From Candidatus Binataceae bacterium (lineage in GTDB: Bacteria; Desulfobacterota; Binatia; Binatales; Binataceae), in NCBI GenBank assembly GCA_030038355.1, contig JASHPB010000023.1, forward strand, positions 1 to 64,000: DNA of 64,000 nucleotides, read 5' to 3'. Below the pieces are notes generated by a model. It did no database searches, was not told the origin of the DNA, and saw nothing but the letters and a program-made list of their open reading frames with translations. This document shows, piece by piece, positions 1-64,000 of the stretch. The position numbers and the translations under genes were made by a program. The first letter of the stretch is position 1, and each line of letters starts with the position of its first letter.

Positions 1-193
1 TCATCCAGCGCTCCATCTGCAGATCGAGGAGCAGAAGGTCGCAGGGATTCGCGGCCAGCGTCGCGTCGAGCTGATCGGCGCGTTCGACCTCGGAAACCAC
101 CTCGATATCGGATTGCAGCAGCAGGAGCGATCTAAGCCCTTGGCGGAAAAGCGCGTGATCGTCAGCGATACTCAGACGAATGGGCATCGGCAT
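1..193 (-). CDS. Response regulator, N-terminal receiver (partial, runs off window start)
   Basis: Reading the minus strand from 193 gives a protein beginning MPMPIRLSIADDHALFRQGL and ending at the window edge with LLLLDLQM. This is the beta1-DDH loop and the phospho-acceptor Asp region of a NarL/LuxR-type receiver domain. The start ATG follows immediately after the TAG stop of the histidine kinase at 194-196, so the two are transcribed together as a two-component pair. The output domain lies outside the window, so the DNA-binding type is inferred only from the common pairing with HisKA_3 kinases. Confidence 0.85.
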   Translation of the reverse strand, partial: MPMPIRLSIADDHALFRQGLRSLLLLQSDIEVVSEVERADQLDATLAANPCDLLLLDLQMERWM

Positions 194-1318
194 CTAGGAA
201 TTGGGCATCGTAATTTCGAGGCGCGCGGCGCCATTTTGTGCGAGCACAATTTCGCCGCCGAGTTCGGCAACGCGCGACGCGATTACCCATGGTGGATCAT
301 CGCTATCCGTGAAACCGATGCCATCGTCCTCAATGATAATATGGATTGCACCCTGCACCGTTTGCAATTCGATACTCACGAGACTAGCCATCGCATGGCG
401 GCGTACGTTGCGCAGACCCTCGAGGACGATCTGCAGGAGATGCTCACCCGTCGACACGCGTCCGGTGAAATTCGCATTCAGGTCAAGCCGAGGATCGGAA
501 CTGTCCTTCAAGGTTTCACGCGATACATCGCCCTCGACTCCGGCCAGCGAGCGGATATACACGCGTACCTCGTCATACTCGCGTGCTACGCCGCGCTGCA
601 ATTCGGTCAGCTCGCGAAGCGCCTGCTCGGGACGTTCTCTCGCGAGCAGCTCGCGGCAGGTCTCGAGACGGAGGTTCACACCGGCGAGCGCCTGAACGTA
701 TCCATCGTGCAGAGAGCGCGCGATCGAATGACGCTCCGCGCGCGTCTCGAGCTCGCGGATTCGTAGTTCAAACAATGCGCGCTGCTGTCCGAAGAAGCCG
801 ATTAGATAGCCGGCGATTGCGAGATACACGGCGCGCATCACGTACTGACTGTTGAGCCGATCCGCAAATGCGATCACGAGCAAATAGAGCAGCACGCTCG
901 ATAGGGTTATAGCGATGGTTGCCTTCAATGACGCGCGTACTCCGACGGCGAGAATGGCAAATACGAAAAAAATGTAGGCGGGACTGGTCTGGCCCTCGGT
1001 CAGGAACGCGACCATCGTTGCGAAGAGAAGATCGAGCGCGATTGAAACCGCCTGCAGATTTCGGATCGCGAAACCGATCCGCAGCGCAAAGTAGAATGAG
1101 ACGCTGTACGTCAGATGACAAAGTAGCGTGACGAGCGCGACGGTGGTCAAATGAAAAAGCCCGCCCGTTGTTGTGGGGTCGACATATAGCGTGAGCATCG
1201 CGAGCAACGACAACACGATTCGTGCGCGTGCCACATCAACATCGAGGGCATGAAATTCGTTCGGCTTCATCTTCGATTGCGGCCTCGCGTACACAATTGC
1301 CACTGAGGGCACAATCAA
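194..1318 (-). CDS. Membrane sensor histidine kinase (HisKA_3/NarX-like)
   Basis: A 374-residue protein. The first ~180 residues hold several hydrophobic segments (about 33-48, 55-75, 90-107, 112-127, 133-150, 160-178) with no recognisable periplasmic domain. A dimerisation/phosphoacceptor helix follows, with the H-box RSLHDGYVQALAG and His at ~204. This is a variant of the ELHDGVGQ motif of the HisKA_3 family. The HATPase_c domain has an N-box (LRNVRRHA, ~302-309) and a G1 box (DDGIGF, ~331-336). It would autophosphorylate and pass phosphate to the adjoining receiver protein at 1-193. The signal sensed is unknown. A second in-frame Met at residue 17 is an alternative start. Confidence 0.85.
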   Translation of the reverse strand: MIVPSVAIVYARPQSKMKPNEFHALDVDVARARIVLSLLAMLTLYVDPTTTGGLFHLTTVALVTLLCHLTYSVSFYFALRIGFAIRNLQAVSIALDLLFATMVAFLTEGQTSPAYIFFVFAILAVGVRASLKATIAITLSSVLLYLLVIAFADRLNSQYVMRAVYLAIAGYLIGFFGQQRALFELRIRELETRAERHSIARSLHDGYVQALAGVNLRLETCRELLARERPEQALRELTELQRGVAREYDEVRVYIRSLAGVEGDVSRETLKDSSDPRLDLNANFTGRVSTGEHLLQIVLEGLRNVRRHAMASLVSIELQTVQGAIHIIIEDDGIGFTDSDDPPWVIASRVAELGGEIVLAQNGAARLEITMPNS

Positions 1319-1361
1319 TTCGACAAGCCGCGCGACGCTGACGCAAGGCCCGCATTGGCGA

Positions 1362-3131
1362 CTATGAGCCGCCCGGGATAACCAGCGTTGGCTTGGTCCG
1401 CGGGCGCGAGAAATCGAACATGTTCAGCAGATCGCCGATAGCTGGTCCGTTGGTTGGAAGATAGGGATTATCCGGAGCGGCGATCGGATTGGGCAACCGG
1501 TCGCGGCTTCGATCCGAAAGCGGATGAATATTCCAGTTCGCTTCGATGAATTTGAGTATCGAGGCATGATCGCAATAGGTGTGGTCGATCGCGCCCGGCC
1601 TCACATAAGGTGAAATCACGAGCAGAGGAATGCGCGTGCCGTCGCCGAAAAAGTCTAGAGTCTGAATATATCCGGTATCGTAATAGCCGCCGCCTTCGTC
1701 GAAGGTAATCATGATGGCCGAGTCGGCGAACAGTTTCGGCCTGCTGATAATATTATTTGCAATACTCAGTACAAAATACTCATATGCCGACATCGCGGAG
1801 TTGGATGGATGAGCCGAGTAGGGTTCGTAGGGCCTGATGAACGAGACGGCGGGCAGCTTGCCCTGCGCAGCGTCGGCATAGAATTTCGACATGCCGGTTA
1901 TGTTTTTGCGCAGTGCCGTAGTCATCACGTTTTTACTGAACTGCAATGGATTACAGATCGAGCACCACGCATCGTTGGCGCCGCCCGGCTGCAACCCGCC
2001 GATGTAGTATTTCCATGATACTCCGGCGCGAGTCAGTGCTTCCCCGATATTGGGTAACGTCTGCGGAGGCAGAGTATAAGGATGCGCGTTTACATCGACG
2101 AGTGAACCATCCGGGTTGTATGCAGGACCGTAGTTGTTGACCAGGTAATAATGATCTCGATCGCAGTTCGGCGCGCGATGCCGCGCACGCAGGTAGTCAC
2201 GTATCGGAGCGACTCCCGCGCTCGCCGGGTCTGAGCAATTCACGTAGGAACCGCTCCTGTAGCCATCGCGCTGGTACCAGTTGTTCGATCCTGGCCAGGG
2301 ATCGGGGTCTTCGATCAGGTCATCGGGCGGTTTCATCGCGTTGCCATTGCCGTCGCTATAAAATGCAACGTCTCCCGTACCAAGGTAGATAAAGCTGGCG
2401 CCGGTGCCGCCCATGATGCCCTGGTGGAAGTTGTCATTGAGCGCATAGTGGTCGGCGATAAATTTGAACACGGGTGCGTCGCCAGCGCTCATGTTATAGA
2501 AGCCCATCGAGATCCCACCCTGCGTGGTGCTCTGATCGGTAAAAGGCGAGGGCGGTGGTTTGCCGCCACTGCCCATTCCGATAGTCACCGCATCCCAGAT
2601 GAATAGATCGTTGCGGCCCTCGTCGTATTGCTGCCACATCTGAAAGAACCGATGAACCGGATCGCCGGTGAAGGAGAGCTGGTATGCAGTATACTTGGTG
2701 ATTTGGAATGGCCCATCGGGCAGATTTGCCGGGAAGCGAGTATCGGGAACATTGATAGGCCGGCCGAACGAAAAATTGGTATTCGGCTGCGGCAAAGCGG
2801 TGTACGGCGTAGTTCGGCGCGGCGTAATGGAGTATCTGTCCGTTTCCGACGCCTGCCATTGGCGCGCCTTGTCGAAGTGCTGACCAGGTGAACCGTCGAG
2901 ATTGACTATTCCTTCGGATAGTAAATTAACTACCTTTTGACCGCGATGAGGTTGATAGACACCGAACAGATTGTCGAAGCTGTGATTTTCGCCGACGATT
3001 ATGAACAAGTGCTTGATTGGAGTGACGGTGGGGTGAGGCGCGGTCGACCCGGCAATCGCTATTGCCGCAGTCAGGCAGACCGACAGTAGCGTTCCGAGAC
3101 CAACGCTTGATCGCCCATAGCTCATAAGCAA
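1362..3131 (-). CDS. Secreted phosphoesterase (phospholipase C / acid phosphatase AcpA family)
   Basis: A protein of about 589 residues with an N-terminal hydrophobic signal segment (GTLLSVCLTAAIAIAGS). The family motif HLFIIVGENHSFDNLFG follows, then late metal-site motifs such as MITFDEGGGYYD and DHASILKFIEANW near the C-terminus. These mark the bacterial non-specific phospholipase C/AcpA group, exported enzymes that cleave phosphoesters. An AGGAG lies 8 nt before a TTG codon at 3131, and an ATG at 3125 is in frame. A longer version from 3179 lacks an RBS and is less likely. Substrate (phospholipid or other phosphomonoester) cannot be set from sequence. Confidence 0.85.
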   Translation of the reverse strand: MLMSYGRSSVGLGTLLSVCLTAAIAIAGSTAPHPTVTPIKHLFIIVGENHSFDNLFGVYQPHRGQKVVNLLSEGIVNLDGSPGQHFDKARQWQASETDRYSITPRRTTPYTALPQPNTNFSFGRPINVPDTRFPANLPDGPFQITKYTAYQLSFTGDPVHRFFQMWQQYDEGRNDLFIWDAVTIGMGSGGKPPPSPFTDQSTTQGGISMGFYNMSAGDAPVFKFIADHYALNDNFHQGIMGGTGASFIYLGTGDVAFYSDGNGNAMKPPDDLIEDPDPWPGSNNWYQRDGYRSGSYVNCSDPASAGVAPIRDYLRARHRAPNCDRDHYYLVNNYGPAYNPDGSLVDVNAHPYTLPPQTLPNIGEALTRAGVSWKYYIGGLQPGGANDAWCSICNPLQFSKNVMTTALRKNITGMSKFYADAAQGKLPAVSFIRPYEPYSAHPSNSAMSAYEYFVLSIANNIISRPKLFADSAIMITFDEGGGYYDTGYIQTLDFFGDGTRIPLLVISPYVRPGAIDHTYCDHASILKFIEANWNIHPLSDRSRDRLPNPIAAPDNPYLPTNGPAIGDLLNMFDFSRPRTKPTLVIPGGS

Positions 3132-3180
3132 AACTTTCACTCCTAAGATCGTTTGCGCATGCCGCCGGGGCGCGGCCACG

Positions 3181-3198
3181 GATCTACGAAAGTAGATC
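3181..3198. promoter_or_regulatory. Perfect 7-bp inverted repeat in divergent promoter region
   Basis: GATCTAC-GAAA-GTAGATC lies between the phosphoesterase gene (minus) and the arginine decarboxylase gene (plus). The position suits an operator or a 5'-UTR hairpin of the phosphoesterase. No regulator is recognisable nearby. Confidence 0.35.
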
Positions 3199-3335
3199 GC
3201 GACCGATTCCTCGGCAACGGAACTTTGTTGCGGTTCTGTTACCGCACGCGGTTGCGTGCCGGGGAGTAGAGGTTAAAATCGGCGGGCAGAAATTCGCTGT
3301 GCTCCGAGACCGGCGGCGGATGCAAGGAATAATCG

Positions 3336-3914
3336 ATGGGTCCAATTGGCAGCGGGATTTTTCTCACCAAGGGTGTCGGCAAGCATCGGGAGAAGCTCAC
3401 CTCGTTCGAGCTCGCGTTGCGCGACGCGCGAATTGCCGAGTTCAACCTGGTGCGAGTGAGCTCGATTTTTCCACCCAACTGCAGAGTCGTTTCGATCCAG
3501 GACGGGCTGAAGACGCTGACGCCCGGACAAATCGTTTACGCGGTGATGTACGACAACTCGACCAACGAGCCGCATCGCCTGGTAGCGGCGTCGGTCGGCC
3601 TCGCCATACCGGCGGATCCCAAGCAGTATGGCTACCTCTCGGAGCACAAGAGTTTCGGTGAGACCGACGAACGCGCCGGCGACTATGCCGAGGATCTTGC
3701 GGCGACGATGCTCGCGACGGCACTCGGCGTCGATTTCGATCCCAACGTCAGTTACGACGAGCGCAAGGACGTGTGGCGCCTCTCGGACAAGATCGTCAAG
3801 ACGCGCAACATCACGCAATCGGCCGTGGGCGATCGCGATGGGCTTTGGACGACGGTCGTGACCGCGGCGGTTTTCGTCAATCCGCCGGAAACCAAGAGCA
3901 GCGCGACCACCTGA
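3336..3914 (+). CDS. pdaD: Pyruvoyl-dependent arginine decarboxylase
   Basis: A 192-residue protein. The motif [12 protein letters not shown] holds the Ser42-Ser43 pair at which the proenzyme of this family self-cleaves to form the pyruvoyl group. The N-terminal piece becomes the beta chain and the rest the catalytic alpha chain. The product converts arginine to agmatine and CO2, the first step of one polyamine route. An AAGGA lies 9 nt upstream of the ATG. Slightly longer than the archaeal enzyme (~165 residues). No agmatinase, agmatine deiminase or spermidine synthase is next to it, so its pathway context here is unproven. Confidence 0.88.
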
Positions 3915-3928
3915 CCGCGCGTGCGACG

Positions 3929-4942
3929 CTACGCCTCGTAAAAGACGTCGACGATAGCGGTCCGATATTGGCTGAGCCGCGCCGCGGATAGAAAGTACTG
4001 CGGCGGCGAGAGCGTAAGAGAATCAGCATAGCGCCACATATTGTCAACGCGTTCGCGCGCTTCGTCGAGCGTGCCGGCGATCGCGAAAGTCGTCACCATT
4101 TCATCTGGAATCGCGCGCAGCATCGCCGTGGTATCGCCGCGCGCAGCAGCTTCGGCTGCGGCGCGCGCCGCGGCGCCGAATCCATGATCGGTGTAGTACT
4201 TCTCGTATTGCGCAACGCTGGCGTAGAAGGCGACGGTGCCGCGCATGTCATCGATCGCCTGTTTGCGATCGCGCGCCATCGCAACGTAGTTCCAGAGGTT
4301 CACATGAAAACTGCTTCGCGCGCGGCCGCTCGAGGCCAATGAATCAGCGAGCGTGCGATCATATTCCTCGATCTTGCTGAGCGACCACACCGGATGTCCC
4401 ATCAAGCCGTCCGCGATTTGTCCCGCGACGACGACCGTGTTTCGAAAGAGCGCCGGCAGGTAGATCGGAATTGATGCGCGAACGGGCTTCCGCGCTCGGA
4501 ACGCGCGCAGATCGAGCTTGTGATACTCGCCATCGATTCGGCCGAGCTCGCCGCTGTGTCCCTTCCCCATGATTGCGCGCACTGCGTTAACGACTTCGCG
4601 CAGATGCGCGACTGGTTTGCCATAGACGATTCCATGGATGTTCTCGTTCCAGGTCCGCACGCCCGTGCCAAGTCCCAGAACCACGCGGCCGCCGCTGATT
4701 CGATCGAGGTCGAGCGCGCTCAGTGCCGTTTCCATCGGGCTGCGGGTAAACGCGAGTGCGATTCCCGAGCCGAGTTTGAGTCGCGTGGTCGCCATCGCCA
4801 TCGCGGCCAGTGTGGGAAACGGCGGCGAGTGCAGTTGGGGCACCCAGACTCCGTAGAGTCCGAGGTCCTCGAAGCGTTTCATCAATACAGCGATTTCGGC
4901 GGCGGGCATCGCCTGAACCATTTCCCAGTATTCGTGTTTCAT
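3929..4942 (-). CDS. LLM-class (probably F420-dependent) oxidoreductase
   Basis: A 337-residue luciferase-like TIM-barrel protein. Typical segments are LGLYGVWVPQLHSPPFPTLA, TRLKLGSGIALAFTRSP and DRISGGRVVLGLGTG. These resemble the F420-linked LLM group rather than bacterial luciferase itself, but FMN use is not excluded. The ATG lies only 4 nt downstream of the ctaG stop on the same strand, with an AGGA upstream. It may therefore be the last gene of the respiratory operon, although a functional link is not evident. Substrate unknown. Confidence 0.8.
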   Translation of the reverse strand: MKHEYWEMVQAMPAAEIAVLMKRFEDLGLYGVWVPQLHSPPFPTLAAMAMATTRLKLGSGIALAFTRSPMETALSALDLDRISGGRVVLGLGTGVRTWNENIHGIVYGKPVAHLREVVNAVRAIMGKGHSGELGRIDGEYHKLDLRAFRARKPVRASIPIYLPALFRNTVVVAGQIADGLMGHPVWSLSKIEEYDRTLADSLASSGRARSSFHVNLWNYVAMARDRKQAIDDMRGTVAFYASVAQYEKYYTDHGFGAAARAAAEAAARGDTTAMLRAIPDEMVTTFAIAGTLDEARERVDNMWRYADSLTLSPPQYFLSAARLSQYRTAIVDVFYEA

Positions 4943-4946
4943 GTCT

Positions 4947-5828
4947 TCAGGTCCTCGCGGCGAGCTTGAGCTCGCGATCGCTGCGCGATCCGATGCGTGG
5001 CGGAAGGATCATTCCTCGCGGTGACAGATAGCGCATCAGGATCACCGCACCCGGAACGAGATAGAAGAAGGAAGCCGGCACCCACATTATAACTCCGGCA
5101 ATTATCTGATCGTCGAGCGGCGAGATTCCCGCAACTCGCGGTGCGGCCGCATACATCGGATATAGCAGTCGGCCGAGAAAGGTGAGTATTGCCGCGAGTG
5201 CCGTGTTCTGCAAATCGGCGAATAGCAGGTAGGGAACCATCGTCCACCGCGGCCATCGCGCGATGCTGGGCCAGGGTTGAATGACGGGCCACCAAAACAT
5301 CAATGCGGTACAGAAAAAACAGGCATGCTCGAAGGCGTGCGCAAGCGGCGATCGGAGCGCGAGCTGAAAAGCCGCCGGCGTATGCCATCCCCAGGTCGCA
5401 ACCGCGAAGGCGAACCAGCATACGAGCGGCTCAGTCAGCCAGTTGAAAATTGCTCGTAGAGATTGCGACCTGGAAATCGGGCCGACCACAGACTTGGCAA
5501 CGATGACAGGCAGGCCGCGCACGAGCGGAATCAAAGGAGCGCCGGCGAGGAGCAACGCGGGGGCGACGATCATCAAGAGCAGGTGCTGAATCATATGCAC
5601 CTGGAGCAGCAGATCGTCGAGTTCCTCGAGCGGCGACGCGATGGCGATGAAAAGAGTTGTGATGCCGCCGAGAAAGAATCCGAGGCGTCGCATTGGGAAT
5701 CGCTCGGGCATCTGGCGATGCAACCGCACCAAGCCGCGCGCGTACACCGCAGCGATGATCAGGAGCGTCGCAATCCGCGGCCACGGCGGCGACCACGATT
5801 CAACCGCGGTACGAATCAGAGCATCCAC
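4947..5828 (-). CDS. ctaG: Cytochrome c oxidase assembly factor, CtaG (caa3) family
   Basis: A 293-residue polytopic membrane protein with about seven hydrophobic segments. It carries the family pattern around LLLQVHMIQHLLLMIVAPALLLAGAP and CWFAFAVATWGWHTPAAF. Members of this Bacillus-type CtaG family support assembly of caa3-type oxidases, probably in CuA/CuB metal insertion. The start is 3 nt after the stop of the cytochrome b gene, and it closes the terminal-oxidase block of the operon, consistent with that job. Confidence 0.85.
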   Translation of the reverse strand: MDALIRTAVESWSPPWPRIATLLIIAAVYARGLVRLHRQMPERFPMRRLGFFLGGITTLFIAIASPLEELDDLLLQVHMIQHLLLMIVAPALLLAGAPLIPLVRGLPVIVAKSVVGPISRSQSLRAIFNWLTEPLVCWFAFAVATWGWHTPAAFQLALRSPLAHAFEHACFFCTALMFWWPVIQPWPSIARWPRWTMVPYLLFADLQNTALAAILTFLGRLLYPMYAAAPRVAGISPLDDQIIAGVIMWVPASFFYLVPGAVILMRYLSPRGMILPPRIGSRSDRELKLAART

Positions 5829-5831
5829 GAA

Positions 5832-7328
5832 TCACTGCGCAGGCGAATGATGCGAGTCGACGTCGGAGATCGGCTGCTCAGGCTTCACCGAATTGCGTGC
5901 GCCGAGCTCGCTCCGCGGATGCATCGTGTTGAGGAACGCGACGATTGCGTTGACCTCGGCGGGGCTAAGATTCTTGCCGTAGGCCGGCATGTTGCCGCCG
6001 CCTTGAATGATCTGCCGCACGATCTGATCGGGCGTGAGTCGGGTCGCGACGTCGTCCAAAGCGGGACCGCGCATTCCGCCTTCGCCACCGAGCGCATGGC
6101 AGTTGCGGCATTGCTTGCTTTGAATCAGAATGGCGCCCTGCAACTCGAGCGGAGTGCGGCCCTTCACGTAATCGACGGGAGTCGGCGCTTCGCTCCAAGC
6201 TTCCATTTTCGGCGACCATGGCGAGAAGGTGCCAAGCCAGGTGAGCGTGCCAATAGTAGTGAATGCCAGAATGACTATTACGACTGAGATTGGGCGTCGT
6301 CGCCAACTCTTTTCGCCGGTGCCCGAGATAAAAGGGAGTGCGAACAAAAGTGCAATCACGATCGGCGGGCCGACCAGCATCAGGAAGGTCTCGCTCCATG
6401 GCGGCAGGAGCGCGAAGACCGCGAACAACCAGAGGAAGAAGAAGTCCGGGCGTGGGACCGTTTTAATGATCGTCGGATCGGGCTGGCCATTGGGGCCGAA
6501 GGGTCCCGAGATCGCTGCAACGACTAGCAGCGCAAGAATGATGATGCCGGCGAATACCATGTCCTTCTGCGCGGCAAATGGAAAAAACGGCTCACCATCG
6601 CCGGTGACAGTCCGCTCGTAATCTTGCAAATAGTGTTCACGAGTGACTATTCGACCGGGCATTGGATACTCATTGATTCCCAACTTGAGAACCAGGAACA
6701 GATGGAGTGCGACGAATCCAATGAGTATTCCGGGAATAACGAAAACGTGCAGCGCGAAGAATCTTGAGAGGGTTTCGGCGGCGATGATCGGTCCGCCAAG
6801 AATGAGATGTACCAGCTTGAAGCCAACGAATGGAAAGCGTCCAACGATCGACGCGCCGATGCCGAGTCCCCAATAGGCATCCTGATCAAATCTCAAGACC
6901 TGGCCGGTGAACGCCATGCCAAGCGTGCATAGCAGGAGGACGCATCCTGCCACCCAGGTGAGCTCACGCGGATACTTATAGGCGCCGAACAAATAGACCT
7001 GCGCCATGTGCACGAACATGAGGCCGACCATGAAGTCCGAGCCCCAGCCGTGAAGCGCACGCAGATACCATCCGAGCGGCTGAGTATAGTTCAGGTATAT
7101 GAGGCTCGACCAGGCGCCTTCGGCCGACGGAGTATAGACGGTGGCGAGGCAGATCCCGGTAACGATCTGCATAATAAAGATGACGAAGGTGGCGCTGCCG
7201 AAGACGTACCACCAGCTTGCTGAGCTGCGCGGCACGGGGTGGGCAGCGACTTCGGATAAGGTAGAACTGAGACCAAGCCGCAGCTCGAACCAGTCGCCGA
7301 TCGCTTTGGTCCAATCTCGTAGTGGCAT
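5832..7328 (-). CDS. qcrB: Cytochrome b with fused C-terminal cytochrome c domain
   Basis: A 498-residue protein. The N-terminal half has the cytochrome b/b6 four-helix core with haem-ligating His pairs (around LHGWGSDFMVGLMFVH and FALHVFVIPG...VALH). The middle is the subunit-IV-like part. The usual Qo-site PEWY motif reads RPDFFFLW, an unusual variant. At the C-terminus a haem c motif, CRNCH, sits in a small monohaem domain followed by GNMPAYG...LSPAEVNAIVAFL. It oxidises (mena)quinol and passes electrons to the Rieske protein and cytochrome c. It lies between the Rieske gene (24 nt gap) and ctaG (3 nt gap). Confidence 0.92.
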   Translation of the reverse strand: MPLRDWTKAIGDWFELRLGLSSTLSEVAAHPVPRSSASWWYVFGSATFVIFIMQIVTGICLATVYTPSAEGAWSSLIYLNYTQPLGWYLRALHGWGSDFMVGLMFVHMAQVYLFGAYKYPRELTWVAGCVLLLCTLGMAFTGQVLRFDQDAYWGLGIGASIVGRFPFVGFKLVHLILGGPIIAAETLSRFFALHVFVIPGILIGFVALHLFLVLKLGINEYPMPGRIVTREHYLQDYERTVTGDGEPFFPFAAQKDMVFAGIIILALLVVAAISGPFGPNGQPDPTIIKTVPRPDFFFLWLFAVFALLPPWSETFLMLVGPPIVIALLFALPFISGTGEKSWRRRPISVVIVILAFTTIGTLTWLGTFSPWSPKMEAWSEAPTPVDYVKGRTPLELQGAILIQSKQCRNCHALGGEGGMRGPALDDVATRLTPDQIVRQIIQGGGNMPAYGKNLSPAEVNAIVAFLNTMHPRSELGARNSVKPEQPISDVDSHHSPAQ

Positions 7329-7352
7329 GGCGAGCGCGCCGTTGATGCGCCT

Positions 7353-7892
7353 CTAGGCCTGCGGTTGGCCGAGGGTCGGGAGCTCTCCCGCTCGCACCCA
7401 GAGCCGTCCTGCCTCAACCTTGTGTTGGTATCTATAGAGCGGCCGCGGCGGCGGTCCGGAAGCTTCCCTACCATCGGCATAGTAAACGCCGCCATGACAC
7501 GGGCACATGAAAAGCCCCGATTCGGCGAACCATCGCACGGGGCATCCGAGATGCGTGCAGTTGATCGCGAAGATGGTGAAATTGTCGCCGCTCTCCCGGC
7601 GCACCCAGCATGGAATCTTCGAAGTTTCGCCGTCCCAGGGTTTTCTGAAGGGATTTACATACTCGGCCAGTCTCGTCTCATTTTCGGGAAAATCACTGAG
7701 GTTGCCGATAGGTATCCATCTCAGCCATTCGATGCGGCGCGCCGGTGAAAGGACGTACCCGATAACTGGAATCGCAAACAATGCGATCGCGATGGCGTTG
7801 AGGAAGACCGCAAGGCGAAGCAGAAAAGTTCTTCGCGAGGTCGATTCTTCGGCGCCCGAGTCCTTGTTATTGACTATTTCGTCCATACTCAT
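7353..7892 (-). CDS. qcrA: Rieske [2Fe-2S] subunit of cytochrome bc complex
   Basis: A 179-residue protein with one N-terminal membrane anchor (LLRLAVFLNAIAIALFAIPVIGYVL) and a Rieske domain. The cluster-binding boxes are CTHLGC and CPCHGG, which also hold the two disulfide cysteines typical of high-potential Rieske centres. A run rich in charged residues (SRRTFLLR) before the anchor resembles the start of a Tat-type signal. It takes electrons from quinol at the cytochrome b Qo site. It sits between the dihaem cytochrome c and cytochrome b genes in the operon. Confidence 0.93.
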   Translation of the reverse strand: MSMDEIVNNKDSGAEESTSRRTFLLRLAVFLNAIAIALFAIPVIGYVLSPARRIEWLRWIPIGNLSDFPENETRLAEYVNPFRKPWDGETSKIPCWVRRESGDNFTIFAINCTHLGCPVRWFAESGLFMCPCHGGVYYADGREASGPPPRPLYRYQHKVEAGRLWVRAGELPTLGQPQA

Positions 7893-7909
7893 TCCAATTG
7901 CTAGTCAAT
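7869..7909. promoter_or_regulatory. 8-bp inverted repeat (ATTGACTA/TAGTCAAT) around the qcrA start
   Basis: ATTGACTA (7869-7876) and its exact complement TAGTCAAT (7902-7909) flank the qcrA start codon and its short intergenic gap. The same 8-mer TAGTCAAT occurs in the array upstream of ctaC (12879-12886). It may be an internal regulatory site or a coincidence: the 8-mer also occurs inside the phosphoesterase gene. Confidence 0.25.
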
Positions 7910-8624
7910 TACGCTGTGCATACGATGCGCCGCGCGGCATAGCCGGGCGCTTCGACGCGAGCCACGCGACGACATCGGATACTTGTTGCGCCGTCATCGG
8001 CTCGCCTGCCAAATAATCCTTCCAGTCCGGATGACCAAGGTCGGGGCGGCCCGCAATGACTATTGCACGCAAATCCTGGTCGCTCGTCAGAGCCAGGAAC
8101 GAACCGTTGACGATCGATCCAGGTGCGGCGCCCCCTTTGCCGTCGGCGCCGTGACATGACGCACAAAAGGTTGCGAAAACTTTAGTGCCCTGAGCCGGAT
8201 CACCTGGGCCATTGGTGGCGTAGGACGGCGCGCCTTCAGCGGCGCCGTCGCGAGCCCATTGCTTGCGCATGCCGCCGACGATAATTGCGATCTGTTCATC
8301 GGTCAGAGCGCCGCCAGCGCTAGCGGCGAACGGAGGCATCGCGGTGCCATCGACTCCGCGCGCGACGATGTTGGTCAACCTCTTGTCGTCGACGATGCCC
8401 AGGTAGACGGGGTTGTTGAGCGCGAACGCCGCGCCGAACTTTCCGTCAACGCCATGACAGCCGGCGCAGTTCTCATTATACAGTTCCGAATAGTTAGTTA
8501 CTGCTGACGGGCGAAGTGGGTAGTCGGCGCGTGCAGGGCGGCCCGGCAGCGAGTTGCATGCTGACAGCCCGAGCGCGAGCATCGACGAGCTCAACGCCAA
8601 TCCCCAGTGCCTTCTCGCGGACAT
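7905..8624 (-). CDS. Dihaem cytochrome c lipoprotein
   Basis: A 239-residue protein. The signal peptide ends in the lipobox LSAC (Cys ~23), so it should be lipid-anchored on the periplasmic side. Two class I haem c motifs, CAGCH (~53-57) and CASCH (~150s), sit in tandem domains. Each is followed by a distal Met-type ligand segment (GTAMPPF; the second near GEPMTAQQ). It likely carries electrons between the bc complex and the oxidase, or is a tightly bound subunit of a bc-aa3 supercomplex. It overlaps the upstream membrane protein gene by one base (TGATG), implying translational coupling. Confidence 0.9.
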   Translation of the reverse strand: MSARRHWGLALSSSMLALGLSACNSLPGRPARADYPLRPSAVTNYSELYNENCAGCHGVDGKFGAAFALNNPVYLGIVDDKRLTNIVARGVDGTAMPPFAASAGGALTDEQIAIIVGGMRKQWARDGAAEGAPSYATNGPGDPAQGTKVFATFCASCHGADGKGGAAPGSIVNGSFLALTSDQDLRAIVIAGRPDLGHPDWKDYLAGEPMTAQQVSDVVAWLASKRPAMPRGASYAQRN

Positions 8625-9457
8625 CAGGCGTCGCCCTTCTGATCGTCATTGGCACGGTAACGCGCCTCGATACCTGTTCGAACGGCGAATGGCAGATGCT
8701 GAAGGGTGCGCACTTTCTCAGTGCGATCGACTACGTAGCCGGCGACGGCGCCAAAGGCTATCTGGCAAAGAATGAACCAGCGCCACTCGATTCTCAGATC
8801 AAGCACCGGGTTGATCACGTCGAGTGTCGCCCACAGGAGTCCCGTCCATAACAGCGGCGCCACGATCGCCGCGAAGAACGCGGGATAGCGCGGAAACATC
8901 GGCAGCATCACGCCGTACAGCAGGCCGACCAGCAATGACGCGGTTGCGTGGATCAGTAACGCTATCGCCAACGTCTCGGGATTGAACGCCGACAGCGTTG
9001 CCGTGGTGGCTTGCGCCAAGCTCGGCATCGCGGTCGCGGCCAGAATGTTAATCGTATACCACGGGCTGCCGTGAAAGATGATGCCCTGGACAACGGCCAG
9101 CACGGCCATCACCACGCCACCGGCGATGCCACCCTTGATGCCGGCAGTGTAAGGAAAAATCTCGAGCGGCAGAACGGCGCGGTTGAGCTGCTCGCCGACT
9201 TCGAGGTAGGCGACGGGGAGTTTCGCCTGAACCACGACGACTGACTCAGGCGTCACGGTTACCATTTCTTCGTGCTCAGTTGGAAGAACTTCGCTGAACC
9301 AACTGACGGCGCCCGCTATTGCAATGACGATCCCGACGATACTAACGGACACGCTGGTTACCACTCCGGCGAAGGCGAGCGTGATACCAAGCGCGAACAG
9401 CATCGGCGCGGCGCTGGGCGCCGGCAAGCGCACTTCGTTTTGACTGTTCTCTACCAT
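8624..9457 (-). CDS. Polytopic membrane protein of unknown function in the bc/cox operon
   Basis: A 277-residue protein with about six to seven hydrophobic segments, including two near the N-terminus (about 18-60) and further helices from ~110 to ~240. The N-terminal 12 residues and C-terminal ~30 are polar. I see no haem, copper or iron-sulfur motif. It lies between ctaE (13 nt gap) and the dihaem cytochrome c gene (1 nt overlap), so it is co-produced with the oxidase. It could be an accessory or assembly subunit, or take the place of the missing small subunit IV. Not recognised as a named family. Confidence 0.7.
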   Translation of the reverse strand: MVENSQNEVRLPAPSAAPMLFALGITLAFAGVVTSVSVSIVGIVIAIAGAVSWFSEVLPTEHEEMVTVTPESVVVVQAKLPVAYLEVGEQLNRAVLPLEIFPYTAGIKGGIAGGVVMAVLAVVQGIIFHGSPWYTINILAATAMPSLAQATTATLSAFNPETLAIALLIHATASLLVGLLYGVMLPMFPRYPAFFAAIVAPLLWTGLLWATLDVINPVLDLRIEWRWFILCQIAFGAVAGYVVDRTEKVRTLQHLPFAVRTGIEARYRANDDQKGDA

Positions 9458-9470
9458 TGCAATGGGTCAA

Positions 9471-10073
9471 TCAACGGCCGATTACATATACAGTTGTAAA
9501 CACTACGACCCAGACCGCGTCGACGAAGTGCCAGTACCAGGAGAGTATTTCGGTACGTTCAGCATAACGGCGATCCATGTAGCCGAGCAGAGTGAGAATA
9601 CTCACAAACAGAATCAGGATCAGCCCGATCGTCACGTGCAATGCATGCAATCCCACGAGTGAGAAAAAAGTAGTACCAAACAAATTTGTACTAATAGTCA
9701 GTCCGTCGTGGTAGATTAGTTCCTGCCACTCGAGGCCGGTACCAATCATGAACTCGAGGCCGAGGGCAAGTGTCACAAGCCACCACAGCGTGAAGGTTCC
9801 AATCGAACCGACGCGCAAAGCACGCACGGCGAAAACGATCGTGATGCTGCTCGACAATAAACAGATGGTATTGATTATGGGCGGCGAGAGGACATCCTTG
9901 GGGTACGGGCCGTTCAGGCTTTTGCCGATATAGAAGAGATAGGCGACCACGAAGATCGCGAAGAACGACGACTCGGTGAGAATCAGCAAGAGGATCCCCA
10001 CTCTGCCTTTTTCGGGCAGGCTGCCTTTCCATTCGATCTGCGATTGGTTCGCGACGGCCGGCGCGGCAGCCAT
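9471..10073 (-). CDS. ctaE: Cytochrome c oxidase subunit III
   Basis: A 200-residue, five-helix subunit III of the short form (lacking helices I-II of the seven-helix mitochondrial type). Diagnostic parts are GRVGILLLILTESSFFA, the GLHALHVTIG segment and ILSWYWHFVDAVWVVVF. The start at 10073 is chosen because GAGGA lies 8 nt upstream. An in-frame extension up to 10331 would overlap ctaD heavily and is not protein-like. Subunit III stabilises the catalytic core and proton uptake. It lies 19 nt after ctaD. Confidence 0.92.
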   Translation of the reverse strand: MAAAPAVANQSQIEWKGSLPEKGRVGILLLILTESSFFAIFVVAYLFYIGKSLNGPYPKDVLSPPIINTICLLSSSITIVFAVRALRVGSIGTFTLWWLVTLALGLEFMIGTGLEWQELIYHDGLTISTNLFGTTFFSLVGLHALHVTIGLILILFVSILTLLGYMDRRYAERTEILSWYWHFVDAVWVVVFTTVYVIGR

Positions 10074-10092
10074 TATTGTTTCCTCGTAGGAA

Positions 10093-11775
10093 TCATTCGT
10101 ACTTCGAGTCCGGATCGTCCGGGTGCTTGAGATCCCACAGTGGTCTGCGGCTTCGGACCACCGGTTGTTCAACAAAGTTGTACGCCGGGGGCGGCGATGT
10201 CGTCGCCCATTCCAGCGTCCATGCATCCCACGGATCGTTCCCCGCCTCTTCGCCCGAGCGCAGCGAGCGCACCACGTTGACAAACAGGCAGAGTACAGCA
10301 GCCGCTTGAACCAGTGCTCCAAACGTCTCAATAAGATTCAGCGTGTCGAGGCCGCGACCGGGTTGATAGGTATATATTCGCCGCGGCATGCCATGCAGAC
10401 CGGCAAAGTGCATCGTATCGAAGGTGAGGTGGAAGCCGATGAAAAACAGCCAGAAGTGCCACTTGCCAAGATGCTCATTCAGCATTTTTCCAGTGGCCTT
10501 GGGGAACCAATAGTAAACCGCCGCGAATATCATGAATATGATCGCGCCGACCAATACGTAATGGAAATGAGCAACGACGAAATAGGTATCCGTCAGTTGC
10601 CAATCGAACGGCGCGACGGCCAACATGATGCCGGTGAGACCCGCGATCAGGAATTGCAACAGAAACGCAACCGAGAACAGCATCGGCACCTTGAAGCGAA
10701 TCTTCCCGCCCCACATCGTGCCTATCCAGTTGAAGATCTTGATGCCCGTCGGCACTCCGACCAACATCGTCGAGGTCGCGAAGAATGCATTGCCGGCGGG
10801 CGTCATACCGACTGCGAACATGTGATGCGCCCACACGCTCATGCTGATGAAGCCGATCGCCACCGTCGCTGCCACCATCACTTCGTAGCCGAATATCACC
10901 TTGCGCGAGAAGACCGGAATGATTTCTGAAGCGAACCCAAAGGCAGGAATGACAAGGATGTAGACCTCAGGATGGCCGAAGATCCAGAAGAAATGCTGCC
11001 ACAGTACCGCCGAGCCGCCGGCTTGCGTATCAAAGAAGTGGGCGCCGACGAAGCGATCGAGCAGGAGCATCACCTGGGCCGCACTCAGCGGCGGGAGCAC
11101 GATCAAGATCATGAAAGAGACTACAAGCGACATCCACACCAGCACCGGCATCTTCCTGAGAGTCATGCCCTCGCATCGCATCGTGAAGGTCGTGGTGATG
11201 AGATTGAGTGCGGTCGCAGTCGAGCCGACGCTGGTCAGGAAAATACTCAGTATCCAATAGTCAGTGCTGTTGCCACGCGAGAAAGCGCGCTCGGTCAACG
11301 GCGCGTAGGCAAACCATCCGACATCGGGCGCGCTGCCCGCTCCGTATAGACCGTTGCCGCCGATGTAACTGAAGTAAAGTAGTAATGCTCCGAATAGCCA
11401 GAGCCAGAAACCGAATGCGTTGAGACGCGGGAAAGCCAGGTCGCGCGCGCCGATCATCAACGGCACCAGGTAGTTGAAGAATCCCGTCAGGATCGGCATC
11501 CCGACCAGGAACACCATCGTCGTGCCGTGCATCGTCATCAGGCGGTTGAACATGTCGGGCGGTACGATGCCGGCGTTGGGAATCGCGAGTTGCAGCCGAA
11601 TTGTCATCGCCTGCAAACCGGCGACGATGAAGAAGACCAAGCCGCCTGCGATGTACATCAGGCCGAGGCGCTTATGATCGACGGTGACGACCCACTGGTG
11701 GATTCTGTCGAGCAGAGGAAGGGATACCGCGCCTTCAGCGCCGAGCGGAATTCGTTGTTCGATACTGCCCGCCAT
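10093..11775 (-). CDS. ctaD: Cytochrome c oxidase subunit I
   Basis: A 560-residue, 12-helix haem-copper oxidase catalytic subunit. Visible landmarks are LMTMHGTTMVFLVG (low-spin haem ligand region), WQHFFWIFGHPEVYILVIP (CuB His, the cross-linked Tyr and the D-channel Glu of A1-type enzymes) and VVAHFHYVLVG (haem a3 and haem a ligands). It reduces O2 to water and pumps protons in the cytoplasmic membrane. It starts 11 nt after ctaC. Confidence 0.97.
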   Translation of the reverse strand: MAGSIEQRIPLGAEGAVSLPLLDRIHQWVVTVDHKRLGLMYIAGGLVFFIVAGLQAMTIRLQLAIPNAGIVPPDMFNRLMTMHGTTMVFLVGMPILTGFFNYLVPLMIGARDLAFPRLNAFGFWLWLFGALLLYFSYIGGNGLYGAGSAPDVGWFAYAPLTERAFSRGNSTDYWILSIFLTSVGSTATALNLITTTFTMRCEGMTLRKMPVLVWMSLVVSFMILIVLPPLSAAQVMLLLDRFVGAHFFDTQAGGSAVLWQHFFWIFGHPEVYILVIPAFGFASEIIPVFSRKVIFGYEVMVAATVAIGFISMSVWAHHMFAVGMTPAGNAFFATSTMLVGVPTGIKIFNWIGTMWGGKIRFKVPMLFSVAFLLQFLIAGLTGIMLAVAPFDWQLTDTYFVVAHFHYVLVGAIIFMIFAAVYYWFPKATGKMLNEHLGKWHFWLFFIGFHLTFDTMHFAGLHGMPRRIYTYQPGRGLDTLNLIETFGALVQAAAVLCLFVNVVRSLRSGEEAGNDPWDAWTLEWATTSPPPAYNFVEQPVVRSRRPLWDLKHPDDPDSKYE

Positions 11776-11786
11776 TGTCTCTCCGT

Positions 11787-12830
11787 CTAATGAAGCGTGA
11801 CCAGGTATGCGACCAAGTCGTCGAGGTCCTTCTGGCTCAGGTTCATCGCGGGCATCAGGGCCCCGGGCTTGATGGTGCTTGGATCGTGCACCCAGGTTTT
11901 CAGATTGTCCGGAGTGTTCATCGCGGCGCCGGCGCCGATTGTCTCACGTGCCATCAAATGGGTGAGATCGGGACCGAAACGGCCCTCCGCGGCGGTACCT
12001 TGAACTACGTGACAGTTGACGCATGCGGTGGTTTCGAAAATCTGGCGGCCGTGATCGACCGATGCGTCTGCAACCGCCCGTTGCTTTTGCGCTGCGATCC
12101 ATCGATCGAAATCCGGCCGCGGCTCGACGACCACACGAAGCAACATTAGCGCGTGTTCAGTACCACAGTATTCGGCGCATTGTCCGAGATAGATGCCCGG
12201 CTGATGCGGATCGATCCACATGGTGTTCTTGCGATTGGGAATGACATCGGTTTTTCCGGCAAGGCGCGGCACCCAGAAGCTATGCGCGACATCAGCCGAC
12301 TCGAGATCGAGGAACGTTGGTGTCGGATGCGCGCGATCACTGAGTGGCACGTGCAATTCATTCGCCGTTACGACGCCGAGTTCCGGGTACCTGAACTCCC
12401 ACCACCACTGGTGACCGATCACGTGAACTAGAATCGAATCGGGCGGACGCGGCGCGGCCTGGACACTGTAGATTGTGCGCGCAGTCGTCAGGATAAGAAC
12501 GAACACGATCAGAATAGGAACCGTGGTCCATGCAAACTCAATCGGATTGCTGCCATAGACCTGCGCGGGTTCGCGGCCGTCGTCGCCGGGGGGTTCACGA
12601 AATCGGATGATGCTGTAAACGACCAGGCCAGCGACGATCACAAAGATCGCGGCGCAGACGGTGATCGTAAAGTACGCGACCGTGTCGATTTCGTTAGCCG
12701 GAGTTGAAACAGGAGTGAAGATGGTGGGAGGTGGGATCTTTGCGTTGCTTGCTCCCATCCCCCAATCGTTGGCGAACGCGATGATCGGCGATCCGACCAG
12801 GCCAATCAGAATTGGAAGCCAACGTTTCAT
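11787..12830 (-). CDS. ctaC: Cytochrome c oxidase subunit II with fused cytochrome c domain
   Basis: A 347-residue protein. It has a signal peptide, two transmembrane helices (about 52-75 and 100-118), and a cupredoxin domain with HQWWWEFRYPE and the CuA site CAEYCGTEHALM. A C-terminal haem c domain follows with CVNCH (~268) and the Met-ligand region PGALMPAMN. This caa3-type fusion takes electrons from cytochrome c or the bc complex. It is the first gene of the minus-strand respiratory operon. A GGGACGG RBS precedes the ATG, and the operator-like array at 12853-12911 lies just upstream. Confidence 0.95.
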   Translation of the reverse strand: MKRWLPILIGLVGSPIIAFANDWGMGASNAKIPPPTIFTPVSTPANEIDTVAYFTITVCAAIFVIVAGLVVYSIIRFREPPGDDGREPAQVYGSNPIEFAWTTVPILIVFVLILTTARTIYSVQAAPRPPDSILVHVIGHQWWWEFRYPELGVVTANELHVPLSDRAHPTPTFLDLESADVAHSFWVPRLAGKTDVIPNRKNTMWIDPHQPGIYLGQCAEYCGTEHALMLLRVVVEPRPDFDRWIAAQKQRAVADASVDHGRQIFETTACVNCHVVQGTAAEGRFGPDLTHLMARETIGAGAAMNTPDNLKTWVHDPSTIKPGALMPAMNLSQKDLDDLVAYLVTLH

Positions 12831-12852
12831 GCACCGTCCCGCGCGGTGAATT

Positions 12853-12911
12853 ACATAGTCAAGTCACGCTCGACTATGTAGTCAATAGGAGGTGAATAGT
12901 CATTTGACTAT
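12853..12911. promoter_or_regulatory. Array of TAGTCA/TGACTA inverted repeats upstream of the respiratory operon
   Basis: Within 59 bp are ACATAGTC (12853-12860) with GACTATGT (12872-12879), overlapped by GACTA-TG-TAGTC (12872-12883). Then comes a perfect palindrome ATAGTCA-TT-TGACTAT (12896-12911). Five copies of a TAGTCA-type half-site in alternating orientation, starting 23 bp before the ctaC start codon, strongly suggest an operator for a dimeric regulator that binds cooperatively. I cannot assign the regulator: the half-site does not match FNR, Fur, Rex or NsrR consensus. Confidence 0.6.
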
Positions 12912-13050
12912 CCGCGGAAAAGCACCGGAAGCGAGTAGTGCGGATCAACCGGTCCGCGCTCTGGCAACGGCCCGAATTATATAGGCAGGCTGCTACCGAG
13001 CGTCAAGGGTAACTGATGCCAGCGGCCTACGATTTGATTACGCGCTGATT

Positions 13051-13746
13051 TCAGCGTTGCGCGGTCGTGGCGGGATACGGCTGATAGAGGGCCGGTAGTT
13101 TATCTTTCAGATCGTTGACCTTCGGCCAATCGTTGAAGACGATGTACGGATTGTCGGGGTGCAGCTCAAAGTAGTTCTGATGATAGTTCTCCGCCGGGTA
13201 GAAGTGATTGAGTGGCACGACCTGCGTTACGATTGGCCTCGGAAAAACATTCTCCTTCGTCAGCTGAGCAATATAGTCGTTCGCGATCTTCTGCTGCGCG
13301 TCGTTCTCGTAGAAGATTACCGAGCGATAGTTGGTGCCAGTGTCCGGTCCCTGCCGATTCAGCTCCGTGGGATCGTGCGCAACGAAGAAGAACACCTTCA
13401 GCAGCTGAGCATACGAGACAACGGCCGGGTCGTACGTGACTTCGACCGATTCGGCATGGCCGGTCGTTCCGCTGCTGACGTCTTCATAGTTTGCAGTCGC
13501 GGCGCTGCCGCCAGCATAGCCCGAGACCACTCTCGTCACGCCCTTGACGCGTTTGAAGACCGCATCGACGCCCCAGAAACATCCTCCCGCGAAGACCGCC
13601 TGCTGCTCAGATGAGGTCGAGGCGTGGGCCTCGGCCGGACCTGTGAAATCGCGAATCGCGACGGGACGATTGCATCCGAAGAGCATTCCAACCAACAGAG
13701 CGAGAAGAAACGAGCATCGCGCGCCAATTTTCGAAGATGAAATCAC
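13051..13746 (-). CDS. msrA: Peptide-methionine (S)-S-oxide reductase, exported lipoprotein
   Basis: A 231-residue MsrA with the catalytic motif FAGGCFWGVDAVF followed by GVTRVVSGYAGG, GHAESVEVTYDP and the FAVHDPT-like stretch FVAHDPTELNRQGPD. It reduces methionine-S-sulfoxide in proteins. The N-terminus has a hydrophobic signal with a lipobox-like LFGC (residues ~22-25). The enzyme therefore appears lipid-anchored outside the cytoplasm, where it would repair oxidised envelope proteins. Exported MsrA is less common than the cytosolic form. It stands alone between the respiratory operon and the catabolic block. Confidence 0.92.
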   Translation of the reverse strand: MISSSKIGARCSFLLALLVGMLFGCNRPVAIRDFTGPAEAHASTSSEQQAVFAGGCFWGVDAVFKRVKGVTRVVSGYAGGSAATANYEDVSSGTTGHAESVEVTYDPAVVSYAQLLKVFFFVAHDPTELNRQGPDTGTNYRSVIFYENDAQQKIANDYIAQLTKENVFPRPIVTQVVPLNHFYPAENYHQNYFELHPDNPYIVFNDWPKVNDLKDKLPALYQPYPATTAQR

Positions 13747-13898
13747 GGTCTTTTCACCACCTATTATACTGAACCGCCTGCATGCACCCAGTGTTCCCGG
13801 AAGTGCACCTCGAGGGGATTAAATCGAAGCCACTCCTACACTTGCGGGTGAGGCCCCGAATCTGAAATAAGCAATCAGCAACACAATGATCGCCTACT

Positions 13899-13924
13899 GA
13901 CCGGCGGTGGCGCACCAGTCGGTC
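13899..13924. promoter_or_regulatory. Nested inverted repeat upstream of the D-aminoacylase-type gene
   Basis: GACCG-gc-GGTG-gcg-CACC-agt-CGGTC: nested arms GACCG/CGGTC and GGTG/CACC, about 40 bp before the start at 13966. It could be a transcription-factor site (GACCG/CGGTC arms recall TetR-type operators) or an RNA hairpin. The rest of 13747-13965 shows nothing else I can name. Confidence 0.35.
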
Positions 13925-13965
13925 CTTCACTGCATCCCAGGCTGAAGCCGGGAAAGGAGTGAGCG

Positions 13966-15675
13966 ATGTACGACCTCATTATTCGCAACGGCACCATCAT
14001 CGACGGTAGCGGGATGCCGCGCTATCGCGGCGATGTCGCAATCGAAGGCGGCCGCATTGCGGCAATCGGAAAGATCGGCAACGGCGCTCGCGAGACGATC
14101 GATGCCGAAGGTCACGTGGTCTCACCCGGCCTCGTCGATGCGCACACGCACATGGATGCGCAGGTCTTCTGGGACGCGCTCGGCACCTGCTCATGCTGGC
14201 ACGGCGTCACCTCGGTCGTGATGGGCAACTGCGGTTTCTCGCTGGCACCATGCGGCGAGAAGGACAAGCTGCTGGTGATGCGCAACCTCGAGCGCGCCGA
14301 GGACATCTCGCCCGAGGCCATGGAGGCCGGCATCAAGTGGTCGTGGACCACGTTCGCCGAATACCTCGACGCGGTAGATCGCCTGCCCAAGGGAATCAAC
14401 TACGCCGCGTACATGGGACACTCGGCTCTTCGCACCTACGTGATGGGCGAGCGCGCCTTCGATGAAAAGGCGACCGCCGAAGATCTCGCGATGATGCGCG
14501 AGGAGCTGCGCAACGCGATTCGCGCTGGCGCGATCGGATTTACCACCTCGCGCACCAGCAACCATCAAACGCCGGATGGTCGTCCCGTCGCGAGCCGTAT
14601 CGCCAACTGGGACGAGGTACGAGGACTGGTCGGAGTGATGGGCGAGCTCGGCGCGGGCATATTCGAGATCGCTGGCGAAGATACTGGCGCTGAGGGTGAG
14701 CGCCTTAACGATTATCTCGCGCGCCTCAAGGCCCTCGCCGTCGACACGTCCGTACCGGTGACGTTCGGGATGTTCTCGTCGCGCCGCGCGCCGGACTACT
14801 GGCGGCGATACTTCAAGCTGGCCGATGAGACCGCCGAGGCCGGCGGCCGCATGTTTATCCAGGTTCACAGCCGCTCGCTCAACGTGCTGCTGTCGTTCGA
14901 GACGATGATGCCGTTCGATCGCATCCCGGCGTGGCGCGAAATCCGCAGACTGCCGCTCGCCGAGCAGGAAGCTGCGCTGCGCAATCCCGAAACGCGGCAG
15001 AAGCTGGTGGCCGCGGCGAACGAGCGCACCCCCGAGCAGGCGAAGGCAGTAGGCGCCGAGGCCCGCATGGGAGGGTTCAAGTGGATATTCCCGCTCGACA
15101 AGCCAACGCCGCCATATCGCTCGGTGGCCGATATCGCTGAGTCCGAGAACAAGGACCCAGTCGATGTCATCATCGATCTGGCGCTCGAAAAGAACCTGAA
15201 GCGCTTCTTCATGCAGACCCTGGTCAACGAGAATCAGGAACACGTGCTCGAGATGATGAAGAATAAGCGCGCGGTCGTGACCTTCTCTGACTCGGGCGCG
15301 CACGTCTCGCAGATCATGGACTCGTCGCTGCAGACGCACGTGCTCAGTTACTGGGTGCGCGAGAAGCAGGCGCTCACGCTCGAAGAGGCGATTCGGCTCC
15401 TCAGCTTCGTGCCCGCGTATCACTGGGGACTCAAGGGACGCGGATTGCTCCGCGAGGGCAACGTTGCCGACGTGATCATTTTCGATCCCGCCAAGATCGC
15501 GCCGAAGCTGCCCGAGCTGGCGCACGATCTGCCCGCGGGTGCGCGCCGCTTGAAGCAGAAGTCCGAGGGCTTGCTCGCGACGGTGGTCGGCGGCCAGATC
15601 GTGTTGCGCAACAACGAGCACACGGGCGCGCTCCCGGGTCAGTTGCTGCGCGGTCCGATGGCGGCGCGAGCCTGA
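13966..15675 (+). CDS. N-acyl-D-amino-acid deacylase-type amidohydrolase
   Basis: A 569-residue member of the amidohydrolase superfamily. The start MYDLIIRNGTIIDGSG and the metal-site motif GLVDAHTHMDAQVFWD are typical of D-aminoacylases. Further landmarks are GNCGFSLAPC, an internal metal/catalytic region, and DSGAHVSQIMD near the C-terminal part of the barrel. It probably hydrolyses an N-acyl amino acid or related amide. The exact substrate is unknown, because many such proteins act on other cyclic or acylated amides. AAAGGAG lies 8 nt upstream. It is the first gene of a plus-strand set with the hydrolase at 15709 and MaoC at 16336. Confidence 0.85.
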   Translation: MYDLIIRNGTIIDGSGMPRYRGDVAIEGGRIAAIGKIGNGARETIDAEGHVVSPGLVDAHTHMDAQVFWDALGTCSCWHGVTSVVMGNCGFSLAPCGEKDKLLVMRNLERAEDISPEAMEAGIKWSWTTFAEYLDAVDRLPKGINYAAYMGHSALRTYVMGERAFDEKATAEDLAMMREELRNAIRAGAIGFTTSRTSNHQTPDGRPVASRIANWDEVRGLVGVMGELGAGIFEIAGEDTGAEGERLNDYLARLKALAVDTSVPVTFGMFSSRRAPDYWRRYFKLADETAEAGGRMFIQVHSRSLNVLLSFETMMPFDRIPAWREIRRLPLAEQEAALRNPETRQKLVAAANERTPEQAKAVGAEARMGGFKWIFPLDKPTPPYRSVADIAESENKDPVDVIIDLALEKNLKRFFMQTLVNENQEHVLEMMKNKRAVVTFSDSGAHVSQIMDSSLQTHVLSYWVREKQALTLEEAIRLLSFVPAYHWGLKGRGLLREGNVADVIIFDPAKIAPKLPELAHDLPAGARRLKQKSEGLLATVVGGQIVLRNNEHTGALPGQLLRGPMAARA

Positions 15676-15708
15676 ACGCGATCGCCGCGAATCCCGCATG
15701 CGGTCTGG

Positions 15709-16323
15709 GTGGGCGATTTCCTAATCGACGGATCAAAGACGGCTGCGCTCACGCTCGTGCTCGCGCACGGCGCGGGCGCAGCGATGGATTCGCCCTTCAT
15801 GAATGTGATTGCGAAGGGCGTTGCGGGCGAAGCCTTCCGCGTCGTCCGTTTCGAGTTTCCCTATATGCGGCGCCGGCGCGATATGGGCAAGGGCGGCGCG
15901 CCCGATTCGCCGTCAGTCCTGACGCAATCCTGGCGCGAGGTGATTGCCGAGTTTGGCCCTGAGCGGCTCGTGATCGGCGGCAAATCGATGGGCGGGCGAA
16001 TGGCGAGCATGGTCGCCGATGAAGCCAAGGTTCGCGGCCTCGTGTGCCTCGGCTATCCGTTTCATCCGCCAGGCAGGCCCGAAGGCACGCGCACGAAGCA
16101 TCTCGAGAATCTAAAGACGCCGGCGCTCATCCTGCAGGGCAGGCGCGACTCGTTCGGCACGCCCGATGACGTCAAGCGTTACAAGCTATCGCGCAAGATT
16201 CGCCTTGAGTGGATCGAGGACGGCGATCACTCGTTCAAGCCGCGCGCGAGAAGCGGCCGCACCGAGAGCGGCAATCTTGAAGCCGCCGTCGCGCATATCG
16301 TCAAGTTCATGAAGTCGCTTTGA
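15709..16323 (+). CDS. Alpha/beta hydrolase (dienelactone-hydrolase / KANL3-Tex30-like)
   Basis: A 204-residue alpha/beta-hydrolase. Visible are LAHGAGAAMDSPFM near the N-terminus, the nucleophile elbow IGGKSMGGRMASM (G-x-S-x-G with Ser), the LILQGRRDSFG strand with the acidic residue, and the catalytic-His segment EDGDHSFKPR. The start is a GTG, and the next ATG is 75 nt downstream. The family is small and of largely unknown substrate. It follows the deacylase by 33 nt. Confidence 0.75.
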   Translation: MGDFLIDGSKTAALTLVLAHGAGAAMDSPFMNVIAKGVAGEAFRVVRFEFPYMRRRRDMGKGGAPDSPSVLTQSWREVIAEFGPERLVIGGKSMGGRMASMVADEAKVRGLVCLGYPFHPPGRPEGTRTKHLENLKTPALILQGRRDSFGTPDDVKRYKLSRKIRLEWIEDGDHSFKPRARSGRTESGNLEAAVAHIVKFMKSL

Positions 16324-16335
16324 GCGGGAACCTCG

Positions 16336-16806
16336 ATGAGCGAAATCGAAACTGTAGGCCTCGGAATCTACTTCGACGACCTGCCGGTCGGGCGCAAGTT
16401 CAAGACCGTCGGCCGCACTATTACCGAGGCCGACCTGGTCAACTTCATCTCATCCACCGGCATGCTCGAGGTGCTGTTCACCAACGTCGAGTTCCTCGCG
16501 CACGAGTCCGCAATCAAGGGGCGCGTCGTTCCGGGCGCGCTCGTTTATACCTTCGCCGAGGGATTACTGATCCAATCGGTCCTGCAGGGCGTTGGCCTCG
16601 CTTTCCTCAACATGAACCTCGACGTGAAAGGGCCGACGTTCGTCGGCGACACGATTCACGTCGAGTGCGAAGTGATTGAGAGCGAGCCGAGCATGTCGCG
16701 GCCCGATCGCGGGCTCGTGCGCACTCGCAACCAGATCGTCAAACAGGACGGCAGCGTCGCGCTCATCTACATGCCGCTGAGATTGGTGAAGCGGCGTCCG
16801 CGATGA
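16336..16806 (+). CDS. MaoC-like hot-dog dehydratase
   Basis: A 156-residue hot-dog fold protein. The stretch YFDDLPVGRKFKTVGRTITEADLVNF is the standard start of MaoC/FAS1-like dehydratases. It continues with VPGALVYTFAEGLL and GDTIHVECEVIESEPS. These enzymes hydrate enoyl-CoA or related thioesters. The classical hydratase-2 Asp/His pair cannot be clearly seen (the segment reads HESAIKGRVVPG), so activity is uncertain. It lies 12 nt after the hydrolase gene, probably in one operon. Confidence 0.82.
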   Translation: MSEIETVGLGIYFDDLPVGRKFKTVGRTITEADLVNFISSTGMLEVLFTNVEFLAHESAIKGRVVPGALVYTFAEGLLIQSVLQGVGLAFLNMNLDVKGPTFVGDTIHVECEVIESEPSMSRPDRGLVRTRNQIVKQDGSVALIYMPLRLVKRRPR

Positions 16807-16816
16807 CGCAGTGTGC

Positions 16817-17581
16817 TCACTGCGCCATGAAGCCGCCGTCCACCGGCATCGGCAGGCCCGTCACGTAGGACGCGTGATCCGAGCACAGCCAGGCGACGCT
16901 CTCGCCGATTTCCTCCGGCTCGCCGAGACGCTTCAGGGGACCGCCGCGCGCGAAACGCTCTTCGGCGTTCGGCCGCTCGCCGAGGAGCCGCGCCATCATG
17001 GGAGTGCGAATGGGACCCGGACAGACCGCGTTGACGCGAATCCCGTGGCGGCCGTATTCGATCGCCGCTGCTCGCGTGAGGCCTGCGACGCCGTGCTTCG
17101 CTGCGACATACGCGGGCATCCCGCGCACGCCAGCGAGTCCGGCGCCCGACGAAGTGTTCACGATCGCGCCGCCCTTGCCCTGCTTCATGAGCTGATCGAT
17201 CTCGGCCTTCATGCAGAGCCATACGCCGGTCAGGTTGATGGCGATCACGCGATCCCAGTTCTCGCGCGTGCACTCGTGAGTGAGGCCGCCCTGGCCCTCG
17301 ATTCCCGCGTTGTTGAAAGCGCAATCGAGGCGGCCGTAGGCGGAGACTGCCTTGGCAATCACGGCGGCGACGTCGCTCTCCCTGGAGACATCGGTGCGGA
17401 TGAATATCGCCTCGCCGCCGCTGTCAGTGATCGAGGCCAGCGTCTGCTGGCCGCCATCTTCGACTATGTCGGCGAGCACGAGTTTGGCGCCCTCGCGCGC
17501 GAAGATTTTCGAGGTGGCGCGTCCGATTCCCGATCCGGCGCCGGTGATCAGCGCGACTTTGCCTTCGAGGATTCCTGCCAT
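16817..17581 (-). CDS. Short-chain dehydrogenase/reductase (glucose/3-oxoacyl type)
   Basis: A 254-residue classical SDR starting MAGILEGKVALITGAGSGIG. The cofactor motif is TGAGSGIG, NNAG is present, the catalytic Ser lies in NTSSGAGLAG and the YxxxK is YVAAKHG. The acidic residue after beta2 (LADIVED) indicates NAD(H) preference. The start at 17581 has GAAGGAG upstream; an in-frame extension to 17623 is unlikely. It converges with the MaoC gene (10 nt gap). Substrate not determinable. Confidence 0.85.
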   Translation of the reverse strand: MAGILEGKVALITGAGSGIGRATSKIFAREGAKLVLADIVEDGGQQTLASITDSGGEAIFIRTDVSRESDVAAVIAKAVSAYGRLDCAFNNAGIEGQGGLTHECTRENWDRVIAINLTGVWLCMKAEIDQLMKQGKGGAIVNTSSGAGLAGVRGMPAYVAAKHGVAGLTRAAAIEYGRHGIRVNAVCPGPIRTPMMARLLGERPNAEERFARGGPLKRLGEPEEIGESVAWLCSDHASYVTGLPMPVDGGFMAQ

Positions 17582-17711
17582 GTGCGTGGCTCCTTCAACT
17601 GCGCGCTCAGATGAGCTGCGCATTCGGTTGACCTCGACGTATACAACTCCGCCTCGAGAATTGCCTAACGCAGACGCGAGACTGTAGCGGCTGTTTGGTC
17701 ACCAACAAGCC

Positions 17712-17880
17712 GCTTCGGAACGTCTGCCACTCTGAACGCAGTGCGTCCTCGAATGCAGTGAAGGATCTCGACTATCAATTCGCCGGAGTCTTCGTAGATG
17801 GCGAACCTCCGCCCAAAAGATCCGGGATCTTTCGACTTCGCTTCGAGAATTGGCTGCGCTCAGATGACAGAGCGGTGAGC
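17712..17880. repeat. Degenerate dispersed intergenic repeat (inverted arms), no gene
   Basis: The 17582-17898 gap holds no convincing gene. It contains stretches such as CACTCTGAACGCAGTG, GAAGGATCTCGAC, and on the other side GGATCTTTCGACTTCGCTTC plus TGCGCTCAGATGACAGAG. These match the pattern of widespread intergenic repeats whose translation gives CHSERS- and SRDPSL-like strings. The two sides are imperfect complements, so the unit could fold as a long hairpin. It is likely an old, decayed copy. Confidence 0.5.
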
Positions 17881-17898
17881 GAGTTTCTCTCTTCAATC

Positions 17899-18552
17899 TC
17901 AGCGACGCGGCAAGCGGCGGAAGGACCAGAAGCGGACGCCGGTTGAGTCTGCTTCTTCGCCGATCACGATAAGATCGAAACCCTGCTCCTTGTAGAACGC
18001 GACGTTGCGCTCGTTCTCGGTCTCTAGATAGCAGGCGACACGCGCGGCGTCGGCGCGCGCTAGCACCGGCCCGATTAGCGCGCCGCCGAGTCCACGTCGC
18101 TGCAGACGCGGCTCGACGCCGAGCAGGAACAGGTACCAACAGTCGTTATCCATGTCGCGCTGACGCGCCTGCCACTCGCAGCCGACCACGTCGCGATAAC
18201 GCTGATAAGCGGCGTCGCCGATAACAGCCGCGATCTCATGCATCCCCGAGGCGACGATCTTCTCGCGCGGCCACGTCGCGCCGGGGGGCATCCAAAGCGC
18301 GACGCCTTCGAAGTTCGCCGTCGTGTGCACTTCGCCCGCGAGCGTGCCGAAACGAATCATCCGCGCGTACACCTCCGGCAGGAGCCGCACGCGCTCGGCG
18401 GCGTCGGGAATCGAATAAGTCATCAGCGGGTCATCGTGGAACGCACGCGCAAGCAACGCCCCCGCGGCAGGAACCTGCGAATCAGTCAGCGGTTGGATTT
18501 TCACGCTCACGCGAGCATCCTCGCATACGATCCTGCCGCTGCAAAATCTCAC
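17899..18552 (-). CDS. GNAT-family N-acetyltransferase
   Basis: About 200-217 residues. It has VSVKIQPLTDSQVPAAGALLARAF at the start, a central LFLLGVEPRLQRRGLGGALI (the acetyl-CoA pyrophosphate loop, R/Q-x-x-G-x-G/A variant QRRGLGG) and CYLETENERNVAFYKEQGF near the C-terminus. This is a GCN5-related acetyltransferase of the YncA/PuuR-distant type often found beside antibiotic or amine metabolism. The substrate is unknown. The first ~14 residues look unlike the family, and a GTG at 18510 may be the real start. Confidence 0.8.
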   Translation of the reverse strand: MRFCSGRIVCEDARVSVKIQPLTDSQVPAAGALLARAFHDDPLMTYSIPDAAERVRLLPEVYARMIRFGTLAGEVHTTANFEGVALWMPPGATWPREKIVASGMHEIAAVIGDAAYQRYRDVVGCEWQARQRDMDNDCWYLFLLGVEPRLQRRGLGGALIGPVLARADAARVACYLETENERNVAFYKEQGFDLIVIGEEADSTGVRFWSFRRLPRR

Positions 18553-18654
18553 GCCAAGTCATTTTGCCGAGCTCAGCAGGCAGTTTGACGGTTTGTTCGA
18601 TGCTCGATAGATTCGCGGCGAAACGCCTCGATACGCTAATGTTGAGGTGATCCG

Positions 18655-19518
18655 ATGGCTCATTCATTCGACATCGCACCGCTCGACGCCACCTTCGGCG
18701 CGATCATTACGGGCATCAAGGTGGCAACAGTAGACAATGCGACTTTCCGCGAACTCTACGCCGCTTGGCTCGAATACGCGCTGCTGATTTTTCCCGATCA
18801 GCATCTGAGCCGTGACGAACAGATCGCCTTCGCCAAGCGATTCGGCAATCTCGAGTTCGAGTTCGCGCCGATCAGCAACGTCAGGGCCGACGGCACGCTC
18901 ATCAACGAGACCGACCATAGCGACGTCGTCAAGATCCTGCAGGGCAACATGGGATGGCATCACGACAGCACTTACATGCCCGTGCAGGCTAAGGGCGCTG
19001 TCTTCAGTGCGGTCACGGTGCCGGCCGCGGGAGGCGAGACCGGATGGGCCGACATGCGCGCGGCGTACGACGCGCTCAACGACGCGATGCGTGCGAAGCT
19101 TGAGCGGCTCGCCGCCCATCATTCGCTGCGCTACAGCCAGGCGAAGATCGGGCACATGCCCAAAGAAGGCAGCGATTATAGCGGCTACGGCTTCCACAAC
19201 GGTCCGGTGCCACTTCGGCCGCTCATCAAGGTTCATCCCGAGACCGGTCGCAAGTCGCTGGTGATTGGGCGCCACGCCTACGGCATCCCCGACATGGATG
19301 CGGCTGAGTCGGAAAGGTTGCTGCAGGAGCTGGTTGATTTCGCATGCCGTCCGCCGCGTGTCTACCATCACACCTGGACGCCCGGCGAGGCTGTTGTGTG
19401 GGACAACAGATGCCTGATGCATCGCGCGATGCCGTGGGATATGCGCGAGCCGCGCGTGATGTGGCATAGTCGCATCGCGGGCGACCCACTGAGCGAATCT
19501 GCGCTGCCGCCAGCCTGA
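18655..19518 (+). CDS. TauD/TfdA-family 2-oxoglutarate-dependent dioxygenase
   Basis: A 287-residue Fe(II)/2-oxoglutarate oxygenase. The iron facial triad is visible as the HxD of GWHHDSTYMP and the distal His of WDNRCLMHRAMPWD. The 2-oxoglutarate-binding Arg is in MWHSRIAGD. Family members hydroxylate sulfonates, phenoxyacetates or other small acids, releasing the heteroatom group. GAGGTGATCCG precedes the ATG. It is followed after 39 nt by an SDR on the same strand, which could oxidise the product. Confidence 0.88.
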   Translation: MAHSFDIAPLDATFGAIITGIKVATVDNATFRELYAAWLEYALLIFPDQHLSRDEQIAFAKRFGNLEFEFAPISNVRADGTLINETDHSDVVKILQGNMGWHHDSTYMPVQAKGAVFSAVTVPAAGGETGWADMRAAYDALNDAMRAKLERLAAHHSLRYSQAKIGHMPKEGSDYSGYGFHNGPVPLRPLIKVHPETGRKSLVIGRHAYGIPDMDAAESERLLQELVDFACRPPRVYHHTWTPGEAVVWDNRCLMHRAMPWDMREPRVMWHSRIAGDPLSESALPPA

Positions 19519-19557
19519 CAGCGGCTGCGTCAATCGAAACAAAGATCGAGGTCCAAT

Positions 19558-20307
19558 GTGGATCGACTGAAGGCAAAGGTTGCCCTGATCTCCGGCGGCG
19601 CGCGCGGGCAAGGCGCGGCCGAGGCAAAATTGTTCGCCGCAGAAGGCGCGAAGGTCGTCGTCGGCGACGTGCTCGACAGCGAATCGAGAGCAGTCGCCGC
19701 GCAGATCAACAGAGAGAGATCGAAGACCGCGCTTGCGGTTCACCTCGACGTGACGCGGGCCGCGGACTGGCGCGCCGCTGTGGAAGCCGCCGAGCGCGAG
19801 TTCGGCGGCCTGGATATCCTCGTCAACAACGCCGGCATCCTGAGCTTCAATCCGATCGAAGACACGACTGAAGAAGAATGGGACAGCGTGGTCGCGGTGA
19901 ATCAGAAAGGCGTGTGGCTCGGGATGAAGACGGCGGTCCCGGCGATGCGCAAGCGTGGCGGCGGCGCGATCGTCAACATCTCATCGATCTACGGCATGAT
20001 CGGGTCGGCTGGCGCGGCCGCGTATCACGGGACCAAGGGCGCGGTGCGCATACTGAGCAAGGTCGCCGCGGTGCACTACGCTGCCGATAACATCCGGGTG
20101 AATTCGGTTCATCCCGGAGTTATCAGGACGCCGATGACCGATATCATCCCGAAGGAGCAGCTCGATGAGATCACCGCGCTCGCGCCGATGAAGCGGGCCG
20201 GCACGCCCGAGGAAGTCGCCTACGTCGTGCTCTTCCTTGCGTCCAACGAGGCGTCGTTTGTAACTGGCGCTGAGTTTGTGGTTGACGGTGGCTACACCGC
20301 CGTCTAG
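19558..20307 (+). CDS. Short-chain dehydrogenase/reductase
   Basis: A 249-residue SDR beginning MDRLKAKVALISGGARGQG from a GTG with GAGG upstream. The cofactor loop is GGARGQG, with NNAG, the active-site Ser in NISSIYGMIG and Tyr/Lys in YHGTKG. The VVGDVLD segment points to NAD(H). It resembles the 3-alpha/20-beta-hydroxysteroid and cyclohexanol dehydrogenase type. It is probably co-transcribed with the TauD/TfdA dioxygenase. Confidence 0.87.
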   Translation: MDRLKAKVALISGGARGQGAAEAKLFAAEGAKVVVGDVLDSESRAVAAQINRERSKTALAVHLDVTRAADWRAAVEAAEREFGGLDILVNNAGILSFNPIEDTTEEEWDSVVAVNQKGVWLGMKTAVPAMRKRGGGAIVNISSIYGMIGSAGAAAYHGTKGAVRILSKVAAVHYAADNIRVNSVHPGVIRTPMTDIIPKEQLDEITALAPMKRAGTPEEVAYVVLFLASNEASFVTGAEFVVDGGYTAV

Positions 20308-20945
20308 CCGCGCGATGGTTCCGGTTCTGGCGGTCGCGGCAGCCCGTTCAGCAGAACATCGTCGACGCGCTCAGCGGGTTGGTTGACTATGCGGCGCCAT
20401 TCTTCCGCCACATCTCCGTAGCGCGCTGCCATGACGATCGTTTGGACCCTAAGCTCGCTCAGCACGGTCTTTGCCAGGTCGGAACTGGAAGGTCTTCGTC
20501 CGTCATCCTGCAAAGCCGAGTAGGTGTAGCGTCCGAGGCCCGCCGGCGCGCCTGTGGTCCATCCGCTGGCCATCGCGAAGACTAACCCCGCCTGCGCCTG
20601 CCGGATAATGGTGCTTCCATTCATCCCAAAGGAAAAGACCTGCGTGGGACCCTGTTCGAGAGCGTTCTTATGGTTTGGTGACAAAAAGTACTGATATGTA
20701 TCGACCTGCTAGCTCAGGCGCGCGGTGAAAGGAATGTCAGGCAGAAGCACGGTGACTACCATCGCCGCAACAATACCCGCCAACCGCCCTCGTCGAGTCA
20801 TATCGAGTGAAATGGCTACTATTATTCCATGCACAAGATAGGGAAATACACTGAGCGTCGACGGGATTGCGTATCTCATCAGCGACAACTTAGCGATGAT
20901 CAACCACGGAAGTGGAGGCGGATGGTCCCGATAGTGACAAGCACT
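20304..20945 (-). pseudogene. Decayed C-terminal part of a membrane protein (probably a GT-C type glycosyltransferase)
   Basis: One minus-strand frame is protein-like from 20945 down to 20304: HYRDHPPPLPWLIIAKLSL, a hydrophobic stretch (SVFPYLVHGIIVAISLD), GRLAGIVAAMVVTVLLPDI, then an in-frame TAG at 20709-20711. It continues directly as QVDTYQYFLSPNHKNALEQG, FSFGMNGSTIIRQ and APAGLGRYTYSAL. The frame is preceded by the stop codon of the CBS gene and lacks any N-terminal part. So this looks like a 5'-truncated remnant with a nonsense mutation. The glycosyltransferase assignment is a guess from style (extracytoplasmic PPLPW loop plus helices). The last few bases overlap the SDR gene end. Confidence 0.55.
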
Positions 20946-21416
20946 TCAGGCGTGCGTGCGCCGGGCCCTGCGCGATGCAATCGAGAGAAACGCCTCCCCG
21001 AGTTCATTTGCCAGTCGTTGGTTGGTCGCTCCGCGCAGATTGCGAAGCGACTCGGCAGCAAGATCATCGAGCGAGACGATCCCCCTGAGCCCGCCGCCGC
21101 CGTCGACCACCGGCAGACGCCGCACGCCCGTTTCACGCATCAACTGAATTGCGGTGCTGACGTCGTCATCGATTCGGCAGGTGACGACCTTCCGCGCCAT
21201 CGAGTTCTCGGCCGAAATCGACGCCAGCGTGCGCCCTTGAGTATAGGCGGCCATGCAGATGTCCCGATCGGTCAGTATGCCGACGATTTTGTTGGTCTGG
21301 TCGGTGACGGGGATACAACCGCAGGCACTTTCCCACATCAGTTGCGCGGCCCGGTTGAGATTGTCGCCCGGCTGGCAGGCTTTGACGTCCCTTTTCATCA
21401 CGCGTTCGACATTCAT
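20946..21416 (-). CDS. Two-CBS-domain protein
   Basis: A 156-residue protein starting MNVERVMKRDVKACQPGDNL, with two CBS motifs: CGCIPVTDQTNKIVGILTDRDICMAA and GVRRLPVVDGGGGLRGIVSLDDLA. CBS pairs bind adenine nucleotides and report energy state. The start at 21416 has AGGAG 8 nt upstream, so a longer in-frame extension to 21464 is rejected. Its 3' end abuts the decayed membrane-protein frame at 20945. It lies 40 nt downstream of the alcohol dehydrogenase gene on the same strand. Confidence 0.88.
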   Translation of the reverse strand: MNVERVMKRDVKACQPGDNLNRAAQLMWESACGCIPVTDQTNKIVGILTDRDICMAAYTQGRTLASISAENSMARKVVTCRIDDDVSTAIQLMRETGVRRLPVVDGGGGLRGIVSLDDLAAESLRNLRGATNQRLANELGEAFLSIASRRARRTHA

Positions 21417-21456
21417 TTCGATCTCCTCTCTGGCGTAGCGAGCTCGCGACCGTCGT

Positions 21457-22509
21457 TCAGTCAAACAGGATGAGCGGCTTGATTATGCCGTCAAGCTTCT
21501 TGTCCATCGTCGCGAAGGCCTTTTCGATTTCGCCGAAGGAAAACCGATGCGTGGTCATCCGCGTCGGATCGATTTTCTTTTTCTCGAGCAACCGCAGCAG
21601 ACGCTCCATCCTGAGCCGTCCGCCCGGGCATAGCCCGGTGCGGATCGTTTTCTCCGCCATCCCGACGCCCCACTCGGCGCGCGGGATATTTACGAACTCG
21701 CCTTTGCCGTGGTAGCCGGCGTTTGAGATCACGCCGCCCGGCCTTGTGACTTTGATCGCATTCTGGAATGGCTCGTTGCCACCGAGCGCCTCGATCGCCG
21801 CGTCGACGCCCTCGCCGCGCGTCGCCTTCATGATCTCATCAACCGGATCACGTCGCACGTGATCGATGATCAGATCGGCACCGTAGTATCGCGCGAGCTC
21901 CTGGCGCGCCGGCACGGAGTCGACGCCGATCACTAGTCCCGCGCCGCGCAGTTTCGCCCCCGCAACCGCCATCAGCCCGACCGGCCCGAGCGCGAACACC
22001 GCCACCGCGCCGCCGATCGGGATATCTGCGTTCTCTGCCGCCATGAACCCGGTCGACATCATGTCGCAGCAGTAAACGGCACTCTCGTCGCTAACCTCCG
22101 AGGGAATCAACGCCATGTTCGCGTCGGCGTCATTGACGTGGAAGTAATCGGCGAACACGCCGTCCTTGATGTTGGCGAATTTCCAGCCGCCGAGCGCACC
22201 GCCTGATTGCGAAGAATGGCCAGCCTGTGAGGCGAGGTCGCCCCAATCGGGAGTAATCGCGCCGACCACGACGCGATCGCCCGGCTTGAACCGGTTCACT
22301 TCGCTCCCGACCTCGTGCACGATTCCTACGGCTTCATGGCCGAGAGTGAGATTGTGGCGCGGACCGATCGCGCCGTGGATCGTATGCGAATCCGAGGTGC
22401 AGATGAGCGCGCGCGTGGTCTTGACCACGGCGTCGTTGGGGCCTGGCTCGGGAATCGGCTTGTCAACGATGCCGACATGGTCAAGTTCGCGCATTACGAA
22501 TGTTTTCAT
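21457..22509 (-). CDS. Zinc-dependent NAD(P) alcohol dehydrogenase (isopropanol/TBADH-like)
   Basis: A 350-residue medium-chain dehydrogenase beginning MKTFVMRELDHVGIVDKPIP. The catalytic zinc region reads ICTSDSHTIHG and GHEAVGIVHEVG. The structural four-Cys zinc loop is absent. VFALGPVGLMAVAGAKLRGA is the Rossmann GxGxxG-like loop, and GVDSVPARQELARYYGAD follows. This pattern fits the secondary alcohol dehydrogenase group (Thermoanaerobacter/Clostridium type), reversibly oxidising small secondary alcohols. A GGAGAA lies 8 nt before the ATG. The frame is open upstream into a receiver-like domain (22510-23106) with no stop between. Confidence 0.88.
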   Translation of the reverse strand: MKTFVMRELDHVGIVDKPIPEPGPNDAVVKTTRALICTSDSHTIHGAIGPRHNLTLGHEAVGIVHEVGSEVNRFKPGDRVVVGAITPDWGDLASQAGHSSQSGGALGGWKFANIKDGVFADYFHVNDADANMALIPSEVSDESAVYCCDMMSTGFMAAENADIPIGGAVAVFALGPVGLMAVAGAKLRGAGLVIGVDSVPARQELARYYGADLIIDHVRRDPVDEIMKATRGEGVDAAIEALGGNEPFQNAIKVTRPGGVISNAGYHGKGEFVNIPRAEWGVGMAEKTIRTGLCPGGRLRMERLLRLLEKKKIDPTRMTTHRFSFGEIEKAFATMDKKLDGIIKPLILFD

Positions 22510-23106
22510 GGTGTTCTTCTCCGCCTTTGAACCTTGAGCGTCACCGCGCAAGGCGGCGCGATGCTCGAGGAAACGGGCGAGCACCAGGCTCAAGGACTCG
22601 CCTTCGATCGGCCTCGAGACATAGTAGTCGACGCCCATGACGCGTGCCCACCTTTCGTACGCGAGGCTGTGGTTTGTAGCCACATAGATCAGCGACGCGT
22701 GGGGGGCGCGGGCCCTCAAAGCGGTGAGCTTTGCCGCGCGATGGGCTTCGGGGACGACGTTGTCGTCGATCACGATCGTGCCGCTGCTTGAATAAGGCGG
22801 CAGCAGTGGATGATCTGCATCCGGGGCAATTTCCAGGCTATAGCGGCTGCCGGTCGCGCGTCGCGCGGAGGAGATTAGCAGGCCGTCATTCGAGATGACC
22901 AGAATGTCGGGAGCCGATGGCATCAAATCGCTTTGCACTGCTGCGAGTACTTCGGGTGGCTGCAAGGCGAGCTTAAAGCGTGCCATCGCTTGCGCGGCGC
23001 GATTTCGTGGATCCAGTTCACCGCCCAAGAACCAATGCTGCATTCGGCGCCACGGAGAATGGTGCCGATCGCACCACCTGCGTTCATTCCAAGCTCGTCC
23101 GAGCAA
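22510..23106 (-). other. Receiver-like (pseudo-REC) coding segment in frame with the alcohol dehydrogenase
   Basis: The dehydrogenase frame stays open for 199 codons upstream, up to a TTG at 23106 with GGAAGTAGGGG before it. Residues ~66-195 resemble a CheY-like fold: DILVISNDGLLI (beta1), GTIVIDDNVVPE (beta3 with the Asp), ASLIYVATNHS (beta4), VDYYVSRPIEGESL (beta5, the usual conserved Lys is Arg). The phosphoacceptor pocket appears degenerate (beta1 acidic pair incomplete). It may be a separate gene reading through, or a genuine receiver-dehydrogenase fusion of 549 residues. The first ~40 residues are not protein-like, and an internal Met at 22986 is possible. Confidence 0.5.
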
Positions 23107-23221
23107 CCCCTACTTCCGGCAGCCCTTGACATTTCGACGCACCGATCATCCTTGAAGATCGAACGAAAAGCTGGCACGACGATCGCTTAGGCCGAGCACG
23201 ACAGAGTGAGGAGCCAAGGCG

Positions 23222-24037
23222 ATGTCAGTTCCATTCAAAAAGATTCTCTGCCCCATTGATTTCGATCAGAGTGCGCCCGCCGTGCTTACGATGGCCGGGA
23301 AGTTGGCGACTGCCAACGACGCCACCATCTACGTGCTACACGTCGTGCCGATGATCTTCGCCCCAGCCGGCATACCTAGCTACGTCGATATCTTCAAAGA
23401 CCAGGAAGAGTCGGCGCGCACCCGGCTCCGCGAGCTGGCCCACCAGCATCTCTCGGGCATCAAGTATGAACTCCTGATCCACCTCGGCATCCCGATCGGC
23501 ACGATTCTCAACGCGGAAAAGCGCATCGGGGCCGATGTCGTGCTGATGGCAACTCATGGACGCCGCGGCTTCGCCCATGTGTTCCTTGGCAGCGTCGCCG
23601 AGGCTGTTGTCCGCGAGTCAACCTGCCCCGTACTGACAGTCCATTCCGGCTCAACCGACAAGCACCGGGTGGGACATTGGATGACCCTGAACCCGACTAT
23701 CACGCATCGCTCGGAAAAGCTGGCCGTGCTTCAGAAGCGCATGAAGGAAGGAAAGTTTCGCTCGATCCCGGTGCTTGACGACGGACGCATCGTAGGCATC
23801 ATCACCGACCGCGACATCCGCGAAAAGGCGGGATCGCTCGACAATCTTCAAGCCGAGGCCATAATGACTCGCGAGGTGTTGACGGTGACGCCTCGCACCT
23901 CGGCGTGGGATGCGGCGCGCCTGCTTGCCGAGCGAAAAATCGGCGGCATGCCGGTGGTAGACGAGCGTGGCGCGCTGGTCGGCATCGTCACCACGACCGA
24001 CCTGTTGCGGGCGTTTACTGAACTGCAGGGTGAATGA
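23222..24037 (+). CDS. UspA-CBS fusion stress protein
   Basis: A 271-residue protein. Residues 1-~145 are a universal stress protein domain (KKILCPIDFDQSAPAVL; nucleotide loop MATHGRRGFAHVFLGSVAE). Residues ~150-268 are a CBS pair (FRSIPVLDDGRIVGIITDRDI and IGGMPVVDERGALVGIVTTTDLL). Both halves bind adenine nucleotides in other proteins, so it likely senses energy charge. GAGGAG precedes the ATG. It is divergent from the dehydrogenase gene. Its stop overlaps the start region of the PRPP-synthetase-like gene, so it heads that operon. Confidence 0.9.
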   Translation: MSVPFKKILCPIDFDQSAPAVLTMAGKLATANDATIYVLHVVPMIFAPAGIPSYVDIFKDQEESARTRLRELAHQHLSGIKYELLIHLGIPIGTILNAEKRIGADVVLMATHGRRGFAHVFLGSVAEAVVRESTCPVLTVHSGSTDKHRVGHWMTLNPTITHRSEKLAVLQKRMKEGKFRSIPVLDDGRIVGIITDRDIREKAGSLDNLQAEAIMTREVLTVTPRTSAWDAARLLAERKIGGMPVVDERGALVGIVTTTDLLRAFTELQGE

Positions 24038-24959
24038 GGCGTGCAAAGGAGCAATCGCGCCGACCGGACGTCCGGAAATCCACTGTTTCGAACGCGGAGT
24101 AAGGCTTGGCCGGCGCGTCGCGAGGCTGATGGGCGCGCGCCTGAAGCCGATAAGGCTGAAGCGTTTTCCTGACGGCGAGAGTCTGCTCACGATTCGCCCG
24201 CCGACCGCGAAGGATGTCGTCGTGATCGAGTCGCTCGACCATCCCGACGAGAAGCTGATTCAGCTCGTCTTCGCTGCCGATGCGCTGCGGCGCGCCGGCG
24301 CTGAAAGCCTGACGCTCGTCGCGCCGTATCTCGCATACATGCGGCAGGACCGTGTTTTCCATCCGGGCGAGCCGCTTTCGCAGCAAGTCGTCGGCGCGAT
24401 GCTGGCGCAAACGTTCGATCGTGTCGTTACGATCGAGCCGCATCTTCATCGGACAAAGTCGATCCAGGCGGTGGTACCTTCGCGATTGATGTCGAGGGCG
24501 CTCACGGCCACACCGGTGATTGCCCGATGGATACGGAAACTGGCAGACGACACCGTGATCGTGGGACCGGACGAAGAATCGCAACCCTGGATCGCCGAAC
24601 TTGGCCGGCTCACCGGTCTGCCTACCGCGGTCGGAACCAAACGACGCAGCGGCGATCGCAGCGTGCGCGTCGACCTGCCCGACCTTGGCCAACACTCATG
24701 CGCCGTGATCGTCGACGATGTCGCGAGCAGCGGCGCCACCATCGCGGCCACGGCGCGGGTGCTCAAACGAAAGGGGATGCGACACGTGGCTGCGCTCGTA
24801 GTTCACGCGATCTTTGCGCCCGGCGCGCTGACGCTGGTCAGGCGAGCAGGAGTAGGAACAATTGTCTCATGCGACACAGTCCAGCATCGGACGAATCGGG
24901 TCAGGGTTGCGCCAATCATCGCGGGCGCCCTCAACGAACATGAGCACGCACGATCATAA
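24030..24959 (+). CDS. Ribose-phosphate pyrophosphokinase-like protein
   Basis: About 309 residues with the two-domain PRPP synthetase layout. It shows RFPDGESLLTIRPP (N-terminal part), VAPYLAYMRQDRVFHPGEPLS (catalytic flexible-loop region, Arg-Gln-Asp-Arg), GPDEESQPWIAELG, and the PRPP-binding loop VIVDDVASSGATIAATA. It should transfer pyrophosphate from ATP to ribose 5-phosphate or a related sugar phosphate. It diverges from the housekeeping PrsA type (the ATP-binding KRR segment reads GTKRRSGD). The GTG start overlaps the UspA-CBS gene by 8 nt; the first ~10 residues are uncertain. The gene overlaps the beta-CASP gene by 20 nt, giving a tightly coupled set. Confidence 0.8.
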   Translation: MNEACKGAIAPTGRPEIHCFERGVRLGRRVARLMGARLKPIRLKRFPDGESLLTIRPPTAKDVVVIESLDHPDEKLIQLVFAADALRRAGAESLTLVAPYLAYMRQDRVFHPGEPLSQQVVGAMLAQTFDRVVTIEPHLHRTKSIQAVVPSRLMSRALTATPVIARWIRKLADDTVIVGPDEESQPWIAELGRLTGLPTAVGTKRRSGDRSVRVDLPDLGQHSCAVIVDDVASSGATIAATARVLKRKGMRHVAALVVHAIFAPGALTLVRRAGVGTIVSCDTVQHRTNRVRVAPIIAGALNEHEHARS

Positions 24960-26346
24960 ACCCGCGGTGCTCAACTTTCTGGGCGGAGCTGGCACCGTCA
25001 CGGGAAGCAAGTTCCTGATCGCCTCGGCAGGCCGCCGAATCCTGATCGACTGCGGGCTGTTCCAGGGACTCAAGGACCTTCGGCTGCGCAACTGGGATCG
25101 CTTTCCAACCGACCCTCGGGGCATCGACGCGGTCGTGCTCACGCACGCGCATCTCGATCACAGCGGCTACCTGCCATTGCTCCGCCGCTCAGGGTTTCGA
25201 GGGCCGATATTCGCGACGCAGAGCACGGTCGATCTCTGCTGCATCCTGCTGCCCGACAGCGGCCGCCTGCAAGAAGAGGAAGCGAGGTACGCGAACAAGG
25301 CGGGCTACTCGCGGCACTTTCCGGCCAAGCCGCTTTACACCGAGGAAGATGCGTTCGATTGCTTGAATGCCTTGCGGCCGATGCCGTTCGATACGGCGTT
25401 CGAAATCGCGCGCAGTTTCAGCGCGACGTTCCGCCCGGCCGGGCACATCCTGGGGTCCGCGACAGTGCGCATCGAGGTCGATGGCGCCGCCGGCACTACG
25501 GTATTTAGCGGCGATCTCGGCCGGCGAAATCACCCGCTTCTCAAGCCGCCGGCTAAAATCGGCGCCGCGAGCACGGTGCTAATCGAATCGACTTATGGCG
25601 ATCGTGCGCATGATGATGTGAAGTCGATCGAGCGCTTCGACGAGGCGATCCTGCGCACCACTGCGCGCGGCGGCGTTACCGTTATTCCGTCGTTCGCCGT
25701 CGATCGCACCGAGATCGTGCTGTTTCATTTGAGGCGACTCGCCAGTAGCGGACGCCTGCCGGATACACCAATTTTCGTTGACAGCCCGATGGCGCTGGCG
25801 GCGCTCAGGCTATACAAGACGGCGATCTCGAATTGCGATTCGGAAGTGCGGCCGGAGGTAGCCGGCCATCCCGAACTTATCGAGCCGCGCGGACTAATCG
25901 AAGTCAAAACCAGCGAGGAATCGATCGCGCTGAACGGCCGGCCGGGCCCGATGATCATCATCTCTGCATCCGGGATGGCGACGGGCGGCCGCGTTCTGCA
26001 TCACCTGGCGCATCGGCTGAACGACGAGCGCAATACCATCATGCTCGTTGGATATCAGGCGGCGGGCACGCGCGGGCGCACGCTGCTCGAGGGCGCGCCA
26101 AACGTTAAACTGCTGGGCCGCTACGTTCCGGTGCGCGCGGAGATCGTCGATGTCCCGGCCTTCTCCGTCCATGCCGATCGGCATGAGCTGATCGAATGGC
26201 TGAGAAGCGTTCCCGCGCCTCCCGAGATGACTTTCGTAGTTCACGGCGAAGTGGCGGCGGCCGAATCGTTGCGAAACGAGATCGCGAAACAACTTCGCTT
26301 CGGCGCAGCCGTGCCGCGCCAGCTCGAGCACGTCCGCATTGCCTAG
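24940..26346 (+). CDS. Metallo-beta-lactamase / beta-CASP RNA nuclease (CPSF-like)
   Basis: A 468-residue protein. LNFLGGAGTVTGSKFLI is the CPSF73/TTHA0252-type start. The zinc motif THAHLDHSGYLPLL is at 68-81, later metal ligands are in PAGHILGSATV and VFSGDLGRRNHP, and IESTYGDRAHDD is typical. The beta-CASP part shows FVDSPMALAAL, IISASGMATGGRVLHHL and FSVHADRHELIEWL. Family members are endo- or 5'-exoribonucleases that degrade RNA. The ATG at 24940 overlaps the previous gene, and the phosphorylase gene follows 9 nt later, so all three are probably made together. Confidence 0.9.
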   Translation: MSTHDHKPAVLNFLGGAGTVTGSKFLIASAGRRILIDCGLFQGLKDLRLRNWDRFPTDPRGIDAVVLTHAHLDHSGYLPLLRRSGFRGPIFATQSTVDLCCILLPDSGRLQEEEARYANKAGYSRHFPAKPLYTEEDAFDCLNALRPMPFDTAFEIARSFSATFRPAGHILGSATVRIEVDGAAGTTVFSGDLGRRNHPLLKPPAKIGAASTVLIESTYGDRAHDDVKSIERFDEAILRTTARGGVTVIPSFAVDRTEIVLFHLRRLASSGRLPDTPIFVDSPMALAALRLYKTAISNCDSEVRPEVAGHPELIEPRGLIEVKTSEESIALNGRPGPMIIISASGMATGGRVLHHLAHRLNDERNTIMLVGYQAAGTRGRTLLEGAPNVKLLGRYVPVRAEIVDVPAFSVHADRHELIEWLRSVPAPPEMTFVVHGEVAAAESLRNEIAKQLRFGAAVPRQLEHVRIA

Positions 26347-26355
26347 CGTGGCGAC

Positions 26356-27858
26356 ATGTTCCGCATCAAGCACCTTCCGCTCGACACGCTCCGCGAGCAC
26401 GTGATCGTGATTCACGAACGGGCCGTGCGCGAGGGTAATTTCGGCTTCAATCCTCTTGACCGCGTGAGAGTCTTCGGCACGGCGCCTGACAAAAGGCAGG
26501 TCGAGATCAACGGGGTCTTGAATTTCTGCCGCGACAACCTGGTGAGCGCCGACGAGATCGGACTCTCCGAGCAGGCGTTCGCCGATCTCGGCCTCGCCGA
26601 AGGCAGCGAGGTGAACGCAACGCTGGCGCTGGCCCCGCGGAGCGTTGACCGAATACGCGACAAATTTTCCGGCGCGCGTCTCGACAGCGCCGCATTTCAC
26701 GCGATCCTGCGCGACGTCGTGGCGCATCGATATTCGCGGGTTGAGCTTGCAATGTTTGTTCTCGCTTGTGCGCTCAGATCACTCGACGGCGACGAGCTCG
26801 CGGACTATACGCAGGCGATGATCGATACCGGTACCTCGCTGAATTTCGGTCCCGGCCCGATCGCCGATAAGCATTGCGTCGGCGGCGTTCCGGGAAACCG
26901 GACCACGCTAGTTCTGGTGCCGATTCTGGCCGCCATGGGCCTGCGCGTGCCGAAGACATCGTCGCGCGCAATTACCAGTCCGGCGGGCACGGCGGACACG
27001 ATGGAGATGTTCGCTGAGGTCGCGCTCGGTCCGGAGCGGCTGCAGCAGGTGGTGAAGAGCGTGGGCGCGTGCATCGCGTGGGGCGGTGCGCTCAAGCTTG
27101 CACCGGCGGACGACATCCTGATCACAGTCGAGCGCCCGATGGAAATCGACACTGTGTCGCAGATGATCGCTTCCATCCTGGCCAAGAACAAAAGCGCTGG
27201 CGCGAGTCACGTTCTGATCGATATCCCCGTGGGACGCACGGCGAAGGTGCGCAGCGATGAGGAAGGTCAGCATCTTGCGCAACTGTTCAGGTCAGTTGCC
27301 GAACGAATCGCACTCAAGGTCGAGGTGCAATTGACTCGCGCCAACGGGCCAATCGGCTTCGGCGTGGGACCGCGCCTCGAGGCGCTTGACGTGCTTTCAG
27401 TCCTGCGATGCGAGGTGAACGCGCCCATGGATTTGCGCGAGAAGGCGCTTTTCCTCGGGTGGCGAGTTCTTGAGATGACGGCTGCAGTACAGCCTGGGGA
27501 AGGCTATCGAGCGGCGGAACGCGCGCTGGACTCGGGCAAGGCGATGGAGATGTTCGAGCGAATCGTCGCAGCGCAGGGACCGCGAATAATGCCGCAGCCG
27601 GCCGCATGCGTCGCGGTTATCGAAGCGAGGAATGATGGTCGGCTCGCCGAGATCGATTGCTGGGAGATCGCCCGCGCAGCCAAGCGTGCCGGCGCCCCGG
27701 CAAATCCAAGCGCGGGTGTGCGACTTAGATGCAAGGTCGGAGAGGTTGTCGCCAAGGGCCAGCCGCTATTTGAAATCCACGCCAGCACCGACGCACAACT
27801 CGGATTCGCGCGCGCTTACGTTGACGCGCATCCAGACATATTCAAGTTGGGATTTTAG
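26356..27858 (+). CDS. AMP phosphorylase / type-2 thymidine phosphorylase-like enzyme
   Basis: A 500-residue protein with an N-terminal ~90-residue extension before the pyrimidine-nucleoside phosphorylase core. The core has IADKHCVGGVPGNRTTLVLVPILAAMGLRVPKTSSRAITSP. The GGVPGNR signature and the following KTSSRAITSPAGTADTME stretch are characteristic of archaeal AMP phosphorylase and its bacterial relatives, not of classical DeoA. The C-terminal domain ends near ASTDAQLGFARAYV. The expected reaction is phosphorolysis of a nucleoside 5'-phosphate to free base plus ribose 1,5-bisphosphate; thymidine phosphorylase activity is the older annotation. No ribose-1,5-bisphosphate isomerase or RuBisCO is present in the window. 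Confidence 0.88.
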   Translation: MFRIKHLPLDTLREHVIVIHERAVREGNFGFNPLDRVRVFGTAPDKRQVEINGVLNFCRDNLVSADEIGLSEQAFADLGLAEGSEVNATLALAPRSVDRIRDKFSGARLDSAAFHAILRDVVAHRYSRVELAMFVLACALRSLDGDELADYTQAMIDTGTSLNFGPGPIADKHCVGGVPGNRTTLVLVPILAAMGLRVPKTSSRAITSPAGTADTMEMFAEVALGPERLQQVVKSVGACIAWGGALKLAPADDILITVERPMEIDTVSQMIASILAKNKSAGASHVLIDIPVGRTAKVRSDEEGQHLAQLFRSVAERIALKVEVQLTRANGPIGFGVGPRLEALDVLSVLRCEVNAPMDLREKALFLGWRVLEMTAAVQPGEGYRAAERALDSGKAMEMFERIVAAQGPRIMPQPAACVAVIEARNDGRLAEIDCWEIARAAKRAGAPANPSAGVRLRCKVGEVVAKGQPLFEIHASTDAQLGFARAYVDAHPDIFKLGF

Positions 27859-27903
27859 CCCGCGCTCGGGATCTGCTCCGGAGTTGTGGGACGCAAACCT
27901 CCG

Positions 27904-28962
27904 CTAGCCGCGGCGACCGGCCGCGAGCCGATCGAGGCTCTCCGCCTCACCGATCACCACCAGCAGGTCGCCGCCCGCAACTTTGGTCGATTGATCGGGG
28001 ATCATTGAAATGGCCTCGTCGCCGCGCTTGAGCGCGACGACCCTGAGCCGTGCGAACCGGTTTTCGACCGCACCGATTGTCATGCCAATCACCGGATTGT
28101 CGGGCGTGATCTTGATTTCCTCCAGGTCGACCTCTGACTCACTGCCTGGCGCCGACAACTCGAGGAAGTCGACTACCGACGGCCGCAGGATGCTCGCCGC
28201 GATTCGCACTCCGCCCCAGTGGTAGGCCGAGAGTACCTGGTCCGCCCCCGCCAGCCTGAGGCGTCGCAGTCCCTCCTCGGAATCGCCGCGGGCGTGGATC
28301 AGCGCCGTTGGGTTCTTCTCCCGGGCTGAGAGCGTGATATAAACGTTGTCGGCGTCCGAGGCGGTCGCGACTACTACCGCGCGCGCCGAACGCACGCCGG
28401 CATCCTCCATCGTCGATTCCTGCAACGCCGAGCCGATCACATAGAAGACGTCCGCCGCCGACAATTCCGCTTCCTTTGCGGGATCGGATTCGATGACGAC
28501 GACTGCAACTTGATTGCGTACCAGTTCATTAACCACCGCCCGACCAAACCGCCCGAAGCCGCACACGACCACGTGATCCTTCAAGTTGTGAATTTTTCGA
28601 TACATCGCGGTTCTCCCGAAAAACTCGCGCAAACTGCCCTCGAATACCAGTTCCGCCGCCGTGGCGAGCAGATAGCCGGCGCTGGACACGCCAACGATAA
28701 TCAGAGCGATGGTAAACAACCGGCCGGCTGGACTGAGCGGTTTCACCTCGCCGAAGCCAACCGTGGAGACTGTGCTGACCGACATGTAGAGCGCATCGAT
28801 AAGCGTCATCCGCTCGATCAGGATGTATCCGGCTGCGCCGAGGAAAATGATGACGGTGATGCCCGCCATCGCGTAGGCGAAGCGCCTCGCGGGCGTCGCT
28901 CGGCGCCGAATAAGGGGCCGGGCGAGTGGTTGCGCGCCGGACCTGTTCAGACGCGAGGGCAT
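27904..28962 (-). CDS. Two-TM potassium channel with TrkA-N/TrkA-C (RCK) domains
   Basis: A 352-residue protein. It has TM1 (~33-49), a pore helix and the selectivity filter TVGFGE (67-72), and TM2 (~80-100). A Rossmann RCK domain begins DHVVVCGFGRFGRAVVNEL. The C-terminal TrkA-C domain is about residues 265-350 (GMTIGAVENRFARLRVVALKRG). This is the Kch/MthK-type ligand-gated K+ channel layout. It converges with the phosphorylase gene (45 nt gap). It may set membrane potential under stress, in keeping with the UspA/CBS neighbourhood. Confidence 0.92.
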   Translation of the reverse strand: MPSRLNRSGAQPLARPLIRRRATPARRFAYAMAGITVIIFLGAAGYILIERMTLIDALYMSVSTVSTVGFGEVKPLSPAGRLFTIALIIVGVSSAGYLLATAAELVFEGSLREFFGRTAMYRKIHNLKDHVVVCGFGRFGRAVVNELVRNQVAVVVIESDPAKEAELSAADVFYVIGSALQESTMEDAGVRSARAVVVATASDADNVYITLSAREKNPTALIHARGDSEEGLRRLRLAGADQVLSAYHWGGVRIAASILRPSVVDFLELSAPGSESEVDLEEIKITPDNPVIGMTIGAVENRFARLRVVALKRGDEAISMIPDQSTKVAGGDLLVVIGEAESLDRLAAGRRG

Positions 28963-29041
28963 TTGCTTGCGACCGCGGACTCGCGATTAGGAGTCGATCC
29001 GGTCCGTGGTCGTTATGGCGTAGGGCTCGCGATCACTTAAG

Positions 29042-29572
29042 TTAGCGCACCCTCTTCCGGGTGGCGGGGCGAGCGCACGTTACCCTGGCGAGAAGCGTGC
29101 CGTCATCGTCGGACCATGAGAACCGAGCGTTGCCGTGAAATGCTTTTTCGACCTCGCGCGCGATTCGATGCGCGAGCTTCTGTGAAGTGGTGAGAACATC
29201 GAGCGTTTTCTTGTTCCACTCACTGGAGACGATCTTGCGCTCGGGCTGCGTCGTCTGCGCCCGCCGCTCGACGTTGGCGATCCGTGCGGCAATCGCGTCG
29301 CGCTTGGTGTCATCGGGGGCTTCAATCAGGACACGGCCGTGATACTCGCCTGACGCCGCCTGCGCACATCCGGGGCAGATCACCCACGCGGCCTTGTCCA
29401 TCATCACGTGATCGAGGCGTCGGCCGCGGCGCCAGACTTTCGCTGAATAGACGGCAGCGCATCGATCGCAAACCGATGGATCGCGAAAGGTTTGCTTGCG
29501 TGCGACGGGCGGGCTCATGTCGGAGCGCGTTCCCCGCCGATCCAGACTTCGAATCAATCCCTTGGACATCAC
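29042..29572 (-). CDS. BCAM0308-family zinc protein (NMD3-like)
   Basis: A 176-residue protein with two CxxC pairs (DPSVCDRCAAVY and WVICPGCAQ) that can form a zinc ribbon. A segment follows with GRVLIEAPDDTKRDAIAARIANVE and a C-terminal ferredoxin-like part (LAHRIAREVEKAFHGNARFSW). This matches the BCAM0308 family, small proteins found in energy/hypoxia-type gene clusters and of unknown role. The zinc ribbon plus RNA-like second domain recalls NMD3, so nucleic-acid binding is possible but not shown. It precedes the channel gene by 79 nt on the same strand. Confidence 0.72.
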   Translation of the reverse strand: MMSKGLIRSLDRRGTRSDMSPPVARKQTFRDPSVCDRCAAVYSAKVWRRGRRLDHVMMDKAAWVICPGCAQAASGEYHGRVLIEAPDDTKRDAIAARIANVERRAQTTQPERKIVSSEWNKKTLDVLTTSQKLAHRIAREVEKAFHGNARFSWSDDDGTLLARVTCARPATRKRVR

Positions 29573-29593
29573 TTTCTCCGTTAACGCCAGATG

Positions 29594-29776
29594 CTAGCGC
29601 ATAGGCCAGCGTGAGTATTCCGTGCGCGGCTCATAGTGGGCCATTTTCTTATAGATCGCCATCACGATGCGCCAGTAGCGCTCGCCTTCTGCGTCCGGAT
29701 ATTCATCGCGAGCCCTCTCCTTGGCGCGCTCCCAAAGGACTTCCTCTTCAGGTGTCCTGACGACATTGACCGGCAT
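29594..29776 (-). CDS. Small conserved hypothetical protein, 60 aa
   Basis: Starts MPVNVVRTPEEEVLWERAKE and ends EPRTEYSRWPMR. It is mainly helical and highly charged, with a central EGERYWRIVMAIYKKM. An AGGAGG lies 8 nt before the ATG at 29776, which argues for a real short gene; a longer upstream extension has no RBS. It is 21 nt upstream of the BCAM0308-type gene, so the two are probably co-transcribed. Function unknown. Confidence 0.75.
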   Translation of the reverse strand: MPVNVVRTPEEEVLWERAKERARDEYPDAEGERYWRIVMAIYKKMAHYEPRTEYSRWPMR

Positions 29777-30045
29777 GTTCCTGGTCCTCCTGAATTTCTC
29801 AAAGACACTAGCTATGGTTATGCCAACGTAATCAGCGGATTGCGGGTTAATCTGGCTCCCTTTGGAGCAAGAAATGCTCGCCACTGGCGCGAATCGCAAC
29901 ATCGGGAAATTGGAATCATCGGCCAGACCTCCAATTGTCCTTGGCGCGCTCATTGCTCAGAAATCGTTCCCGCGGAAACGCAACAAATGATGCGCCATCA
30001 TTGGAAGACCCGGCGCGAGCAGAAAACGTCTACGAGGATTCGAAG

Positions 30046-30630
30046 ATGGCCCATGCACATAGCGATGAAACCCGCGCGGAACTCCGCGAGATGCTGCTGC
30101 AGCTTCAGCGCGAGGCACGGCAAAAGATCGAGGATTTCCGCCGCGACCGGGAACAGGAATCGAACCCGGAACCCGCCGATTCAATCGACGCGGCGCAGAC
30201 CACCGAAGGCGTTGAGACGCACGCCGCGCTGATTTCCGGCGCCGAAGAAAAACTGCGATACCTCGACGAAGCCCTGACGCAGTTGGAGGAAGGACGATAC
30301 GGTATCTGCCTCGGCTGCCGCTTGCCCATTCCGCTCGAACGCCTACGTGCCGTTCCGTTCGCTGCGTATTGCATTGACTGCCAGCAGACTCGCAATCGTC
30401 GCCGCGCCGATTGGGCCAAAGGCACGATGATCGAGCCTTACGACCAGCAATGGTCGATACCCGAGGAGATGGAAGAGGCGCCGAGCCGCGAATATCACAG
30501 CACGGCGGTCGAGGAGCAATTGGAGGTTCGAGTTGCAGGAGCCGAGACGGCAGGTCGGCCGAAAGCCATGCCGTCGAAGGCGCCGGCTAAATCACGTCCC
30601 AAGCGCCCTCATACGCGGCGCCCTCATTGA
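30046..30630 (+). CDS. DksA/TraR-family zinc-finger protein with C-terminal extension
   Basis: A 194-residue protein. Residues 1-~80 form a helical region with a coiled-coil tendency (HSDETRAELREMLLQLQREA). The C4 zinc finger ICLGCRLPIPLERLRAVPFAAYCIDC follows. The last ~70 residues are a low-complexity, Lys/Arg/Pro-rich tail ending RPKRPHTRRPH. DksA proteins bind the RNA polymerase secondary channel and act with ppGpp; the basic tail could bind nucleic acid. The acidic tip residues of DksA (D-x-x-D-A) appear as ADSIDAAQ, so polymerase action is plausible. GAGGA lies upstream of the ATG at 30046. Confidence 0.85.
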   Translation: MAHAHSDETRAELREMLLQLQREARQKIEDFRRDREQESNPEPADSIDAAQTTEGVETHAALISGAEEKLRYLDEALTQLEEGRYGICLGCRLPIPLERLRAVPFAAYCIDCQQTRNRRRADWAKGTMIEPYDQQWSIPEEMEEAPSREYHSTAVEEQLEVRVAGAETAGRPKAMPSKAPAKSRPKRPHTRRPH

Positions 30631-30658
30631 CAAGTTATCCGGCGAGACGTTCGAATCG

Positions 30659-31117
30659 TTAGATCAGAACCGAGCTGGAGGCGCTAGGATGTCCGCTGTT
30701 GCATCGAATTGTGAGCACCGGAACGGGAGATTCGCGGACGACACGCTCGGCCACGCTGCCAAGTAGAAAATGAGTTATCCCGGTCCGGCCATGGGTCGAG
30801 ATCGCGATCAGGTCGCATTCGTAATCTTGTGCGGCCCGAATGATTTCCGCGGCCGGCTCTCCCGTGAGCACCGCGATTTCGGCGTTCGGGACTGAGGCCT
30901 CGGCCGCCAGCCTTTTCAAGTCTTCCCGCGCTTGATGCTCACTGCCCGACAAGGGTTCGATAAAGACCGGCTGGCCAGCCGCTTCGATAGGCATCGGAAC
31001 GACGTGAAAGAGCACGAGCGCCGCGTCGGTATCGACCAGCTTGCGGGCGAACTCGAGCAAGGGCTTAGAATTGCCTCCCAGGTCGATCGGGCAGAGAACT
31101 CGCTGGAATGGATTCAT
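30659..31117 (-). CDS. Universal stress protein (UspA family)
   Basis: A single-domain 152-residue Usp. It starts MNPFQRVLCPIDLGGNSKPL and carries the nucleotide loop AISTHGRTGITHFLLGSVAERVV followed by SPVPVLTIRC. ATP-binding residues look intact. Function is general stress tolerance, probably through nucleotide sensing. It is divergent from the CBS protein at 31243, sharing a 125 bp promoter region. Confidence 0.9.
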   Translation of the reverse strand: MNPFQRVLCPIDLGGNSKPLLEFARKLVDTDAALVLFHVVPMPIEAAGQPVFIEPLSGSEHQAREDLKRLAAEASVPNAEIAVLTGEPAAEIIRAAQDYECDLIAISTHGRTGITHFLLGSVAERVVRESPVPVLTIRCNSGHPSASSSVLI

Positions 31118-31242
31118 CGTCGTCCTCCCCGGACAGCATCAGTCATACTGCATGGCGAAGCTGGGTCAAGGAAGCAATTGGCTGGCGATCCACCTGCGAT
31201 TGCGATTGACTGTCGTTCACAGGCGGTTTTCGGCGAGGTCCC

Positions 31243-31638
31243 ATGATCGTACGAAAAATCATGACGGTTCGGCCCGAGACGGTGCGTCCTCAAGACTCGA
31301 TCGAAAGCGCGCGGCTTAGGATGGAACGCGGTGGTTTCCGCTCGCTTCCTGTTCTCGACAATGACGCGCGTCTGGTCGGGATCATCACCAGTCACGACGT
31401 TTTGCGCTACGTTCACGCGCTGCCGAACACCAGGGTTGACCACGCGATGACCCGCGATCCGATTACGATCGCGCCTGACGCCTCGGCCGAGGACTGCGCC
31501 ACTACCCTGCTCGCGCATAAATTCGGCGGGCTGCCTGTCGTCGAGGGAGACCGCGTGATCGGTATCGTGACCACCACCGACGTGCTGCGCGCATTTGTAC
31601 GCGTCGAACGTGCCACCAGGCGTATCCTCGATCCCTAA
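31243..31638 (+). CDS. Two-CBS-domain protein
   Basis: A 131-residue protein made only of a CBS pair: GFRSLPVLDNDARLVGIITSHDVLR and FGGLPVVEGDRVIGIVTTTDVLRAF. It is very similar in layout to the CBS half of the UspA-CBS protein at 23222, suggesting duplication. It probably binds AMP/ATP. GAGG precedes the ATG. Confidence 0.9.
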   Translation: MIVRKIMTVRPETVRPQDSIESARLRMERGGFRSLPVLDNDARLVGIITSHDVLRYVHALPNTRVDHAMTRDPITIAPDASAEDCATTLLAHKFGGLPVVEGDRVIGIVTTTDVLRAFVRVERATRRILDP

Positions 31639-31669
31639 GACGAACCCGGTTGCGGCCGGACTGCCATCG

Positions 31670-32980
31670 CTACAGATAGCCAAGGTCGCGCGCCTGCGTG
31701 CGAAGCTCAGAATGAAACTTTGGATGCGAGATCGCGATTAGCGCCTCGGCCCGTTCCCCGACTGACTTTCCGAACAGATCCGCCACACCGAATTCAGTCG
31801 CGATATACTGCACATCGGCGCGGGGATCGGTCGTCGGACCGATGATCTTCGGCACGATACGCGAAATGGTCCCGCCGCGGGCCGTCGAATATGCCGCGAG
31901 GATCGATTTGCCGCCGTTGGAAAGCTGCGCACCGCGCACAAAATCGAGCTGACCGCCGGGCGCGCTGTACTGCATGCCGTTGATAGATTCCGAGTTTACC
32001 TCGCCATCGAGGCCTACTTCGAGGAACGCGCTGATCGAGATCACCAAGTCGTTTCGGCCGATCACTTCCGGGTCGTTGACGTAATCGACGGCGAACGCCT
32101 CCATCGAGGGATTGTCGTTGAGGAAGTTGTAGAACTCCGCGTCGCCGGCCGCGAGCGTGTACACGTTCTTGTAGCGGTTGATGTTCTTGTACTTGTTAGT
32201 GACCGCGCCACATTGAACAAGTTCCGCGAGCGCAGGCATCATGAGCTCGGTGTGAATTCCAAGGTCGCGATGGCTACGGAGTGCCGCACAAACCGCCGCC
32301 GGCACGCCGCCCAGTCCGATCTGCAGCGTCGCGCGATCCGGAACCAGCTCGGCAATGAACTTGCCGATCGTTACGTCGGTGAATGACAGAGGCCGCGGCG
32401 GAATTTCAAAGAGCGGGCTCTCATTTTCGACGATCGCGTTGACATCCGAAATGTGCAACGTCGAATCGCCGAAAGTCCGCGGCATCTTGGGATTCACTTC
32501 AACGATTAGCTTCTGCGCCGAGCGCGCCACCGGGATCGTATAGTCGCCATTGGTCCCGCAGCTGAAGAAACCCGCCTTATCCATGGGCGCGACCATCACG
32601 ATAAAGGCGTCCATGCCGATCGCCTTGAGGGTCCGCGGCATCGCGCTGAAATTGCCGGGCATATAGGAAACGACCCTGCGATGGTCCTTTAGGCCGCGTT
32701 CCATCAAGTTCCGTTCGATGGCGGTGGGGAAGAACGGGTACGGCTTGATGGCGTCCATGTACTCATACTTCAGAATCGTCAGCGCCGCTGCCGTCACCGA
32801 GTGCGAATAGAAGACTCGCAGCTCCTCGATCTCTCCGGCCTTGACCCGATTCTCGAGCGCCTGCAGCAGAGCGGGCGGCGTGCTTATCGCCATTCCCATT
32901 GAGAGGTTGCCACGCGAGGGAATGAGATGAACGGCCTCCGCGGCGGTGGTCAGCTTCGAGCGATAATCCGACTGGTACAT
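31670..32980 (-). CDS. Acetyl-CoA hydrolase / 4-hydroxybutyrate CoA-transferase family
   Basis: A 436-residue class I-type CoA-transferase. Landmarks are LQIGLGGVPAAVCAAL (CoA-binding loop region), the HTELMMPALAELVQ segment and GGQLDFVRGAQLSNGGKSI (a highly conserved C-terminal motif of this family). It moves CoA between short-chain acids (acetate, butyrate, 4-hydroxybutyrate) or hydrolyses acetyl-CoA. Together with the secondary alcohol dehydrogenase it fits fermentative or redox-balancing metabolism, which is inference. GGAG precedes the ATG. Confidence 0.87.
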   Translation of the reverse strand: MYQSDYRSKLTTAAEAVHLIPSRGNLSMGMAISTPPALLQALENRVKAGEIEELRVFYSHSVTAAALTILKYEYMDAIKPYPFFPTAIERNLMERGLKDHRRVVSYMPGNFSAMPRTLKAIGMDAFIVMVAPMDKAGFFSCGTNGDYTIPVARSAQKLIVEVNPKMPRTFGDSTLHISDVNAIVENESPLFEIPPRPLSFTDVTIGKFIAELVPDRATLQIGLGGVPAAVCAALRSHRDLGIHTELMMPALAELVQCGAVTNKYKNINRYKNVYTLAAGDAEFYNFLNDNPSMEAFAVDYVNDPEVIGRNDLVISISAFLEVGLDGEVNSESINGMQYSAPGGQLDFVRGAQLSNGGKSILAAYSTARGGTISRIVPKIIGPTTDPRADVQYIATEFGVADLFGKSVGERAEALIAISHPKFHSELRTQARDLGYL

Positions 32981-33226
32981 GTGTCCGGCTCTCCGTTACC
33001 CCAGGGGTGCGCTTCCGTCCTGAGCATCGATTGTGCCCGCCGGCCCGACCCCGAAATTCGCCCCTTGGCAATGAAACTGTATCCGATCGCGACACTGGCC
33101 CTGACGCGCTCAGAGTCATATCCGGCGCAGACGGTCACGTAGGCGGCTCAAGCCGTCGGTTGACGGTTCGCGCGATCAAGCTCATAAGGCTGAATTTGAA
33201 GGCGAATCGTTCGCCGGGGTGATTCG

Positions 33227-33898
33227 ATGGCCCTGAAGGTTGTTGGTGCGGGGTTTGGCCGCACCGGAACACTGTCGCTAAAGTACGCGCTTGAAAAGCT
33301 CGGATTCGGACCCTGCTATCACATGATGGAAGTGTTTCCGCGCCCCGAGCATGTCAAGGCATGGCATCGGCTCGCGTTCACCGGCGAGATGGATTGGGAA
33401 TCGCTGTTTCACGATTTTCAAGCCACCGTTGATTGGCCCTCGGCGCGGTGGTGGCGCGAGATCGCCGAGCACTACCCCGACGCCAAGGTGATCCTGTCGC
33501 TCAGGAGTTCCGAGTCCTGGTACAAGAGCATGAGCGAGACGATCTACCAGCCGATGAAGAATCCGGTCCGCGACGGCGTGCCCGAGCTAGTAAGACTCCA
33601 GAACGAGATGGCGCGCAAAGCGATCCTGGCCGACACCTTCGATAATCGCTTCGAAGAAAGGGCGCACGCAATCGAAGTCTTCACTCAGCACAACCGCGAG
33701 GTTCGCAATACGATTGATCCTTCTCGCCTTCTGGTGTTCGAAGCACGCGACGGATGGGAGCCGCTCTGCCGTTTCCTCAATGTGCCGATTCCCGCCGATC
33801 CCTACCCGCACGTCAACGACACAGCGTCCACGCAGACCATGATCCAGCAGATGCGCGAGGTCAAGCGCGAGCGCAGCTCAGAGCCTGTGAAAAAGTGA
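33227..33898 (+). CDS. Sulfotransferase-family protein
   Basis: A 223-residue protein. VVGAGFGRTGTLSLKYALEKLGFGPCYHMMEV contains a 5'-phosphosulfate-type loop (GRTGTLS). KVILSLRSSESWYKSMSETI is the second PAPS region, and ARDGWEPLCRFLNVPIP is the C-terminal pattern. This matches the Sulfotransfer_4 group, related to proteins of unknown substrate common in soil bacteria and eukaryotes. Sulfate transfer is expected but unproven. GGGGTGA lies upstream. Confidence 0.85.
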   Translation: MALKVVGAGFGRTGTLSLKYALEKLGFGPCYHMMEVFPRPEHVKAWHRLAFTGEMDWESLFHDFQATVDWPSARWWREIAEHYPDAKVILSLRSSESWYKSMSETIYQPMKNPVRDGVPELVRLQNEMARKAILADTFDNRFEERAHAIEVFTQHNREVRNTIDPSRLLVFEARDGWEPLCRFLNVPIPADPYPHVNDTASTQTMIQQMREVKRERSSEPVKK

Positions 33899-33937
33899 TT
33901 ATACGACCCGCGATGGTCGTGAGGGTGCCCGCTGCTG

Positions 33938-34039
33938 CCCTTCCGGATGCGGGAAGGGGTTGGGGGTTAGGTTGAGTCTTTTTCTGAGGACCGACCAGAG
34001 AATCCAACTAACCCTCTTTCCCTTCTTCGGGAAGGGAAG
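33938..34039. repeat. Long imperfect inverted repeat (dispersed intergenic element) with terminator hairpin
   Basis: The arm at 33938-33974 (CCCTTCC...GGGAAGGGGTTGGGGGTTAG) is complementary in part to 34004-34039 (CCAACTAACCCTCTTTCCC...GGGAAGGG). The sequence resembles the widespread GGGAGAGGGTTAGGGTGAGG intergenic element. It lies between convergent genes and contains the stronger hairpin at 34018-34038. Confidence 0.5.
34018..34038. terminator. Probable bidirectional terminator
   Basis: Perfect 8-bp stem TTCCCTTC / GAAGGGAA with loop TTCGG, between the convergent sulfotransferase and trmJ genes. There is a T-rich stretch only on one side, so termination strength is uncertain. Confidence 0.5.
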
Positions 34040-34109
34040 TTTGATGCATGATCGTCGCCGGTGATCCGAGAGATGAATGACTTCAAGGCCTCTCAGTCCG
34101 AGCTGATAT

Positions 34110-34871
34110 TCACCTGAGTTTACGGCCCACGGCGCGCTTCGCGCGGATGGTCGCGTGGCCGCCCTCGGCGGCCCATCGCATCTGCCGCGCTATCCCGTTG
34201 AGGACGGCGAGTTCGCGAGGACTGAGACCGCTCCGGCCGAAGATCGCGCGCAGCGTGAACATGATGTGGTCGGGATTACTTTCCGGCAGGAAGCCAATCG
34301 CGACTAGCGCATCGCTCATCCGCTCCAGCATCGCATCGACGTCGCCGGCCGGCGCGCGCTCAACTGCTTGACGCGACAGTGTGCCGGCATCGAGCGTCAT
34401 AGCAGCCTCGTAGGCGACGATCGCGACTGCCTGTGCGAGGTTCAGTGAGCGATACTCGGACGCGGTTGGAATCGTGATAAGCCGCTGACAGAGCTTCAGT
34501 TCCTCGTTGGTGAGGCCGTGATCCTCCGAGCCGAAAATGATCGCGACGCGCCCGGCGGCGGCGAGCGTCGTAAGCTCGGGTGCAAACATGCGTAACTCGT
34601 TCGCGGCGGCGCGATATGCGCCAGGGCGGCAAGTCGTGCCGACAGTCAGCGAACAGTCGGCGACCGCGGATTTGAGATTGGGCCACCTGGTCGCGGACGC
34701 CAGGACGTCCTGCGCGTGCACCGCCATCGCCGCCGCCTCGCCGCGCCGCTTGAGCTCGGGCGCCACCAGCCGCAGATCGGCAAAGCCCAGGTTCTTGAGC
34801 ACGCGCGCTGCCCCGCCGATATTTCCCGCCGACTGTGGGCGGCAAAGCACGAAGGCATAATTTCCTCGCAC
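34110..34871 (-). CDS. trmJ: tRNA/rRNA 2'-O-methyltransferase, TrmJ-type SPOUT
   Basis: A 253-residue protein. FVLCRPQSAGNIGGAARVLKNLGF is the N-terminal SPOUT motif, AIIFGSEDHGLTNEELKLC is motif 2, and IPTASEYRSLNLAQAVAIVAYE is the knot/SAM motif. The ~80-residue C-terminal helical extension (LERMSDALVAIGFL...) is characteristic of TrmJ, which methylates ribose at position 32 of tRNA. It starts with GTG and is divergent from the metallophosphoesterase at 34945. Confidence 0.9.
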   Translation of the reverse strand: MRGNYAFVLCRPQSAGNIGGAARVLKNLGFADLRLVAPELKRRGEAAAMAVHAQDVLASATRWPNLKSAVADCSLTVGTTCRPGAYRAAANELRMFAPELTTLAAAGRVAIIFGSEDHGLTNEELKLCQRLITIPTASEYRSLNLAQAVAIVAYEAAMTLDAGTLSRQAVERAPAGDVDAMLERMSDALVAIGFLPESNPDHIMFTLRAIFGRSGLSPRELAVLNGIARQMRWAAEGGHATIRAKRAVGRKLR

Positions 34872-34944
34872 AAGCGCGATCTTACACGGCTTCCGCGTCG
34901 CTACAATCGAAACAAAATCTTCGCTAGTTTAGGTGCTTCGGCCC

Positions 34945-35601
34945 ATGAAGTTCATCTCGATCGGCGATATTCACATGGCGACGCGCAACCTCGAGCGCAT
35001 GGGCGAGGCGCTTCGCGGCTGCGACTTGATGATCCTTGCGGGCGACCTGACCAATTTCGGCGGGATCGACGACACAGAGAAAGTGCTCACCGATGTGCGC
35101 CGCGTATGCGGCAACGTTCTCGCCGTCCCCGGAAATCTCGATCAGCCCGAGGTGATCCCCTTCCTCGAGCGCGAGGGCATCGCGCTGCACGGCAAAGGAC
35201 TGGTGGTCGAGGGCGTCGCGATCTTCGGATGCGGCGGTTCGAATATCTCGCCGTTTCACACGCCGATCGAGTTGACCGAGGAGGAAATTGACGCCGCACT
35301 CCGAGCAGGATACGAGCAAGTGCGCAATCTGCGTCCGCTCGTGATGATTTGCCATGCGCCTCCGTTCGAGACGAAATGCGACCGCCTGGTGAATGGCAAA
35401 GCTGTAGGCAGCACGGCGGCGCGGCGCTTCATCGAGCAAGTGAAGCCCGACATCTGTATCTCCGGCCACATTCACGAGTCCGCAGCTGAGGATGCGATCG
35501 GCCCGACAAGGATTTTCAACGCCGGTCCATTTAAGGGCGGAGGCTACGTTGTGGTGAAGAGCGATGGGCGGGCGCTCGACGCGAGGCTCGAATTTCTTTG
35601 A
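34945..35601 (+). CDS. Metallophosphoesterase (YfcE/MPP family)
   Basis: A 218-residue calcineurin-like phosphoesterase. The metal motifs are IGDIHM (D-x-H), LAGDLTNFGG (GDL), PGNLDQPE (GNxD, with the usual His replaced by Leu), CHAPPFET and GHIHESA. The GNHD to GNLD change removes a residue that normally polarises the attacking group, so activity may differ. The start is ATG 34945; a GTG at 34933 is possible. Substrate unknown. Confidence 0.83.
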   Translation: MKFISIGDIHMATRNLERMGEALRGCDLMILAGDLTNFGGIDDTEKVLTDVRRVCGNVLAVPGNLDQPEVIPFLEREGIALHGKGLVVEGVAIFGCGGSNISPFHTPIELTEEEIDAALRAGYEQVRNLRPLVMICHAPPFETKCDRLVNGKAVGSTAARRFIEQVKPDICISGHIHESAAEDAIGPTRIFNAGPFKGGGYVVVKSDGRALDARLEFL

Positions 35602-35802
35602 CGTGCCGCGGCTTTCGCGCGCCGGGCAATCGGTCGGCGTTTATGCGGGCAAGATCGCAAACGGATGGCCGCTTATCATCCGTCACGCGGTCAGCCTGCT
35701 GAGGCGCTTTAGCCCGTCGCTCGGACGCGCGCCGAAATGATTGAACGCGGCGACGGAACAGGATCCGCACGCCGCCATTTTTCGAAGGGAGATAGAGGGC
35801 GC

Positions 35803-36675
35803 ATGGCATTACCCGAAGGGGTCAGGATGAGGTTTGATCACGTCTCGATCGCGGTGCGTTCGATCGATCGTGCGCTCGAATTTTTCCGGCGTTACTTTCC
35901 GATTCAGATTCGAAGCCAGAAGACGCTCGACAACCAGGTCAGCGGTTCATTCTACTGGCAGGATTTTCACCTCGGCGGATTCGTCGTCGAGATGATCGAA
36001 GATCCGCCCGGCAAGCCGGGCTTCGTCACGAAGTTCGTCGAGCGACACGGCGAGGGCATGCATCATCTGTCGATCGAGGTGAACCATCTCGAGCCAGTCA
36101 CCGCGATGCTCAAGTCGGATGGTGTTCGGGTGGTGGACGAGATGGTCTCTGAGAGCGGCTCGGCGACGGCGTTCATCTCGCCGCGGTCGGCCTTCGGCAC
36201 GCTAATCCAGTTCTGGCAGGTGCCAAACTTCGACCAGCCGCATCCGAAGCCCGCGCCCGACGGGCTCGCGTATTTCGACCACGTCTCGATTGCGGTCAAG
36301 GACATCAAGGCGGCGTATGCGTTCTTTGACCGCTATCTCGGTGGCAAATCCGACCACGATCCGCACATCAGCAATTCCGAGGGCAACTTCGCGCTCGGTC
36401 ACATGGAGGTCGCGGGCTTCAAGCTCGAGTTCATCGCAAGCCCGCCGCATGCCGCGGAAAAGGACTTCGTCGGCAAGTTCATCGCGCGATATGGCGAGGG
36501 GATGCATCACATCTCGCTGGACATCAAGGACTTCGACGGCATGCGCGACCGGATGAAGGCGGACGGTGTGCGAATCGTCGACGAGAAGCGCAACTGGCGC
36601 GGCGAGCGGCAGTTCTTCATCTCGCCGCAGTCGGCGTTCGGCGTGCTGATCCAGATTTGGGACGGCCTCCGATAG
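35803..36675 (+). CDS. Tandem VOC (glyoxalase/4-HPPD-like) domain protein
   Basis: A 290-residue protein made of two vicinal-oxygen-chelate repeats. The first starts MRFDHVSIAVRSIDRALEFF and contains FVERHGEGMHHLSIEV. The second starts FDHVSIAVKDIKAAYAFF with FIARYGEGMHHISLDI. Each half carries the metal-ligand pattern (H, E, H). Family members include 4-hydroxyphenylpyruvate dioxygenase and methylmalonyl-CoA epimerase relatives. GGAGATAGAGGGCGC precedes ATG 35803. It ends 5 nt after the HAD start context and may be co-transcribed with the HAD gene. Confidence 0.8.
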   Translation: MALPEGVRMRFDHVSIAVRSIDRALEFFRRYFPIQIRSQKTLDNQVSGSFYWQDFHLGGFVVEMIEDPPGKPGFVTKFVERHGEGMHHLSIEVNHLEPVTAMLKSDGVRVVDEMVSESGSATAFISPRSAFGTLIQFWQVPNFDQPHPKPAPDGLAYFDHVSIAVKDIKAAYAFFDRYLGGKSDHDPHISNSEGNFALGHMEVAGFKLEFIASPPHAAEKDFVGKFIARYGEGMHHISLDIKDFDGMRDRMKADGVRIVDEKRNWRGERQFFISPQSAFGVLIQIWDGLR

Positions 36676-36680
36676 CTCCG

Positions 36681-37409
36681 ATGCCGGGGCTCAGAGCGAT
36701 TTTCTTTGACGCAGCCGGCACGCTGTTCGAGTCGCGCGAGCCGATAGGTGAGGTCTACGCACGAATTGCTCGAAAGTTCGGCCTCGCTGCTTCCGTCGAG
36801 GCAGTCAATGCCGGCTTTCGCCATGCTTTCGGCTCGGCGCCGCCACTCGCCTTCGGCCGAGGCCATCCAGCTGAGGAACTCAGGAGGCTCGAGCGCGAGT
36901 GGTGGCGTGAGCGAGTCGCCGAGAGTTTCAAGGGACTAGGCACCTTCGACGACTTTGATGCCTATTTTGATGCGCTCTTTGCTCACTTCGCCGACCCTTC
37001 CAACTGGAGCGCCGATCCTGAAGCGGCGCCGACGCTGAATCGTCTAAAGCACAGTGGTTTTGAGCTCGGAGTGATCTCGAATTTCGATTATCGCGTCTAC
37101 CGAATCCTCGCCGGACTCGGACTGGCCACCTTTTTCAGTTCGATCACGATTTCATCGGAAGCCGGATACGCCAAGCCGCGCCACGAGATTTTCGCGGCCG
37201 CGCTCGCACGTCACAAGGTCGCCGGTGCAGAGGCTATTCATGTCGGCGATTCGGTGCATCTCGATTTCGAGGCTGCGGCCTCGGCCGGACTCGGCGCGGT
37301 GCTGTTCGATCCAACGTTGAAAGGTGTGCCGAAGATTTCGGGCCGCACCGCTCAGATATGCTCGCTTGCGTCGATGAACGATGTTGCGCAAGTATTTCGT
37401 TTTGCTTGA
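36681..37409 (+). CDS. HAD-superfamily hydrolase (HDHD3/IA-like)
   Basis: A 242-residue HAD protein. Motif I is FFDAAGTLFE, in which the second Asp of D-x-D is replaced by Ala, as in HDHD3-type members. Motif II is LGVISNFDYR, the Lys/motif III region is EAGYAKPRHEIF, and motif IV is HVGDSVHLDFEAA. The nucleophile Asp is present, but the general-acid Asp is missing, so phosphatase activity may be weak or altered. The start ATG 36681 begins 5 nt after the VOC stop. Confidence 0.82.
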   Translation: MPGLRAIFFDAAGTLFESREPIGEVYARIARKFGLAASVEAVNAGFRHAFGSAPPLAFGRGHPAEELRRLEREWWRERVAESFKGLGTFDDFDAYFDALFAHFADPSNWSADPEAAPTLNRLKHSGFELGVISNFDYRVYRILAGLGLATFFSSITISSEAGYAKPRHEIFAAALARHKVAGAEAIHVGDSVHLDFEAAASAGLGAVLFDPTLKGVPKISGRTAQICSLASMNDVAQVFRFA

Positions 37410-37477
37410 CCTTATGGACGGGTTGTCTTTATGTAAGGCGACCCGTTTCCAGGGAACAGTACGTGGGGACTAAAAAA

Positions 37478-39871
37478 ATGAAGCCTAGGCTTTGTATGCC
37501 TCGCCTTTTGGTGATGATTTCAGCGGTCTGCGCGATCGCTCTGTGGTCCGGCGCCGCCGCAGCTCAAACCATGGGCGAACTGAACAGCGAGATCGGCAGT
37601 ATCGAAGGACAAATGGGTGAGGCTGAGTCCAACGCCGGCACCGCCGAATCGGTCGTCGAGCGCCTGGACAAGGCCGAGCAGGATTTCGCCAAGATCTCAT
37701 CAAGCGGCAAAGCGGATAAGAGCGCGCTAATCCCCATGTACAATCAGCTCGAGTCGATGCTGTCGCGCATCAGCCAGACCTACAAAAAGAAGAAGGATGA
37801 TTGCATCGCGCAGATCGACCAGGGCGGCCAGTGCGATTACGACGCGCCCGAGAAGATCGCGCTGCAGGCCGCCTATCCGCTCGCCTGGCTCCGATTCCAA
37901 GGAGCCACCTCGTTGTTCAATGACAACGCCGAACAGTCAAAGCGCATGCTCAACCAGGCGATCGACGGCTTCACTGAGAGCACGCTCGTCATCGTCGATC
38001 CGACGCTGATCCGCGAGAACCTGCTCGGCCGCGCGTTCTGCGAACGCGAGCTTGGCAAGTTCGATCACAGCGAGTACGACAAGGCGATCGCCGACTTCAA
38101 GCAAATCATGGAAGGCGGCGGCGCTGGCTCGGCGCAGTACAAGGCCGCGGAGCAGGGCCTCGCGACTACCTACATGGCGATGGGCAAGCCGCAGGAAGCG
38201 CAGAAGTACGCAGGCGTCAACGCAGGTTCGAGCGGCGGTGGTCAGATGCTCCAGCTCCAGGCGCTGTTCAGCGCCGAGGCTGCCACCCGCGATCCTGCTC
38301 AGAGGGCGAACTATCACAAGCAAATCGTCGATGCGCTCAAAACGCACGAGAACGACAAGCAGGGCTTCGCCATCGACGTGGCTGCGGCCTCCAAGTACTC
38401 GCACAACGTGGTCGAAGAGTTCGGCAACTCGAGCGACCCGTTCGAGAAGTGGCTGCTCGCCAACATCTTGCTTTCACGCCACGACGAGAACGGCGCGGCC
38501 AAGTATTTCGCCGAGGCGGCAGCCAGCGGTAAATACCCCAAGGGCTACAAGTTCGCGGCTGATATCTATTTGAAGGAGAAGCGCTACGACCAGGTCGAGG
38601 CGCTGTTGAACGGGATGTCTCGCGGCACTGGCGCGGACGCCAACTGGGCCGAGTACATGAAGTACAGCCTAGCGCGCCAACGCTGGGATCAGTCGGGCCA
38701 GAAGGATGCGAATCTCGAGAAGCAGTGGGTTGAAGCTGCTCAAGGTTATCTGCAGAAGTTCCCGGGTGGTGAGTACGCACCCGAAATGAGGTTCCGCCTT
38801 GGCGAAGAGCTGCAGAAGCAGGGTAACTTTGTCGAAGCCGCTCAGATGTACTCCCAGGTGAAGGGCCAGAACGACTACAGCTACACCGCAAAATTCAACG
38901 GCGCCGAGTGTAACTACCGCGCTCTCGCGGCCGCGGGCGCCAAGGATTACAAGGGCCCCAAGGTCGATATCGATACGCTCAAACACCAGACCATCACCGA
39001 CTTGCAGGAGACGATCAAGATGGCGCCGGAGGCCGAGCGGATGGCTTCGTCGCAATCGACCAAGAAGTTCGTTCACGAAACTCGCGGCCGCGCGATTCTG
39101 ATGCTGGTCGAGATCCTGGAGCAGGAACCAAAGGTCGACTATCCGCAGGTCGCGTCGCTACTCGAGGGCTACGAGTCCCAGTACCCGGCGATGAGCGATC
39201 ATTTCCACGACGTCGCCGAGTGGCGCATCACCGCGCTCGCGCAGACCGGCAAATTCGACGAGGTTGATCGCGACGTCCAGGCTCTGGTCGAGAAGAGCAA
39301 GGGCAGCCTCGCCAACCAGGATTTCCTGAAGGGCCTCGGCCTCGATTTCTGGAAGAGCGGACAACAAGCGCTTGCGGATGGCGATCAAAAGACCTACCTC
39401 GCTTATGCAAAGTTGACGGCGATTACCTACAGTTACTTTCCCGAGATGGTTGCGGCCGGAAAGATCCCGGCCAAGAACCTGACTGGTACGTTGTCGTATC
39501 TCGGACAGGCCTACCAGGCACTTGGCGACGAACCCAAGGCTGAAGAGATCTTCAACCAAGTTGTGAAGGCGGACCCAGCATCGCCCGACGCCAACGCCGG
39601 ACTCGCCCGCATCGCCCAGGCCAAGAAGAACTGGAAGGACGCGGTCACGCTGTGGACCAACGTCGAGAGCACGGCGGCTGAATCGGACAACCTCTGGTAC
39701 GAGGCCAAGTACGAACTCGCCGTCGTATACATCCAGGAGGGCAACGTCTCCGCCGCGTGCAACAAGCTGGCCGAAACGCGTGCGCAGCATGCGACCCTTG
39801 GCTCACCGGAGATGCTCAACAAGTGGAACGCGTTGCAGCACAAGGAATGCCTCGATCACAGGGGCCAGTGA
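37478..39871 (+). CDS. Exported TPR-repeat protein
   Basis: A 797-residue protein with a signal peptide (LLVMISAVCAIALWSGAAAAQ). It is Ala/Lys/Glu-rich and helical. Tetratricopeptide-like repeats are visible toward the C-terminus (e.g. LSYLGQAYQALGDEPKAEEIF and VVKADPASPDANAGLARIAQ) and earlier (MAMGKPQEAQKYAG, AKYFAEAAASGKYPKGYKFA). It probably acts in the periplasm as a scaffold. Long TPR proteins of this kind are often linked to envelope or gliding complexes. No partner gene is evident. The start is chosen at ATG 37478 with GTGGGGA upstream. Confidence 0.72.
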   Translation: MKPRLCMPRLLVMISAVCAIALWSGAAAAQTMGELNSEIGSIEGQMGEAESNAGTAESVVERLDKAEQDFAKISSSGKADKSALIPMYNQLESMLSRISQTYKKKKDDCIAQIDQGGQCDYDAPEKIALQAAYPLAWLRFQGATSLFNDNAEQSKRMLNQAIDGFTESTLVIVDPTLIRENLLGRAFCERELGKFDHSEYDKAIADFKQIMEGGGAGSAQYKAAEQGLATTYMAMGKPQEAQKYAGVNAGSSGGGQMLQLQALFSAEAATRDPAQRANYHKQIVDALKTHENDKQGFAIDVAAASKYSHNVVEEFGNSSDPFEKWLLANILLSRHDENGAAKYFAEAAASGKYPKGYKFAADIYLKEKRYDQVEALLNGMSRGTGADANWAEYMKYSLARQRWDQSGQKDANLEKQWVEAAQGYLQKFPGGEYAPEMRFRLGEELQKQGNFVEAAQMYSQVKGQNDYSYTAKFNGAECNYRALAAAGAKDYKGPKVDIDTLKHQTITDLQETIKMAPEAERMASSQSTKKFVHETRGRAILMLVEILEQEPKVDYPQVASLLEGYESQYPAMSDHFHDVAEWRITALAQTGKFDEVDRDVQALVEKSKGSLANQDFLKGLGLDFWKSGQQALADGDQKTYLAYAKLTAITYSYFPEMVAAGKIPAKNLTGTLSYLGQAYQALGDEPKAEEIFNQVVKADPASPDANAGLARIAQAKKNWKDAVTLWTNVESTAAESDNLWYEAKYELAVVYIQEGNVSAACNKLAETRAQHATLGSPEMLNKWNALQHKECLDHRGQ

Positions 39872-39878
39872 GCCCGCG

Positions 39879-40283
39879 GTGCTGAAGAAGATTCATCACG
39901 TCGGCGTGGTCGTGCCCAACCTCGAGCAGGGGCTAAAGTTCTGGCGCGACACGCTCGGCCTTCACTGCACCAAGAGCGCGACGATTGAACAGCAGGGTGT
40001 GCGCGCCGCACTGCTCAAGGTTGGTGAGAGCGAGATCGAACTGCTCGAGCCGATCAATCCTGAGGGTGGCGTCGGCAAGTTCCTCGCACGCCGTGGCGGC
40101 GGATTGCACCACGTGTGCTTCGAGACTGACAACGTCGAACGCGAGTTGGAGGACGCGCGCGCCAAACAGATTCCGCTGATCGATCAGAAACCGCGCGTCG
40201 GCCTTGCCGGTATGATCTGCTTCCTGCATCCGAAGGCAACCCGCGGAGTGCTGGTTGAATACGCCCAGCCGATGGACGAGTAG
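39879..40283 (+). CDS. mce: Methylmalonyl-CoA epimerase
   Basis: A 134-residue single-domain VOC protein starting VLKKIHHVGVVVPNLEQGLKFW from a GTG. The metal-ligand His is in HHV and the later His/Glu positions are in HVCFETDNVE and FLHPKATRGVLVEY. This is the typical length and sequence of methylmalonyl-CoA epimerase, which interconverts (2R)- and (2S)-methylmalonyl-CoA in propionyl-CoA metabolism. No mutase is in the window. It starts 7 nt after the TPR gene. Confidence 0.87.
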   Translation: MLKKIHHVGVVVPNLEQGLKFWRDTLGLHCTKSATIEQQGVRAALLKVGESEIELLEPINPEGGVGKFLARRGGGLHHVCFETDNVERELEDARAKQIPLIDQKPRVGLAGMICFLHPKATRGVLVEYAQPMDE

Positions 40284-40289
40284 CCCCGG

Positions 40290-40535
40290 ATGCCTATCTA
40301 CGAGTATCGCTGCCTGGATTGTGAACGCACCTTCGAAACGCTCGTTGGTCTCAGTCACGACGACGCCGAATGCCCCTCGTGCCGCGGCAGTCACCTCACG
40401 CGCGAGATGTCAGTGTTTGCTTCGCGCACCAATGGCGCCGGCCCAGCGCTCGCGGCGAGTGCGATCGCGGCCAACGGCGGCTCGCGCATGACGGGTGGGG
40501 GTGGATGCTGCGGCGGCGGATGCGGCTGCCACTGA
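40290..40535 (+). CDS. FmdB-family zinc-ribbon protein
   Basis: An 81-residue protein starting MPIYEYRCLDCERTFETLVG with a second CxxC, CPSCRGSHLT, giving the FmdB/PF09723 zinc ribbon. It ends with a Cys/Gly-rich tail (GGGGCCGGGCGCH) that could bind further metal. The function is unknown, and such proteins are very common in deltaproteobacteria-like genomes. It starts 6 nt after the epimerase gene. Confidence 0.88.
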   Translation: MPIYEYRCLDCERTFETLVGLSHDDAECPSCRGSHLTREMSVFASRTNGAGPALAASAIAANGGSRMTGGGGCCGGGCGCH

Positions 40536-40548
40536 GAATCGATATCCG

Positions 40549-41715
40549 CTAGCTCTCCTTGCGTTCGGCATATTCCGCCTTCGCCGCTTTCAGCAAATCC
40601 GGCTCGGCCAGAAGATCGTACGCCGTCATCGCCATCGCCTTAGCGACGCGGATCATCGCTTCGTAGCCACGTGGCGAGTCGGCGTGTTTAACGAACGCAT
40701 CTTCGTGGCACGAGCCCTCGCCGTGGGGCGAAATCTGAAAAATCGGATGCACCGCAGGCATCGCGTGGCTGATATCGCCCATGTCTGTGCTGCCGGTCGG
40801 AATATCGGGCCGTGCCACCGGTGATCGAGCGCCCAGCGCCTCGCTGTGCGCGGCGTAGCGGTCGGCGATACTCATGTTGTTGATCATGTTTTTGTAGCCG
40901 CCGGTGACATGCACCTCGGCCCTGGTCCCAGTCGCGAGTGCGGCGGCCTCAGCACAGCGCGTGATCCGTTCGCCGATCTCTTTCGCGTACTTGCTGGTTT
41001 TGCCGCGCGCCAGGATCTGACACTCGGTCAGTTCCGGCACGATATTCACTGCCTGCCCGCCGTTGGTGATGATCCCGTGCAGACGCGAACCGTCGCGTAG
41101 ATGAAGCCGCAGCGAATCGAGAGTCTGGAAAAGCTGTACCACCGCTGTGAGAGCGCTCGCGCCATCCCACGGTGCGAGCGAGGCGTGCGCGGCGCGCCCG
41201 TGGAAGGCGATCTTCATCTGGTGCGTGGCGAGCGCCGGCATGGTGCGGTACTCGGCGTCCATCGGATGCGCCATCATGGCGGCGTCGACGCCTTTCAGCG
41301 CCCCGCGATCGAGGAGCAGGATCTTGCCGCCGCCGCCTTCTTCGGCCGGCGTGCCCAGAAAGACGATACGCCCGGGAAGTTGCGAGCCGATGCGGCTTAG
41401 ACCCGCCACCGCTGTCAGCGCCGCGCCAGCGATAAGATTATGGCCGCACGAATGGCCGTTTGGCAGCGCATCGTACTCGGCCATGATCGCAACGATTGGA
41501 CCCTCGCCGCCGAATTCCGCGCGGAACGCGGTCGGCAGATTGCCCACTCCTCTTTCGACTTTGAGTCCTAGCTCCTCGGCGGCTTTGGAAAGCTCGGCGG
41601 CGGCGAATTTCTCCTCAAAGCGCGGCTCCGGATGCTCATGAATCGCGTGGCTGACCTTGACGGCCTTTTCTTTATAAGAATCGATCGCGCGCTTGATTTC
41701 GCCGTGAGCATCCAT
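40549..41715 (-). CDS. M20-family amidohydrolase (AbgB / IAA-amino-acid hydrolase-like)
   Basis: A 388-residue protein. Metal-binding segments are GHSCGHNLIAGAAL and GTPAEEGGGGKI, with the dimerisation-domain part HGRAAHASLAPWDGASAL and the final His region SHAMPAVHPIF. These fit the IAL/ILR-like and p-aminobenzoyl-glutamate hydrolase branch, which cleaves N-acyl amino acids. GGAGG lies 8 nt before the ATG at 41715. An in-frame extension to 41745 is less likely. Confidence 0.87.
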   Translation of the reverse strand: MDAHGEIKRAIDSYKEKAVKVSHAIHEHPEPRFEEKFAAAELSKAAEELGLKVERGVGNLPTAFRAEFGGEGPIVAIMAEYDALPNGHSCGHNLIAGAALTAVAGLSRIGSQLPGRIVFLGTPAEEGGGGKILLLDRGALKGVDAAMMAHPMDAEYRTMPALATHQMKIAFHGRAAHASLAPWDGASALTAVVQLFQTLDSLRLHLRDGSRLHGIITNGGQAVNIVPELTECQILARGKTSKYAKEIGERITRCAEAAALATGTRAEVHVTGGYKNMINNMSIADRYAAHSEALGARSPVARPDIPTGSTDMGDISHAMPAVHPIFQISPHGEGSCHEDAFVKHADSPRGYEAMIRVAKAMAMTAYDLLAEPDLLKAAKAEYAERKES

Positions 41716-41794
41716 CGTTTTCGCCTCCACGCACCGCAATAGCATCGCGGACCGCGAGCGTCCACGCTACGCGTATGCGCGCGATCAATTGTGC

Positions 41795-43928
41795 TCAGCT
41801 TTCCGGCACGGAGTGATGCGGCGGGACGACGAGGGCGACGGAGCAACGCGCCCCTCGCAACACCTCGCGCACCCGCGGACCGAAGTAGATCCGTTGTTCC
41901 GACGAGCGGAACAAGACACCCATCACCAGCAGATCGTAGTCGCCATTGTGCGCGGCTTTGAGAATCACGCTCTCGGGTTTGCGTCCGGTGCCTAGCAGCG
42001 TTTCGATCGACACGCCCAACTCGTCGCCGAGCTTGCAAACTTCCTCGACGAATTCCTCGCCGTCCTCCATGTCAGCGCGGCTCGGAAACGAGAGCAGCGC
42101 GCCTTCGTGCACATAAAGCGCAGTGACGCGCGATTTGAACACCTGCGCGTATTGCATCGCCACCGTCGCACCAAGGCGCGAGAACGACGCACCCGTGATC
42201 GGAGTCAGCAGGCGCATGAAGGGCGCCTTCGCACGGCCCCCGCGGACGATCACCACCGGAGCGCGTGCAACGTTAACCAACTGCCGCAGCATGTCGCCGC
42301 CGATCACTTCTTTGCCAGCGAGTTCCGAGGCGCCGACGAAGATCGCGTCGTAACCGCGCTGGGTCTCCTGCGCGACCGCGTCGATAATCGTCTCACCAGT
42401 GGCAGTGCGTTGATGAAGGTGGGCCGCGCCGCCAAATTTTGCCACTTCTTCGAGCTGCGCAAACTCCTTGTTGAAGTCGTCGTTGCGTCGGTTGGCGCCG
42501 GCCGCATAAGCGCGAAAGATCGTGATACTGGCGTCGTGATGATTCGCGAGCGCAGCCGCCATGTGCGTTGCAAGAGAAGAATGCGGCCCGCCACCGCTCA
42601 GCACCAGCAGCTTGGCGCCCTGGGCCTTTATTTCCAGCCGCTTCAGGAGGCGCTCGCGCTCGAGCCGCTCGGCGTCGCTCGGCCGCTCCTCGACCTCGGA
42701 CAGCGACCAGCTGAGCAGCCCCGGTGTGATCACTGAAGTCACGATCGCGACCAGGATAACGAGCGTGTACATCTGCGGCGTCAGCACACCAAGGCTGAGT
42801 CCGATGAGCGCGGCGACGAGTTCCATTCCGCCGCGCGCGTTCATCCCAACCGCAACGGCCAAAGCCTCGCGTCACCTGAGCCCGCCGAGCAGCCGCCCGC
42901 ACCGGCTCCGACGAACTTGGCGCCGCATGCGATCGCCAGCACGCTGGCCGGAAGCAAGGGGTTGCTGAGCGTTGAGACGTCGGCCTGGAGGCCGGAATAA
43001 GCGAAAAAGATCGGCGCCAGAAAACCAAGGGTCAGTGCCTCGAGGCCATCGCGATCCTGCTTTCGCACGCGCGCCGAGCCGTTGCCGAGCATCGCACCCG
43101 CGATGAAAGCGCCGAACACTGCGTGTACGCCGATCGCCTGCGTCACGATCGCGCAGCCGAGCGCGGTTATGATCATCGCGCTCAGCTTGCCGTGCTCGAC
43201 GTACGTGCGATCGTCGACCCAGCGCAGGATCCGCGCCATCAGGCGATAGCCCGCGAAGTAGCAGAAGGCGATAAACGCCGCGGCTGATCCGACCAGAATC
43301 ACGAAAGAGAGCGCATTCACCGCGCCGCGCCGGGCGAGACCGGCCACCAGCGACAACAGCAGCCATCCGCTGGTGTCATCGACGATCCCGGCTGCGAGAA
43401 TCAGTAATCCGAGATCGCGGTGCAGGAGTCCGAGGTCGATAAGAATCTTTGCGATCACCGGCACCCCAGAAATCGCAACTGCCACCGCCATGAAGAGTGC
43501 GAATATCAGACGCTGATTCGGCGCCGCGAGATAGTGTGCCGGCAACCAGAACCTGAGCCCTAAGCCGCACGCGAACGGAATTACCATCCCGAACCCGGAG
43601 ACCAGCACCGCGGTGCGGCCCATGCCGCCAAGGATGCTGAGGTCCGTCTCGAGCCCGATGTACAAGAGCAGCATGATTACGCCGAGCCATGCGAGCGCCT
43701 CTACGAGGTGAGCGACGGCCTGATCGTGCGGAAAGACGCGTGTATAAACTGCTGGCGCGAGACGACCGAACACGGAAGGTCCCAGAAGAACGCCTGCTAG
43801 TAGCTCGCCGATCACCGGCGCCTGCCCAAATCGCTTGGCGAGGTCGGCCAGGGGGCGCGCGTCGCCAACAGCAGGACGGCGATCTCGAGCAGAAAGCGGA
43901 GAATTTGAATTTCGGAAAGGGGTGTCAA
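41795..43928 (-). pseudogene. Cation/proton antiporter with C-terminal Usp domain, two frameshifts
   Basis: Three frames together give a complete KefB/NhaP-type antiporter. The first is LTPLSEIQILRFLLEIAVLLLATRA from a TTG at 43928. The second is ADLAKRFGQAPVIGELLAGVLLGPSVFG through IACGAKFVG. The third is REALAVAVGMNARGGMELVAALIG, a Usp-like cytosolic domain and the end at 41795. The frame changes fall at a run of five G at 43851-43855 and near 42868-42874. Both behave as single-base deletions, because adding one base restores the family spacing. Either the gene is recently dead or these are sequence errors; the rest is intact and uses normal codons. Confidence 0.7.
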
Positions 43929-44088
43929 TCAGTCGCCGCCGCGCGATTCGGACGATGCACCGAAATCGTCGTCGCGATTCCTGAAATGCTAGCGACGCCG
44001 CAAAGTGGCAACCAACCGAGCGCCTCGGCGCGCATCGGTTGACTTCACGATGCGCTCTGCCGGCGAAAAAGAAACGGAGATACGCTGG

Positions 44089-44451
44089 CTATTCAGGCAT
44101 TGTTCTGAGCTTGGTGGGAAATCGATAACCGTCGGCGACGGACTCAGTCCCAATCTTGAACTCAGCCTTGAAGTGCCGGCCGTCCCGATGCATCACTGAT
44201 AAGACCAGCGGGCGATCGAGAAGCCGGCCCTGGCCCGACTCGAGGAATCGTTTGAGGCCCTCTTCGTGCGCCTCACGATTCTCCTCAGGGATGATCAGCG
44301 CGGAGAGTTTACGCCCCATCGCCTCGGAACGCGGCCATCCGAAAGCTGATTCCGCCGGCGGATGCCATTCGACGATGAAGCCGCCGCCGTTCATCACGAA
44401 CGCAACCGGCGATTGATCTATCACGTCGGATGATTTGCAAGCGTCACTCAT
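44089..44451 (-). CDS. Stand-alone PAS-domain protein
   Basis: A 120-residue single PAS fold: SPVAFVMNGGGFIVEWHPPAESAFGWPRSEAMGRKLSALIIPEENR, then a second half LSVMHRDGRHFKAEFKIG. There is no output domain, so it may be an adaptor or ligand sensor working with other proteins. It is near the antiporter and divergent from the VWFA gene. Confidence 0.8.
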   Translation of the reverse strand: MSDACKSSDVIDQSPVAFVMNGGGFIVEWHPPAESAFGWPRSEAMGRKLSALIIPEENREAHEEGLKRFLESGQGRLLDRPLVLSVMHRDGRHFKAEFKIGTESVADGYRFPTKLRTMPE

Positions 44452-44661
44452 CGAAACTCCTCGATGATCCTAGGCTTTGCTGCTCCGCGGCTCAAATCCA
44501 GATCCGCTTGAAACATCAATCCGCCGAATTCGTAGGATGAGATGTGCGGCTATGCTTGAGCTGCGTCTTTGCCGAGTTGTGCTTGCCCGAACGCTTGTCA
44601 AATAGGATCATGTCTTTAGAGCCTTTTCGGGCTCACGCGGGAATTGCTGTTGTTAACATCA

Positions 44662-45828
44662 ATGGAGCGAACCAGGCATTTTAAACCGGCAATTGCCGCC
44701 CTCGTCTGCGTCTTGGCGATCGTCTCGACGGCAGCAATCGCCGCGGCGCAGCAGGGCGACTCCAATGCGCCGTCGCTCGTGCTCCCGCAACGGCAGGGCT
44801 CAGGAGGCTCGACGCTCGAATTGCCCTCGATGCCGCAGCAGCAGAGCTCACCTCCGCCGAGTCTCCAGATTCCACCGCAGGTTCCTCAGGCCGGCGGGGA
44901 GTTGACGATTCCTTCGCGCGAGCTTCGCGAGCAGCCGGGCTACGAGCAGGTGCAAGTGACGGTGACCGATCCGAACGGCACTTACGTAACGAACCTTCAG
45001 AAGGGCGACTTCAAGCTTTACCTCGACGGGCAACAGCGGCCGATCGAGTTTTTCCGCCAGGACACCAATACTCCCGTCAGCGTTGGAATTCTGGTCGATA
45101 CTTCCGGCAGCATGGCGCCCAAACTGAACCAGGGGCGTGCCGCGATCGCGGAATTCTTGCGCGATCTCAACGATCGTGACGACGTCTTTCTGTTCGCATT
45201 TTCGGCGCATCCGTTTCTGCTGCAGCCGTTCACGATGAATCATGAACTCGTGATGCGCCGGCTCGAACTGCTGCATGCATACGGCCAGACCGCCCTCTTC
45301 GACGTGATCATGCAGGGCCTGATGATGGTGCAGCGCGGACGCTACGATAAGAAGGCGCTGCTGGTGATCACCGACGGAATGGACAACGCAAGCTCGGCAA
45401 CGCTTGCCGAAGTGGTCGGCGAAGCGCGCCGGATGGGCGTGCTGGTCTACTCGATCGGCATCGGCGATCCGAACGCGAGTGGCAGCGGATTCAGCTTCGC
45501 GATCGGTCCGTTCACGCTGCCCAGCATGGGCGATATCGAGCGAGTCGACGCGCAGACCCTGCACACACTTTCGACGGAGACTGGCGCGAAGACCTACGTC
45601 ATCAGGCAGGTCGGCGACGGCGAGCAACTGCGGAACGCCTGCGAATCGATCAGCCTCGAGCTGCGTGAGCAGTACACGATCGGGTTCGTCGCGCCGGATG
45701 CGTCCGCCGGCGGCTACCGCGGCGTTCGTGTCGATGTGCCGGGTAGTGCCGGCGCGAGCGTACGCGTGCGCAAAGGAATCGAGGTAGGCCCGCATTCGGA
45801 GTCGGCGTACAACGCCGGCGTGCCGTAA
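44662..45828 (+). CDS. Exported VWFA-domain protein (acidobacterial VWFA-related type)
   Basis: About 388 residues. It has a signal peptide (IAALVCVLAIVSTAAIAAAQQ) and a Pro/Gln/Ser-rich linker (~25-95). A VWA domain follows with the MIDAS motif ILVDTSGSMAPKL and later VITDGMDNASSATLAEV. VQVTVTDPNGTYVTNLQKGDFKLYLDG before it is the typical N-terminal half of VWFA-related proteins. It probably binds metal and protein partners in the periplasm. A TTG at 44644 is an alternative start. Confidence 0.82.
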   Translation: MERTRHFKPAIAALVCVLAIVSTAAIAAAQQGDSNAPSLVLPQRQGSGGSTLELPSMPQQQSSPPPSLQIPPQVPQAGGELTIPSRELREQPGYEQVQVTVTDPNGTYVTNLQKGDFKLYLDGQQRPIEFFRQDTNTPVSVGILVDTSGSMAPKLNQGRAAIAEFLRDLNDRDDVFLFAFSAHPFLLQPFTMNHELVMRRLELLHAYGQTALFDVIMQGLMMVQRGRYDKKALLVITDGMDNASSATLAEVVGEARRMGVLVYSIGIGDPNASGSGFSFAIGPFTLPSMGDIERVDAQTLHTLSTETGAKTYVIRQVGDGEQLRNACESISLELREQYTIGFVAPDASAGGYRGVRVDVPGSAGASVRVRKGIEVGPHSESAYNAGVP

Positions 45829-45843
45829 GAATCGCTCTTCGCG

Positions 45844-46986
45844 CTATTGCGCGTTCGCGTTGGATTGGAGCGGACGGACGATCTCACCGTCGCGCGCCGC
45901 CTGTCCAAGGTTGAGCGCCACCTTCTCGTCGCCGTTCAGACCCTTGACCACCTGGCAGTTGATCCCGTCATCGTAGCCGATCGCCACCTCGACCAGCTTG
46001 ATTCGATCGCCGTTGATCACCGGCACATAGATCTTGTTGTTTTCGAATACCAGCGCCTCGTCTGGGACGAGCGGCGCGGCCGAGTTCCCTTTCAGCGTGA
46101 TCCTCATGTGCGCGAACATCCCGGGCAGCAGCAACAGGTCCTGGTTTGGCAGATCGACCTCGACCAGCATCGTGCGCGTCTGTTGCATGAGTGCCTGGGG
46201 ATGACGCGTGACGCTGCCCGAGAACTGTTGCCGGGGTAACTGGGAGACTGTGATTTCTGCCGAGTCGCCGTCGTGGATGAATGCGGCGTCATCCTGCGGC
46301 ATCTGCACATAAACTCGGACCGGCTGCAGCGTCGCCATCGAAAAAATCGGCGGGCTCGCCGTTGCTGCCGCGGTCTGCAGCGCAACCAGCGCGCCGGGAT
46401 CGAGGTTGCGTGCGGTGATTACGCCGTCGTAGGGGGCTAGCACACGCTCGTATGCCTGCTGCGCCTTGAGCGAGAGCCAATAGGCGTGAGCTTCTTCCAT
46501 CGAGGCCTTGGTTTGATCGGCGGTTTGCTGTGGCACGACGGCCTGATGGACCAGTTGCTGGTAGCGGCGGTTGGTGATCGCGTTTATCTGATACGTGGCA
46601 TACGAGTCGTTCACTTGGTGATCGAGTTCCGGGGATACGATCGTGGCAAGAAGCTGATTCTTCTTGACGCGATCGCCCTTGTCGACCAGCATCTTGTCCA
46701 CATAGCCCGCGACCTTGGCGTAGATCGGACTCTCGAAGTAGCCGTGAACGTCGCCGGGGTAGGTGATGGTTCGAGTGAGCGGCTCGCGCGAGACGGGGAC
46801 GACGACCACGACCGGACCTTCGCGCGCTTGTTGCTCGAGAGCGTTGGTCTGATGCGAGACCCAGATATCACGCGCGAGCACGAGCCCGCCGAGCGCGCAC
46901 AGCACGACTACGACGGCGCCGATCCAGACCGCGAAGAACATCGGGCCGGATCGCACGGGTTTCGACACTGGATTCTCAGCCATCAC
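45844..46986 (-). CDS. RND efflux periplasmic adaptor (membrane fusion protein)
   Basis: A 380-residue MFP. It has an N-terminal membrane anchor (FFAVWIGAVVVVLCALGGLVLA), lipoyl halves (YAKVAGYVDKMLVDKGDRVKKNQLLATI and RVLAPYDGVITARNLDPGALV), a coiled-coil hairpin between them, and a beta-barrel domain (RVYVQMPQDDAAFI). It links the inner-membrane RND pump to an outer-membrane channel. The pump gene is transcribed just upstream (stop at 47021, adaptor start at 46986). No TolC-type gene is nearby. Confidence 0.9.
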   Translation of the reverse strand: MMAENPVSKPVRSGPMFFAVWIGAVVVVLCALGGLVLARDIWVSHQTNALEQQAREGPVVVVVPVSREPLTRTITYPGDVHGYFESPIYAKVAGYVDKMLVDKGDRVKKNQLLATIVSPELDHQVNDSYATYQINAITNRRYQQLVHQAVVPQQTADQTKASMEEAHAYWLSLKAQQAYERVLAPYDGVITARNLDPGALVALQTAAATASPPIFSMATLQPVRVYVQMPQDDAAFIHDGDSAEITVSQLPRQQFSGSVTRHPQALMQQTRTMLVEVDLPNQDLLLLPGMFAHMRITLKGNSAAPLVPDEALVFENNKIYVPVINGDRIKLVEVAIGYDDGINCQVVKGLNGDEKVALNLGQAARDGEIVRPLQSNANAQ

Positions 46987-47020
46987 TTACTCAGCCAATT
47001 CGCGCCTTACGCTCGCGCCG

Positions 47021-50000
47021 TCAATCCTTCTCCGCCACGGCGACGAGCGCCGCTATCGTCGCGTCGCGCTGGCGCTTGCCGAGTCGCTGATGCGAGAACA
47101 GCGAGTACACGGCAGGCACGACAACCAGCGTCATTAAAGTCGCCGCGATCAGCCCTCCGATCACCGCCCGTCCGAGCGGCGCGTTCTGCTCACCACCCGC
47201 TCCCAGAGCCAGCGACATCGGCAGCATGCCTAGAATCATGGCGAGCGCGGTCATGATCACCGGCCGCATGCGCGTGATTCCCGCCTGGATCGCGGCGCTC
47301 ACCGCATCGTGACCTTGCTCGCGGAGATCGTTGGCGAAAGTTATCAGCAGGTTGCCGTTGGCGACGCCGACGCCGACTGCCATGATCGCGCCCATCATCG
47401 ACTCGACGTTGAGCGTCGTACGCGTCGCCACCAGCATCCAGAGCACACCGGCGAGCGCGCCCGGCACCGCCATCATGATGATCAGCGGATCGAGCCACGA
47501 CTGGAAGTTGGTTGCCATCAGCAGGTAGACGAGCACGATCGCGAGCAGCAGTCCGCTGCCCATGCTGGCAAACGACGTGCGCATCGCATCGGCCTCGCCG
47601 CGTATTGTGATCGTCGTTCCCGGCGGAAGACTCTTCAGCGCGTCGACCTTACGCTGCACGGCGGCGGCAACCGCGCCGAGATCGCGGCCCTCGACGTCGC
47701 AGTTCACGTCGACCACGCGCTGGACTGTGTAATGATCGATGCTCTGCGGCTGAACCTCATGCGAGATCTCGGCAAGGTTGCTGAGAAATTGCGCCGAGCT
47801 GCCGTCGGTGCTGACACCAGGCGTGATTGGCGTGCGGCCTATTGCCTGCACCGAGTTCACCAGATGCTGCAGCGTCTGCACGGCGACGCTGTAACTCACG
47901 CCGTTGCGCACATCGAGCCACTGGTTGGGCGAAGTCACGACGCTCGATGCGAGCGAGGTCAGGATGCTGTTGGTGATGTTGTACTGGGTGATGCCCTGCT
48001 CGAGGGCCTTCTCGCGATCGACCCTCACGCGGAGGGTGGGGTAGTCGAGCACCTGCTGGACGCGGATATCCGCGGCGCCGGGAATCGTCGCGATCTCGTC
48101 CTGGAGCTGTTCGGCGATGCGAAAGTCGCTATCGAGATCACGGCCGACGATCTGCACGTCGATCGGCGCTGACAGGCCGAAGCTCAGGACCTGGCTGATG
48201 ATATCGGCGGCCTGCGTGTAGATGATCACGTCGGGAAAATCCCGATGCACCGCCGTGCGAATCTGGTCGATATACATGTCGCTCGAATGATGCTTCGGCG
48301 TGAGCTGGATCTGCAGGTCGGCATCCTGCGGTCCGATACTGTCGGTCTGGTAGAAGAGCAGCGCCCAGTAAACCGGTAATCCGATGTGGTCGGTCATCAC
48401 AGAGAGCTCGTCGCGCGGAATGATCTGGCGAATCGTGCGTTCGATGCCGTCGAGGATGCGCGAGCTCTGCTCGATGCGCGTGCCGACCGGTACGCGGACA
48501 TGGAGCCTGATCATGCCCGTATCGACATGCGGAAAGAAATCTTCGCCTGCGACGCCAACGAGTCCCATCGATGCGACGATGATCACAGCGATGCAGATCA
48601 GCACCAGCGCGCGATGCGCCATCACGCGCGCGAGCAGGTTGCCGTAGCGATCGCGCTGGCGCTCGAACCATTGTTCGAATCTATCGGTGACACGCCCCAA
48701 CCATCCACCGACCGCATGGCCCTCGGGCTCCTCGGCGAGCAGGTTGATCGCCATGCTCGGCACGAGAGTGCGCGACAGCAGGTACGACGTGAGCATCGCG
48801 TACACGACTGCGAGCGCAAGCGGCGTGAACAGGAACTTCGCGACGCCGGTCAGGGCGATGACTGGCGAGAACACGATGCAGATCGAAAGCGTGCCGACGA
48901 AAGCCGGTACCGCGATTTGCCGTGCGCCATCCAGGATCGCGACACCGAGCGATTTGCCGGTTGCGTGATTGCGATGGATGTTCTCGACTTCGACCGTGGC
49001 ATCGTCGACGAGCATGCCAATCGCGAGGGCGAGACCGCCGAGCGTCATGATGTTGATCGTTTGGCCGGTCAGCTTGAGCCCGACGATCGAAGTGAGAATC
49101 GCCAGTGGAATGGACGTGACCACGATCAGCGTGCTGCGGAGCGAGCCGAGAAACAGCAGCACCATCAGCGCGACGAGCACCGCCGCAATCACGCCCTCCT
49201 GCACGACATCCTTCAGTGATTCCCGCACGAACACTGATTGATCGAAGGCAAGTTTCGCGTTCAGGCCTTTGGGCGCGATCGCGAGCATCCGCGGGATCAC
49301 TTTGCGCGTCATGTCGACGACCGTCAGCGTCGATGCCGCGGGATGCTTGAGAATCAGCAGGTAGGTGGCGAGCTGGCCATTGACGCGCACCACGTCGGTC
49401 TGCACGGCGCTGCTGTCGCTCACGCGCGCGATGTCGCCCATGTAAACGGGCGCGCCGTTCACCACCTTGATCGGCAGCCGGTTGAGCTCGGCAATCGTGC
49501 GCGGGCTGCCGTTCATCACGACGTTGTAGTCGAGGTTGCCGATCTTGGCGTCGCCGCCGGGGATAATCACGTTTTGAGCCTGGGTCGCGTTAACCACGTC
49601 CTGCGGCGACACGCCCCGCGAGTACATCGCTGCCGGATCGATATTGATCATCACCTGGCGCTGCGCGCCGCCGAACGGCGCCGGCGTCGAGAGGCCAGGA
49701 ATCGTGAAAAGGAAGAGGCGCGCAAAGTTGTAGCCGAAGTCGTAGACGCGGCTCTGCGCGAGCGTTTCGCTCGACAGCACGAGGAACGCAACCGGCACGT
49801 TGGTCGCGTTGTAGTCGATGACGCTCGGCGGGTTGATGCCGGGCGGCAGGATATTCTTGATTGCCTCGGAGACGGAAGTGAGCTGCGCAATCGCGAGTCC
49901 CGTGTCGGCGCCGGGCTGGAAATAGAACTTGAGGAGCCCGATGCCGTTGAGCGAGAGCGACTCGATATGGTCGACGCCGTTAACCGTGGTCGATGACGCG

Positions 50001-50206
50001 CGCTCGCTGATACTGACGACGCGCTGCTCCATCTCCTCGGCTGACAGCCCAGGGTAATTCCACACCAGGTCGACGACCGGAATGTTGATGGCGGGGAAGA
50101 TGTCGAAGTTCATGCTGAACAGCGACACTATCCCGAGCAGCAGCATCAGCGCCGCCATCACAGCGACAGTAACTGGGCGGCGCAGCGCTAGTTGAACAAT
50201 CCACAT
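47021..50206 (-). CDS. RND multidrug/metabolite efflux transporter
   Basis: A 1061-residue AcrB/MdtB-like proton antiporter. It has twelve TM helices with the proton-relay pair LALAIGMLVDDATVEVENIHRN (Asp-Asp in TM4). There are two large periplasmic loops (about 35-335 and 560-870), and the C-terminal half repeats the TM pattern (SGLLLAIVLVYLLMATNFQSWLDPLIIM and GVGVANGNLLI). It exports drugs, lipophilic compounds or metals; which one cannot be told. It forms an operon with the adaptor 34 nt downstream. Confidence 0.95.
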   Translation of the reverse strand: MWIVQLALRRPVTVAVMAALMLLLGIVSLFSMNFDIFPAINIPVVDLVWNYPGLSAEEMEQRVVSISERASSTTVNGVDHIESLSLNGIGLLKFYFQPGADTGLAIAQLTSVSEAIKNILPPGINPPSVIDYNATNVPVAFLVLSSETLAQSRVYDFGYNFARLFLFTIPGLSTPAPFGGAQRQVMINIDPAAMYSRGVSPQDVVNATQAQNVIIPGGDAKIGNLDYNVVMNGSPRTIAELNRLPIKVVNGAPVYMGDIARVSDSSAVQTDVVRVNGQLATYLLILKHPAASTLTVVDMTRKVIPRMLAIAPKGLNAKLAFDQSVFVRESLKDVVQEGVIAAVLVALMVLLFLGSLRSTLIVVTSIPLAILTSIVGLKLTGQTINIMTLGGLALAIGMLVDDATVEVENIHRNHATGKSLGVAILDGARQIAVPAFVGTLSICIVFSPVIALTGVAKFLFTPLALAVVYAMLTSYLLSRTLVPSMAINLLAEEPEGHAVGGWLGRVTDRFEQWFERQRDRYGNLLARVMAHRALVLICIAVIIVASMGLVGVAGEDFFPHVDTGMIRLHVRVPVGTRIEQSSRILDGIERTIRQIIPRDELSVMTDHIGLPVYWALLFYQTDSIGPQDADLQIQLTPKHHSSDMYIDQIRTAVHRDFPDVIIYTQAADIISQVLSFGLSAPIDVQIVGRDLDSDFRIAEQLQDEIATIPGAADIRVQQVLDYPTLRVRVDREKALEQGITQYNITNSILTSLASSVVTSPNQWLDVRNGVSYSVAVQTLQHLVNSVQAIGRTPITPGVSTDGSSAQFLSNLAEISHEVQPQSIDHYTVQRVVDVNCDVEGRDLGAVAAAVQRKVDALKSLPPGTTITIRGEADAMRTSFASMGSGLLLAIVLVYLLMATNFQSWLDPLIIMMAVPGALAGVLWMLVATRTTLNVESMMGAIMAVGVGVANGNLLITFANDLREQGHDAVSAAIQAGITRMRPVIMTALAMILGMLPMSLALGAGGEQNAPLGRAVIGGLIAATLMTLVVVPAVYSLFSHQRLGKRQRDATIAALVAVAEKD

Positions 50207-50336
50207 TCCGGGCCCGCTCCCAACGCGCGGTCGAGACTGCTAACGGGTTTCGCTGGTTCAGATCGTAAAGCGATGCGTTAAGGAGTCAACCGAGTCGGTG
50301 CGCAAGTGTCAGCGCGATCGAGCCAACTCCTGCCGG

Positions 50337-50993
50337 TCAGCGCTTTTCAACTTTCTGGCCTTGGCTGGTAAACGGGGAAACGAAGGCGCGGCCCGGATCC
50401 GGCAGCAGGTTAAGAAACTTCATCTCGGCAAAGTCGCCCGCAATCTGCACGCCGGAGAAGGTCGCGTTGTCGACGCGAATGCGGCGAAAGTTCTCAAGTC
50501 CGAGGCCCATGTAATGGCAGAGCACGGTGCGGATGATGTCGCCATGGGAGACGAAGAGGATTCGCCGGCCCTGGTGGGCTGCAATCGCGCGTTGCACAGC
50601 CTCGACGCCTCGCGCCTGCACTTGATACATCGTCTCGCCGCCCGGGGTCGGGACCTCGAGCGGCTTGACGCGGTAGCGGGCGTAGTCGGGATCGTTGACC
50701 AGTTGGTCGTAAACCATCCCCTCCCAGCGGCCATAACGCACTTCGCAAAGTTCCCCGTCGATCGTAATCGGGATACCGCCGATGCCCGCTGCGATGATTT
50801 CGGCCGACTGCTTCGCGCGGTTGAGCGGACTCGAGACGATGATCTCGGGTGCAATCAGCCGCGCGAATGGAACCGCCTTCTCGACCTGCGCGCGGCCATC
50901 GGCGTCGAGGTCGATTTGATTCTGACCCATCACGCGGCCTTCCCGATTCCACGCGGTCTCGCCGTGCCGCATGAACAGCGCAATTCCTTTCAT
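50337..50993 (-). CDS. Histidine phosphatase (phosphoglycerate mutase-like / CobC-type)
   Basis: About 218 residues from ATG 50993: MKGIALFMRHGETAWNREGR holds the phosphohistidine RHGE motif. ARLIAPEIIVSSPLNRAKQSAEII and EVRYGRWEGMVYDQL (catalytic Glu) follow. ILFVSHGDIIRTVLCHYMG contains the second catalytic His. It is a dPGM/alpha-ribazole phosphatase-like phosphatase of unknown substrate. A longer in-frame start at 51044 with GAGGA upstream (MALGPFYVAQKL...) cannot be excluded. Confidence 0.85.
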   Translation of the reverse strand: MKGIALFMRHGETAWNREGRVMGQNQIDLDADGRAQVEKAVPFARLIAPEIIVSSPLNRAKQSAEIIAAGIGGIPITIDGELCEVRYGRWEGMVYDQLVNDPDYARYRVKPLEVPTPGGETMYQVQARGVEAVQRAIAAHQGRRILFVSHGDIIRTVLCHYMGLGLENFRRIRVDNATFSGVQIAGDFAEMKFLNLLPDPGRAFVSPFTSQGQKVEKR

Positions 50994-51085
50994 GCCGGTT
51001 CCCTGCTCGAGTTTCTGCGCGACGTAAAATGGTCCAAGCGCCATGCCTTGAAATCCTCGCCGCCTGATGATTCCAGAAAGCGGGC

Positions 51086-51111
51086 GGCGGACGCTATCGC
51101 GAGCGTCCGCC
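51086..51111. terminator. GC-rich hairpin (10-bp perfect stem)
   Basis: GGCGGACGCT-atcgcg-AGCGTCCGCC lies in the gap between moeB and the histidine phosphatase gene. It is very stable as RNA, but there is no clear T-run after it on the minus strand. It resembles the element at 57028-57049 and may be a repeated extragenic palindrome. Confidence 0.45.
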
Positions 51112-51148
51112 GTGTTCTAGCAGGATTTGTTTCGGGTTGTGAGCGTTA

Positions 51149-52387
51149 TCACCGCGCAGCCGCGTTGGCGGAAGCGCCGTCGGCAGGAGCGCTTTCATGC
51201 ACCGAGGCGCCATTAGCTGGGGCGAGCCCGCAAAACGCTTCGTAATCGATAAGACCAGTCTGCGTTGGATGCTCGCTGCAGACCGGGCACTTCGGGTCTT
51301 TCCTGATCTTGAGCATCCGCACGTAGTCGCGATCGGAGAGGGTGTCGAAGTAGACCATCTTGCCGATCAGCGCATGGCCTGCGCCGAGCAGAATCTTGAT
51401 CGCCTCGAGCGCTTCGATCGACCCGATCACTCCCGGCAGCGCGCCCAGCACTCCCGCCTCGGCGCACGATGGCGCCATGTCGGGCGGCGCGGGCTCCGGA
51501 TAGAGGCATCGATAGCAAGGGCCGCCCCTGTCGGGCCAGTAAACAGTCGCCTGGCCCTCGAAGCGGAAGATTGCGCCGTCGACGAGCGGCTTCTTCGCGA
51601 ACACGCATGCGTCGTTGATCAGGTATCGCGTCGGGAAGTTGTCGCCGCAGTTCACGATCACGTCGTAGTCTTTAATTATGTCCATCACGTTATCGGATGT
51701 GAGGCGGACGTCGTGGCGGACGACCTTGATGCCGGGGTTGAGCGCGTTGATTTGTTTCTGTGCAGATTCGGTCTTGGGCGTGCCGACGCGATCGACGCTA
51801 TGGACGATTTGCCGCTGCAGATTCGAGAGATCGACTACGTCGAAATCGACGAGGCCGATCGTGCCCACTCCCGCCGCGGCGAGATATAGCGATGATGGCG
51901 AACCGAGCGCGCCGGTGCCGAGCAGCAGCACCTTGGAATCGAGCAGCTTCGCCTGGCCTTTCTCACCGACCTCGGGAATCACGAAGTGGCGCGAGTAGCG
52001 CGTGATCTCCTCGTTGCTGAACTGCCGATCTGCTACGAACGGCAGCCCGCGATCCTTCCAGGCGTTGAAGCCGCCCGTCAGGTTGTAGACGTTCTCGTAG
52101 CCAAGCTCGCGGAGCGTCCGCGCGGCCAGCAGCGAGCGCGTACCCGACGCGCATTGCAGGATGACCGGAGTCTTGTGGTCCGGGACCTTCTCTTCCACGC
52201 GCAGCTCGAGAAAGCCGCGGGAAATTCCGATTGCCTGCGGGATATGCCCCTGGCGCCATTCGTCGGGCTCGCGCACGTCGATCAGCACGGTGCCAGGCTG
52301 GTCGAGCATGCGGCGCGCCTCATCGATGTCGATCTGCTTGATGCTGGCGCGGGCTTCGTCGAGGATGTTTTTCGAGGTCTTTGCCAT
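51149..52387 (-). CDS. moeB: Rhodanese-ThiF/MoeB fusion (sulfur-carrier adenylyltransferase)
   Basis: A 412-residue protein. The N-terminal rhodanese domain (~20-120) has TVLIDVREPDEWRQGHIPQAIGIS and the active-site loop CASGTRS. The ThiF/MoeB adenylation domain follows with VLLLGTGALGSPSSLYLAAAGVGTIGLVD, DVVDLSNLQRQIVH, and zinc CxxC pairs CYRC and CPVC. It activates a ThiS/MoaD-type C-terminus as adenylate and passes sulfur. The rhodanese-first order is the reverse of MoeZ/MOCS3. The C-terminal tail is Ala/Ser-rich with an imperfect repeat. The start is ATG 52387 with AAAGG upstream. ThiC is nearby, so thiamine sulfur transfer is possible. Confidence 0.87.
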   Translation of the reverse strand: MAKTSKNILDEARASIKQIDIDEARRMLDQPGTVLIDVREPDEWRQGHIPQAIGISRGFLELRVEEKVPDHKTPVILQCASGTRSLLAARTLRELGYENVYNLTGGFNAWKDRGLPFVADRQFSNEEITRYSRHFVIPEVGEKGQAKLLDSKVLLLGTGALGSPSSLYLAAAGVGTIGLVDFDVVDLSNLQRQIVHSVDRVGTPKTESAQKQINALNPGIKVVRHDVRLTSDNVMDIIKDYDVIVNCGDNFPTRYLINDACVFAKKPLVDGAIFRFEGQATVYWPDRGGPCYRCLYPEPAPPDMAPSCAEAGVLGALPGVIGSIEALEAIKILLGAGHALIGKMVYFDTLSDRDYVRMLKIRKDPKCPVCSEHPTQTGLIDYEAFCGLAPANGASVHESAPADGASANAAAR

Positions 52388-52481
52388 AAGATTTCGACCT
52401 TTGCGCCGCCTAAGCGGCGTTGGTTTGAAATTACAACTATAACCACGGGGCGCATACGGCGCATCGGTGCTGATGTGGCGG

Positions 52482-52961
52482 TTATCCGCCAATCATCCGC
52501 CGCGATTCGACGAGCGTGCGGAGGAAGTTAAGGACCTGCGCCGCGTGACCGCGCGGCGTTACGTCCTGGAAGGTGCGGCGCAGCACGAGATCGTGGTCGA
52601 AGACGAACGTGGATCGAGCGGCGCGCGATCCCTTGAGTGCTCCCATTGTCGCGGCGAGCCGCCCGCCTTCATCCGCAAGTAGAATGAACGGAAATGCATG
52701 CTTCGTCGCGAACGCGAGGTGGCTCGCGACAGAATCGGTGCTGACACCGGCGATGATCGTGTCGAGCGCCTCGAACTGCTCGAACTGATCGCGGAATTCC
52801 TTGCCCTCGACGGTGCAGCCAGGCGTGTCGTCCATCGGATAGAAGAACACGACGAGGTTGTGGCCGCGAAAATCGGCGAGCTTCCGGCGCACGCCGTTCT
52901 GATCCTCGAGCTCGAGGTTGAGCGCGTCCGAGTATTCGAGATTCGGCTCAGCCGGCGGCAC
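52482..52961 (-). CDS. bcp: Peroxiredoxin, Bcp/PrxQ-like
   Basis: A 159-residue thioredoxin-fold peroxiredoxin. VVFFYPMDDTPGCTVEGKEFRDQFEQFE holds the peroxidatic Cys in the PGCT motif, and VSTDSVASHLAFATKHAFPF is typical. The Bcp resolving Cys five residues later is Gly-Lys here (GCTVEGKEF), so it looks like a 1-Cys type. It reduces peroxides using thioredoxin or another thiol. It overlaps the thiC stop by 14 nt on the same strand, indicating coupling. Confidence 0.88.
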   Translation of the reverse strand: MPPAEPNLEYSDALNLELEDQNGVRRKLADFRGHNLVVFFYPMDDTPGCTVEGKEFRDQFEQFEALDTIIAGVSTDSVASHLAFATKHAFPFILLADEGGRLAATMGALKGSRAARSTFVFDHDLVLRRTFQDVTPRGHAAQVLNFLRTLVESRRMIGG

Positions 52962-54258
52962 GAACTTCAGCCTCTTCGATCGCGCGGCGTCGGGTGAACT
53001 TAATTGCCGCGTTGTCGATATTGATCGAGCAGAGCGACCCGCACATCGAGCAGACGTTCGAGCCCGCGGCTTCGCTGGTCTCCTTGTAGCGGCGCGCCTT
53101 GTCGGGATCCAGCGCCATCGCGTACATCCCTTCCCAATTCAGCGCCTTACGGTAGCGTGACATCTGGTCGTTCCAGACCTTCGCCGCGCGCACGCCTTTG
53201 ACGAGGTCGCCCGAGTGCGCTGCGATTCGCGTCGCGATCACTCCCTCGCGCACGTCGTCCATATCGGGAAGCCGGAGATGCTCCGCCGGTGTGACGTAGC
53301 AGAGGAAATCGGTGCCGGCCGCGGCTGCAATCGCGCCGCCGATCGCTCCAGTGATGTGGTCGTAACCTGGGGCGACGTCGCAGGTTAGCGGTCCGAGAAC
53401 GTAAAACGGTGCGCCGCCGCACAGGCGCTTCTCGAGCTGCACGTTGGCTTCGATCTGGTCTAGCGGCACGTGCCCCGGACCTTCGATCATCACCTGCACG
53501 CCCGCGGCCCGCGCGCGCTCGGTCAGTTCGCCGAGCACGAGCAGCTCCGCAAGCTGGCCGCGATCGGTGGCATCGCCGGTCGCGCCGGGACGGAGGCCGT
53601 CGCCGAGTGAAATCGTCACGTCGTGTTCGCGCAGGATTGCGCAGACCCTGTCGTAATACTCGTAGAGCGGATTCTCGTTGCCGGTGCGCTCGATCCAGGC
53701 GGCCAGAATCGAGCCGCCGCGCGATACGATGCCCTCGATCCGCTGATGGCCGCGAAGGCGCGCGACCGTCTCGCGCGTGACACCGCAATGCAGCGTCATG
53801 TAGTCGACGCCTTGCCGCGCCTGCCGCTCGATCACCTCAAGGAAGTGCTCCGCATCCATGTCCATGATCGAGCGTTCGGAGCCGAGCTGGTAAATCGGCA
53901 CGGTGCCGAGAATCACGGGACAGCGCGAGAGAATCTCCTGCCGAATCTGATCGAGGTCAGTGCCGGTCGAGAGATCCATCACCGAGTCGGCGCCGAAGCG
54001 TACCGCCGTGTAGAGCTTGGCGACTTCCTCGTCGACCAGTTGATGGAAATTCGACGCGCCGATATTGGCGTTGACCTTGGTGCGGAGCTTCTTGCCGATT
54101 CCGATCGCGCGGAACTCGTGATGGATGTTGTGCGGGATTACGACCTCGCCGCTCGCGACCAACGCGCGGATTTGCTCTGGCGCGAGGCCCTCATCCTCGG
54201 CGACTTCGAGCATCTGCTGGGTGATGACGCCCTTGCGGGCCGCTTCGATTTGGCTCAT
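52948..54258 (-). CDS. thiC: Phosphomethylpyrimidine synthase ThiC
   Basis: A 436-residue radical SAM-like enzyme that converts aminoimidazole ribotide to HMP phosphate. Landmarks are DSVMDLSTGTDLDQIR, VDYMTLHCGVTRETVAR, VMIEGPGHVPLDQIEANV and ITGAIGGAIAAAAGTDFLCYV. The C-terminal [4Fe-4S] motif is CSMCGSLCSIN. It is shorter than the enterobacterial form, matching the compact bacterial/archaeal type. GGAGGAATCACAC precedes the ATG at 54258. I see no TPP riboswitch in the short gap upstream, which is unusual for thiC. Confidence 0.95.
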   Translation of the reverse strand: MSQIEAARKGVITQQMLEVAEDEGLAPEQIRALVASGEVVIPHNIHHEFRAIGIGKKLRTKVNANIGASNFHQLVDEEVAKLYTAVRFGADSVMDLSTGTDLDQIRQEILSRCPVILGTVPIYQLGSERSIMDMDAEHFLEVIERQARQGVDYMTLHCGVTRETVARLRGHQRIEGIVSRGGSILAAWIERTGNENPLYEYYDRVCAILREHDVTISLGDGLRPGATGDATDRGQLAELLVLGELTERARAAGVQVMIEGPGHVPLDQIEANVQLEKRLCGGAPFYVLGPLTCDVAPGYDHITGAIGGAIAAAAGTDFLCYVTPAEHLRLPDMDDVREGVIATRIAAHSGDLVKGVRAAKVWNDQMSRYRKALNWEGMYAMALDPDKARRYKETSEAAGSNVCSMCGSLCSINIDNAAIKFTRRRAIEEAEVRAAG

Positions 54259-54314
54259 GTGTGATTCCTCCGCCGGCGCATCGGTCGCGCCTTCTGGAAG
54301 TTCAACTATACAAC

Positions 54315-54560
54315 TTAATCTTCGCCGTAGGGTATGCCGTTGCGGGCGCATAGCGCGCGGAGCTCACGGATCATCCGCTCGGCGCGAGCCAGATGCGCCA
54401 CCGCGATGAAAATTGCGAGCGCGGCGAAGGTTAGCGCTCCGGTGGCCCAGTACATGTGGCTCAGCACGCTGCCGCCGTGAATCACGCCCACGCCCTTGGC
54501 ATAGGCAATGAACAACAGCACGAGCGAGACGAGGCAGAGCCCGATAGTCACCCGCGTCAT
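54315..54560 (-). CDS. Small two-helix membrane protein, 81 aa
   Basis: MTRVTIGLCLVSLVLLFIAY starts a protein with two hydrophobic helices (about 5-23 and 36-58). It ends with a charged amphipathic tail (ERMIRELRALCARNG). It starts 8 nt after the nuoI stop and ends 56 nt before thiC, so it is probably in the nuoI transcript. It has no recognised family; it could be a membrane anchor or helper for the iron-sulfur subunit. Confidence 0.62.
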   Translation of the reverse strand: MTRVTIGLCLVSLVLLFIAYAKGVGVIHGGSVLSHMYWATGALTFAALAIFIAVAHLARAERMIRELRALCARNGIPYGED

Positions 54561-54568
54561 CGATGAAT

Positions 54569-55252
54569 CTATTTTCCGCTGGCGGCGCGGCGGTCGATCA
54601 CGGGCAGCTCGTTCAGCTCGGGTTCTTTGAGCAGATGACTCGGACGATCGCGCTCGGTGTAGCTCTTGAGCTCGGGCCGCATCGGATTGTAAACGGCCGC
54701 ATCCTGCTCTTTGTACCAAGTCTGCATCTCGTCCATGTTGCCCTCGCGGCCTTTCTCGGCGAGTACGCGCGAGCGATGCATCAGCAGTTCCTTGGTCTCG
54801 ACGAAATCCTTGCGGTCGAAGCCCCAAATGCGCGGATGCACGTAGGTATCCATGCGAATCGCGTCGCAGGGGCAGGCCTCGACGCAGAGACCGCAATAGA
54901 TGCAGCGAAGCGTGTCGATCTCGTAGCGTACCGGATATTTCTCGACCTGCGGATCGGGCGCTTCGCCCGCTTCGATATAAATACACTGAGCCGGGCAGGC
55001 GGTGGCGCAGAGAAAGCACGCGGTGCAGCGGACAGAACTGTCTTCGCGAAGCGTCAGCCGGTGGCTGCCGCGGAAGTTGTCGGGATAATGCTTGCGCTCT
55101 TCGGGATACTGCGTGGTGGTGGTCGCCCTTTTATCCTTGGCAAGACCGAACAAATGCGCGGTGTGGAGCGCGAGGTTCCGCATCATGTGGTAGTTGGTGA
55201 TCGCGACGCCCTTTAGAATTTCCGGCAGGTAGAGCCGCTCCCAGAAGGTCAT
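54569..55252 (-). CDS. nuoI: NADH-quinone oxidoreductase subunit I (2x[4Fe-4S])
   Basis: About 227 residues: MTFWERLYLPEILKGVAITN is the NuoI amphipathic start. Then come the two ferredoxin clusters CTACFLCATACPAQC and CIYCGLCVEACPCDAI with the GFDRKDFVETKELLM region between complex I signature segments. In complex I it carries clusters N6a/N6b. An in-frame ATG at 55270 is an alternative start, while GGGAAG supports 55252. No other nuo genes are in the window, so it may serve a dispersed complex I or another oxidoreductase. Confidence 0.88.
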   Translation of the reverse strand: MTFWERLYLPEILKGVAITNYHMMRNLALHTAHLFGLAKDKRATTTTQYPEERKHYPDNFRGSHRLTLREDSSVRCTACFLCATACPAQCIYIEAGEAPDPQVEKYPVRYEIDTLRCIYCGLCVEACPCDAIRMDTYVHPRIWGFDRKDFVETKELLMHRSRVLAEKGREGNMDEMQTWYKEQDAAVYNPMRPELKSYTERDRPSHLLKEPELNELPVIDRRAASGK

Positions 55253-55270
55253 TTCTTCCCGTCGTTTCAT

Positions 55271-55718
55271 TGGTAGACAATCGCAGGCGTCGGATAAATC
55301 AGACCACGTGGGCGTTTTGTGCGCTCCCAAAGCCACTATACGAACCGCCCCAAATGGCAGTCAAGGCGGGTCCGCCTGCATGGCTGCGCGTCGCTTGGCA
55401 AGAAGGATCGCGAGCGTTTTCCTTCTTTGGAATCCTCTGCCGAGACCTTTCACGAAACGAATCGAAATGACGGCCACGGCGGCCGATGCGGCTGGAGGCC
55501 ATCCTCCAAACAGGCGGTCGCAAGAATTTCAATCTATGCTACGCGGAGAGGACTCATTAGGCCGCTGATTTCCTCGCGATCGAACTTTTCGACCGGTTTC
55601 GATTTCGTCGAGCGGAGGCCGCGAGCAAGGAACCGCATGATTGTTTGAGCCAATCGGGGATATGTCTTGCGACGTATGCGGTCCGACCGTGTTGCCTCGT
55701 CGCTAACCTGCGCGGGAT
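55271..55718. other. Non-coding or decayed stretch, no recognisable gene
   Basis: No open frame here has protein-like composition and an RBS. A minus-strand frame near 55534-55740 reads EATRSDRIRRKTYPRLAQTI and DREEISGLMSPLRVA, which looks somewhat protein-like. It could be the decayed mature part of a secreted protein whose signal peptide is at 55719-55802. The rest (55271-55530) contains GAAGGATCGCGAGCG and TTTCACGAAACGAATCGAAATGAC, reminiscent of dispersed intergenic repeats. Confidence 0.4.
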
Positions 55719-55802
55719 TTAGAACATCGGACCGGGCGTGGCGCTCCCTCCTATTGTCAGTGCGAAGGCAATCGCAACGATCGTTGACAGGCGAAACTTC
55801 AT
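55719..55802 (-). CDS. Signal-peptide-like micro-ORF, 27 aa (possible truncated secreted protein)
   Basis: MKFRLSTIVAIAFALTIGGS followed by ATPGPMF and a stop. This is a complete lipid/Sec-type signal sequence: basic start, hydrophobic core, small residues before the cleavage zone, and then almost nothing. The ATG comes immediately after the amidohydrolase stop (TAG-ATG). It may be a very small secreted peptide or, more likely, a gene cut short by frameshift, since the downstream minus frames look partly protein-like. Confidence 0.4.
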   Translation of the reverse strand: MKFRLSTIVAIAFALTIGGSATPGPMF

Positions 55803-56930
55803 CTACTTCAGCCGCGTGTAAAGTCGCGTCGGATTCTCGTGCAGGATCTTGCGCTGCACCACGGGCGGGAACTCGGCGCGGCCCGCAGTGAGGCTCACCG
55901 TATGCGGAAAACGGCCGTCGAAGTGCGGATAGTCGGATGCGTAGAGGATATGCTCGGCGCCGACTACGCTCACGACATACGGCAGCGCAGCCTCGTCGGG
56001 ATCGCACGAGATGAAGAAATTCTCCGAGCGGATTACCGCGGATGGCTTCCGATGCAGGAAGGGCGTGTAGTCGGGCATCAGCTCGTAATGCTCGTCGAGC
56101 CGTTCCATCCAGAACGGTAGCCATCCGACGCCTGCTTCGAAAAAGGCCGCGCGCAGTTGCGGAAAGATTTCTAGCACGCCACCCCCTATGAACGCCGCGA
56201 CCCCGCGCATCATCTCGAACGGATTTGTCGCCGCGTGCTGAATAAAAAGATTATTGCCCATCTCGAACGTGCCGAGGCCGTAAGGCGGGCGCGCCGTGCC
56301 GCCGTGAAAGCATGCTGGCAGATCCTCGTCGACGAGTGCCTGCCAGATCGGATGGAACGCCGGATGGTCCAGCAGCTTGTCCTCGACGTGCGCCGACAGA
56401 TACGCGCCCACCACCCACGGCTCCTTCGCGACGCGCTGCAGCTCCTCGATGGCGCGCTCCGGAGCGCGCATCGGCAGGACCGCCACCGCCTTCAACCGAT
56501 GCGGATAAGCGGCGCAGTAGTCGGCGATCCATCGATGATAAGCGCGGATCATCGCAACTTCGAAATCGACGCTCTTGAGCGCGCAGAAGCTCGTCACCAC
56601 CGTCGCGAATAACACCGCCACGTCGATCCCCTCGCGATCCATATCGCCGATGCGCACGTGGGGATCGAAACCGCCCCGCGGATTCGGCATCTCGCCATGC
56701 GGCCGGCGTCCGGAGCGAACGAGAGGATTTCTAAGATCGACGATGCCGAGCGGGCGCCCGGTGTTCAGTTGATGAAAGAAGCCGAAGAAGTATTTCGAGG
56801 CGCGCGTGGCGGCGGCTTGCTTCAGCTCTTCGAGGTCGGTGCGGAACTTCGGATCGATGTACTGATCATAGAGCTCGTTGGGCTCCATGACGTGGCCGTC
56901 AGCGTCGATGACCTTGATGCCGTTGAACAC
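55803..56930 (-). CDS. Amidohydrolase_2 (TIM-barrel metal hydrolase/decarboxylase family)
   Basis: A 375-residue protein. KVIDADGHVMEPNELYDQYI is the D-x-H metal motif variant, LPACFHGGTARPPYG and FIQHAATNPFEMMRGVAAFI are typical middle segments, and ILYASDYPHFDGRFPHTV holds the catalytic Asp. Members include ACMS-decarboxylase-like and uncharacterised hydrolases widespread in soil bacteria. Metal (zinc) dependence is expected and the substrate is unknown. Confidence 0.85.
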   Translation of the reverse strand: MFNGIKVIDADGHVMEPNELYDQYIDPKFRTDLEELKQAAATRASKYFFGFFHQLNTGRPLGIVDLRNPLVRSGRRPHGEMPNPRGGFDPHVRIGDMDREGIDVAVLFATVVTSFCALKSVDFEVAMIRAYHRWIADYCAAYPHRLKAVAVLPMRAPERAIEELQRVAKEPWVVGAYLSAHVEDKLLDHPAFHPIWQALVDEDLPACFHGGTARPPYGLGTFEMGNNLFIQHAATNPFEMMRGVAAFIGGGVLEIFPQLRAAFFEAGVGWLPFWMERLDEHYELMPDYTPFLHRKPSAVIRSENFFISCDPDEAALPYVVSVVGAEHILYASDYPHFDGRFPHTVSLTAGRAEFPPVVQRKILHENPTRLYTRLK

Positions 56931-57027
56931 CCGAGCGCCTGCCGCACTGCGCGATCTACGCGCACGATTCTAGCTCTATCTCGCATTGAAAGCTCCTCAT
57001 TCAATCCGCGCGAGAAGAGGATTAAGA

Positions 57028-57049
57028 GCGCGGACGGCAGCGTCCGCGC
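57028..57049. terminator. GC-rich hairpin between the small secreted protein and amidohydrolase genes
   Basis: GCGCGGACG-GCAG-CGTCCGCGC, a 9-bp stem with a 4-nt loop, 9 nt past the stop of the gene at 57058 on the minus strand. Similar in its GGACG core to 51086-51111. Confidence 0.45.
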
Positions 57050-57057
57050 CCCTTGCT

Positions 57058-57363
57058 CTAATGGATAGTGATCGGCGTCAGAGCACGATTCACTTCTTCC
57101 TGGCTGACCGGTTCGCCGACTTTTATCTTGCGGATCAGCGAATCGATTTCATAGCTGCGGTTGATAAACGGCGGATGATCCTTGTTCTCCTGCGCCGCGA
57201 CCCGCGCAGGTCCGGATGCGTCTTCGAGTGCGGTGAGAACTTCCTCTCGCTGGTAAGGCGTATGAAACGCCGGGCGCTCCAAACCTGCAGATCCCGCGAT
57301 CGCGGGCATCGCGAATGCTAACAGCAGAGCGGCGGCGGCGGAGATTGAAATGATGGACTTCAT
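57058..57363 (-). CDS. Small secreted protein, 101 aa, unknown
   Basis: MKSIISISAAAALLLAFAMPAIAG is a good Sec signal peptide cleaved near residue 24. The ~77-residue mature part is polar and helix-forming (REEVLTALEDASGPARVAAQ; NRSYEIDSLIRKIKVGEPVS), without Cys. Nothing I recognise. It follows no obvious operon partner: the amidohydrolase gene lies 127 nt downstream. Confidence 0.68.
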   Translation of the reverse strand: MKSIISISAAAALLLAFAMPAIAGSAGLERPAFHTPYQREEVLTALEDASGPARVAAQENKDHPPFINRSYEIDSLIRKIKVGEPVSQEEVNRALTPITIH

Positions 57364-57558
57364 ATCATTATGCCTCCTGGAGCAAACGAGCGGTCTTAAT
57401 TAGATCATCGACCCTGCGAACGGTGCTTTCAACTCGCCGCTTCGCAAGGTTCCGCTTCACTCATCTTTCAGATGCTCCCTCCGCGCGGAAGGTTTCCCCG
57501 GTCCTCGCTCTGGCCAGTGCTTTTTTCGCCACGACGCATCGACTATTGATCGCGAGCC

Positions 57559-58806
57559 ATGGATCGCGAGCCAGAAGCCGCGCGCACTCTGAAAACCGCC
57601 GAGCGCTCGATCACGCCCATCGAGGCCGCGCATACGCTGTTCGCGAGTTTCCTTGGCTGGACGCTCGACGCATTCGACTTCTTCGTGCTCGTGTTCGTGC
57701 TGCCGACGATCGCGAAGGAGTTTAACCGATCGGTCGCCGACTTGGCATTCACAATTACGGCGACACTCGCGATGCGACCAGTAGGCGCGCTCATATTTGG
57801 ATGGCTCGCAGATCGCTACGGTCGGCGCGTGCCGCTGATGATCGATGTCGTCTTCTACTCGCTCGTCGAGATGCTGAGCGGCCTTGCGCCGAGCTACGGA
57901 TGGTTCCTGTTCCTGCGCGCACTATACGGCATCGGCATGGGCGGTGAGTGGGGGGTCGGCGCGTCGCTCGCCATGGAAGCGGTGTCACCGCGGTTGCGCG
58001 GATTTTTCTCCGGGCTTCTGCAAGAGGGATATGCCGTCGGCTATCTGCTTGCGGCAGCGGCCTTCTATTTCGTCTATCCGCACTTCGGATGGCGCGCGCT
58101 CTTCCTACTCGGCGGCGTGCCCGCGCTGTTGACGCTCTATATCAGGACGAAGGTGCCGGAGTCGGAAACGTGGGAGCGAACGCGCCCCGATGTGCAGGCG
58201 ATCAAGAAGGCGATCCGCTCGAACCTGCGCCTCTTCCTTTACCTGGTCGTGTTGATGACGATGATGAACCTCGTTTCGCACGGCACGCAGGATCTGTATC
58301 CCACGTTTCTCAAGCTCCAGCGGGGGCTCGACGCGCGTGCGGTCGCGACGATGGCGATCATCTACAACTGCGGTGCGATTCTTGGCGGACTCGCATTTGG
58401 TTACTTATCGGACCAGATTGGGAGGCGGCACGCGATGGCGGCGGCGGTGATTCTTGCCGCGTTAATCGTCCCGCTCTGGATTTTCCCGCGTTCGCTCGCG
58501 CTACTGGCATTCGGGGCGTTCCTGATGCAGTTCATGGTCCAGGGCGCGTGGGGCGTAGTGCCGGCGCATCTGACGGAACTCTCGCCGCCGGAAGTCCGCG
58601 GGCTCTTCTCAGGCCTCGCCTATCAAATTGGCGTGCTGCTCGCGGCCAACGCCGCGTTCGTCGAGGCGCTGATGGCGGAGAAGATGGGCTATGCGACTGC
58701 GCTCGCGATCGTAGGCGCGTTGGTCACGATCGGCGCCGCAATCGTCGTCGCGCTCGGCGGCGAGCGGCGCGGCCGCGATCTTCATCTCGCCGACGCCGAA
58801 ACCTGA
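57559..58806 (+). CDS. MFS transporter, metabolite:H+ symporter-like
   Basis: A 415-residue, 12-TM protein. The N-terminal signature FASFLGWTLDAFDFFVLVFVL, the loop 2-3 motif GWLADRYGRRVPLM and the repeated loop 8-9 motif YLSDQIGRRHAMA identify the sialic-acid/aromatic acid/carboxylate symporter branch. It probably imports a carboxylate with protons. Its 3' end overlaps the convergent alpha-isopropylmalate-synthase-like gene by 25 nt. Confidence 0.88.
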   Translation: MDREPEAARTLKTAERSITPIEAAHTLFASFLGWTLDAFDFFVLVFVLPTIAKEFNRSVADLAFTITATLAMRPVGALIFGWLADRYGRRVPLMIDVVFYSLVEMLSGLAPSYGWFLFLRALYGIGMGGEWGVGASLAMEAVSPRLRGFFSGLLQEGYAVGYLLAAAAFYFVYPHFGWRALFLLGGVPALLTLYIRTKVPESETWERTRPDVQAIKKAIRSNLRLFLYLVVLMTMMNLVSHGTQDLYPTFLKLQRGLDARAVATMAIIYNCGAILGGLAFGYLSDQIGRRHAMAAAVILAALIVPLWIFPRSLALLAFGAFLMQFMVQGAWGVVPAHLTELSPPEVRGLFSGLAYQIGVLLAANAAFVEALMAEKMGYATALAIVGALVTIGAAIVVALGGERRGRDLHLADAET

Positions 58807-60191
58807 TCGGCCTCGCGCGCGGCAATGAGCGTTGGCATCGCGCACCTCACCTGCGTCATCATCTCTTGGTCGGAAATCGACGTGGTGCGGCCCTCCGCAT
58901 ACTGCCCATCGACCCACTCGGCGACCTTCTGTACCTCGGCGGATTTCTTGTCGACCTGGCGATCGCGCGAAAGCCCGAGGGACGAGTTGATCCACCATGC
59001 GATTCCCGCTGTGCCCGAAGTCTTGTCGACGGCGACACGCGGCGGGCGACGCAGAATCTTCGCTGTATCGAAGACGTTGTAAATCTCCTCGTCCTTCAGG
59101 AGACCATCGGCGTGGATACCCGCGCGTGTCACGTTGAAGTCGCGGCCGACGAACGGGTAATTGGGCGGGATGCGGTAGTCGATTTCATTTTCGAAATACG
59201 ACGCGATCTCGCTGATGACGGAGAGATCCATGCCGTTGGTGTCGCCCTTAAGCGACACGTAATCCATCACCAAGCCCTCGAGAGGCGGGTTGCCGGTGCG
59301 CTCGCCGTAGCCGAGCAACGTGCCGTTCGCGTACATGCATCCGTAGAGCCAGGCCGCGGTCGCGTTGGCGAGCACTTTGTGAAAGTCATTGTGCCCGTGC
59401 CATTCGAGGCACTCCGGCGGCACACCGCATTCGCGCCGAAGACCCGCGATCAGCTTGGGAACGCTCCGCGGCAGCGCGATTGCTGGATACGGCACGCCGA
59501 AACCGAGCGTGTCGCAAAGGCGAATCTTGATGGGGATGCGGCTCGCCGCACTCAACTCCATCAGCCGCGAAACGAAGGGCACGACGAAGCCGTAGAAATC
59601 GGCGCGGGTGGCATCTTCGAGATGGCATCGGATGCGGATGCCGGCGTCGAGCGCCGCCTGCACGATTTCGAGATAATCCTCGAGCGCCTGGCGCCGTGTG
59701 CGCTTGAGCTTCAGGAAGATGTGATAGTCGGAGCATGAGGTCAGGATGCCGGTCTCTGCGAGGTGCATCTCCTTGACCAGTTTGAAATCGGCCTTCACCG
59801 CGCGTATCCATCCGGTGACTTCGGGAAATTCGTAACCAAGCTCCTGGCAGCGCCGGACCGCGTCGCGATCGACGTTGGAATAGAGGAAGAACTCGGACTG
59901 GCGGATGATGCCGCGCGGCCCGCCGAGCCGATGCAGCATCTCGTACATCGCGACGATCTGCGCGACGGTGTACGGCGGACGCGCCTGCTGGCCGTCGCGG
60001 AAGGTGGTGTCGGTGATGAAGAAGTCGGGCGCGGGGTCGAGCTGCTCGACGACGCCATCGAAGATGACTTTCGGCACTGCATGGTAGGGGAAAATATTGC
60101 GGAGCAGGTTTGGTTCGGCGACATCGACCAGCTCTGGCCTGGCCGGCGCGCAGTTCAGCGATGACCGCGGAGTCTGTTCCTTGCTCATCAT
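58782..60191 (-). CDS. Alpha-isopropylmalate/homocitrate synthase-family (HMGL-like) enzyme
   Basis: A 469-residue protein of the DRE-TIM metallolyase superfamily. FFITDTTFRDGQQARPPYTV is the metal/substrate motif (R-D-x-Q). ECLEWHGHNDFHKVLANATAAWLYG holds the His-x-His metal ligands, and GYGERTGNPPLEGLVMDY is the conserved loop. It condenses acetyl-CoA (or a relative) with an oxoacid, or does the reverse. It is longer than typical catalytic domains because of an N-terminal extension. It lacks the LeuA regulatory domain. GAGG lies before the ATG at 60191. Product unknown. Confidence 0.82.
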   Translation of the reverse strand: MMSKEQTPRSSLNCAPARPELVDVAEPNLLRNIFPYHAVPKVIFDGVVEQLDPAPDFFITDTTFRDGQQARPPYTVAQIVAMYEMLHRLGGPRGIIRQSEFFLYSNVDRDAVRRCQELGYEFPEVTGWIRAVKADFKLVKEMHLAETGILTSCSDYHIFLKLKRTRRQALEDYLEIVQAALDAGIRIRCHLEDATRADFYGFVVPFVSRLMELSAASRIPIKIRLCDTLGFGVPYPAIALPRSVPKLIAGLRRECGVPPECLEWHGHNDFHKVLANATAAWLYGCMYANGTLLGYGERTGNPPLEGLVMDYVSLKGDTNGMDLSVISEIASYFENEIDYRIPPNYPFVGRDFNVTRAGIHADGLLKDEEIYNVFDTAKILRRPPRVAVDKTSGTAGIAWWINSSLGLSRDRQVDKKSAEVQKVAEWVDGQYAEGRTTSISDQEMMTQVRCAMPTLIAAREADQVSASAR

Positions 60192-60238
60192 GGCAACCTC
60201 GGAGTGGGATAAGGGCGCGATCTCCTTGGTAGCTCCTG

Positions 60239-60282
60239 AATCAACATATGTCAAGTCAGATCGAGCGATCTCAATGTTGATT
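60239..60282. promoter_or_regulatory. 9-bp inverted repeat upstream of the HMGL-like gene
   Basis: AATCAACAT (60239-60247) and ATGTTGATT (60274-60282) enclose a second palindrome GATCG-AG-CGATC (60259-60270). It lies about 50-90 bp before the ATG at 60191 in the divergent region shared with the LLM gene. It is a plausible operator; the regulator is unknown. Confidence 0.45.
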
Positions 60283-60381
60283 ACAGTCATGTTAAGATTT
60301 TGAAGCCGCAATCAGCCATCAATTTCGCTCGTGCGGCCTCGCTTCGGTTTTCGCGGGACTTTCACTTGCCCGCTGGATGCG

Positions 60382-60414
60382 CTAAACGAGCGGTTAGTTG
60401 GAGCGCCATCCAAC
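60382..60414. promoter_or_regulatory. Two abutting palindromes just upstream of the LLM-decarboxylase operon
   Basis: CTAAACGAGCGGTTAG (60382-60397) is a 12/16 palindrome of the AACnAnCGGTT kind typical of TetR-family operators. It abuts the perfect-armed GTTGGA-GCGCCA-TCCAAC (60397-60414), which runs into the RBS GGAGG. Together they suggest repressor control of translation initiation region and promoter; no regulator gene is in the window. Confidence 0.5.
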
Positions 60415-60428
60415 GGAGGTGAAACCCC

Positions 60429-61541
60429 ATGAAATTTGGCATCTTCTACGAAATTTCCGTGCCCCGGCCGTGGGGACGTGAGACCGAAAAAACCGTTTAC
60501 GACAACTGCCTTGAGCAGGTCGCCTTGGCGGATTCACTCGGCTTCGACTCCGTGTGGGCCGTCGAGCATCACTTCCTCGAGGAATACTCGCACTGCCCGG
60601 CGCCCGAACTCTTCCTCACCGCTTGCGCGATGCGCACGAAGAAGATGCGCGTCGGCCACGGAATCGTGGTTTGCGTGCCCGAATTCAATCACCCGATCAA
60701 AATTGCGGAGCGCACCGCGGTGCTCGATATCCTCTCCGGCGGACGGCTCGAAGTCGGCACTGGGCGCTCGGCTACCTGGACCGAGCTCGGTGGCTTCCGC
60801 GCCAATCCCGACGAAACCAAGAAGACCTGGGACGAGTTCGTGCACTGCCTGCCGAAGATGTGGACGCAGGAGCGCTTCTCCTACCAGGGACGATCGTGGT
60901 CGATGCCGACCCGCACGATCGTGCCGAAGCCTTATCAGAAGCCGCATCCGCCGATGTGGGTCGCCGTCACCAGCCCGGGCACCGAAATCGACGCCGCAGA
61001 GCGCGGGATGGGCAGCCTCGGCCTCACGTTCGGCGGCTTCGCCGAGCAGGAAGAGAAGGTCAAGCGCTACCGCAAGATCATTCGGAACTGCGACCCGGTC
61101 GGCGAATTCATCAACGAATCGGTCTCTACAGTGAATTTCCTCTATTGCCACGAGGATGACGCCGAAGGCGTCAAGGTTGGCAAGCGCCTCACGGGAGTGT
61201 TCAACTATCTGGCCGCGCAGCTTCTCGCCGCGCGCGAAGCGTATCCGACCAAGTCGTACCCCTCGCTCGGATTGCTCCCTTCGCTTCGTCGCGACGCTGC
61301 AGGGCCCGGCGACGAATCCGGTGCGCCCGAGGGAATCGCGATGGGCAACCCGGCACGCATCACGCGCGAGCTTAAGAAGTGGGAGGCGGTCGGCGTGGAC
61401 CGCGTGAACTTCCTGCTGAATGCACTTGAGACCGTGCCGCAGGAGAAGGTGCTCGAGAGTCTGCGCCTCTTCGCGAAAGAAGTAATGCCGCATTTCCAGG
61501 GAAGCACCGACACTGCGGCTGTCGCCGCGGGAGGCCGTTGA
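60429..61541 (+). CDS. LLM-class flavin-dependent oxidoreductase (luciferase-like)
   Basis: A 370-residue TIM-barrel monooxygenase-like protein. MKFGIFYEISVPRPWGRETEK starts it, with DSLGFDSVWAVEHHFLEEYS, KMRVGHGIVVCVPEFNHPIK and LDILSGGRLEVGTGRSATWTE as LLM signatures. It probably oxidises or reduces an organic substrate with FMN or F420. GGAGGTGAAACCCC precedes the ATG. The stop codon overlaps the ATG of the acetoacetate decarboxylase-like gene by one base (TGATG), so the two are translationally coupled. Confidence 0.87.
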   Translation: MKFGIFYEISVPRPWGRETEKTVYDNCLEQVALADSLGFDSVWAVEHHFLEEYSHCPAPELFLTACAMRTKKMRVGHGIVVCVPEFNHPIKIAERTAVLDILSGGRLEVGTGRSATWTELGGFRANPDETKKTWDEFVHCLPKMWTQERFSYQGRSWSMPTRTIVPKPYQKPHPPMWVAVTSPGTEIDAAERGMGSLGLTFGGFAEQEEKVKRYRKIIRNCDPVGEFINESVSTVNFLYCHEDDAEGVKVGKRLTGVFNYLAAQLLAAREAYPTKSYPSLGLLPSLRRDAAGPGDESGAPEGIAMGNPARITRELKKWEAVGVDRVNFLLNALETVPQEKVLESLRLFAKEVMPHFQGSTDTAAVAAGGR

Positions 61542-62296
61542 TGCCGCCGCGCTTCGGAACCCTCAATACAAACGCGTGGAGCGAGTGGGTCTCGACCATC
61601 GATGGTTACAAGACCGAAGAGCTGACGCTGAAGGGCGCCAATATCCTGGAATTGCATATCGAAATCGACGACGACCCGGCAGATGCGCTGATTCCGAAGA
61701 CGATGCATCCTGCTATTCCGGCGTACGCGATCTTCAATGTTGTCTCGTACCCCGACAGCCCATGGGGCGCTTTCGCTGTTGCTGAACTGCGCGTCGCAGG
61801 CCGCACCGGTGTGCGTCCGCGCGGCTTCGTGCTCGCGAGCATCTGCAACAACGAGGACGCGGGTAAGGCGCTCGCGAGCCGCTGGGGATATCCGATTAAG
61901 CAGGGCGAGGTGAAACTCGAGCTGCGCCACGATCGGATCGTCGGCCGCGCGAGCCTTGAGGGCCGCCCCGTGCTCGAGTGCGAACTGCTCGATCGCGACG
62001 CGATCTCGGGCGGCGATATCCAGTACATCGCGAGCATGCATCTCGCCCGTAACAAGGGCGACGGCAAGCTGGTCGTCGTGCAGGTCGATCCCGAGTTCAC
62101 CTTCTCCAAGGGTGAGCGCGGCAAGTCGCGCGTCGCGCTGCTCGATACGGACGCCTTCCACTGCGGCTCGAGCCTCCGCCTCGCCAATCCGATCTCGGCG
62201 AGCTTCGCGGTGGCCGACGTGTCATTGCCGAAGATTCGTTACATCTGCAATCCGGACGTGCCGGCCATGCAGGGGACGACCAAGGTCGCCGCCTAG
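61541..62296 (+). CDS. Acetoacetate decarboxylase (ADC)-like protein
   Basis: A 251-residue protein of the ADC fold. IFNVVSYPDSPWGAFAVAELRVAGRTGVRPRGFVLASICNNEDA is typical of this family, followed by EVKLELRHDRIVGRASLEGRPVLE. The Schiff-base Lys of acetoacetate decarboxylase is not clearly present, so decarboxylation of acetoacetate is not assured; many relatives act on other oxoacids or are uncharacterised. It is coupled to the LLM enzyme and ends at the strong terminator at 62318. Confidence 0.77.
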   Translation: MPPRFGTLNTNAWSEWVSTIDGYKTEELTLKGANILELHIEIDDDPADALIPKTMHPAIPAYAIFNVVSYPDSPWGAFAVAELRVAGRTGVRPRGFVLASICNNEDAGKALASRWGYPIKQGEVKLELRHDRIVGRASLEGRPVLECELLDRDAISGGDIQYIASMHLARNKGDGKLVVVQVDPEFTFSKGERGKSRVALLDTDAFHCGSSLRLANPISASFAVADVSLPKIRYICNPDVPAMQGTTKVAA

Positions 62297-62317
62297 GCAA
62301 AACGATTCGCACGAACG

Positions 62318-62347
62318 AAAGCCGCGTTCACTTCGGGCGCGGCTTTT
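62318..62347 (+). terminator. Rho-independent terminator after the LLM-ADC operon
   Basis: AAAGCCGCG (62318-62326), loop TTCACTTCGGG, CGCGGCTTT (62338-62346), then TTTCTC. A 9-bp perfect stem ending in a T-run, 22 nt after the ADC-like stop. It separates this operon from the epoxide hydrolase gene. Confidence 0.8.
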
Positions 62348-62364
62348 CTCTTGGGAGAGAACCC

Positions 62365-63270
62365 ATGGGTAATCCCTGGTGGTTCGAGAAATATCGCTTG
62401 TCGAGCGGACTCAACATGCGCGTCGCACGATGCGGTTCGAGCGCTGCGCCGCTGGTCGTGATGCTCCACGGCTTTCCGGAATGCTGGTACTCGTGGCGTC
62501 ATCAGCTCCGCGCGCTTTCCGATTCCTTTGATTGCGTGGCGCCCGAGATGCGCGGTTACGGCGAGACCGATGCGCCGCGCGGCAAAATCAACTATTCGCT
62601 CGACAAGCTGGTCGGCGACGTTGCGCAACTGATCACAGCACTCGGCCGCAAGCGCGCAGTAATAGTCGGCCACGATTGGGGCGGCGGCGTCGCGTGGGCG
62701 ACGGCGCTGATGCGTCCCGGAATCGTCGAGCGCCTGGTCGTGATGAATTGTCCGCATCTGCGGCGCCTCGGCGAGGAGCTCCGGCGCAATCCGCGCCAGA
62801 TGCTGCGGAGCTGGTACATGCTTTTCTTCCAGCTGCCCGCGCTCCCCGAGGCGCTGTTCCGCGCGTGCAACTTCGCGATCCTCGAGCGCAGCATTCGCCA
62901 CAAGGCGGTGGCGATGGACGCTTTCAGCGATGCGGACATGGAGTACTTTCGCGCTGCCTTTCGCAATCCATATTCGATAACGGCCGCGCTCAACTACTAT
63001 CGCGCCAATCTCCGCGCCGGACTCACGTCGCGTTCAGGCGAAAGCGATTGGATCGATAAGAAGATCGGAGCACCGACCCTCGTTATCTGGGGCGAGCAGG
63101 ATTTTGCGCTCGGCAAGGAACTGACCTACGGGATGGAAGCGCTCTTCACGGACGACTTTGCGATCAGGTACATCGCGGATGCCGGCCACTGGGTGCAGCA
63201 GGAGAAACCGGATCTCGTCAATCGATATCTCCGCGAATTCCTGCGGCCGCTCCTGGAGCGGTCGCGATGA
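62365..63270 (+). CDS. Alpha/beta hydrolase, epoxide hydrolase-like
   Basis: A 301-residue alpha/beta-hydrolase. VMLHGFPECWYSWRHQLRAL is the oxyanion HGxP motif. VGHDWGGGVAWA is the nucleophile elbow with Asp. FRNPYSITAALNYYRANL carries the lid tyrosines, GEQDFALGKEL the charge-relay acid, and DAGHWVQQEKPDLV the catalytic His. The Asp nucleophile and lid Tyr favour an epoxide hydrolase over a haloalkane dehalogenase. GGGAGAGAACCC precedes the ATG. Confidence 0.88.
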   Translation: MGNPWWFEKYRLSSGLNMRVARCGSSAAPLVVMLHGFPECWYSWRHQLRALSDSFDCVAPEMRGYGETDAPRGKINYSLDKLVGDVAQLITALGRKRAVIVGHDWGGGVAWATALMRPGIVERLVVMNCPHLRRLGEELRRNPRQMLRSWYMLFFQLPALPEALFRACNFAILERSIRHKAVAMDAFSDADMEYFRAAFRNPYSITAALNYYRANLRAGLTSRSGESDWIDKKIGAPTLVIWGEQDFALGKELTYGMEALFTDDFAIRYIADAGHWVQQEKPDLVNRYLREFLRPLLERSR

Positions 63271-63467
63271 ATTCGGGGTGTCAGTAGATTACTCAAAAGT
63301 GTGACTTCAGCGACGCTTTCGGATCGAGCTTTACTCCACGAAACGGCGCGGTTACGCTCGAAAGAGCAATACGCACGGACGCCACCTTTCTCGTAGATCC
63401 CAGAGCCGTTTCAGGCAGCAGGGTCGCCGGTTTGGAGCATCCGGACGAAGGTTTGAAGGAGTGCTTG

Positions 63468-63821
63468 ATGCCCACCAAGTTGTACGTAGGCAATCTCGCC
63501 TATTCTGTTACTCAGCAGGAGCTCGCCGACCTGTTTGCACAGGCGGGCAAGGTCGAAACCGCGGTCGTGGTGACCGACAAGTTTTCCGGACAGTCGCGTG
63601 GGTTTGGCTTCGTCGAGATGGCCGATGCCAGCGAGGCGGCCAGCGCGATACAGAACCTCAATGACACCGACCTCAAAGGCCGCAAGATAAAGATTGATGA
63701 GGCGCGCAGCACCGGCGGTCCACGCGGCGGCGGGGGCGGAGGTGGTGATCGTCGTGGTGGGGGCGGCGGGGGAGGCTACGGTGGCGGCGATCGAGGACGC
63801 GGTGGCCGCGAGCGCTGGTAG
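63468..63821 (+). CDS. Glycine-rich RNA-binding protein (RRM)
   Basis: A 117-residue protein: MPTKLYVGNLAYSVTQQELA (RNP2) and SRGFGFVEMADASEAASAIQN (RNP1) form one RRM. A Gly/Arg-rich tail follows (GGPRGGGGGGGDRRGGGG..., ending GGRERW). It resembles bacterial/cyanobacterial cold-inducible RNA-binding proteins and plant GR-RBPs. It probably binds mRNA under cold or other stress. AAGGAG lies 8 nt before the ATG at 63468. The 190-nt leader shows no obvious riboswitch. Confidence 0.9.
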   Translation: MPTKLYVGNLAYSVTQQELADLFAQAGKVETAVVVTDKFSGQSRGFGFVEMADASEAASAIQNLNDTDLKGRKIKIDEARSTGGPRGGGGGGGDRRGGGGGGGYGGGDRGRGGRERW

Positions 63822-63883
63822 GCGCTCGATTCGAGGAATCGTTGATGCTGGAGCGAGGGGCAGGAATCAATCCCTGCTGAGTT

Positions 63884-63910
63884 GGGGACCAAGCCGGTCT
63901 TTTGGCCCCC
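63884..63910 (+). terminator. Possible terminator hairpin downstream of the RRM gene
   Basis: GGGG-A-CCAA (63884-63892) pairs with TTGG-C-CCCC (63902-63910) with one mismatch. It lies 62 nt after the RRM stop and is followed by no clear T-run. The remainder to 64000 shows no gene start I can support. Confidence 0.4.
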
Positions 63911-64000
63911 TGACTTACATGGCGGGATAGCTCTGCTATGCTGCTCAGCCGTGCAAAAATTTTCTCGTTCCTATCGATCGATCGTTTGGCGATTGGTAAT

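Follow-up and report, generated by a model that had tools for sequence, protein, structure and literature searches.

The described systems closest to the locus considered here are the boxes of LiaR/CesR/VraR and NarL, the operators of Rrf2-family proteins and structured 5′ leaders. NarL prefers heptamers in a 7-2-7 arrangement (PMC4549865), and the CesR/LiaR box has the sequence TCAGHCTnnAGDCTGA (PMC4447274). As to the respiratory chain itself, a survey of the Binatota found alternative complex III in all of its genomes (PMC8262859).

In this study, the DNA upstream of the main respiratory operon was analyzed in a window of 64,000 nucleotides (positions 1 to 64,000 of contig JASHPB010000023.1, assembly GCA_030038355.1) from an uncultured soil lineage of Candidatus Binataceae, for which we know of no characterized regulatory site. 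An initial annotation of this window had described five alternating TAGTCA/TGACTA half-sites immediately before ctaC and had taken them as a regulator's cooperative binding sites for control of the respiratory chain. The genome of the window (G000) was compared with G001 (JASHQJ010000108.1, Candidatus Binataceae bacterium JOPF072), which is the only genome of the same genus in the comparison, and with genomes of other genera. Genome-wide motif counts rest on pattern searches.

The array and its two dyads

The array is situated in the msrA-ctaC intergenic region, with both genes on the minus strand, and its end is 22 bp from the ATG of ctaC (12830, minus strand). The operon and the elements of the array are as follows.

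4947-11775, minus strand: remainder of the operon, in the order ctaD, ctaE, a membrane protein, cytochrome c, a Rieske protein, cytochrome b fused to cytochrome c, and ctaG
11787-12830, minus strand: ctaC, head of the operon, cytochrome c oxidase subunit II with a cytochrome c domain
12852-12880, minus strand: dyad P3, coding strand TACATAGTCGAG-CGTGA-CTTGACTATGTA, a 12-bp RNA stem with one G-U pair
12879-12884, plus strand: middle TAGTCA half-site in the inter-dyad spacer, degenerate in the sister species G001
12894-12913, minus strand: dyad P2, coding strand GGATAGTC-AAAT-GACTATTC, an 8-bp RNA stem with one G-U pair

A cytochrome bc-type complex is encoded alongside a caa3-type oxidase at 4947-12830. 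Binataceae genomes from other genera, six in all, have the same gene set (cut short in two of them by the end of the fetched stretch), with ctaG displaced in G019.

Within 12853-12911, TAGTCA occurs in four exact copies, at 12856 (plus), 12879 (plus), 12897 (plus) and 12905 (minus), and the fifth half-site, at 12871-12876, is the degenerate CGACTA. The count of five therefore stands, with one member degenerate and an order (+ - + + -) that is not strictly alternating. The perfect palindrome ATAGTCA-TT-TGACTAT is present exactly as described, at 12896-12911, and the density is indeed far above chance: a stretch of about 59 bp never held more than two hexamers in 20,000 simulated 220-bp regions of intergenic or whole-window composition. 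The sites resolve into two dyads with an extra half-site in between; the array is real, but its second, longer dyad had been overlooked. This dyad, P3, has the form TACATAGTCAAG-N5-CTCGACTATGTA, with arms of 12 nt that are 92% complementary, and is perfectly paired and kept in G001. P2 includes the perfect palindrome and is also kept in G001. The spacing from AGTC to GACT is unequal, N4 in P2 and N11 in P3, and the distance between the centers of the dyads is 37.5 bp in G000 and 40.5 bp in G001.

Across the whole window TAGTCA was found 18 times, against 7.9 expected. The coding DNA of the operon region (1-12850) holds 11 copies, against about 2 to 2.5 expected, which places the hexamer second among 2080 in over-representation; this excess is not seen in the remaining window. 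Functional coding sites within the operon were considered and rejected, with three of six alignable sites kept in the sister species, approximately as expected at 83% identity.

Conservation and genomic distribution

Both dyads are found at the equivalent place upstream of ctaC in G001, where the ctaC protein is 89% identical. The dyad cores are 100% conserved: ATAGTCAAATGACTATTCAC, comprising P2 and its flank, is identical at 20 of 20 positions and ACTACATAGTCGAG at 14 of 14, and the sequence is fully identical from the 3′ arm of P3 through the ATG. Most positions of the inter-dyad spacer differ, with a 3-base indel in addition, and the region 5′ of P2 is divergent with long indels. Because identity is nearly total in the dyads and the translation initiation region, against 58.5% at fourfold-degenerate sites of ctaC (96/164) and diverged spacers, both appear to be under selection, which supports a cis-element of the ctaC operon that selection has maintained. 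Among relatives, the element is present before ctaC in the one genome of the same genus; the motif is absent from the ctaC upstream regions of six Binataceae genomes of other genera (G023, G019, G029, G004, G020 and G003), whose ctaC proteins are 66-76% identical.

A covariance model of P2 and P3 searched over 57 genomes recovered just two leaders, those of ctaC in G000 and in G001, with no second copy; the sole other match had an E value of 0.17, at noise level. Neither this model nor the exact dyad patterns found the element before other respiratory operons of the genome. Three sites in G000 match the exact pattern ATAGTC-N2..16-GACTAT, and two of these belong to the ctaC leader. The third, GCCAAATAGTCATTGACTATTCGGC, is kept in G001 between convergent gene 3′ ends, and the dyad at this 3′-3′ junction, GCC(A/C)AATAGTCATTGACTATT(C/G)GGC, is conserved (G001:C85:22322, G000:C329:31289). 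It is flanked by what we take, from their sequence, to be a DUF4340-like gene and acpS. A parS-like sequence, TGTTTCACGTGAAACA, lies about 30 bp from it, perfect in G001 and with one mismatch in G000. The looser pattern TAGTC-N3..12-GACTA gives ten sites in G000, and those common to G001 are the two ctaC dyads, an rrf2 promoter and the 3′-3′ junction. Two further genomic matches common to both species were dismissed as coincidence, since both fall within coding genes, one for an MMPL/RND-type transporter and the other for a metallophosphatase-like protein, whose protein sequence is conserved.

Because the shared sites comprise only these, the claim of a respiratory regulon fails at this sensitivity, and neither the 57-genome search nor the ten-site survey supports control of respiration in general. 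What remains of the initial annotation is a cis-regulatory element, shorn of regulon and cooperativity. The element is real, conserved and operon-specific and is probably functional, if ordinary in kind, and the two palindromes are probably a switch for the ctaC operon alone rather than for respiration at large.

Leader RNA or DNA operator

A promoter-like block, CCCTTGACGCTCGGT(A/G)GCAGCCTGCCTATATAATTCGGGCCGTTGCCAG, lies upstream of the array; it contains TTGACG-N17-TATATA and shows one difference in 49 bp between G000 and G001. The features that bear on transcription and translation are as follows.

12831-12851, minus strand: translation initiation region, fully conserved in both species, with a weak Shine-Dalgarno sequence, GGGA, six bases before the ATG
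12923-12941, minus strand: hypothetical 5′ strand of a helix that would close over the ribosome-binding region, on a weak basis
12978-13006, minus strand: predicted sigma-70-type promoter, TTGACG (13006-13001), 17 bp, TATATA (12983-12978)

A consensus promoter scan gave no score for TTGACG-N17-TATATA at 12978-13006. Read as a promoter, as we predict from its sequence, the conserved block would place the array at approximately +60 to +118, and the dyads are probably transcribed because this block lies upstream of them. In G001 the block overlaps an inverted repeat, AGCGTCAG-TTGCCC-TTGACGCT, about 183-206 bases before ctaC, which is imperfect in G000.

From G000 to G001 the arms carry one substitution each, G to A in P2 and T to C in P3. 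Both replace a G-U pair with a Watson-Crick pair on the mRNA strand, and in both G000 is asymmetric as DNA; by our estimate, chance alone among transitions would yield two out of two such changes in about a quarter of cases. A consensus fold of the two species (RNAalifold) has 35 pairs in a single architecture, four with one-sided compatible changes, none broken and, with two sequences only, none with two-sided compensatory changes. The leaders fold with z-scores of -2.9 and -4.7 relative to shuffled sequence; since any palindrome folds as RNA and is expected to give such scores, these values do not separate RNA from DNA. The leader has no match in Rfam, either at the gathering threshold or at E up to 1. 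A terminator or attenuator was ruled out, there being no T run. The initiation region can pair with 12941-12923, and the resulting closing helix folds alike in both species, but one inner pair is lost in G001. It was set aside as a device over the ribosome-binding site: despite the common fold it does no better than shuffled controls, 11-17% of which match it.

The reading that we tentatively place first, with rather less than even confidence, takes the array as a cis-regulatory element that is specific to the genus and to the ctaC operon, located in a probable 5′ leader between the promoter-like block and the ribosome-binding site. P2 and P3 would fold in the mRNA as two adjacent hairpins just before the translation start, the closing helix perhaps shutting over them and hiding the Shine-Dalgarno region, and the hairpins would thereby determine how strongly the long respiratory transcript is translated or how stable it is. 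A protein, a ligand or temperature are candidate triggers. We lean slightly towards such hairpins near the ribosome-binding site because the promoter-like block precedes the array, the arm substitutions involve G-U pairs, and the variable spacing and phasing of the dyads are no obstacle to RNA hairpins. The translation initiation region is invariant between the species and, furthermore, the additional conserved dyad sits at a 3′-3′ junction, a place where one would not expect a promoter. Evidence for RNA is thin, and two sequences cannot decide the matter: the promoter is itself a prediction, compensation is one-sided, the closing helix is no stronger than its shuffles, and the stems are conserved in sequence beyond pairing, with one core common to both, which suggests sequence recognition. 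The bolder proposal of a new leader RNA family of one Candidatus Binataceae genus, whose two hairpins would have interchangeable arms and govern translation across the whole bc-caa3 operon, is unlikely.

Sequence recognition is the strength of the second explanation, a serious contender that we place only just behind, likewise below even, in which the dyads form a double DNA operator (half-site approximately ATAGTCRA) downstream of the promoter, where a putative transcription factor would repress or road-block the operon. This is the interpretation of the initial annotation without its wider regulon. The ATAGTC/GACTAT core is common to both dyads and to one further conserved dyad, the ctaC cores are invariant between the species, the interval between promoter and start codon is a usual position of an operator, and P2 is a 7-2-7 inverted repeat. 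However, one dimeric regulator would be expected to find equal spacing in all copies and constant phasing, and the spacing is N4, N11 and, at the 3′-3′ junction, N3, with a 3-bp difference in dyad distance between the species; that one regulator binds cooperatively is accordingly not supported. Both arm changes, moreover, break the dyad symmetry in G000 with RNA pairing kept, the further dyad is placed at a 3′-3′ junction instead of a promoter, and no regulon is seen. A DNA mode of action had been assumed, and position and substitutions suit a transcribed leader at least equally. The likelihood given to the operator takes in a special case, improbable in itself, in which a LiaR/NarL-type response regulator, from a kinase-regulator pair downstream of the operon, would be the factor.

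2-193, minus strand: NarL/LiaR-type response regulator, first 64 codons, cut by the contig end
194-1318, minus strand: HisKA_3 sensor kinase, with the regulator a candidate regulator pair

On the same strand as the array, the kinase gene is located about 11.5 kb downstream. The full-length regulator is encoded at G000:C83:11-631, with an ammonium-transporter-like gene after it, an arrangement shared with G001, and the regulator's G001 ortholog carries receiver and LuxR-type DNA-binding domains, with VraR and then NarL as the best PDB matches. P2 (12896-12911) fits the 7-2-7 heptamers preferred by NarL (PMC4549865) and shares the 16-bp layout and AGTC/GACT core of the CesR/LiaR box (PMC4447274), but the outer bases of the box mismatch and P3 is not 7-2-7. 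In G023, furthermore, the pair is unlinked to the operon, beside other genes on other contigs. Heptamers near the pair were dismissed, as they are not conserved between G000 and G001; G001 has a single ATAGTCA beyond the regulator gene, and G000 does not keep it. The pair suits the 7-2-7 dyad and nothing further ties it to the site, so that it is a candidate only.

Two other explanations are far weaker. It is very improbable that the site belongs to an Rrf2 (CymR/IscR-like) regulator with TGACTA/TAGTCA half-sites in its own promoter. In both species the rrf2 promoter retains identical hexamers, and TGACTATCTTAGTCA precedes the Rrf2-family gene; the gene divergent from it is, by sequence, presumably a siroheme nitrite/sulfite reductase. 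Across most of 27 Binataceae there is a footprint, roughly GTAACTTAGATGACTATCTTAGTCAACTAATTAGATGACTAATTAAGTCAGCTATT, about 40-110 bases before the rrf2 start codon, through which a CymR/IscR-like protein with three cysteines likely regulates its own gene. However, these promoters use GACT-N5-AGTC, often as two sites 25 bp apart, an arrangement that neither ctaC leader contains, and the AGTC-N4- or N11-GACT of the ctaC type is absent from all rrf2 promoters examined. The rrf2 site is family-wide whereas the ctaC element is confined to the genus, and Rrf2 was rejected as its regulator: the hexamers match, but half-site order and spacing do not. We find it equally hard to credit that the dyads are chance palindromes without function. 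Simulated sequence and other parts of the window also contain dyads with arms of at least 11, and TAGTCA is over-represented in the operon coding DNA too, but the hexamer cluster was never reached in simulation and both dyads survive unbroken in the sister species amid flanks that have diverged and acquired indels.

Significance and comparison with known systems

If the element is controlling, one 60-bp sequence sets the amount of both the cytochrome bc and the caa3 oxidase complexes in an uncultured soil lineage. It also offers a test case for an RNA leader versus a DNA operator, which make opposite predictions for simple arm mutations. Its wider interest is limited because it is confined to one genus.

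The gene content of the operon contrasts with the Binatota survey genomes, which have alternative complex III (PMC8262859), in combining a bc-type complex with a caa3-type oxidase. The element itself resembles the Rrf2-family (IscR/CymR-like) operators in its TGACTA/TAGTCA half-sites, as seen in the Binataceae rrf2 promoter, and departs from them in the opposite order and other spacing of these half-sites before ctaC. Compared with the LiaR/CesR/VraR and NarL boxes, likened here from sequence alone, it differs in the outer bases and in the spacing of P3, and agrees in the 16-bp 7-2-7 repeat of P2, with AGTC/GACT at the positions of the CesR box (PMC4447274). Structured 5′ leaders (riboswitch-, thermosensor- or protein-controlled) differ from this one, which has two sequences only and no Rfam family, ligand or T-run terminator; in common with them, it places hairpins in a probable leader beside the Shine-Dalgarno sequence, with the pairing conserved.
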